Positions 1-31,483 of a DNA stretch of 31,483 nucleotides are shown piece after piece (positions within the stretch are counted from its first letter, which is position 1; every line of letters starts with the position of its first letter). The translations under genes were made by a program, and so were the position numbers. A model generated the notes under the pieces. It saw only the letters and a list, made by a program, of their open reading frames with translations, did not search any database and was not told where the DNA came from. Source of the stretch: Anaerolineae bacterium (GTDB lineage Bacteria; Chloroflexota; Anaerolineae; JAAYZQ01); the NCBI GenBank assembly GCA_016926595.1, contig JAFGOG010000174.1:1-31483 (forward strand). The letters run 5' to 3'.

Positions 1-783
1 CGCCGGATCGAGTACTGGGTGACTGTCCATGCGTGGTTTCCAGAAGGCGTCTGCGCGGAGCAGGCGCGCGCCACCGCAACGGGGACGATGCGCTGGCGCG
101 AGGCCGTCGCCGCGGTGTGGCAGCGGTTGGGGCGGGAACTGCGCCGGCGGCTGGCCGTGCTGGGGCGGATGCCCTTTCTCGGCGCCTACGACGAATACCT
201 GGGCCGGGCGTTGTGGGGAGGGACTGAGAACGACGCATGCTGGGCGTTCGAGGCACTGGCCGAAGTCGGCCTGGTCGAGCTCGTCGGAGGCGGGTACTAC
301 CACCTGCCCTGGCTGGTGTGGCTCTTTGCCCAGGAACAAGGTCAGGAGCTAAGGCCGCGGGACCGGCTGCGGGCGGCCGCGGCAGCCTGGCGTTATCCCC
401 TGCGAAAGAGGTGGGCGAACTGGCGGCTAGGCCGGCTGCTCGTGCCGGCGCCCGGCCGTGATTGGAGGCAATTCAACGCCAAGTGGTGGGACAACGACGG
501 GGCGGGGCCCCTTCCGGCCTGGCTGTACCGGCGTTATGTCTCTCGCCAGCGCCTCCCGCTGCCGGGGCCGGCCGAGTGGGCGGCGCTGGTGCGGATGCGC
601 TGCTTCTACGCCGGCATCTGGCTGGCGGTCGTGGCCGCTCTCATCCTATCAAGCCTCCTTCCTGCCTGGTGCACCGGCATCGCCCTCGCCGTGGGCCTGC
701 TGACGTTCTGGCTGGCCTGGGAAAACCAGCGGCGGATCAACTGCTGGCGGCACGGCCGGCAGTCGTTCGTCGAAACTGACTGA
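1..783 (+). CDS. C-terminal part of a winged-helix / membrane protein, probably NB-ARC (STAND)-like, 5' end outside window
   Basis: The reading frame is open to base 1, so this is the 3' end of a longer gene; the GTG at 19 is only the first possible start inside the window. Residues from about 30 to 110 (counted from that GTG) resemble the winged helix that follows NB-ARC nucleotide-binding domains: a helix with RRLAVLGRMPF, a short helix with ALW, then LVELVGGGYYHLPWLVWLFAQEQ-like text that echoes the family pattern 'LV.....YRLHDLVRLFARE'. Near the C-terminus are two closely spaced hydrophobic helices (about residues 197-235), followed by a basic tail. No P-loop is visible because that part would lie upstream. 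NB-ARC proteins are nucleotide switches used in regulation and defence. The assignment rests on pattern memory; a general winged-helix membrane protein is the alternative. It converges on the minus-strand remnant at 799-960. Confidence 0.45.
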   Translation, partial: RRIEYWVTVHAWFPEGVCAEQARATATGTMRWREAVAAVWQRLGRELRRRLAVLGRMPFLGAYDEYLGRALWGGTENDACWAFEALAEVGLVELVGGGYYHLPWLVWLFAQEQGQELRPRDRLRAAAAAWRYPLRKRWANWRLGRLLVPAPGRDWRQFNAKWWDNDGAGPLPAWLYRRYVSRQRLPLPGPAEWAALVRMRCFYAGIWLAVVAALILSSLLPAWCTGIALAVGLLTFWLAWENQRRINCWRHGRQSFVETD

Positions 784-798
784 GCCCACGGCGTGGGT

Positions 799-960
799 TC
801 AGTGCCGCCGTCTGTACCGCAGCAGCTTGAGCCGCAGGAAAGGGTGGGCGTCGGCGTGGTGCTTCTGGCACAGCACGACCAGATTGGCCAGGTCGTGGCT
901 GCCGCCATTCGCGACCGCATTGACGTGGTGCACGACGAGGTAGCGCAGGCGGGGGTGGGG
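799..960 (-). pseudogene. HNH endonuclease C-terminal remnant
   Basis: Read on the minus strand, the frame ending in TGA at 801-799 gives a clear HNH core: VVHHVNAVANGGSHDLANL followed by VVLCQKHHADAHPF. The pattern is HH, about 14 residues, N, about 8 residues, then H, as in HNH nucleases, whose two histidines and asparagine hold the metal and cut DNA. No ATG, GTG or TTG lies upstream in frame at a place that keeps the whole motif, and the expected N-terminal part with a CxxC pair is missing. Just upstream the frame runs into Pro/Gly-rich text made from a duplicated GC-rich block. I read it as the surviving 3' end of a gene damaged by that insertion or by recombination. It could instead be a real gene with its start hidden by a sequencing error. 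Confidence 0.55.
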
Positions 961-981
961 TGGAGGAAAGGCGGGGCCCGG

Positions 982-1049
982 GTCAAGGGGCCCGGAGCGC
1001 CGGCCGGCGGAGACGGAGGGACCCCTTGACGCGGAGCGCCGGCCGGCGG
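982..1049. repeat. GC-rich 18-bp direct repeat with flanking 9-bp inverted repeat
   Basis: The 18-mer CGGAGCGCCGGCCGGCGG occurs at 993-1010 and again, identical, at 1032-1049; its core GCCGGCCGGC is itself palindromic. GTCAAGGGG at 982-990 is perfectly complemented by CCCCTTGAC at 1022-1030, so the block can fold. It lies where the HNH similarity stops, and no coding signal is seen in the rest of the 961-1152 stretch. It may be a small mobile or dispersed repeat, or a folded terminator-like structure for the converging genes; there is no T-run to support the latter. Confidence 0.5.
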
Positions 1050-1152
1050 TACCAGCCGGACGCTGGTGCAGCAGCGCTATGAAGCGGCTAGAGAAGTCAG
1101 GGGAAAAATCCGAGGTGCTGCGCCAAACTGAAGGTGAAGCGAGAGGACAAAA

Positions 1153-1920
1153 TCAGCCTTGCCGTGCTGGCCGGGGGTTCAATTTGCGCGTAATGATCTC
1201 CTCATCAAGACCTTGGCGTAGATACTCAATCCGGGGATTCTCGACCAATCCCGGACCACCGGTGAGGCTTAGTGTGAAGGGGAAGAGCGCCGGCGTGCCG
1301 GCAATCGCGGCAAGCGGCGCCAAATCAGAGCCGCTGGCGATCAATGCCGCCTCGATGAGCCAGGCACCCAGTCGCCGGTCCTCTACCAACCTGGCAGGTG
1401 TGCCCCGATAGGTCCCCTTCGCCCCTGTCTCCAGCAATACACCCCAGTCGATGAAGGACCGCAGGACGCGCCTCACCGCCCGAGCCACCGTCGTCCGCTG
1501 CCCCAACTGCTCCCGCATCCGCCGTTGGACCTGCGCGGCCGAGGCCGCGCCTTGCAGTCGCAGCAGCCGACCTACCGTTTCGGCGACAGTTCCAACAAAG
1601 GGATAGACCGCCAGAGTCATGCCCCAGTGCACTGCCAGGTGTTCGCTGGCTGGTAGGCGCCGCAAGTGGTCGAGCCCCTCATCACGGAAGCTCTCCAGCC
1701 CCTCCGGTACGGACACCCATATCTTGAGCAGGATCGTGATAGCCTTCTCTCGAGTGCCGCGTTCGGCATCTCCCCCCACGGAGAGCCGGTCACGCAGATG
1801 TTCCTGCAGCGCAGCCTCAATCTGCACGCGAGACTGACCGGACATCATCCCTGCCGCCGTTTGTTCTAGCCACGCTAACTGGATGCGCTGGCTGAAGCCT
1901 ACTGCCATTGCTTCGTTCAA
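1153..1920 (-). CDS. BREX-associated small winged-helix protein (BrxA position)
   Basis: A 255-residue soluble protein and the last gene of the BREX operon. The start is TTG at 1920-1918: it overlaps the pglZ stop and has GGAGG five bases upstream, while the next in-frame ATG (1908) would be 17 bases from that site. Residues about 135-180 look like a winged helix (AAQVQRRMREQLGQRTTVAR, then VLRSFIDWGVLLETG), a form that fits DNA binding or protein contact. In type 3 BREX the terminal slot after pglZ is held by brxA, a small DNA-binding protein of the DUF1819 family with a similar fold plan. I cannot confirm DUF1819 membership from the text, so no symbol is given. No clear hairpin terminator was seen between its stop and the repeat near 1049. 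Confidence 0.6.
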   Translation of the reverse strand: MNEAMAVGFSQRIQLAWLEQTAAGMMSGQSRVQIEAALQEHLRDRLSVGGDAERGTREKAITILLKIWVSVPEGLESFRDEGLDHLRRLPASEHLAVHWGMTLAVYPFVGTVAETVGRLLRLQGAASAAQVQRRMREQLGQRTTVARAVRRVLRSFIDWGVLLETGAKGTYRGTPARLVEDRRLGAWLIEAALIASGSDLAPLAAIAGTPALFPFTLSLTGGPGLVENPRIEYLRQGLDEEIITRKLNPRPARQG

Positions 1921-3926
1921 CTCGACCTCCGGTCGATCTGTACAAAGGGAACGATCAGTTCTTCCAGGGAAATACCACCATGAGCGACGGTTCGTTCCCC
2001 TTCGGGAACAAAAGCCCGGCGATTGGGTGCGAACAACGCCAGAAAGTCTTTCGGTAGGCCAATCGTCGGCCAGACCAACGCCTCCGGGAAACGCTGCTGC
2101 ACCTGCGCGCGCAGGACCGCGTCGGGGTAAACGCGGACGCGCTCCCCGCGCAGGTCGGCGGTTGCGCCTTCTGCTGGCCGCCCCAAACCAACCGCTTCAA
2201 TATTGCCGTGATCCGAGGTCAGAAAGACGGCCCAGCCATGGTCCAGCAGTAGATCCAGCAGCCTGGTCAACGCGCCGCTCAGTGCCCACTGCCGGACCTG
2301 GTTGTGCATCCCACCTGTGCCCAACGCCATCCCGTGCATGATCTTGTCCACCTTTCCTACCACCAGGCCCACGACCTTGACTTTGGGATGGGCCAGCGCC
2401 TCCTCCACCACGACAAGGTTCTCTTCGTCGCCCGTGGTCCGGGCATACGCAATCTCCACCGGAACCAACCCTTCATTGACCCAGAACTGCTCCCATAGGC
2501 CGGCTTCTTTATCGGTAGACTGGAGGCTATCTGGGTAGAACAAGGGTATCTTGCCGGCAAAAGTGGCCTGACGGGAAACCGCAGTGGTAGTTGGAAGCCA
2601 GGCAAAGACGGCACTCTCGCGAAACCGCAGTCCCGATTGCTGCTCCTGCAGCGCCTCGCGTAGCACAACCCACTGGTCCAACGCCAAACCATCCAGCACC
2701 ACCAGCGCGACCTTGTTCCCGGTCTGCACGCGGTGCAGCGCCAAGGTGCGGGGCAAATGGTGGAGCATAATCGGAGGTCGCGGCGGCTGGTTGTGTAATC
2801 CGGCATAGTGCTGTCGCACCCAGGACACAAAGGCTGCATCTACCGAGCCCCAAAGTGCCTGGGCATGTTCCTCCCTTTCTGCTCGCGCTGAAGGGGCCAC
2901 CGCATGCCAAAGGACAGTCCATTCAGCCCAGCGCGGCGCATACTGAAGCCACTCACCGTGCCGGGCCGCCGGGGCCGGCATCTCTGCTAGCAGCGACTCG
3001 CTCAAGCCGTCCAATCGCCGCAGGCGATCGGTCTCCGCGTCAAACCGCAGCCCTACGGCCACCCACTGCTGGGCCAGCACGCCAGGGTCCGCCCAGGGAA
3101 GCGGGCGCAAGAGACCATCCAGAAAGAGACTATCCACATAGACCTTGACATCCTGGTGCGCAAAGGGAAGGGTCGCCGGACCGGGATAGGACAGATGTTG
3201 AGCTGCCTCAGGTCCGGGATCGATGGCCTGCCCCGCATCCGCAGCCAGCTGAAATATAAAGGGCGGCCAGCGCTCCTGCAAAAAAGCCAGGAACGCTTCG
3301 CGATCGGGAACAATCTGCTCCAAGGGCCAGCCAGCGAAACGCCCGTCCCGGCGCAATAGCTGGACCAACCGTTTATCCAGCACCGGCGGTATACGCTGCT
3401 GGCGATAGTGTCGGCGCAATAGAAAACGCAGCAGGTCGGCGTCGTTCTGGATTAGCTCAGGGGCAAACTCGAATACGTAGCGCAGCACGAAATCCTTGGT
3501 GGCCATCTCCCCCAGGGGCGGCGGGCGATGCTGGGACTGGGCGTGGTAGAGGGCGTCCAGGTCGCTGCGGTCCAGTACGGCGACGACCGGGGAACTCAGA
3601 TGTGGAAAGATATCGGCAAGACAAAAGGCAACTTGCCGGCCGGCCCGAAGCAGGTCGTAAGGCAGGGACTGCAGGTCGTGGGCCGGGTCCCGCACAACAA
3701 TCACCAGGTCAAGCGGGGCACCGTGTTCCCAACGAACCCGGTAGGTGGATTCGTAGGCGAAACGGAAGGCGACGGGATCTTCCAGGACGAGCAACTCGTA
3801 GCCGCGCGCGCGAATGTCCTCCAGAACGCCCTGTTCCAGAAGCAGTGCATCGGGATCGGCTACCAGGGTCAGCCGAGCAGCCTGGGGTGGAAACTCTTTC
3901 ACTATCAGATCGCGCCATCCGGCCAT
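1917..3926 (-). CDS. pglZ: BREX phosphatase-like protein PglZ
   Basis: A 669-residue protein with a C-terminal alkaline-phosphatase-superfamily domain typical of PglZ. Visible metal-site and nucleophile elements are VALVVLDGLALDQW (D412), FAWLPTTTAVSRQATFAG (T446-T448), GKVDKIMHG (D527, H531), FLTSDHGNIEAVG (D572, H573) and VAHGGISLEELIVPFV (H649, followed by the usual GG, EE and P). The first 380 residues are a helical N-terminal region without a motif I can name. PglZ is a core, essential part of all BREX types and acts with PglX and BrxC; its exact substrate is not settled in the literature I know. ATG at 3926 has GGAGG six bases upstream. It starts 24 bases after the methyltransferase and overlaps the last gene by 4 bases. 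Confidence 0.88.
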   Translation of the reverse strand: MAGWRDLIVKEFPPQAARLTLVADPDALLLEQGVLEDIRARGYELLVLEDPVAFRFAYESTYRVRWEHGAPLDLVIVVRDPAHDLQSLPYDLLRAGRQVAFCLADIFPHLSSPVVAVLDRSDLDALYHAQSQHRPPPLGEMATKDFVLRYVFEFAPELIQNDADLLRFLLRRHYRQQRIPPVLDKRLVQLLRRDGRFAGWPLEQIVPDREAFLAFLQERWPPFIFQLAADAGQAIDPGPEAAQHLSYPGPATLPFAHQDVKVYVDSLFLDGLLRPLPWADPGVLAQQWVAVGLRFDAETDRLRRLDGLSESLLAEMPAPAARHGEWLQYAPRWAEWTVLWHAVAPSARAEREEHAQALWGSVDAAFVSWVRQHYAGLHNQPPRPPIMLHHLPRTLALHRVQTGNKVALVVLDGLALDQWVVLREALQEQQSGLRFRESAVFAWLPTTTAVSRQATFAGKIPLFYPDSLQSTDKEAGLWEQFWVNEGLVPVEIAYARTTGDEENLVVVEEALAHPKVKVVGLVVGKVDKIMHGMALGTGGMHNQVRQWALSGALTRLLDLLLDHGWAVFLTSDHGNIEAVGLGRPAEGATADLRGERVRVYPDAVLRAQVQQRFPEALVWPTIGLPKDFLALFAPNRRAFVPEGERTVAHGGISLEELIVPFVQIDRRSS

Positions 3927-3950
3927 GCCCCGCCTCCGGTAGGCCCAGGT

Positions 3951-6743
3951 CTACTTCTCGCCACTGATGCGGGTCTCGGCCTGGTCGTACCACATCAGCA
4001 GCTTGGGGTCCTCCTGCAGGACCTCGTCGGGGAGCTTGTGGGCGACGGCGATGATGGTGCCGTAATCGCGTTCCTGCCAGGCCTTTTTGAAACCGGCCCG
4101 AACCGCTTCAAGCCGGAACACGTCTAGCTTCTGCTGGGACGAGGCCCGGTATTCCTCAAACTCACGCAGTAGCATACTCTCACGGCGCTTCTCCAGGTCG
4201 TCGGCCCGGCTGGGGTCGGGGACGTACCAGCGGTCCTTGGCCACCAGCCGCAGCGACGATCCGGCCGTGGCGGGATCCTGGCCTGACATCTGCTCCCGGT
4301 ACTCGGTCTGCATACGCATCCAGGTCCAGATGGCGTCGGGGATAGGTCCCTGCCCAGAGTAGCGGAGGAAATTCTCTTCCAACAGGCGGGAAAGCTCCAG
4401 GGCCTGTTCGTGCTTCTGCCAACCCGCGATTTCCTTGATAAAGTGCGGATGGATCTCCTGGAACGTCTGCGGCTTCTGGGCCAGGGCCTGCCGCAGCCAC
4501 TGTACGGCGCTGGCCTCATCGGTGACAAAGAGCTCCAACTGGCGCACCCCGCGGGCAACCAGTCGCTGCCGGTCGTATTCCACCACCTGGTCCGGCAAAA
4601 AGTACATGCCGTCCCGCTCGGGGAAACGCTGCTCCAGTCCGGCGAGAAACGCGGGCGCCGACAACGGCACCGTGATCCCGCGCTGGACATGGAAGGCAAC
4701 CATACGGTCGTAGAGCAGGTAGGCCTGGCGCTCGGCAACCACCTCCAACTGGTTGTCCTGCATAATACACACAGGCAACTGCCGCAGGTGCGCCCGCGTA
4801 AAATCCCAGGCCCCTTCCTCTTTCCCCTCCGCCAGAGAAAACCGCTCCTCCAGGCCGCCGTTCGGCTTGTAGGTCGAGATCACCAGGTCCTGCTTGACCG
4901 CCGTGCTGGTCACCTGGCGATAGGAGCGCTGCTGCTTGTCGAGGGTGCGCACGTCAGCCACCACAAACCCGGCCGCCTGCAGTGCCTCCTGTATGGCGTT
5001 CCAGACGGCGTTGCGCGAATTGTGAAAGACCACCGTCATCCAGCGCCCCGGCTTGAGCACGCGGTAGTACTCCTCAAAACAGCGCCGCATCAGATCCTGG
5101 TAGTCCAGGAGCTGCTTGCCCTTGGCCCGATCGATGATCGCCTCCGGTCCGGTGTCCGTCCAGACGCGGTGCCACGACTCCACGAGATAGTTCAGGTCGG
5201 CGTAGTAGATGTTCTCGCCAAAGGGCGGGTCGGTAAAGATATAGTCCACCGAGTTCGCCGGCAGGCCCAGGTGGGCAGCATCGCCGGTAGAGATAGCGGC
5301 CTGGCCTAGCACTGCATAGCCACGCTGGAAGGCCCGCGCCAGCCGCTTTCTCTTGCCCTCCAGGACGTACCAGGGGCTGCACTCGGAAATCTGGGAGGGT
5401 ACGTAGTAGACACCGGTCAGATATTGATTAACTTGCGAATAACCAGTCGGGCGGTAACGGTTGAGAACTGACATTGTCCAAAGCGCCTGCTCGACAAAGA
5501 ACAAAAGCGTACTGCGCAACCGCGGCTCCTCCGCCGCAGCAGCCTTTTCCCAAAGCCATCCCAGGGACTGGGCGGCGCGGGGCAGGAAGAAGTGGTGGAG
5601 ATGGGTGATCCCGAACGCCTCCATACGAGCTCGCTGGTGCGTCATATGCATAAAGGGAAGCTTGTTTGTCGGCACCGCTGCGGGCAGCGGGCGAGAGTCG
5701 GCCTTCTTTACGAGCGCCAAGTCCTCGGCGTCAGGCGCCTTATCAAAGCGCTGCTTGCCCACGCGGTAGTGGATGCGCGCGGGCGCGCGCCGAACTCGCT
5801 TGATCGTCTCACCAATAACGGGGTCAAAGTAGCTTTCATACAGCCGGTCCAGCCGAGATTTGGTCAGATTGGCGCCGCAGTGCGGGCAGGGAAATTGCTC
5901 TCGCACCCGGCCGCTTTCGGTGTCCAACGCTTCCTCCAAGAAAGTGATCTCACCACCGCAGTGCGGGCAGGCAAAGACCTCGCTCCAGACGGTGTAGTCG
6001 ATCCGCCCGGCCTGGCCATCGCTGTGGCGCGTCTCGTACATCCAGCCCAACTCCGCCTCCAGTTCATCCAGCAGCTGGCGGGACGCGCGGGCAAAGGCCG
6101 GGGCGTCCCAGGGCAGGTTATAGTTGGCGGCGATGAAGGTAGCCGCCGGGCTGAGGTCGTTCAACAGAACGCGTCGTGGCCCCCACGGGACGTCCGGGTG
6201 GGCGGAGGCCCGCCACTCCGCCTCCACCAGCAGCCGAAACTCGGCATCGGGCTGGCCACACATCTGGGCCGCCACGCCGGTCATCCCCGTGCCGGCAAAG
6301 CCGTCGAGGACGAGGTCGCCCGGATCGGTATAGTGTAGAATAGCCGGGACAATGGCCCGGTAGGGCACCTTGGTGTGGTAGGAGTGGGCTGCGTAGAGTG
6401 GCCCGGTCTTGCCCTCGCTGACGTCGACGGCGAAGGGGTCGCGGTGGTAGCTGTCGGCGGCCGGGTCATAGGGGTGGCCGTACAGTCGGACGAGCTCATC
6501 CAGGAAGGGATTCGGGCAGGCAGTATAGTAGGGCGGGTCGGAGAGGCCCAGGATGTCCTCGTCGCTGGCGCAAGGGAAGCCCGGCACCTGGCGCAGGGCC
6601 GGGTCCCGGAGCTTTTCCCGCAGCCGCTCCCGGAAGTAGGCACGGCGGGCCACGTCATCAGGGAAGGTGCGCCCGAGGCACTCGACGGGGCCGTTGCTGG
6701 TAGTCCCCTGGTCCGTCTCCGCGAAAGTGTATTGCCGGCTCAT
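3951..6743 (-). CDS. pglX: BREX adenine-specific DNA methyltransferase PglX (PglXI-type)
   Basis: A 930-residue DNA methyltransferase. The SAM-binding motif I is VLDGFAGTGMTGVA (about 146-158), with a second acidic strand LLNDLSPAATF after it, and the catalytic motif IV is DYIFTDPPFGENIYYADLNY (DPPF at 505-508). Between them are two CPHCG pairs (C259/C262 and C286/C289), a probable zinc ribbon within a target-recognition or insert region. Motif I comes before motif IV with roughly 350 residues between them. The last 300 residues are helical and probably hold more recognition or partner-binding surface. In BREX this enzyme methylates host sites and is also needed for phage exclusion. The ATG at 6743 overlaps the stop of the upstream gene by 4 bases and has GAGG eight bases before it. 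N6-adenine specificity is inferred from family, not from a distinctive residue. Confidence 0.85.
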   Translation of the reverse strand: MSRQYTFAETDQGTTSNGPVECLGRTFPDDVARRAYFRERLREKLRDPALRQVPGFPCASDEDILGLSDPPYYTACPNPFLDELVRLYGHPYDPAADSYHRDPFAVDVSEGKTGPLYAAHSYHTKVPYRAIVPAILHYTDPGDLVLDGFAGTGMTGVAAQMCGQPDAEFRLLVEAEWRASAHPDVPWGPRRVLLNDLSPAATFIAANYNLPWDAPAFARASRQLLDELEAELGWMYETRHSDGQAGRIDYTVWSEVFACPHCGGEITFLEEALDTESGRVREQFPCPHCGANLTKSRLDRLYESYFDPVIGETIKRVRRAPARIHYRVGKQRFDKAPDAEDLALVKKADSRPLPAAVPTNKLPFMHMTHQRARMEAFGITHLHHFFLPRAAQSLGWLWEKAAAAEEPRLRSTLLFFVEQALWTMSVLNRYRPTGYSQVNQYLTGVYYVPSQISECSPWYVLEGKRKRLARAFQRGYAVLGQAAISTGDAAHLGLPANSVDYIFTDPPFGENIYYADLNYLVESWHRVWTDTGPEAIIDRAKGKQLLDYQDLMRRCFEEYYRVLKPGRWMTVVFHNSRNAVWNAIQEALQAAGFVVADVRTLDKQQRSYRQVTSTAVKQDLVISTYKPNGGLEERFSLAEGKEEGAWDFTRAHLRQLPVCIMQDNQLEVVAERQAYLLYDRMVAFHVQRGITVPLSAPAFLAGLEQRFPERDGMYFLPDQVVEYDRQRLVARGVRQLELFVTDEASAVQWLRQALAQKPQTFQEIHPHFIKEIAGWQKHEQALELSRLLEENFLRYSGQGPIPDAIWTWMRMQTEYREQMSGQDPATAGSSLRLVAKDRWYVPDPSRADDLEKRRESMLLREFEEYRASSQQKLDVFRLEAVRAGFKKAWQERDYGTIIAVAHKLPDEVLQEDPKLLMWYDQAETRISGEK

Positions 6744-8551
6744 CGGTTATCCTCGCTGCTGGCGGGCGGTTCGTTGTCTGGCTGGCTATGCAGGTGGGTG
6801 TCCTTCAGCTGCACACCGAACTCGGTCAGCAGATAGCTCTGCTGGGGGTGCGTAAGCTGGTCCGGATGTGTCCTGCGCAGGATATTCGCATCCAGCAAGG
6901 GCTGCAAGACGTCTCGGAGAAAAGCTGTCTGGCTCTTGATTCCCACAATCGCCTTGATCTCCTTGCGTTTACGGGGAACGTCACAGTAGAGCACAACCCG
7001 CCACTGGTCAGCGCTCAACTGGTGGAGTGGACCGCCGGGCTTGGTCGCTGCGGCTGCTACAGCCGCGGCGCCAGGGACACGGCCATATGTAGCACGCAAG
7101 TGACCGGCCAGCAGATAGTACGGCTGGGGCTGCGCATCGACGCGCTCGAGAAGGACCTGCGTTACCAGGCGGTCGAGCACAGCCTGGGCCCTATGACCGG
7201 GCAGTCCGGTTACTGCCTTCGCGTCAATCAGGTCTACATGGTCTTGGCGATAGACCAGGGCCAACACCTTGGCTTCGTCCTCTCCCAGCCGAACACCCAA
7301 CTGAGCTCGGAAGAGGATCTGTTCCTCGGAAAACAGACTCTGTTTGAGCAAAGTCAAGCGGAACGAGTTGTCGCCCTTGTCATTCTCAACCACCGGTGGA
7401 ACCCAACCCATCTCCGCCCAGTTGTGGAAGATCGCGCGCAGGCCTGTGCCGGCTTGTTCGCTTAGACCGATCCGGCGAAACGCCCCCACAATTCTGGGAT
7501 TGCGCACAGTTTTCTCGCCAGGCTCCAGCAGCTGCTGGCGCGGGAGGAAGGCGTCTCCGGGGTTCCAGAATACGGTTCGGTCCTGGAAGAACGCAACAAG
7601 AGGGGTACGGTGCTGATCGCCAAAGTCCTGATGCATGAGCAAGTTGACAAGTGCCTCCCGGAAAGAAATATAGTCGGGCGGAAGGTCTGTCCGCTGAAGC
7701 GTCTCCGGATCAACATGAAACGCGCTTTCTGCATGTCGAAGGTAAAAGTCGCGCGCCCCTCGCCACGACTGGACCAGGTTCACTTCGCCTGTCCAGCGGT
7801 CGTCGAACCGTTGACTGGAGGACAGATCGTCATGGGGGTTATTGTGCCACTGGCAATCCACAATCGCGCGCGGAAGCACCTGCAGCAGTGCCGGTACGGT
7901 GCCAAAGAGGAGCACACTGGCTCGCGTTGGCTTGAGTTGAGCGCCGACCTCTACCAATAAGCCCCAGTGGTGCAGGAACTCGACATCGGAGAGTGCCTGG
8001 TCCTGCTGAGGATTGCGGCGCTGGAATTCGCTCCGGTACCATTGGACAGCGTCGGGATCAAAGCACCGGCCTGGGTCAACATCAACGGTCTCGCTATCGT
8101 ATGGTACCGAGGAAGCCTCCCGGACAAAGCGTTCGATTTCCGCCGGCGCGCAGCGGAGATCACATCCTCCTCGCCGGATGAAGGAATTGCGAATGTCTCC
8201 GTCGAGAAAGACCGGTTTCTCCTGGCGAGGGGCCTCGGGAATATAGAACACCAACAGGGGCTTCCCCTCGATCTGAACAAGATCTGCTTGAAAAGCAATT
8301 GCTTGGTTGACTTTGCCCGAGCGCAACGTAGAGATGAACTCGTTTTGCACCTGGTCAACGGCAATCACGCCAATGACTTCGAAACTGCCGTCCGTTTGCC
8401 GCACACCAAAAACGAGCCATCCCCCAGCGGTATTTGCAAAGGCGGAGACCGTCTCGTAAGCTGACCTGGGCGCATGTTGTTGCGCCGCCTTGAACTCGAT
8501 GTCGTTCCATTCGTACGCTCTAAGTCGTTCAATCAGCTCATCCCGATCCAT
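6740..8551 (-). CDS. AlbA_2 domain + GHKL-type ATPase + winged-helix protein in the BREX operon
   Basis: A 603-residue protein in three parts. Residues 1-135 form an AlbA_2 (Schlafen-like) domain: IEFK at 18-21, SAFANTAGGWLVFGV at 36-50, and a basic NSFIRRGG segment near 122-129. Residues about 290-400 show a GHKL ATP-binding fold (HATPase_c_4 type): the N-box REALVNLLMHQDF (E299, N303), FWNPGD at 328-333 and SEQAGTGLRAIF at 364-375. The last 200 residues contain winged-helix-like text. Such proteins are often mislabelled RecG-related; there is no helicase P-loop here. The gene lies 18 bases after brxC and shares ATGA with pglX, so it is translated with the BREX core. GGAGG stands seven bases before the ATG at 8551. 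Its role in BREX is not known to me; nucleic-acid sensing, regulation or an effector role are possible. Confidence 0.8.
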   Translation of the reverse strand: MDRDELIERLRAYEWNDIEFKAAQQHAPRSAYETVSAFANTAGGWLVFGVRQTDGSFEVIGVIAVDQVQNEFISTLRSGKVNQAIAFQADLVQIEGKPLLVFYIPEAPRQEKPVFLDGDIRNSFIRRGGCDLRCAPAEIERFVREASSVPYDSETVDVDPGRCFDPDAVQWYRSEFQRRNPQQDQALSDVEFLHHWGLLVEVGAQLKPTRASVLLFGTVPALLQVLPRAIVDCQWHNNPHDDLSSSQRFDDRWTGEVNLVQSWRGARDFYLRHAESAFHVDPETLQRTDLPPDYISFREALVNLLMHQDFGDQHRTPLVAFFQDRTVFWNPGDAFLPRQQLLEPGEKTVRNPRIVGAFRRIGLSEQAGTGLRAIFHNWAEMGWVPPVVENDKGDNSFRLTLLKQSLFSEEQILFRAQLGVRLGEDEAKVLALVYRQDHVDLIDAKAVTGLPGHRAQAVLDRLVTQVLLERVDAQPQPYYLLAGHLRATYGRVPGAAAVAAAATKPGGPLHQLSADQWRVVLYCDVPRKRKEIKAIVGIKSQTAFLRDVLQPLLDANILRRTHPDQLTHPQQSYLLTEFGVQLKDTHLHSQPDNEPPASSEDNR

Positions 8552-8569
8552 CGCAAACCTCCACAGTCT

Positions 8570-11500
8570 CTACTCCAGGACAATCCGCACCTTGGTGGCA
8601 TCCTTGCCACTCGTCAGCCCGGCCAGGTACGATTCCAGGCGTTTCTTCATCTCCGCGGGCGTGGCCGGTGCCCCACCGGTAAAGAGAGCCGCGCCGAGGT
8701 CTTGTATCCGCACCGGCACCTTGATCAGTCCGGCCAGGGCCTCCTGGAGAGCCTGGATGAACTCGGGGCTCAACTCGACAGGCAGGCTGCGCGCCTCCAG
8801 GAAATCGCGCAACATGGCCTGTGCTTCCACGCTTAACAAGGCCAGGTTCGCCTGCGTGTCTGGATCAGCAAGGTTATCCAGCAGAGCCTGCGTCCAGCTC
8901 GCCAGCAGCCCGTCCATCTGGCTGTCCAGTGTGGCCAGCAGCAGCCCGGCCGCCGTGCCGACAGACTCGGTGGCCGGCCGAAAATGGCAGTGTGGGCAAA
9001 GTGGCGTCGTTTGCAGGTCGGTCTCGGCCAGGGCGAAGCAGCTCGGCAGGCCGGCCAGACGTTCCTTCAAGTCAGCCAGTTGGCCCGCCGGCAGAAGGTC
9101 AATGGCTGCCAGCTTCTCCAGGCGTTCCAACCTGCGGTCGCGCAGCAGCGTCTTTTTCTGACGGTCTTCGTTCGCTCCCAACCGCGCCCGTGTGTGGAGC
9201 TCCATATACTTGACCAGGTAGCCCTGCTTGAGCCTGCTCAAGCGTTGAAGCGTCTGCTGGCGGAACCCTGGGGATTGGCGCTGGGCCGGACTGCCTATCT
9301 GCGCCAGCACCTCGGCCTGCGCATCCTTCACCTGTTGGACCCAGGAATGATCCCCAGGCAGGGCCATCTCGGCCTGTGCGAGATAACCCGCCAACACCCC
9401 AAGGTCGCTCACCAACCCATACAGTGCCAGTACCTCGCTCATAACGTCCATTCCAGCCTGTTGAGCCTTGATCTGGCCCACATCGCAGCGCAAGTTCTTG
9501 AGCTTGCCGGGGGAATTTAGCGTCTGGAGGGATTCCAGAAAGGCCTGGGTGCCCTCCATACGGACACCGTATTCCCCCTGTTCGGTCTCGCCCAGCAGGT
9601 TCCGTCCCCAGAAGGGAAGCCCACTCAGGACAACCTGGCGAGCCTGGACCAACCGGCCCACCGCCTGCGCAATCGCCGACTGAAGGGTCTGCACAGGTTC
9701 ATCCTTGCCCTGCGCCACCAGTTGGGCCATTCCTGGTGCCAGCCCCAGGAGTTCGAAGAGGGCTTGCAGGGCCGGCAGGTTCCAATCCTTCGGCTTTTCG
9801 ATATGCTTGAAGCGGAGCAAATCGTCCCAGGACACGTTTGCCAGATCATCCAGGTTGCCGGCATCCACCTTTCTGCCAGGAAGGGCCAGTACCGCCTCCC
9901 CGCCATACACCATTGCGACCAGCAGAACGACGCCCCATTCGGGTTCCAGCCGGTATTGCTGCGGAGCCATGTACTCCAGCCCCTGCACATCCTGGAATAT
10001 CTCGCTGCGGTTCAGCACCTGCCCCTGCCCCTTTCTGCCGAGCAAGTCGGAGAGGTACTGGACGTAGCGAGAGTGTGCCGGGGCCAGACGGTCCCCGTCG
10101 AGCAATTCCAGAGCGTCCAGCACGGCCGTAGCCTGCTGGGTCTTGGTCACTCCCCTGATCCACCGTAGGGAGTCTTGGGCTGCCTGAGGCATATTGGCCC
10201 GGGTGATCAGCACGGAGAAGGTTGGATAGGCAGGGGCCTGATCAGCGAAGTGGGCAGCCAAGCAAACCGAACTCGCAGCATTCACAATGTCGCGGACATT
10301 GGTCACCGCACTGCTCATGAGGGGAACTCTCCCCGGCCGTCGAGCCTCCTTGACCCACTCCAGGAACGGCCTGCTTCTCCCTGCGCAGCCTACGTCATAG
10401 GCCGTGGTCATATGCTCCTGGAACCACTTGACCAGTGCTGTCAAGAACGCCGCTGCCTTGCTTTCGTACGTGGTCTTTGCCTGGCCGGAAGCGGTCGCCG
10501 CCAGATCCAACGCTGCCGCATAGTGGTTCAGGGCCAGGGAAAAGGTATCATCTATCCCCGTAAGCCTGAAGAAGACCTCGTCAGATCGCTTCTCGTCCTG
10601 GAAGAAGGGCGGGTCGTGAGGCTGGACAAAGTACAGGTAAAAGTCCCGCGGTGGCTGAGCCGTGGAGCGTTCGTTCGGCGTGCCAAAGAACATGTAGCCG
10701 GCCCGGGCGGCCCGCCGCTCCAGCCACTCCAACTCATACTCCCAGGCCAGGTGCGTGCCGGGGTAGTACTGATCGGTACGCTCGAGTATCTTGGCCAGGG
10801 CGTTGAAGTAGGCCCGGTTCAGTTGTTCCTCATCCAGGCTCTCGGCCCGTCGGTCAATCAGCGCATCATAGTCCACATCTTTCGCCGGGTCAAGATAGTA
10901 CTGTCCGCTGTCGGGTGCCCTGGAGATAAACTGCCCGTTGACGGTGCGCATGATCTCCCGCAGCACAGTATCGACCTGCGTTAGGAGGTCGGCTGCCGGC
11001 TCACCGCCCAGATCCTCAAGGCCCGGCTGATACAGGCAGAGCTGATCGCGCAGTTCCCCGGCGGTGGGGCCCAAGGGTGCATAGATGTCCCCTGTCGTCA
11101 GACGGTGAACCGAGAGCGCATGGACGATCCGCAGGGCCATCGGCCGGTAGGCCGGCCGGGAAGAAGCCTGCTGGACGCGCGCTTCGAGCACCTGGCTGCA
11201 GTCAATCACCTTGCGGATCTCGGGCACGGCGCGAAACGCCGTGTTCTGCCGCAGCGTGTCCCAGTAGCTATCATAGGCGAGCAGTCCGGGCTGCTCGGCA
11301 GGAATCTCCACGTCAAGCATCTGGCGCATCGCACGGGAGAGCGTCTTGAGCACCTCGCGCTTTTCGACTGCCGTAATGCGCTCGAACGTATCGATGTAGT
11401 CCGGATGGACGGGAAAGAGCCGGACATACTCGTCCATGCGCTCGTTCATATCCCCATAGAAGCGGGCCAGAGGCCGCAGGTGCTCGCGGATGCGCACCTG

Positions 11501-12298
11501 CTGTTCGGCCGTCTTTTTCAGCAGCCGTTCTGCGACAACGAATTTCACATCCCTGCGGGCTATTGGAACCTGCTCGAAGCGGTCTTTGACCCGCCGAATC
11601 GTCTCGGCAACAAAGGAGAAACGTGGATTGTCAAACAACATCTCCTGCACGCCAGCGATGAAGCGGAAGCGCAGGTCGCGGCAAACCTCGCCGATCTCGC
11701 GTAGAAAGCTCAGGTCCAGGATCAACTCCTGATCGCGACGTGTGCGGAGGTAATCAAGCAACTCATCCACGACGAGGAGGAGGCCGTGGTCCGGGTACTG
11801 ACAATGGAAAGCAGCCATCATCTCCTCAAAGGCCGGCTTGTTGCTGCTGACCTGGTCCGCCGTCGGAAAGGTATAGCTGACCCCCATATCGGCCAGGTGT
11901 TCCTCGAGTTCCGCAGCCACTATAGCGCCGAGCGGCATTGTGGTAGCACCAATCTCGGCGCGGACTACCTTGAACTTGCCGGCGATCGCAGCCGCCTCTT
12001 CGGCCACGCGCGGGTTGCTCAAGACAGCGGTCAGCTCAGCATATTCGGCGATGCCGGAGATGACCGACATCAGGTGGGACTTGCCGGTACCATAGTTTCC
12101 CACGACGAGCAGGCCCTTGTTGTCAGCGGGATGCTCAAACTGAAGCTGTGGAAACACGACACCGGTCAGCCGATCGGCCATCTCATCCGATATCACGTAG
12201 GTGGCCACCAGTTGCCGGGCCGCTGCCATCTGGTCCGCATCCCGCAGTTGCACCACGGTCTCAATGGGCTGAAACTGAACCAGGTCGCGGTATTTCAT
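8570..12298 (-). CDS. brxC: BREX large ATPase BrxC (DUF6079 / PglY-like)
   Basis: A 1242-residue protein of the size normal for BrxC. An AAA-type ATPase core lies at the N-terminus: Walker [10 protein letters not shown] at 67-75 and Walker [13 protein letters not shown] at 173-184, followed by [19 protein letters not shown]. The opening [18 protein letters not shown] is characteristic of the DUF6079 family. The long middle and C-terminal parts are helical, and near the end there is a cysteine cluster with a CPHCHFRP motif (about residue 1075) that may bind zinc. BrxC is a conserved BREX component thought to couple ATP hydrolysis to the modification and exclusion complex. ATG at 12298 lies only 2 bases past the brxF stop codon, with AAGGGGA upstream as ribosome binding site, so both are on one transcript. 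Confidence 0.88.
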
Positions 12299-12300
12299 TG

Positions 12301-12777
12301 TCAGATTCCCCTTTCCAGGCTCACCACCAAGAGGTCTTGAATGGGATAGCGACGGTACTCAGGGTGTCCCGGTACCGCGTAAATGAGGTGTCCGCGGTCG
12401 ATTGTGCCATTCCAGGCAGCCACCACAGTGCGGTTGCGAGACACGGACTGCAGCAAGCGGAGCGGATCCTGTTTGAGCGCAGCATCAAAGAGGATCTCGA
12501 TGTTGTCGAGGAGCACCAGGGAAACGTCGTCTCCGGTCGCAATGTCGCCCAGTATTCCGGGCAGGTCCAGGGTGCGTCGGCGTTCGGTCAGACCCAGCAA
12601 TCGGCGGCTGAGTTCCAGGTTCACGTTCACATAGGGAGCCCCGGTGCGCCTGGCCACCTCCTGCAGCACGGCGGTCTTGGCATGTCCGGAGGGCGCCACG
12701 ACCAGGAGCAGCCGATAGTAGAGCTCTGCCGCCTGATCAATCTGCGCAATAATCTGATCCGTAAACGGCTCGTTCAT
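12301..12777 (-). CDS. brxF: BREX type 3 P-loop-like protein BrxF
   Basis: First gene of the operon. I choose ATG at 12777 (158 residues, [12 protein letters not shown]...) because AGGG precedes it and a GTG at 12852 would have no ribosome binding site and almost no leader. The text [20 protein letters not shown] at 18-37 is the BrxF-type nucleotide-binding start, [14 protein letters not shown] near 85-98 is a Walker B, and the C-terminus has [19 protein letters not shown], which fits the family end. The Walker A is degenerate: APSGHAKT lacks both consensus glycines (GxxxxGKT) while keeping Lys34 and Thr35, so ATP binding may be weak. BrxF marks type 3 BREX and always travels with BrxC. Two bases separate its stop from the brxC start codon. 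Confidence 0.78.
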
Positions 12778-12828
12778 TGGAAGCCCTTGGCATGTCACAG
12801 ATTGTCTCACGAGCGAATAACCTATCGC

Positions 12829-12855
12829 GGTGTGGACCGTCTTCTCGTCCACGCC
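12829..12855. repeat. Inverted repeat in the BREX leader
   Basis: GGTGTGGAC at 12829-12837 pairs with GTCCACGCC at 12847-12855 across a 9-base spacer, with one mismatch in nine. It lies just downstream of the candidate BREX promoter, so it could be an operator for a repressor or a hairpin near the 5' end of the brxF mRNA. No T-run follows, so a terminator is unlikely. Confidence 0.5.
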
Positions 12856-12874
12856 GTGCTTCGGCTACGTGCTT

Positions 12875-12903
12875 ATCTTACCACATTTTCGGCCGAGTGT
12901 CAT
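12875..12903 (-). promoter_or_regulatory. Candidate sigma-70 promoter of the BREX operon
   Basis: On the minus strand ATGACA (-35, five of six to consensus) at 12903-12898 is followed after exactly 17 bases by TAAGAT (-10, four of six) at 12880-12875. Transcription would start near 12868, giving brxF a leader of about 90 bases that contains the inverted repeat at 12829-12855. Confidence 0.45.
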
Positions 12904-12932
12904 CTTGACGTTTCGGCAGAACAACAAACCTG

Positions 12933-12961
12933 TTGAAAAACAAGCCAAAGTAAAGTAGAAT
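12933..12961 (+). promoter_or_regulatory. Candidate sigma-70 promoter of the divergent nuclease genes
   Basis: TTGAAA at 12933-12938 and TAGAAT at 12956-12961 are separated by 17 bases, a near-consensus arrangement in an AT-rich stretch. Transcription would start near 12968, about 35 bases before the ATG at 13003. It points away from the BREX promoter, with only some 30 bases between the two -35 boxes, so one regulator could control both arms. Confidence 0.55.
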
Positions 12962-13002
12962 GGAGCTGTACCGGGTTTGATGGCAGGCAAGTGAGGACCA
13001 TA

Positions 13003-14268
13003 ATGGATGCCGAGAAAACCTCTGAGCAAAAAATCAGTCTGCACTCCCAGGTGCTGGCGTCCCCTGCATATCAGGAGAGGTGCGAACCACTTTTCGATTT
13101 ATTCCGCCTGAGCCGAGAGGCCAGCAAGGATCCGAAGGCTATTCTCATAATACAGATGGGCTTGGCCGAGGTCCTTATGCAGTTCCAGAGCAAGATGACC
13201 GAATTCAAGCAGACGGGCAATCATCTCGGCGTTGCCGTTGCGAAACGTCTGACCCTGATCACAAAGCAGATTGCTGACTCGCTAGCCTGGCGCGTGCTCG
13301 GATTTGACCGAATTCTGGTACAGCTACTCGCAGAACATGCAAAAACCGGAGCCCTGGACAACAGCCTGGCAGGTGATTTCAGTGTCGCCCAAAACATCGT
13401 GGAGGAACAGGATGCAATTGTGCTGGTCAATGACCTAACCTCTATACTGCGGCATGGAGACCTAACCATAATCGGCGAAGGCGACATTACTCTGGTGGAA
13501 ACCAAATACGGCAGAGCCTCAAAGCGTAACCGCCGGGCCAAACGACAGCGAACCCGCATGGAAGAGCTCCTGGGCTTTCTGAATACAGGCGTCCGCATCC
13601 GAAAAGGGAGACGCGACTTGATCATTAGAGCTGATGTTCCTGTTACGACCTATCATTCCGCTGTTGCAGAGGTGATTTCCCAAGCAAGAAAGAGGGGATA
13701 TCACAGAGTAGATGTCAGCGATGCACTGGTAGTTGAAGGCGTATGGATGAAGAGCGAGGGAAATCCTTCCCCACATGAACGCCCGTTCGCAGGCGTCGAG
13801 CATGTTATACAGTTTCACAATCTATGGTCGTTTGACCGACCAACTCCAAGAACCGCTCCTTATGGGATATTCCCTCTTGATCATCAGAGCTGTTATGCCT
13901 TGATCACTGGGGAAATACTACTCACTGCAACTCTCAACTTCGACCAACTCCAGGTACTCTACGGGCGGTACGGTCTCCAGCTTGACGTCCCTCGACCTAG
14001 CAAGGAGATAATGCAAGCTTACCTTACCGCTTCAGTAGCGGAGCGGAAGCGGCTGAACGTCGGCTCGTTTACCATCAGGAGCCCCAATTGCGAACTTCGG
14101 CTTATGCCAGACCTGTTTGGGCGGATCGGGCTGGAATTCATACAAGAAGAGACAATCCTACAAGCTGATCGCCAACTTGTAAACCTGGTTGAAGCCCAGG
14201 GCATCACTTACGAGACACCTACTCGATTCTACATTGGGTACAAAGATGAAAGCGGTATCTGGGTCTGA
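13003..14268 (+). CDS. PD-(D/E)XK-like nuclease-fold protein, unknown family
   Basis: A 421-residue soluble protein. ATG at 13003 is chosen over the GTG at 12991 because GAGG sits five bases before it. The first 110 residues are helical. The stretch HGDLTIIGEGDITLVETKYG (151-170) has the spacing of a PD-(D/E)XK active site: D161 and E166-T-K168 on adjacent strands. It is followed by a very basic helix (RASKRNRRAKRQRTRMEELL) like the R...RQ helix seen after the ExK strand in several nuclease-like families. The remaining 230 residues match nothing I recognise. A role as a nuclease in defence is inferred from this motif and from its place divergent to the BREX operon and in front of two other nuclease-like genes. 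By eye its G+C is below that of the BREX genes, which suggests separate acquisition. Confidence 0.6.
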   Translation: MDAEKTSEQKISLHSQVLASPAYQERCEPLFDLFRLSREASKDPKAILIIQMGLAEVLMQFQSKMTEFKQTGNHLGVAVAKRLTLITKQIADSLAWRVLGFDRILVQLLAEHAKTGALDNSLAGDFSVAQNIVEEQDAIVLVNDLTSILRHGDLTIIGEGDITLVETKYGRASKRNRRAKRQRTRMEELLGFLNTGVRIRKGRRDLIIRADVPVTTYHSAVAEVISQARKRGYHRVDVSDALVVEGVWMKSEGNPSPHERPFAGVEHVIQFHNLWSFDRPTPRTAPYGIFPLDHQSCYALITGEILLTATLNFDQLQVLYGRYGLQLDVPRPSKEIMQAYLTASVAERKRLNVGSFTIRSPNCELRLMPDLFGRIGLEFIQEETILQADRQLVNLVEAQGITYETPTRFYIGYKDESGIWV

Positions 14269-14408
14269 GCAACACGCCTAATTATCCAGCCAGCACAGCG
14301 ATGGCTGAGCGCAATTAGCGGTCCCGTGCCTTCATCAACCACCACAGAGAGATTCAATGGTTGACCCATAGCACCGCGACCATCGCGCAGTACACACAGG
14401 GTAATCGT

Positions 14409-15407
14409 ATGCCGCCGAGACCAAATCAGCCTCATAGCAAAGGATATGTTAAACGACTCCGCATGTTCGAGTTGTTTTCACGAAACCTGTCTTATGTCAA
14501 AAGACATCCAAGGATAAGGATAAATCCCGATATTGAGGAGAGCTACATTTGCCCGATCTGCTTCAAGCTGTTTACAAGAGCGGCGCTGTCAGATCAGTAT
14601 GCTGACCGCCTTACACTCGAGGATGTCCCTCCAAAGTCACTTGGAGGGAGGGCTCGAGTATTGACCTGCAAAATATGCAATAATCAGGCAGGCACGGAAA
14701 TTGAGAGTCATCTACACCAGAAACTCCGCGCTGACCAGTTTTTCTCTGGGGTGCCTGGCGTTGAGATAGAAACCCGATTCAGGCCTGATTCATCGGTTGA
14801 CCTAACGGCAACGACCCATTTCAGTCCTGAGGGTACCATCGAGATCAACTATGATCCTGCCAGATCTGACCCTGCCCAGATCGATAGGCTGCACGAGCTG
14901 GAGATGGCTGGCACGATATCAAGTATCCAACTCGTTTTCCGGCTTGGCTATCATGCGAATCGACCGCAAGTGGCCCTGTTAAGGATTGGCTATCTGTTGG
15001 CTTTTGCCCAACTGGGATATGGCTTCCTTATAAACGCGAATCTTCGGGTCATCCGTGGTCAGATAGATAATCCAACATCAAAGATATTGCCTAGCTGGGG
15101 AATAATAGGCGCGGGTATTCCGGATGAGGCCCTTGGCGTCAGTGTTATATCGCAACCACCGGAACTACGATCGTTCCTAGTCGTGTTCGATCTCAAAAAC
15201 CTGGAGAAGGAGATGCGATACGGCGTCATTCTCCCAGGTCCGACAGAACCGGGGCTGAATGTCTATCACTACATCGCCGAACTCGAAAAAGCAACCGGTG
15301 GAACCGCGGTCGAACATACAATCCACACTTTGCACCAGGATGACTATCTGAGAGATCCGTCCCTTGCTTTCGCCTCCCACACCCATTGGGACTACTATTG
15401 TCAGTGA
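14409..15407 (+). CDS. HNH-like zinc-motif protein, probable endonuclease or derivative
   Basis: A 332-residue protein. I use ATG at 14409 (AGGG seven bases upstream); an in-frame TTG at 14361 is possible but lacks such a site. Residues 46-100 form a treble-clef-like zinc motif: YICPICFKLF (C48, C51), LTLEDVPPKSLGG (69-80) and LTCKICNNQAG (C87, C90, N91, N92). This is the layout of HNH endonucleases of the CxxC...H..P..LGG...C..CN type, but the position where many members have His reads Asp (E-D-V-P-P), so cutting activity is uncertain. The remaining 230 residues are unassigned and may recognise the target. It follows the PD-(D/E)XK-like gene by 140 bases with no clear separate promoter and precedes the Mrr-like gene by 19 bases, so a three-gene unit is likely. 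Confidence 0.6.
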   Translation: MPPRPNQPHSKGYVKRLRMFELFSRNLSYVKRHPRIRINPDIEESYICPICFKLFTRAALSDQYADRLTLEDVPPKSLGGRARVLTCKICNNQAGTEIESHLHQKLRADQFFSGVPGVEIETRFRPDSSVDLTATTHFSPEGTIEINYDPARSDPAQIDRLHELEMAGTISSIQLVFRLGYHANRPQVALLRIGYLLAFAQLGYGFLINANLRVIRGQIDNPTSKILPSWGIIGAGIPDEALGVSVISQPPELRSFLVVFDLKNLEKEMRYGVILPGPTEPGLNVYHYIAELEKATGGTAVEHTIHTLHQDDYLRDPSLAFASHTHWDYYCQ

Positions 15408-15426
15408 AAGGAGCAGGTCAGTCAGC

Positions 15427-16560
15427 ATGATCAAACGCAGCCATATTCGAAAAAAACGCAAACCTCCTGCGACGTCAACCAGAGCGAAAGGCGACATGGT
15501 CGAGCAGGTAGTGGCAAGCATGCATAGCACTCCTAACGTCAAAGTGGAGACGAATGTCTTCCTCTACGCACAGGATGAGAGTGGCCGGCGGAGGGAGATT
15601 GATGTTCTGGTGTCGAGTCAGGTCGCTGGCTATCCAGTGCATATCGCGATTGAATGCAAGAATGAGAAAAAGCCAACCGGAACGAAGCAGATCGATGAAT
15701 TCATTGGCAAGCTGGAGGACGTGGGCTTGCCAACCCAACTAGGCATCTTTGTGTCGGCAAGTCGATTTACCAAAGACGCGGTGCTCCGTGCGCGGCGGAT
15801 CGGTATTACTACCCTGCTCCTCAAGGACACCACGGCAAGCCTTTCCCCATCCGTTCGACAAGCCTTCCAGTCAATACTGTACCTGTTGCTCTCGATCACA
15901 AGTATTGAGATTAGAAACGACATTCCGGGTCCGGCAGGTGTTGGCGATCTTTTCTTCTTCCGGGATTCACAAGGTGCATTCTGCGGGTCGGTCGGAGACC
16001 TCGTATGGTTGAAGTGGCAACAGGGCGAAATTGCGTCTGAAATTGGACCTTATCAGACTGATCTTTCCCTCCCTGCAGGCTGGCAGCAGGTCATCAATGG
16101 TCAAGTTGCGAACGTCACTGGTATTCATGTAGAAGTGCAGGTTACCGGGCATATGGTCACGTTCCCGGGTTCGGTGCACCAGCACGACCTCGTGCGCACT
16201 TCGGATCATGGGGTTGACAGACAGCAGATTGTAGCTGAGTTCGATTCACCACCAGCGGGCTCGTACCCGGTCTCGACATTCATGACAGAGGAGGACTTTC
16301 TGGCAGCCGGCAGAATGCCGTCTCGCGGGATGCGGCTCACAGTAGGGCGCTTCCGACTTCCTCGTATAAGGTGGATGAAGATGTACTGGCCACCGAGTAA
16401 GAGAGCCCTGCAGAAGCTTGTTATCCTTGCGCAAGAGGCCCTTGAAAAAGGTGAAAAGCTGGATCTAGCCTCATTGCCTCCAGATGATATCGAGGGCTCG
16501 GATCTGAGAGTAGTTTGGGAAGCTATTATACCAGACCATCCACTGGCAGAAGGGTCCTGA
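15427..16560 (+). CDS. Mrr-like restriction endonuclease, PD-(D/E)XK fold
   Basis: A 377-residue protein. The start is ATG at 15427, with AAAGGAG about 12 bases upstream, rather than the in-frame TTG at 15364 that would overlap the previous gene. The N-terminal 160 residues form a restriction-endonuclease domain: GDMVEQVVASMHS (E26), REIDVLVSSQVAGYPVHIAI with D59, and ECKN (E76, K78), then KQIDEFIGKLEDVG. The D-x16-ExK spacing and the helix after it are as in Mrr-type and related type IV enzymes, which cut modified or foreign DNA. The C-terminal 200 residues (mixed strands, no motif recognised) probably read the target or its modification. It ends the plus-strand trio beside BREX. Which modification it reads, and how the host methylation by PglX is tolerated, cannot be told from sequence. 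Confidence 0.72.
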   Translation: MIKRSHIRKKRKPPATSTRAKGDMVEQVVASMHSTPNVKVETNVFLYAQDESGRRREIDVLVSSQVAGYPVHIAIECKNEKKPTGTKQIDEFIGKLEDVGLPTQLGIFVSASRFTKDAVLRARRIGITTLLLKDTTASLSPSVRQAFQSILYLLLSITSIEIRNDIPGPAGVGDLFFFRDSQGAFCGSVGDLVWLKWQQGEIASEIGPYQTDLSLPAGWQQVINGQVANVTGIHVEVQVTGHMVTFPGSVHQHDLVRTSDHGVDRQQIVAEFDSPPAGSYPVSTFMTEEDFLAAGRMPSRGMRLTVGRFRLPRIRWMKMYWPPSKRALQKLVILAQEALEKGEKLDLASLPPDDIEGSDLRVVWEAIIPDHPLAEGS

Positions 16561-16728
16561 GAGCATGAATTCCGGTGGGACAGCCAGTGCGCAGATGGAG
16601 GGAAGAATGAGTCCTACACCAGGTTCAGGAATCGTCTAGTTGTCCGATCATCCCCTGCCGCCAGACATTGAACTGGTGCCACGACGCGTGCGGGGCCGAG
16701 TCCCAAACATCCCTGACCTGGAGGAACG

Positions 16729-16827
16729 ATGAGCGAACGCGTCAACAAGAAGGAGCTATCGCGTCGGGTGAGTCAGAGGCTCACCAGGGATTCGGACACC
16801 GTCAGCAAGATCATCGAAGCCACCTAA
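16729..16827 (+). pseudogene. Truncated HU-family DNA-binding protein
   Basis: ATG at 16729 with GGAGG five bases upstream opens a 32-codon frame, MSERVNKKELSRRVSQRLTR..., ending at TAA 16825-16827. This is the N-terminal helix pair of an HU/IHF-like protein (usually about 90 residues); the arms and saddle that bind DNA are missing. No continuation was found in the other two frames downstream, so it is a cut gene and not a simple frameshift. The preceding 16561-16728 stretch shows no coding signal. Confidence 0.65.
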
Positions 16828-16932
16828 AGCCTTGATCAGCGAGACGTGATGCACCATAGCTCCACTCGAAGAACTTGGACCCAGGCGTCGTGGTACAATA
16901 GGAGCACGAAACGACGTCAGACGGAGGACACG

Positions 16933-17250
16933 ATGGTCAACCCCGCCATCAAGCTGCCGGAAAAAGAGGTGGCCGACTTTTGCCGGCGCTGGCGCAACCC
17001 CTCACTGGCCCTGTTTGGGTCGGTGCTAGGAGAGGACCTTTCCCCCGACAGCGACCTGGATATCCTGGTCACCTTTGACCTCGAAGACTACTGGAGCTTG
17101 CTCAACCACGTGCGGATGGAGCAGGAATTGGCCGCCCTGCTGGGCCGCGAGATCGACCTCTTCACGAAGCGTTCCGTCGAGCGCAGCCACAATCCCATTC
17201 GCCGCCAGCACATCCTGGACACAGCGGAGGTGATCTATGAAGCGCGATGA
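16933..17250 (+). CDS. MNT-domain nucleotidyltransferase (antitoxin of a HEPN/MNT pair)
   Basis: A 105-residue minimal nucleotidyltransferase. ATG at 16933 is preceded by GGAGG. The active-site signature LFGSVLGEDLSPDSDLDILV holds GS at 29-30 and the metal-binding D41 and D43, with a third acidic residue in REIDLFT (D75). In HEPN/MNT toxin-antitoxin modules such proteins neutralise the HEPN RNase, in studied cases by adding AMP to it. The gene overlaps the next frame by 14 bases, the usual arrangement for this pair, but that partner is truncated, so this appears to be an orphan antitoxin. TACAAT at 16894-16899 could be its -10 box; no good -35 was found. Confidence 0.8.
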   Translation: MVNPAIKLPEKEVADFCRRWRNPSLALFGSVLGEDLSPDSDLDILVTFDLEDYWSLLNHVRMEQELAALLGREIDLFTKRSVERSHNPIRRQHILDTAEVIYEAR

Positions 17251-17368
17251 GGCCACCTTGCTAGACATTACTCGCGCGGCCCACTTCGTGCTCAAATTCG
17301 AGGCCGGTCCGGATATCGAGTCACTCTTGCCGGCCCAGCAGTTGCGCCAAGGCCTGCCCCAAAAATGA
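17237..17368 (+). pseudogene. Truncated HEPN (DUF86-like) toxin remnant
   Basis: ATG at 17237 lies inside the 3' end of the nucleotidyltransferase gene. The 43 codons read MKRDEATLLDITRAAHFVLK and then FEAGPDIESLL before going off the family pattern and stopping at TGA 17366-17368. The opening matches the first helix of DUF86/HEPN toxins (usual length about 110-120 residues); the catalytic R-x4-6-H segment is absent, so no RNase can be made. The secreted repeat-protein gene begins 66 bases later, which puts the break at the junction. Confidence 0.65.
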
Positions 17369-17434
17369 AGAAGCCTCTCTGTGGAGGATCGGGGTTATGG
17401 AAGGACTGCAAGGCTTCGCGCCAGGGAGGAAGCG

Positions 17435-19612
17435 ATGTCATGGAAGATAGGGACTCTAGGCGTTCTGCTCCTGCTCGTTCTGCTCGCGCCGGGGCCGGGC
17501 CGGCCGGCGACGGCCACGCCCCAGGCCACGCCGGCCGTATCGACCTGGGTAATTGAGCACGTGGATGCGCCCAGGCTATTCGAGGACATGGGCGATCGCA
17601 GCCTGGCCCTGGACGCTGCCGGGCATCCCCATATCGCTTACGGCGCCGATCATCTCTACTATGCCTGGAACGACGCGACCCAATGGCATTTGGAGGTGGT
17701 CGACGAGACCTGGGGAGTAGGGGGTCATACGTCACTGGGCCTGGATTCACTGGGTCACCCGCACATCAGCTACGCTGACGCGCAAGGCAACTTGAGGTAC
17801 ACCTGGCACGACGGCACCGCCTGGCAAGTCCAGGTTGTGGACTATGCCGCCAGCGCCAACCTTCCGACCTCTCTGGCCCTGGATACGGAGAGCCGGCCGC
17901 ACATCAGCTACATCGACTGGACTGATGGGCTAAAATATGCCTGGCACGACGGGATGGACTGGCGAATCGAGACGGTGGACGGATCGGAATACGTCGCCTC
18001 TTGCACATCTTTGGCCCTCGACTCGGCCGGCCAACCGCACATCAGCTACGTCGACTTGATGGGCGGACTGAAGTATGCCTGGCATGATGGTCTGGCCTGG
18101 CGGATCGAGTTCGTAGGGGGAATGGGCAGTTACAATTCACTGGCCCTGGATGCCGCGGCTCACCCGCACATCACCTACTCGGACTATGGCAACCTCATGC
18201 ACACCTGGCACGACGGCACGGCCTGGCACGTGGAGATTGTGGACGACGCCAGCGAGGACGTGGGTTACTACAGCTCTCTGGCGCTCGACGGGGCCGGGCA
18301 TCCGCGCATCAGCTACTGCCTGTACAAGTACATCCCAGACTATGCCTGTGACGAGCTGCGGTACGCCTGGCACGATGGCACCTCCTGGTACACCGAGACC
18401 GTGGACAGCGAGGGCCTGGTGGGGAACTATACCTCGCTCGCCCTGGATTCAGCCGGCCGGCCGCATATCAGCTATTCGGATGCCGAAAGCTTGAAGTACG
18501 CCCAGAGTAACGGCACCTCCTGGCAGATCAAAGTCGTAGACACACAGTCGATCGTCGGTCTCGACACCTCCTTGGCCCTGGATACGGCCGGCCACCCGCA
18601 CATCGGCTACTACGATGCGACCAACCATGACCTCAAGTATGCCCACCACGATGGTTCCACATGGCATCTTGAGACCGTGGACAGCGCCGGGGATGTGGGC
18701 CGCTATGCCTCGCTGGTCCTGGATACGGGGCAATATCCCCACGTCAGCTACCTGGACAGCACGGACGGCGACCTGAAATACGCCCGCCATGACGGTGCCA
18801 CCTGGCACATCGAGGTCGTGGATAGCGCTGGCGAGGTGGGTGAGTATTCCTCGCTCGCCCTGGACACGCTAGATCATCCGCACATCGGCTACTATGACCG
18901 CAGCAATGGTGGCTTGAAGTACGCCTACTACGACGGTGTTTCCTGGAACATCGAGGTTGTGGATGCGGCCGGCAACGCCGGTTCGCAGATTTCGTTGGCC
19001 CTGGACACCGGGAATCATCCGCACATGAGTTACTCTGACGAGGTCGAGCGGGACCTCTGGTACGCGTGGTCCGATGGTACGTCCTGGTACACCGAGACAG
19101 CAGGGGGTTGGAACCCAAACCTGGGACTGAACTCTCGTACCTCCCTGGTCCTCGACCCGGCCGGCCAACCGTGCATCGGCTACTATAGCGACCCGTACCT
19201 GACGTATGCCTGGTACAATGGCACCTACTGGTGGTGGGATACCGTGGATGTGGGCCTGGGCCTGGGTGGAGGCTTCGTTTCCCTGGCCCTGGACCAGGCG
19301 CAGCAGCCCCATCTCAGCTACTTCCGGGAGAGCAGGTTCTTTAACACTAGCCTGCAGTATGCCTGGTACGACGGCGCTGACTGGCAGATAGAGATCGTGG
19401 ATAGCCTTGGCCGGGTGGGTCTGTACACATCCCTGGCCCTGGATGCGGCCGGGCGCCCGTACATCAGCTACTATGATTACACTAACGGCGACCTGAACTA
19501 TGCCTACCGGGTCGAACTGCCCTACCGGTTTTACCTACCGCTTCTCGACCGACAGAGCGGAGGTAGCCGCCGACGCGGTAGAGGGGTAGCGCAATCCACC
19601 TCGGGAGATTGA
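17435..19612 (+). CDS. Secreted 14-repeat beta-propeller-like protein
   Basis: A 725-residue protein. The start is ATG at 17435 with GGAGGA five bases before it; an upstream GTG (17381) has no such site and would spoil the signal peptide. Residues 1-30 are an export signal (MSWKIGTLGVLLLLVLLAPG, then Ala-Thr-Pro). The rest is 14 units of about 42-54 residues with the core SLALDxAGxPHISYxD...LKYAWHDGTxW.IExVD. Each unit looks like one four-strand blade, so the total would suit two seven-bladed propellers. The tail has YRFYLPLL, similar to the YLPL tails of Anaerolineae surface proteins, but here 24 extra residues (basic, Gly/Ser-rich) follow it, perhaps from a lost stop codon. A role in binding or adhesion outside the cell is a guess. 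The PD-(D/E)XK gene starts 2 bases after its stop. Confidence 0.75.
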   Translation: MSWKIGTLGVLLLLVLLAPGPGRPATATPQATPAVSTWVIEHVDAPRLFEDMGDRSLALDAAGHPHIAYGADHLYYAWNDATQWHLEVVDETWGVGGHTSLGLDSLGHPHISYADAQGNLRYTWHDGTAWQVQVVDYAASANLPTSLALDTESRPHISYIDWTDGLKYAWHDGMDWRIETVDGSEYVASCTSLALDSAGQPHISYVDLMGGLKYAWHDGLAWRIEFVGGMGSYNSLALDAAAHPHITYSDYGNLMHTWHDGTAWHVEIVDDASEDVGYYSSLALDGAGHPRISYCLYKYIPDYACDELRYAWHDGTSWYTETVDSEGLVGNYTSLALDSAGRPHISYSDAESLKYAQSNGTSWQIKVVDTQSIVGLDTSLALDTAGHPHIGYYDATNHDLKYAHHDGSTWHLETVDSAGDVGRYASLVLDTGQYPHVSYLDSTDGDLKYARHDGATWHIEVVDSAGEVGEYSSLALDTLDHPHIGYYDRSNGGLKYAYYDGVSWNIEVVDAAGNAGSQISLALDTGNHPHMSYSDEVERDLWYAWSDGTSWYTETAGGWNPNLGLNSRTSLVLDPAGQPCIGYYSDPYLTYAWYNGTYWWWDTVDVGLGLGGGFVSLALDQAQQPHLSYFRESRFFNTSLQYAWYDGADWQIEIVDSLGRVGLYTSLALDAAGRPYISYYDYTNGDLNYAYRVELPYRFYLPLLDRQSGGSRRRGRGVAQSTSGD

Positions 19613-19614
19613 CG

Positions 19615-20253
19615 ATGTTTGAGATGGCTACGGTCTTGCGCGAACTTGCCCGCAAGCGGCCTGTTTTTCACTCCGAAGCCGACTTTCAGCACGCCCTGGC
19701 CTGGGAGATCCATCACCAGTGGCCGGAGTGCGCGATGCGGTTGGAATTCAAGCCTCCCCACGTGGATGCCCGTATGTACCTGGACATCTGGGCGACGGAC
19801 AAGACGACGACGCTGGCTATCGAGCTCAAGTACAAGACGCGCCGGCTCAGTATAAAGGTTAAAGGGGAGGACTATGAGCTGCTAAATCAGAGCGCCCAAG
19901 ACATCGGGCGCTACGACTTTTGGCGGGACGTGCAGCGGGTGGAACAGGTCGTGGCCGGCCGGCCGTCTACCATTGGCTACGTGATCTTTTTGACCAACGA
20001 CAGCGCGTACTGGACGCCACGGACGAGTGGCCGGACCATCGATGCCGCCTTCCGTATGCACCCAGGCCGTAAGGTGACGGGCGAACTGCGGTGGGGAACG
20101 GGAGCGTCAAAGGGGACAATGCGTGGGCGAGAGAAATCCATCCAGATCAAGGGCACCTATAGCCTGACCTGGGAGGACTACTCTGTGCTGGGGAGAGGAA
20201 ACTACAATAGATTCAGGTACCTCTCTTGGAGGATTCCTGGAGGCATACTATGA
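19615..20253 (+). CDS. Small PD-(D/E)XK nuclease-like protein
   Basis: A 212-residue soluble protein with ATG at 19615 and GGGAG upstream. HSEADFQHALAWEI (E21, E31) opens the domain, then RMYLDIWATDKTTTLAIELK gives D57 and E70-L-K72, the D...ExK core of the PD-(D/E)XK fold. The C-terminal half (DIGRYDFWRDVQRVEQVVAG, then a GYVIFLTNDSAYW strand) fits the later strands of that fold. Similar small stand-alone proteins are common and mostly uncharacterised. It lies between two secreted-protein genes: 2 bases after the repeat protein, and its stop overlaps the start of the DUF3160 gene (ATGA). Either it is a defence-type enzyme lodged in a surface-protein operon or the fold serves another purpose here. 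Confidence 0.65.
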   Translation: MFEMATVLRELARKRPVFHSEADFQHALAWEIHHQWPECAMRLEFKPPHVDARMYLDIWATDKTTTLAIELKYKTRRLSIKVKGEDYELLNQSAQDIGRYDFWRDVQRVEQVVAGRPSTIGYVIFLTNDSAYWTPRTSGRTIDAAFRMHPGRKVTGELRWGTGASKGTMRGREKSIQIKGTYSLTWEDYSVLGRGNYNRFRYLSWRIPGGIL

Positions 20254-22412
20254 ACAAGCGATTGGCCGGGACAATAATCTGGATGGTCGTCTTGCTGCTG
20301 GGCTGTGGATTGGGGAGCACTCCGGCCCCAGCCCCTGCTACGCCTGGGCCTCCACAGCGGATAGAGGTAGGCATGTCGGTGTTTGCCCCCTATGAGCCAA
20401 TCCCTGTAGAAGTGGTGGCTGCGGCTCCTGATTACACGCCCGATTTGAGTGCACTAGACCGCAATGTCTACCTCAGCGACGCCCAACGAGCCACGCTGGA
20501 AACCAATGGCTTTGTTGTCGTCCCCGAGGGCTATAAGAATCTCTATTCGACCTATGTGGATGCCAAAGAGTACAACATTCCCATCTTTGTCAGCACGGAC
20601 GCCGTATTGCATACCTTTCACATCCTCTATGACAACGCGCTGCGCACGATCGAAGAAAATCACCTGATTGGCGATCTCGAGTCGCTCAGTACGGCTATGC
20701 TGGCCGCCGCCCAAGCGGACTATGCCGCCACCAGCGGGGCTGTTCAGGAGGCCGCGCGGCAAAATATGGCCTTCTTCGCTGTAGCCACTCGCTTACTTGA
20801 TCCCGGTGCTACAATCCCCGACCCTGTACGCGATTGGGTTGACCAGGAACTGGCCTTGATCGACGCCCACGCCGGGTTTGTTCAATCCCCTATCTTTGGC
20901 TATTGGGAGGATTACAGCCAGTACGTTCCCCGGGGACACTATACCCGGAACGAGGATCTCCAGCGCTACTTTCAAGCGATGATGTGGTATGGACGGATGT
21001 CTTTCCATTTGCGCCGCTACCCCGAGGACCCCACGGCGGCACGGCGAGAGACACGCGGGGCGCTCATGATCGTGCGGGCGATCTACAATAGCAATGCTGG
21101 GAATGATCCGGCCTTGGATGTTTGGGATCGCATCTATGAGCCGACAGCCTTTTTCGTCGGCGCAACCGATGACTTGACGGTATACGACTATGCCCGCGTG
21201 GCTCAAGAGGTGTACGGCGGACTGCCGGACCCGGCGACCTTGGCCGACGAGGCCCAAATTGAATCGTTCATCTCGGCTGCCCAACAGCTGCGCAAACCGG
21301 CTATCGCGCCCATGTTTGTCACGACGAGCCAAGGGGAGCGGGTAGAATACAGTCAGGGCTTTCGCTTCATGGGCCAGCGTTTCGTTCCCGACAGCTACAT
21401 ATTGCAGGAATTGGTCTTTGGTTCACGTGAAATGTGGTATCTTGGCTCCGCAGAACCCTTCACGATGGTTCAGACTGAGGGAGGCGATATCCGCGGGTTT
21501 CCCCGGGGGCTGGACGTGCCGGCTGCGCTGGGCAGTGCGCGGGGTCTGGAGATCCTCACCGCCGAGGGGGACACCGAATACAGGGGTTACGCTGAGCAAC
21601 TGGCCAAGCTACAGGGCGAGTTCGCCGCCCTATCTACGGAGCAGTGGACGGGCAACCTGTACTGGAGCTGGCTCCATACCTTACGGCCACTGTTGGAGGT
21701 CAAGGGCGAAGGTTATCCCTTCTTTATGCGCGCCCCGGCTTGGGTGGACAAGGACCTGCACACCTGGCTGGGCTCCTGGACCGAGCTGCGCCACGATACC
21801 ATCCTCCTGGCCAAGCAATCCGCCACAACCGTGGTCGTTTGTGGACGCCCGGAGCCCGAGGCGACCCGCGGCTACGTCGAGCCACAACCAGAGGTTTATG
21901 CCCGGCTGGCCGCGCTCACCGCCCAGATGCAGACCGGTTTACATGGGCGAGGCCTACTCTCCGAGAGCATGGAGCAGAAGCTAGATCGGATGGAGGAATT
22001 GGCCTTGGCGCTCAAGATCATCAGCGAGAAAGAACTGCGCGGAGAGGGCCTGACTGAGCAAGAATATACCCTCATCCGGGACATTGGCGACACATTGGAA
22101 GGCCTGGCCATGTTCCCTGGAAAAGACAACGGATCCTTGAACTCCGAATCTGACGAGCGTGTGGCATTGGTGGCTGACGTACACACCGACTGGAACACGG
22201 CGTATGTGCTGGAGGAAGGCGTGGGCGACGCTTTCACGATCTATGTCGTTGTGTTGGTGGAAGGGAAGCAGATTGTTGCCCGGGGCAGCGTCTTTTCCTA
22301 CTACGAGTTCAAATGGCCCGCGGATAACCGCTTGACCGACGAAGCGTGGAGAGCGCTGTCTCCCCGACCCGGCCGGCCGGCATGGACAGCGTCGTTCATT
22401 ATCTCAGAGTAA
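20250..22412 (+). CDS. DUF3160 family lipoprotein
   Basis: A 720-residue exported protein. ATG at 20250 overlaps the stop of the preceding gene as ATGA and has TGGAGG upstream. The N-terminus MNKRLAGTIIWMVVLLLGC is a lipoprotein signal with lipid-carrying Cys19, followed by a Pro/Ala linker. The DUF3160 hallmarks are a segment LYSTYVDAKEYNIPIFVSTD leading into AVLHTFHILYDNALRTIEE (about 110-140), WYGRMSFHLRR (about 250), RFMGQRFVPDSYILQELVFG (about 380) and a C-terminal DVHTDWNTAYVLEEGVGDAF. The molecular function of DUF3160 is not known to me; it is found in many bacteria as a secreted or lipid-anchored protein. Confidence 0.85.
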   Translation: MNKRLAGTIIWMVVLLLGCGLGSTPAPAPATPGPPQRIEVGMSVFAPYEPIPVEVVAAAPDYTPDLSALDRNVYLSDAQRATLETNGFVVVPEGYKNLYSTYVDAKEYNIPIFVSTDAVLHTFHILYDNALRTIEENHLIGDLESLSTAMLAAAQADYAATSGAVQEAARQNMAFFAVATRLLDPGATIPDPVRDWVDQELALIDAHAGFVQSPIFGYWEDYSQYVPRGHYTRNEDLQRYFQAMMWYGRMSFHLRRYPEDPTAARRETRGALMIVRAIYNSNAGNDPALDVWDRIYEPTAFFVGATDDLTVYDYARVAQEVYGGLPDPATLADEAQIESFISAAQQLRKPAIAPMFVTTSQGERVEYSQGFRFMGQRFVPDSYILQELVFGSREMWYLGSAEPFTMVQTEGGDIRGFPRGLDVPAALGSARGLEILTAEGDTEYRGYAEQLAKLQGEFAALSTEQWTGNLYWSWLHTLRPLLEVKGEGYPFFMRAPAWVDKDLHTWLGSWTELRHDTILLAKQSATTVVVCGRPEPEATRGYVEPQPEVYARLAALTAQMQTGLHGRGLLSESMEQKLDRMEELALALKIISEKELRGEGLTEQEYTLIRDIGDTLEGLAMFPGKDNGSLNSESDERVALVADVHTDWNTAYVLEEGVGDAFTIYVVVLVEGKQIVARGSVFSYYEFKWPADNRLTDEAWRALSPRPGRPAWTASFIISE

Positions 22413-22440
22413 GGAAATCTGATCCGCTACTGGTTTTAGC

Positions 22441-22539
22441 GAGGGCATTCTCCTGAGTGCTTCTCTGGTCCTGGACACCGCGGGGCAGCCACGTATCGGT
22501 TACTCCAATGGTATCGACCTGCGGTATGTATCTACCTAG
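22441..22539 (+). pseudogene. Remnant of one blade of the 14-repeat protein family
   Basis: The frame reads EGILLSASLVLDTAGQPRIG, then YSNGIDLRYVST and TAG at 22537-22539. This is the SLALDTAGxPHIGYYD...LKYA core of the repeats at 17435-19612, standing alone with no start codon and an in-frame stop upstream at 22420. It is the 3' end of a lost paralogue or of a displaced end of the same gene. In the rest of 22413-22714 I see no other coding signal. Confidence 0.65.
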
Positions 22540-22714
22540 GACAGGCAGTGAGCAGAATCGATCTCATCTTCAAGCGTGTGCTCCAACCCGTAGGGAAAGC
22601 ACAGAAATCGCGTAGGGCAACACCTCGGCGCAACGGCTACAATAGGAAGGCTGGACTGGTTCGCACTTCGAACTTGCCAGGACGCAGCCAGGGTAGCGAG
22701 AACTGGAGGGCAAG

Positions 22715-24253
22715 ATGTACCAAGGTTCCGTTGGCCGTAATGCACCACCCATACCCAGGGGGCTGAAGCTATGCTTGCTGCTGATCGGGCTGCTCATAAG
22801 TGGATGTACGGGCGCTCCCCCCATGACCAGCCCACGGCCGCTCACTGCGATGCCTACCAATGCATCGCCTCCGGTGGTCACCACGGCGTCGGAGAGCCCG
22901 AACGTGACGTTCACCGCGGCAGCTACAGACACTCCCATCCCGACGGTTGTACCAAGCTACACCCCGGCACCCACGCCATCTCCTTCCCCTGTACCGACAG
23001 CGCTGCCGTTGGAGGGTCTCCCTGAAGGGGTCATCTCTTTCCTGGGGCCGGGCGATCAGCTGTGGCTGATGCTTCCGAATGGCCAGGACCAGGAGCAGTT
23101 GACCTCAGGAGGACCGGTGCTATCCCCGGTATGGTCTCCCAATGGGGAAAAACTGGCCTATATTCAGAAAGGAGAATCCGGCCGCCACGAGGCCATGCTC
23201 TATGAGGTAGCCGCAAAGCGCAGCTACACCGTGACTACCGGCATCGCGGATGCCGGGTTCTACCAGGCCCTGTTCCAGCTGAGCTGGTCTTCCACAGGCC
23301 GCTACCTGCTCCTCGACAGCGGTACGGACAGGCAGAGCAGGCTGGTGATTGTCGACGTCACGACGGGGCAAATAAAGGACATCATAACCACAGTTTACGA
23401 TAATGGCAGCAGTTACGGCTGGTCTCCCGTCGGGGAACAGCTGGCGTACATCCAGGGAGTAGAACTGGAGCCGCGGGAGGCCGTGCTTTACGATCTGGCC
23501 ACCGGGTTTAGATGTACGCCGACCGCCGCCATTTCAGAGGACTGGATTTCTGAGACACTTGGTGGCATCACGAGTGACTGGTTCCATGAGACCCTCATTA
23601 TACTCAACTGGTCTCCCGATGGACGTTACCTGCTTCTCGACAGCGGTACGAGTCCGGAGAGATGCGTCGTCATTCTGGAAGCCGCGACGGGCCGGATCGA
23701 GAACGGCCTAATCGCAAGAGGTTATGCATGGTCTCCAGATGGCCGGCGCCTGGCGTTCGGTCAAGCCCATCCGCTGGAGACGCCGATCCCCATCGGGAGT
23801 GGAGACTCGATCGACATCGCCGTACTGGAAATAGGCCAGCCGACACCGCGAGTCGTACTCGAGGGCTCATCGGAGGTCGGCTACTACCCCAGATCATGGT
23901 TGCCGGATGGCCGACTGCTCTATACTCGCCTGAACTGGAACGAAACTGCGACGGACCATTACACTTCTGAGTGGACCCTGCTGATCGACGGGGGCAACGC
24001 GGAACCGCAGCCCGCCGAGGATCTGCCGCCCGATTTGAACCCTGACGTGCGCGCCGGCCTGCCAATAGCGTATCAGGGTCTGGCCAATGCCAGTCATTTC
24101 TCCTGGTCGAGCGATCGACGCTGGCTGGTCTTCCAAGCTGGGGATCCCATGAACGCCAGTATTTACCTGTTTCAGTGGCAGAGCAACACGCCGCCTTATC
24201 GCTTGGCACGAGGGACTGATCCGGCCTGGCAGCCTCGGCCTCGATCCCCCTGA
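22715..24253 (+). CDS. PD40/TolB-like beta-propeller lipoprotein
   Basis: A 512-residue lipoprotein. ATG at 22715 has GGAGGG seven bases upstream. The signal MYQGSVGRNAPPIPRGLKLC runs into LLLIGLLISGC with Cys31 as the lipid site, then an unstructured Pro/Thr/Ser linker of about 75 residues. The rest holds seven PD40-like strands: WSPNGEKLAYIQ, WSSTGRYLLLDSG, WSPVGEQLAYIQ, WSPDGRYLLLDSG, WSPDGRRLAFGQ, WLPDGRLLYTRL and WSSDRRWLVFQAG, as expected for a seven-bladed propeller related to TolB. The product is anchored at the outer face of the membrane; its ligand is unknown. The similar minus-strand lipoprotein at 26285-27544 has the same build. Confidence 0.8.
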   Translation: MYQGSVGRNAPPIPRGLKLCLLLIGLLISGCTGAPPMTSPRPLTAMPTNASPPVVTTASESPNVTFTAAATDTPIPTVVPSYTPAPTPSPSPVPTALPLEGLPEGVISFLGPGDQLWLMLPNGQDQEQLTSGGPVLSPVWSPNGEKLAYIQKGESGRHEAMLYEVAAKRSYTVTTGIADAGFYQALFQLSWSSTGRYLLLDSGTDRQSRLVIVDVTTGQIKDIITTVYDNGSSYGWSPVGEQLAYIQGVELEPREAVLYDLATGFRCTPTAAISEDWISETLGGITSDWFHETLIILNWSPDGRYLLLDSGTSPERCVVILEAATGRIENGLIARGYAWSPDGRRLAFGQAHPLETPIPIGSGDSIDIAVLEIGQPTPRVVLEGSSEVGYYPRSWLPDGRLLYTRLNWNETATDHYTSEWTLLIDGGNAEPQPAEDLPPDLNPDVRAGLPIAYQGLANASHFSWSSDRRWLVFQAGDPMNASIYLFQWQSNTPPYRLARGTDPAWQPRPRSP

Positions 24254-24434
24254 GGAAACCTCGCAAGAGTTTTTGCGGCTCTGGCCCTCCGGGCGGGGCG
24301 GGGGCATGGGGAATGTCCGGGTGTTGGAAGATTGGCCGTACTGTTTCTATCCACAGAGACGCTGGGATAGAAGGAAGGGGAGCTGTCGAAAAGTCGTACT
24401 GCTAGTCAGACATTGTTCCTCGGCACGTGAGTGC

Positions 24435-24463
24435 TTGCATGCTGCCGCATCCCCCGGTACACT
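24435..24463 (+). promoter_or_regulatory. Candidate promoter upstream of the 235-residue membrane protein
   Basis: TTGCAT at 24435-24440 and TACACT at 24458-24463 are 17 bases apart. The match is moderate (three and four of six). It would start transcription near 24470, about 60 bases before the ATG at 24531. Confidence 0.3.
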
Positions 24464-24530
24464 GGAAACAAGAAAAGACCGGATATCGCTAACGATGGGC
24501 TATGCCGACCCTGCATACGGGCAATGAGCA

Positions 24531-25238
24531 ATGACCCTTCAGCAGAATCCTGAGCGCTCCTCTAGAATAAGTTGGGCCAAATACCCCCTTATTGCTTCCT
24601 GTATCCTCACTGCAGGAGTGTTGACAATATGGCTAACCCCGCACTGGGACTACCTGCCTGAGTGGGCCCCTGTGCCAGGGTTGGCGCTGAACCTGCAATG
24701 TCTCTATTCGTTTATACTATGTCTGCTTGCATGGCCGCTGGGCGTCACGTTCATCGCTCGCTTGGCCAGCAAGCTGGTATTCTCGCTCAGCCGCATACGA
24801 TCCAAGCTAGTTATCGCTGTGATCATCCTGTCCATTTGCGTGGGGATATTGAGCTTTGCCGCCACACCCCTCCTGCTGGAAGACAAGATAGATGGTCTCC
24901 TGGTTAAGTTCGCCATCGCGCGGTACAATCTCGCCATTGACGCCATAGAGCGCTACCACCGGGACTATGGTGAGTATCCGCCGAGCCTAAACGCATTGGT
25001 CCCCTGCTATTTGCCAACCACCCCGGGTATCTATATGAAGTATGGAGAGACCTTACGGTATGATCCCGACTCTCAAAAGGGTTATGTTGGCCATGGTCCC
25101 TTTACGTTCGAGTTGTATGGCCACTACTGGATTCTGCATGGTCAAACCTTGAAGTACTGCCCGATCGGCGACAGTACCTGTCGAGGATTCGGGCGAATTG
25201 ACGATCGGTGGGTCGTAGCGTTTGCCTCGGCATTCTGA
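24531..25238 (+). CDS. Three-helix membrane protein with pseudopilin-like C-terminal domain
   Basis: A 235-residue protein starting at ATG 24531, with only a weak ribosome binding site (GAGCA). Three hydrophobic helices are seen at about 17-36, 55-79 and 90-115. The soluble C-terminal part begins with a helix ARYNLAIDAIERYHRDYGEY and PPSLNALVPCYLP, a pattern seen in the post-pilin-helix part of type II secretion pseudopilins, and has three cysteines that could form disulphides outside the cell. There are no other secretion genes nearby, so this is a likeness, not an assignment. It stands alone between the propeller lipoprotein and another membrane protein. Confidence 0.55.
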   Translation: MTLQQNPERSSRISWAKYPLIASCILTAGVLTIWLTPHWDYLPEWAPVPGLALNLQCLYSFILCLLAWPLGVTFIARLASKLVFSLSRIRSKLVIAVIILSICVGILSFAATPLLLEDKIDGLLVKFAIARYNLAIDAIERYHRDYGEYPPSLNALVPCYLPTTPGIYMKYGETLRYDPDSQKGYVGHGPFTFELYGHYWILHGQTLKYCPIGDSTCRGFGRIDDRWVVAFASAF

Positions 25239-25285
25239 GGGACGCTCACAGGCAGCGCATGGCGCAGCAAAACAGGTGTTGAGAG

Positions 25286-25957
25286 ATGGCTGAGCGCGAA
25301 CAAGGCCAAGAACGATTTCCGAGTCGCTGGCCGACCCTTTTGCTGTGGGTGCTAGCGCACATGGCCGGCGGCTACATCGGGGGACGGCTCAGTCAGTTCA
25401 TTGTGGCAGTGATTTGGCTGTTCAGCGGGAGCGATTGGGCAAGAAATGAGGCAACAGCGTTGGCCAGCTCTCTTTTCACAAGCTTGCTGGTAGGGGGCCT
25501 CCTGGTTGGCGTCGGGCAGTGGCTAGTTCTGAGACCTTGGACCTTTCCGTCTACGCGGTGGATGTGGGCGACGACTGGAGGGGTGGTGATCGGGGCCACT
25601 CTCGCTGCAATTGCGGCCTGTCCTACAGCTGGAATCATAGCAAGTGCCTACAACAACAACGATGTCGCCACTATGGTCTTGCTGGGAGCTTTAGTAAGCT
25701 GTCCTTTTGGCTTCGCGCTTGGCATCGCGCAGTGGTGGGTACTGCGGGGATGGGTGCAGCGCGCTGGATTATGGGTGCTAGCGACCACCCTTGGATGGAC
25801 GATTGGCGGAACGACGAACAATGTGCCACTGGCTGCAATTGTGGCCGGCGGAATGACTGGACTAGCGCTAATCTACCTGTTGCGGAATCCAAGCAATGCC
25901 GCGGCGTCAGAGCAAAAAGACGCTGTTGACGATACACCGCAGCGTGACGGCTCGTAG
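25286..25957 (+). CDS. Multi-helix membrane protein with GQWLVLR-type repeats
   Basis: A 223-residue protein starting at ATG 25286. It is almost wholly hydrophobic, with about six helices. Two matching half-units can be seen: GVGQWLVLRPWT...RWMWATTGGVVIGA (about 75-105) and GIAQWWVLRGWVQRAGLWVL...TTLGWTIGGT (about 145-175). The 'GQWLVLR...W...T..GW..G' unit is common in uncharacterised membrane proteins of Chloroflexota and cyanobacteria. The internal duplication suggests a two-fold arrangement. Function is unknown. The C-terminus is polar (about 20 residues). Confidence 0.6.
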   Translation: MAEREQGQERFPSRWPTLLLWVLAHMAGGYIGGRLSQFIVAVIWLFSGSDWARNEATALASSLFTSLLVGGLLVGVGQWLVLRPWTFPSTRWMWATTGGVVIGATLAAIAACPTAGIIASAYNNNDVATMVLLGALVSCPFGFALGIAQWWVLRGWVQRAGLWVLATTLGWTIGGTTNNVPLAAIVAGGMTGLALIYLLRNPSNAAASEQKDAVDDTPQRDGS

Positions 25958-26284
25958 ACAAGCAATCGGGACACGTCTCTGGATTCTGCGTAACGCAATC
26001 GAGGGTCACGATGGGCCTACTCTGGATGGTATCGCTCTATGGATCATCGGCATTTTTGGCTGCTGCCTGCCTGCACCTTGATTATTCTGCAACGATTCGT
26101 TCCATCCTCGGGGATTGGCATCTTCCCTTTTTGAGGTGAGTTCAATCAGCTACGAACTGGATATGTCTGCTCAACCACTGCAGCTGGTCGTCCAGACGGA
26201 TGACGGGGTGGCAACGTACGTATGGCAGGCAGAAAAGGTTTGCCCTTCAGTCGCCGTAGCGGCTCACGTGGATGCGTGTGACCC
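25958..26284. other. Gap between convergent genes with a possible 42-codon frame
   Basis: This 327-base stretch separates two convergent genes. ATG at 26011, with GAGGG five bases upstream, opens a plus-strand frame of 42 codons to TGA 26137-26139. Its first half is hydrophobic (MGLLWMVSLYGSSAFLAAAC), like a single membrane helix, so it could encode a small membrane peptide. A second frame just downstream (ISYELDMSAQPLQLVVQTDD) looks protein-like but has no start and runs into the opposite gene. Together these may be the remains of a frameshifted gene. No convincing terminator hairpin was found. Confidence 0.25.
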
Positions 26285-27544
26285 CTACGGAGAGGCGACC
26301 CCAGGGCACCAACGCGGACAACGCCCAGCGACAAGCGGGCGGGCCTCCCCACCCACGGCGTTCACGAGCCAGACTTCTCCGGCCCGCTCGACGACGAGCC
26401 ATCTCCCATCAGGTGACCAATCCAGGACGAGTCCCTGCTCGTCGCGTGTCTCCCGGTCCAGCTCCAGGCCAGTCGGGAACACCGTGGAGTCGGGCCGAAG
26501 GAGATACAGGGTCCCGGTCAGGAATTCGGTGTGCCAGGGCTCTCCCGTAAAAGCCACCGTCCCATCTGGTCCTGGGACAAAGAACGCGTTTTCCAGCGCC
26601 GGCCACTCTTGGCGGGCTGTCCCCGTGGGATCATACTCGACTGCCACACGGTGTGAGCCTGTATCCGTATAGCGATGCTCCGCCACCAGCAAGGTCCCCC
26701 GGAAGGGCAGCATAACATACCACCAGGCAGCTCCAGTGATCATCCTGGCGGTCCCGGTCTCCAGATCGATAGCCAGCAGAGCCGCCGTCGTGACGGCATA
26801 GCAGCGTGTCGCATAGAGGGTGCGGCCATCCGCGGACCATTGGATGTTTCCTACCTGACGGGAGTATCCCTCGGGAGTGCGCTCCTCGAAGAACACGTCT
26901 ACGCTCCCGCTGGGTAGGTCCACCAGGAGGATGCGACTGGGTGGCCACTCCGGAATCACGCACCCGGAATAGCCGGCGAGTTCCTCTACGCAGGCAATTC
27001 GCTTTGCCGTGGGAGCCCAGGCAATCTGAACCAGGTCGCGACCGCTCAGCAGTAGGCGGAGTCCCGCGTTGGCCATATTCAGGAGCCAGAGGTCGCCATC
27101 CCGAAGCAGAGCTACGGCGCTCCCGTCTGGAGGCCAGGCGTAATCGGTCACGTGGTCGACCAGGTATCTGGGCGCACCGTCCGTTCCGGCCCACCAGAGC
27201 GTCCCATTCTCGTCCAGCCAGGCCAGCGGCGCAGGCGGCGGCGATCCCAGGAGGACCGGCTCGGAAGTCGGACCCGGTAGGGGCGTCGGGGTCTGAGTAG
27301 GCGGCGAGGTGGGGGTGCCTGTTGGTCTGGCCGTTGCGGCCGGCCGGCTGGTAGGCAGCTCCATCAGGGGCGTAGCAGGCGCAGCCATCCGTCCGGTGGT
27401 AGCCGCCACTTCGCTGGTGGTCTTTGGGGTTGAAGATGGCAGGACTGCAGTGGCAGTTGGACCGGCACAGCCAACGCAGAACACGAACAGCAAACCCAGG
27501 CCAGTCATTCGTAGAACCAGCCGATGTTGTTCTACCTGCCTCAA
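26285..27544 (-). CDS. PD40-type propeller lipoprotein
   Basis: A 419-residue lipoprotein. The start is TTG at 27544, supported by AAGGAG seven bases upstream; an ATG at codon 13 would have no such site. The signal ends in FCVGC with Cys26, the -3 position being unusual for a lipobox. A Pro/Thr/Ser linker of about 75 residues follows, then a propeller domain with WLDENGTLWWAG, WPPDGSAVALLRDG, WAPTAKRIACVEE, WSADGRTLYATRC and WSPDGRWLVVERAG. The role is unknown. It lies 50 bases after the 655-residue propeller lipoprotein on the same strand, so both are probably transcribed together. Confidence 0.72.
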   Translation of the reverse strand: MRQVEQHRLVLRMTGLGLLFVFCVGCAGPTATAVLPSSTPKTTSEVAATTGRMAAPATPLMELPTSRPAATARPTGTPTSPPTQTPTPLPGPTSEPVLLGSPPPAPLAWLDENGTLWWAGTDGAPRYLVDHVTDYAWPPDGSAVALLRDGDLWLLNMANAGLRLLLSGRDLVQIAWAPTAKRIACVEELAGYSGCVIPEWPPSRILLVDLPSGSVDVFFEERTPEGYSRQVGNIQWSADGRTLYATRCYAVTTAALLAIDLETGTARMITGAAWWYVMLPFRGTLLVAEHRYTDTGSHRVAVEYDPTGTARQEWPALENAFFVPGPDGTVAFTGEPWHTEFLTGTLYLLRPDSTVFPTGLELDRETRDEQGLVLDWSPDGRWLVVERAGEVWLVNAVGGEARPLVAGRCPRWCPGVASP

Positions 27545-27594
27545 GACCTTGCTCCTTTTGGCATTCCCCGGGTGTTAACGACAAGCCGCCCGCG

Positions 27595-29562
27595 TTACCT
27601 CGGCGATCCGTAGCGTGCGACTCCTGCGCTCGTGCCGAACCAGACTGCGCCATCGCGATCCACCGCGATGGCCCACACCACGTTGAGAGGCAACCCGTTG
27701 GTGGTGGTGAAGGTGCTCCAGCGCTCGCCGGTTGCAGCAGGGTCGAAGCGGGAAACTCCGTCCCACGTGCCAACCCAGACCACGCCATCGGGAGATACAG
27801 CGATGGCGAGGACGTCGTTGCTTACCAGGCCATCGGCGGTAGTGTATGAGGTCCAAGTCTCACCGTCGTAGCGAGTCAGTCCGCCAGCGTAGCCGCCAAA
27901 CCAGAGTGCGCCGTCCGGCGCTACAGCGATCGCCTCGACGACATCTCTCTCCGGCTCACCGGTAATGGGATAATGGGTCCATGTCTCACCGTCAAAGCGG
28001 TAAGCCCCGTCACCGTGAGAACCAAACCAGAGTGTGCCATCAGGCCCCACGGCAATGCAGCGAACGAGGCTGGGGACCGTTTGATATGTATGCCACCCCC
28101 TGCCATCAAAGCGAGAAACCCCGTCGACTGTGCCGAACCAAACTGCCCCATCAGGGGCAACGGCAACAGAGTCGGTACCGAAGCCCGCTAGCCCATCTTC
28201 TTCGGTGTAGGTGGTCCAGGCTTGCCCATCGAAGCGGACGACGCCGTTGAACCGCGTGCCGAACCACAATACGCCATCAGGAGCCGCAGCGACATTCCAG
28301 ATGACCGCACTCCCGGACAAGTCATCTTCCGGTAAACCGTCAGCAGTGGTATAGGTGGACCAACCTTCGGCCTTACTTGGCAAGGCTGGATCCAGGCGAG
28401 AAACACCACCAAAGGTGCCGAACCAGACCGCCCCATCCGGTGCGACCGCAATAGCCCGGACTTCGTTGCCGGCCAATCGGTCATCGGTGCGGTAGGTGTG
28501 CCAGGACTCGCCGTCGAAGCATGATACCCCATCGTCGTCGCTGCCCAAACAGACGGTACCGCCGGGGGCTGTCGCGATCGCCCTGATTGTGCCCTCTGCC
28601 AGTCCTGCTGTTGTACTGTAGGTGGTCCAGTGCTGGCCATCGAAGCGAGAGACCCCTGCCGCCGTGCTGGCCCAGAGGTTGCCGTCAGGGGCAATGGCAA
28701 TGTCCTGAACGTCATCGCTGGCAAGGCCGTGGGTGGTCGTGTAAATAGTCCAGTCTTGGCCATCAAAGTGGGAGACGCCGCCCGCGCTACCTGCCCAGAC
28801 GGTGCCATCTGGGGCAGCAGCCATGGAGTAGACAATGTCGTGGAGGGAGTAGTCGCCTTCAGTATAGCTAACCCAGTTCTCCCCATCGAAACGAGAGATG
28901 CCGCTGTCCGAGGTTCCGAACCACAGGGTACCGCTGGGAGACTCGGCAATAGCCTGGATGTGGTTGCCGGCCAGGCCATCGACGGAGGTGTAGCTGGTCC
29001 AAGTTGTTCCATCAAAGCGAAAAACTCCGTTCCTGCCGGTACCCAGCCAGAGCGCGCCGTCGGAAGCCACGAACATGGCCGTGAAACAACAGCTGTCCAT
29101 GCAAGCAGGGCTGGCATAGGACGCCCACGATTCTCCATCGAAAGAGAGCAAGCCCTCTGAAGTGCTGAGCCAGAGTAGGCCATCCGCTGCCACGGCCAGG
29201 ATGCCCACAGCATGCCCCGAAAGGCCGTCATTCACAAGATGTCTCGTATAGCTGCCCTCACGTAGATTCCACCGGACAAGGCCGCCAGAACCACCTGCCC
29301 AGAGGTAGCCGTCTGGGGCAAACGCCATGTCAGCCACGTAGTTAGCATTCGCGTAGAACTCCCAGCCTGGTTGCGGCGTTGAAGTGGGCGCAGAAGTAGG
29401 AGACACCGCGGTAGGCTTGGTGACCGGCGTGTCAATGAGTCGCGGGACTACGGGTGCTGACGTGGTGACAACGGATGGCGTCGTTGCGGGGATACACGCG
29501 GCCAGCAGCAGAGCGAACACAATCACCATGGCGGGCATCGCGTGAGCGAGTTTGAGAGTCAT
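27595..29562 (-). CDS. Reg_prop (two-component regulator propeller) lipoprotein
   Basis: A 655-residue lipoprotein starting at ATG 29562. The signal MTLKLAHAMPAMVIVFALLL ends in a perfect lipobox LAAC (Cys23), followed by a Thr/Pro/Val linker. Fourteen units of about 42 residues follow, each with IAVAPDGAVWFGTxxGVSRF and DGxxWTTYTTxDGL. This is the Reg_prop unit known from the periplasmic sensor half of hybrid two-component systems, where 14 units make two seven-bladed propellers. No Y_Y_Y domain, transmembrane helix, kinase or receiver follows, so only the sensor-like part is present. It may bind a polymer or partner protein outside the cell. No clear ribosome binding site is seen before the ATG. 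Confidence 0.82.
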   Translation of the reverse strand: MTLKLAHAMPAMVIVFALLLAACIPATTPSVVTTSAPVVPRLIDTPVTKPTAVSPTSAPTSTPQPGWEFYANANYVADMAFAPDGYLWAGGSGGLVRWNLREGSYTRHLVNDGLSGHAVGILAVAADGLLWLSTSEGLLSFDGESWASYASPACMDSCCFTAMFVASDGALWLGTGRNGVFRFDGTTWTSYTSVDGLAGNHIQAIAESPSGTLWFGTSDSGISRFDGENWVSYTEGDYSLHDIVYSMAAAPDGTVWAGSAGGVSHFDGQDWTIYTTTHGLASDDVQDIAIAPDGNLWASTAAGVSRFDGQHWTTYSTTAGLAEGTIRAIATAPGGTVCLGSDDDGVSCFDGESWHTYRTDDRLAGNEVRAIAVAPDGAVWFGTFGGVSRLDPALPSKAEGWSTYTTADGLPEDDLSGSAVIWNVAAAPDGVLWFGTRFNGVVRFDGQAWTTYTEEDGLAGFGTDSVAVAPDGAVWFGTVDGVSRFDGRGWHTYQTVPSLVRCIAVGPDGTLWFGSHGDGAYRFDGETWTHYPITGEPERDVVEAIAVAPDGALWFGGYAGGLTRYDGETWTSYTTADGLVSNDVLAIAVSPDGVVWVGTWDGVSRFDPAATGERWSTFTTTNGLPLNVVWAIAVDRDGAVWFGTSAGVARYGSPR

Positions 29563-29615
29563 CGGTCTTGTCTCATTTTTCCTATCAGCGCTGAAAAGCC
29601 TGGCGATGAAGTTGC

Positions 29616-31483
29616 TCAGGCGAGCATGCCCGGTCTGAATTCGAGTCTATTCGACTCGCACTGTCCTGCAGCAATTTGATCCAGCACATCCTCAAGCCAG
29701 TACAGCCGTATCGCCTCGGCCAATGGTCGGGCCTGCTCCAACCGTGCAGTATATTCGCACAGCTCATTGATCTCAAAAACCTGTCGTTCTTCAAACTCCT
29801 CAGCGGGTCGGACAAGCTTGTGTAATTCTACAAGGCCAGCAACCGCTTCCGTCAACTGGGGCCGGCTTTCCCTGTCCTGCTCCGTCAGGTGCCCGAACCG
29901 GTCAGCCATTGCGGCTATGGTATCGAAAACCGTCTGAAGCTGCTGGCTAATCGCCTTGGACTGCTTCTCGAGGTGCATCTGAACAGCTCTCAGGCCAGGC
30001 TCTGTCAGAGCGGGTATATTGCGGAGATCACTCACCCGGGCCGCAAGAAATGACAGTTCACCCACAGCATCGGAAAGACGATTAGCCAGTTCGAGATCTT
30101 CGTGTTCCCATAGCACCAGTCCCAACTCCGCCCAGTTTTCAGATGGAATGGGTTTAGGAACGTAGATCCATGTGGCTTCATCCGCATCCTTTCTCGCCAG
30201 GATGGTGGATAGGGTGTGTAACCTCCAGGCAAAAGGCCTGAACATGCGACCCTGGACAACTGGTACGATTACGATATACGGCCAGTTCCGCTCAACGATA
30301 TAGTAGCCGAGCTTTTGAAATTCAACGTGACCGATCGCTCTTCGTAAAGCCTGGACCAGTTCGGTGAATGCCGTGTATGTTTTTGTGGGATGCTCGAGGT
30401 CCATACGAAGCCAGAGTGCGGAGGTGTCCTCCCAGCCGCTTTCCATTGGGAGGACGGTTACGTGAAGATCAGGGGAAGTTAGATGGGCGATTTCCTGCCG
30501 GATTCCTTTCTCCAACTGGTCCTGTTCGATTGTGATTTCGTTTGGGATCTGTTTCTGCGGAAGGGCCCACATCTGGGCAGGACGATGGGCAAAGTAGTAC
30601 CACATTTGCCACACCCGGCCCACCAGGCCCACTTCTTCCTTTGGAAGAGCCTCTTCCCCACCAAGGCTTCCAAAGAGAGCGTCAAACCTCCGCTGGTATC
30701 TCGGCAGCTTTGTCTGAGCCTCAAACAGATTGTCGGTTGACAGATTTGCCAATTCGGTTTTGACACCATGCTTGTGTAACAAGTCCAATGCCCGCGCTTT
30801 TTCCGGCGAGCCTGCTGGCAGCTTGCCGGCACGGTAGGTCGTGACCATAACGTGAGGGGCCTGTTGAAAAAACGCTGCAAGCGAAAACGTATAGTCACGC
30901 CAGGCCCGCAGGTAAGGCTTGTATCTCAGAAGTGCAATCGCCTGAGAACCTGTCTGTTCCTGCGGCAGAGCAGAAGTATCCAAGCCTTCATGAGCAAGTC
31001 CCCAGGGATCAACCGCACATTTGGGTAGAGGCGAACCTCCTCCCAGCAGAGTGCGGCAGTGGTCCCATTGCTCAGCATCGACATTTCCCCCAAACAGGTT
31101 AGTGGGCGTATTTCGCTGAAGATATCTGTTCAGGCCCAAGAGCAGTTGATTGAGGCAGGTCAGAACAAAGCGCCGGGTATCCAGCACCTGATCAACATAC
31201 TCCGGCCATGTTTCAGGGCGAAATCTGTAGAGAGCCAGCCCAGTGGCAATGGCATTCAGTCGAACGGGCCAGAGAGGCGGTAGCCAGGCTGCTGGAATGC
31301 CCTCCTTATCAGTCGAATCGTCAAATGGGGATTCTAACCCACCCAGGCGGTGGCCATAGCCGTGCGAGGCATAGGCCTCGTGGCCGGGGAACAGCTTGCG
31401 TATCAACCGGATTCGCTGCATAGTCTCGTTGTGGAAAGGATCTAGGGCTGTTTCCCCACTTGTCTCCGATCCCGAAGGCAAGA
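29616..31483 (-). CDS. Unknown protein, 5' end outside window
   Basis: The frame is open to the right edge of the window; a TTG at 31481 is possible but the true start is probably further right. At least 621 residues are visible and I do not recognise the family. Near the visible start there is a tract with HNETMQRIRLIRKLFPGHEA and a Gly-rich GYGHRLGGLESPF. The middle is mixed helix and strand (TELVQALRRAIGHVEFQKLG, YYIVERNWPYIVIVPVVQGR), and the last 150 residues are strongly helical with heptad-like leucines (coiled coil likely). No signal peptide or membrane helix is seen in the visible part. It is followed 53 bases later by the Reg_prop lipoprotein. With no neighbours on the right, its process is unknown. 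Confidence 0.7.
   Translation of the reverse strand, partial: LPSGSETSGETALDPFHNETMQRIRLIRKLFPGHEAYASHGYGHRLGGLESPFDDSTDKEGIPAAWLPPLWPVRLNAIATGLALYRFRPETWPEYVDQVLDTRRFVLTCLNQLLLGLNRYLQRNTPTNLFGGNVDAEQWDHCRTLLGGGSPLPKCAVDPWGLAHEGLDTSALPQEQTGSQAIALLRYKPYLRAWRDYTFSLAAFFQQAPHVMVTTYRAGKLPAGSPEKARALDLLHKHGVKTELANLSTDNLFEAQTKLPRYQRRFDALFGSLGGEEALPKEEVGLVGRVWQMWYYFAHRPAQMWALPQKQIPNEITIEQDQLEKGIRQEIAHLTSPDLHVTVLPMESGWEDTSALWLRMDLEHPTKTYTAFTELVQALRRAIGHVEFQKLGYYIVERNWPYIVIVPVVQGRMFRPFAWRLHTLSTILARKDADEATWIYVPKPIPSENWAELGLVLWEHEDLELANRLSDAVGELSFLAARVSDLRNIPALTEPGLRAVQMHLEKQSKAISQQLQTVFDTIAAMADRFGHLTEQDRESRPQLTEAVAGLVELHKLVRPAEEFEERQVFEINELCEYTARLEQARPLAEAIRLYWLEDVLDQIAAGQCESNRLEFRPGMLA

Follow-up and report, generated by a model that had tools for sequence, protein, structure and literature searches.

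A BrxHII-less type 3 BREX operon with a gene for a BREX-linked Schlafen-GHKL-winged-helix protein

Introduction

How BREX stops phages is unresolved, including whether it needs an unwinding or translocating protein (BrxL, BrxHI or BrxHII). The window studied here, which is the whole analysed stretch of 31,483 nucleotides, contains a type 3 BREX operon in which BrxHII is missing and an AlbA_2/GHKL gene is present, raising the question of what the two have to do with each other. A first-pass annotation had proposed that the AlbA_2/GHKL protein replaced the helicase and that the operon represents a distinct BREX subtype. Passages of a 2026 survey (PMC12839542) already describe Schlafen proteins as BREX auxiliaries and put the share of type 3 systems with BrxHII at just 77%, so that BrxHII is usual, not universal, in type 3. 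Our best reading, to which we give about an even chance, is a BrxHII-less type 3 BREX operon with a BREX-linked Schlafen-GHKL-winged-helix backup module.

Materials and methods

The main count comprises 75 type 3 operon rows: 54 of the first 80 loci, 15 rows of a second batch, L207, L210, L212-L214 and the window. In the second batch 12 rows have BrxHII (L160-L165, L171, L172, L174-L177) and three do not (L167-L169). Among the 26 loci dropped from the first 80, 25 sit on contigs that stop short of a resolved pglX-pglZ interval, and one, L025, has a BrxHII that is present but degraded. L166, L170, L173, L178, L179, L181, L182, L183 and L211 were also dropped. The genomes of 22 dropped loci were searched; BrxHII is found somewhere at E <= 1e-110 in 12 of them, and the Schlafen subfamily in none of these 22 loci within the stretch seen.

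The BrxHII genes of L009, L014, L039, L048 and L052 were found just past the first stretch, on contigs matched by equal length, and the contigs of L006, L041 and L062 were matched on coordinates and strand alone. Frame-shifted BrxHII genes (L018, L023, L161) were scored as present, while L051 and L072 were given no BrxHII label either way. For the Schlafen label we used a threshold of 380 bits, fixed after the window and the scores were seen; the next highest score among the counted rows is 151 bits. The sample is weighted towards near relatives of the window BrxC. Of seven plasmid records found, four were examined and three of these used as rows (L212-L214), together with one of two loci found on viral contigs. 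A search of Chloroflexota led to the analysis of six stretches out of seven (L225-L230), none of which entered the counts. BrxHII is present and the Schlafen subfamily absent in L225 and L227, the L226 and L229 stretches are truncated, and L228 and L230 have no BrxHII match, which means little in sequences so divergent.

Results

The genes brxF-brxC-AlbA_2/GHKL-pglXI-pglZ-brxA form a single compact operon of six co-directional genes on the minus strand, with the following features:

12875-12903, minus strand: putative sigma-70-like promoter ahead of brxF, with extended -10, by consensus only
12301-12777, minus strand: brxF, P-loop-related type 3 BREX protein, 158 aa from ATG
8570-12298, minus strand: brxC, DUF6079 AAA+ ATPase, 1242 aa
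6740-8551, minus strand: Schlafen gene, AlbA_2 + GHKL HATPase_c_4 + Fic-like_C winged helix, 603 aa
3951-6743, minus strand: pglXI (BrxXI), adenine methyltransferase, 930 aa
3927-3950, minus strand: pglX-pglZ junction, 24 nt, the BrxHII site in other type 3 operons; empty and relic-free
1917-3926, minus strand: pglZ, type 3, 669 aa
1153-1920, minus strand: brxA, DNA-binding protein, 255 aa

The gene order and compactness described in the first-pass annotation agree with the coordinates, which give no overlap or gap above 24 bases (from brxF to brxA a 2-nt gap, an 18-nt gap, a 4-nt overlap, a 24-nt gap and a 4-nt overlap). Profile searches against BREX models assign five genes to type 3 families of PADLOC or NCBIfam. 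BrxF matches PADLOC BrxF (E 1.6e-69) and NCBIfam NF033453 BREX_3_BrxF (191 bits, cut-off 50), BrxC matches Pfam PF19557 (1672 bits across residues 1-1242) and PADLOC PDLC02482 BrxC (1830 bits), and PglXI matches PADLOC PDLC02541 PglXI (1351 bits, residues 8-928). PglZ matches NCBIfam NF033449 BREX_PglZ_3 (767 bits, cut-off 250) as well as Pfam PglZ, and what had been noted as a small winged-helix gene is BrxA (PADLOC PDLC02444 BrxA, E 7.2e-82). Chance matching is no issue, because the best PADLOC E-values of the five BREX genes are at or below 1.6e-69. With BrxF, BrxC/PglY, PglXI, PglZ and BrxA all present at high scores, the operon belongs to type 3 BREX.

All six genes span their own family profiles essentially end to end. 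In a 28-row alignment the Walker A (G67, G72, K73, S74) and Walker B (D178, E179) residues of BrxC are invariant, and PglXI has DPPY and DPPF motifs. The Walker A region of BrxF reads GHAKT; BrxF is classed as an inactive STAND type in passages of PMC12839542. A longer GTG frame of brxF reaches 12852. Promoter-like sites between 700 and 13100 number seven, against 2.1 expected. Structure searches with a 425-aa neighbour protein gave no convincing match.

The absence of BrxHII was confirmed in the window by two scans. A profile made from relatives found neither BrxHII nor a relic of it in any six-frame segment of 25 codons or more (E <= 1e-4), and the pattern [VILMF]{2}DE[ACGS][HD] had no match in any open frame longer than 150 codons. 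No helicase family appears among the scanned ORFs, save for the words 'helicase recG C-terminal' in the Pfam title of the GHKL family HATPase_c_4, and the pglX-pglZ junction holds no ORF of 70 codons. Canonical type 3 operons have BrxHII between pglXI and pglZ, which this one does not, and we file it as a helicase-less type 3 variant rather than a canonical member.

The combination seen in the window is real and recurrent, and an association of the Schlafen subfamily with BrxHII absence is supported. BrxHII is missing in 12 of the 18 operons with the subfamily and in 8 of the 57 without it (Fisher p 4.1e-5). Two further Schlafen loci whose contigs end, L003 and L173, probably have BrxHII too, and counting them as positive gives 12/20 against 8/57 (p 1.6e-4). 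The rate of helicase loss depends on the Schlafen in a test of correlated evolution (LR 9.4, p 0.002), and none of 40 simulated data sets gave a ratio this high. The p value is 0.005 after removing near-duplicates, 0.006 after removing the window and 0.008 with a 51-row PglZ tree. When a clade of six rows (L056, L057, L058, L065, L167, L168; support 100) is removed, all of which have the Schlafen and none BrxHII, p is 0.042 in the test with one parameter and 0.098 in the fuller one with four. As a control, other Schlafen-type genes show no effect (BrxHII in 11/12, p 0.40), with few rows and little power; two of these 12 genes (L062, L073) are not between brxC and pglX, and L169, which has no AlbA_2 match, was left out (11/13 with it). 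In the acidobacterial phylum of L065 a Schlafen copy at E < 1e-200 is found in three of 297 genomes, with at most four candidates per genome scored, and all three copies adjoin a type 3 brxC.

Could the helicase simply have decayed? The pglX-pglZ interval would then be a busy cargo site from which BrxHII was lost repeatedly, and the Schlafen link would be due to chance, shared ancestry or sampling. We consider this unlikely. In its favour, BrxHII relics lie before pglZ in five of the 20 helicase-less operons (L004, L021, L030, L068, L075), the interval contains ORFs of at least 70 codons in 16 of the 20, and in the eight operons scanned these ORFs match defence-system models. Eight helicase-less operons carry no Schlafen of this subfamily, and a sign test restricted to independent pairs does not reach significance (p between 0.06 and 1, median 0.25). 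Against decay speak the correlated-evolution tests together with the control, and also the state of the operons themselves. L042 and L056 have the identical six-gene order without a helicase, with pglX adjoining pglZ, and in both, as in the window, the interval is free of cargo and relics. Moreover, helicase-less relatives are under purifying selection, with dN/dS of 0.13-0.28 in brxC, slfn, pglX, pglZ and brxA of the trio L065/L167/L168 and 0.29-0.39 in L057/L058.

The Schlafen protein is a member of its family by AlbA_2, HATPase_c_4 and C-terminal winged-helix matches that are all above the Pfam cut-offs. No PADLOC or NCBIfam model represents it; its single PADLOC hit, to an Argonaute-associated model, is weak (E 0.00045). 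The predicted fold of residues 148-494 resembles PDB 3lmm in an AF2 model; the AlbA_2 domain was judged by its sequence profile because the model has low confidence there (pLDDT 30-45 for residues 1-130). In the profile alignment E14 and E19 correspond to E205 and E210 of SLFN13, with an inferred numbering offset, and the third carboxylate, D248, corresponds to Q52. The window copy thus lacks the three-carboxylate E, E, D site of SLFN13-like RNases, which makes its RNase activity doubtful, although the near-invariant D17 (118/120 homologues) could substitute for the missing carboxylate. The SLFN13 N-domain is not known to contain a GHKL domain or a wHTH.

A mainly regulatory role, with the winged helix controlling transcription of the operon and AlbA_2 only binding nucleic acid, would be a rather improbable explanation. 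All 120 homologues share E14, E19 and the GHKL N-box without change, and position 52 is D or E in 111/120 and acidic in 17 of the 22 Schlafen copies from our loci. The location in the middle of the operon is unusual for a regulator. The regulators known for BREX are WYL proteins encoded ahead of the operon, and WYL genes are placed in this way in L213 and L214.

The proposal of a single takeover of the helicase function by the AlbA_2/GHKL protein, founding a separate BREX subtype, fits the association with BrxHII absence and the uniform six-row clade, but we find it very unlikely. Wherever a Schlafen operon is resolved (18 of 18), the Schlafen gene follows brxC and precedes pglX, whereas the BrxHII site is after pglX. 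Nor do the two genes exclude each other, since six of the 18 operons have both (L016, L037, L172, L176, L212, L214, two annotated plasmid operons among them), as probably do L003 and L173. GHKL ATPases are not known as translocase motors, which speaks against the proposed role as a motor. On the BrxC tree of the 75 rows the helicase-less Schlafen operons occupy five separate places and therefore are not a single subtype; their label changes at least five times even when only well-supported branches are counted. The window falls outside the six-row clade and groups with L036 and L037 (support 100), both of which have BrxHII. A single replacing lineage is thereby already contradicted, and the type of gene has been described as a BREX auxiliary effector in passages of PMC12839542. 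On the Schlafen tree, which has long branches and an L065 row wrongly lengthened by a second match (1010 aa) and therefore carries no weight here, operons with and without BrxHII are not separated (7 changes, shuffled mean 7.6).

Genomes were searched for the nine helicase-less Schlafen relatives other than L167 and L168, and no full-length BrxHII was found. In eight of them (L033, L042, L050, L056, L057, L058, L065, L075) the best BrxHII match is a partial one of 353 bits, one genome having the known relic only and one no BrxHII match; the ninth, L021, has no BrxHII at E <= 1e-110. As a yardstick, full-length BrxHII scores 1327-1685 bits elsewhere, and two divergent ones 675 and 819. We regard a BrxHII contributed by another part of the genome as highly unlikely, even if the stretch seen covers 31 kb only and the L030 genome does carry a second BREX-3 operon with BrxHII (L071).

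Discussion

The reading of the operon as a type 3 variant that lacks the helicase and has a Schlafen backup module starts from the observed gene content, the intact operon, the link with BrxHII absence and the selection on its relatives. Every biochemical step that follows is proposed from sequence. PglXI would methylate self DNA, and unmodified DNA would be recognised and processed by BrxA, BrxF and BrxC. The primary effector might be PglZ, for which passages of PMC12839542 report nicking nuclease activity in type 1 BREX. The Schlafen protein would be a second, ATP-switched layer, and a Schlafen with a histidine-kinase-like domain and a wHTH is proposed as a BREX backup effector in the same passages. 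Its GHKL domain might sense either a nucleotide or what state the complex is in, its winged helix might contact DNA, and its AlbA_2 domain might bind, and perhaps cut, RNA once the first layer fails. BrxHII might be more easily lost where the Schlafen is present because the output of the Schlafen would need no DNA translocase. The window's own lineage presumably once had BrxHII. That a BREX-dedicated Schlafen subfamily makes BrxHII dispensable, as a helicase-independent type 3 route reached several times independently, is a possibility to which we assign a low probability.

Natural BrxHII-less operons, often with one Schlafen subfamily and under purifying selection where this is measurable, offer a direct test of the need for the helicase and of the contribution of the Schlafen. 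Absent such a test, the operon is a variant built from two features already described.

Comparison with known systems

With type 3 BREX (brxF, brxC, pglXI, brxHII, pglZ, brxA) the window shares five genes, their order and their strand; it differs by the missing brxHII and by the Schlafen gene between brxC and pglX. According to passages of PMC12839542, a Schlafen RNase with a minimal histidine kinase and a wHTH serves BREX and BR systems as an auxiliary effector and is linked to the BREX core in at least 1017 taxa. The window protein has the same domain set and is likewise encoded inside the core operon, but belongs to a subfamily beside type 3 brxC, and the third residue of its active site is Q. 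The gene is therefore already named as an auxiliary, though not as a type 3 core gene. A phrase search of the main text of that survey found no statement linking this Schlafen to BrxHII absence, and passages of PMC12458937 contain nothing on Schlafens.

DIP2311-like AlbA_2-HATPase proteins (PDB 3lmm; AlbA_2 domain 2kyy) have another C-terminal winged helix and a non-BREX context, whereas that of the window protein is Fic-like_C. For the tRNase SLFN13 (PDB 5yd0, chain named Schlafen 8), as described in passages of PMC5862951, two of the three catalytic carboxylates align with the window copy and the third, D248, stands against Q52. A precedent for a self-standing abortive gene inside the operon is BxaP, which passages of PMC10799925 describe as an accessory gene within type 3 BREX that protects alone, likely by an abortive route, and is structurally like PD-T7-3. 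Like the window Schlafen it is embedded in a type 3 operon, but it is another protein, lies between pglXI and brxHII, and is found with brxHII retained.

Operon content of the window

The minus strand of the window carries six tightly spaced genes, running from 12777 to 1153:

brxF, minus strand: NCBIfam BREX_3_BrxF
brxC, minus strand: DUF6079, with a full-length PADLOC BrxC match
Schlafen gene, minus strand: AlbA_2/Schlafen, GHKL (HATPase_c_4) and Fic-like_C winged-helix protein, from family searches
pglXI, minus strand: PADLOC PglXI
pglZ, minus strand: NCBIfam BREX_PglZ_3
brxA, minus strand: PADLOC BrxA

All six cover profiles built on relatives nearly end to end, and 24 bases separate pglX from pglZ. 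A six-frame search of the window with a relatives-based profile of BrxHII, the helicase usual in type 3 BREX, found no copy, relics included. Family searches and this profile bear out the compact, BrxHII-free six-gene operon of the first-pass annotation.

Survey of related operons

Our survey is based on a BrxC alignment (A1, 28 rows), which led to 80 loci on genome contigs (numbered L), the best 80 of 516 confirmed relatives. BrxC searches matched 7/369 genomes in the class of L058 (E <= 1e-100), and 3/294, 7/297, 29/395 and 8/281 genomes in the phyla of L051, L065, L030 and L076, part of these matches being genomes already in the sample; plasmids gave 7 records and viral contigs 2 loci. From the searches of the L058 class and the L051, L065 and L030 phyla, 23 further stretches were drawn. 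Seven-gene profiles were run against six-frame translations, so that frame-shifted and partial genes were detectable. An operon was counted when BrxHII was seen or the pglX-pglZ interval was readable, giving 75 rows including the window, from the best 80 of 516 relatives plus additions. The window's Schlafen subfamily was defined as at least 380 bits, with label and threshold chosen only once the data had been seen.

Schlafen occurs without BrxHII in 12 of the 75 rows and with it in 6, while 49 have BrxHII alone and 8 have neither (Fisher p 4.1e-5 for Schlafen against BrxHII absence). Removing the window and three near-duplicates leaves BrxHII absent from 8/14 rows with Schlafen versus 8/57 without (p 0.0017). 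The closest look-alikes of the window among the loci listed, L042 and L056, have the identical six genes and no pglX-pglZ ORF. The junction is also empty in L061, which lacks both Schlafen subfamily and BrxHII.

A correlated-change model on the BrxC tree fits better when helicase loss depends on Schlafen (LR 9.4, p 0.002, reached by 0/40 simulated data sets), with poorly determined rates and FastTree trees. The test gives p 0.005 without near-duplicates, 0.006 without the window, 0.008 on the PglZ tree (51 rows), and 0.042 without a whole six-row helicase-less clade (four-parameter test p 0.098). An independent-pairs sign test counts against the link, being not significant (3.2 pairs in the expected direction versus 0.1 opposite, median p 0.25). 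The control set, 12 operons whose Schlafen-type genes fall outside this subfamily, is small and shows no effect: BrxHII is present in 11/12 (p 0.40). These genes lie at the same place, between brxC and pglX, in 10/12 cases, and the Pfam model for Schlafen recognises 11/13 of the candidate proteins.

Replacement or loss of the helicase

The first-pass annotation inferred that the AlbA_2/GHKL protein had replaced BrxHII, a reading that the survey does not support. In 18/18 operons of the subfamily the Schlafen gene sits between brxC and pglX; BrxHII follows pglX, and precedes pglZ wherever the stretch extends that far. Both genes co-occur in a seven-gene form, as in plasmid operons of Roseomonas mucosa (L212) and Roseicitreum antarcticum (L214), where third-party annotation calls Schlafen an 'RNA-binding domain-containing protein'. 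The window clusters with L036 and L037 (support 100), both BrxHII carriers.

As a single lineage, a distinct BREX subtype is contradicted, since rows with Schlafen and no helicase are scattered over five separate places of the BrxC tree. The window is one, the six-row clade (L056, L057, L058, L065, L167 and L168; Schlafen in 6/6, BrxHII in 0/6) a second, L021 together with L033 and L042 a third, L050 a fourth and L075 a fifth. At least 12 changes are needed on this tree to account for the helicase and 11 to account for Schlafen. BrxHII relics stand before pglZ in 5/20 helicase-less operons (L004, L021, L030, L068 and L075), and because of these relics BrxHII is lost, rather than primarily absent, at least there.

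No full-length BrxHII turned up in the nine searched genomes of Schlafen-bearing helicase-less relatives (L033, L042, L050, L056, L057, L058, L065 and L075, plus L021). The genes of L065, L167 and L168 are full length, with dN/dS of 0.13-0.15 for brxC and pglX, 0.17-0.20 for the Schlafen gene and 0.20-0.28 for pglZ and brxA; L057/L058 give 0.29-0.39. Judging from these sequences, selection seems to maintain helicase-less operons. Another type 3 BREX operon in the genome of L042 (L207, G009:C53) carries a split pglZ and neither BrxHII nor Schlafen.

Other genes in and around the operons

In helicase-less operons the pglX-pglZ interval is frequently occupied by other defence genes.

Table. Genes in the pglX-pglZ interval
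L167: SIR2-HerA
L168: Ppl
L033 (L033/L180): DinG-like PDC-S28 helicase
L021 (L021/L208), L075: NsnB/HEC-03-like
L050: PDC-S19
L057: HEC-02
L054 (L054/L206): type III-D CRISPR Cas5 and Cas7

By size comparison alone, the interval ORFs of L029, L058 and L068 equal those of L075, L057 and L050. At L180:5260, L188:10055, L007:11789, L014:21539 and L045:14585 a short C-terminal piece of pglX (within residues 880-940) is repeated 3' of the gene. In several of these loci it adjoins inserted genes, as though cargo had entered at the 3' end of pglX and left a duplication.

The L057 Schlafen gene, P0006 and P0020 have many tandem LVTDQ-type repeats in the linker from the GHKL part to the C-terminal winged helix; copy number is highly variable, and the window's copy has none. 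L228, from the phylum of L076, reads BrxC, PglXI, a 1266 aa protein, a DruE/YprA-like helicase and BrxA, with no recognised PglZ, and may belong to the YprA-helicase systems described of late.

Three features lie beyond brxF in the window:

12991-14268, plus strand: 425-aa gene, divergent from brxF
14361-16560, plus strand: HNH_5-like protein (slightly under the Pfam cut-off) and Mrr_cat restriction-type protein, mutually overlapping, directly behind the 425-aa gene
16846-17250, plus strand: candidate MntA-like antitoxin (NCBIfam 39.7 bits, under the cut-off of 60)

The 425-aa protein has no match in Pfam, NCBIfam or PADLOC. It has 59 other homologues, of which three carry Anaerolineales or Chloroflexi names. 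Its AF2 model is confident (pLDDT 87.6) and found no convincing match in PDB. The family's invariant D153, E166 and K168 (421-aa numbering) may correspond to a PD-(D/E)XK-type motif, which they resemble. G+C is about 0.51-0.56 around 14361-16560 versus about 0.60-0.66 in the BREX operon, so these genes probably belong to a nuclease cassette that was acquired separately. The 425-aa, HNH_5-like and Mrr_cat proteins match no ORF of the 80 relative loci (best 80 of 516).

Relation to known BREX systems

The 2026 survey PMC12839542 records BrxHII in only 77% of type 3 systems and counts a Schlafen RNase with minimal histidine kinase and wHTH among the auxiliary effectors of BREX, tied to its cores in 1017 taxa or more. 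Type 3 operons lacking BrxHII and BREX loci with Schlafen were thus both known already; a phrase search of the survey's main text returns nothing on a link between the two. Among the papers listed from literature that leaves out most subscription journals, no other treatment of the question appears. The new, testable element is the subfamily-specific tie of Schlafen to BrxHII absence. Set beside known systems, the window's operon is neither a new subtype nor a simple replacement; it is a helicase-less type 3 BREX variant carrying a BREX-linked Schlafen module.
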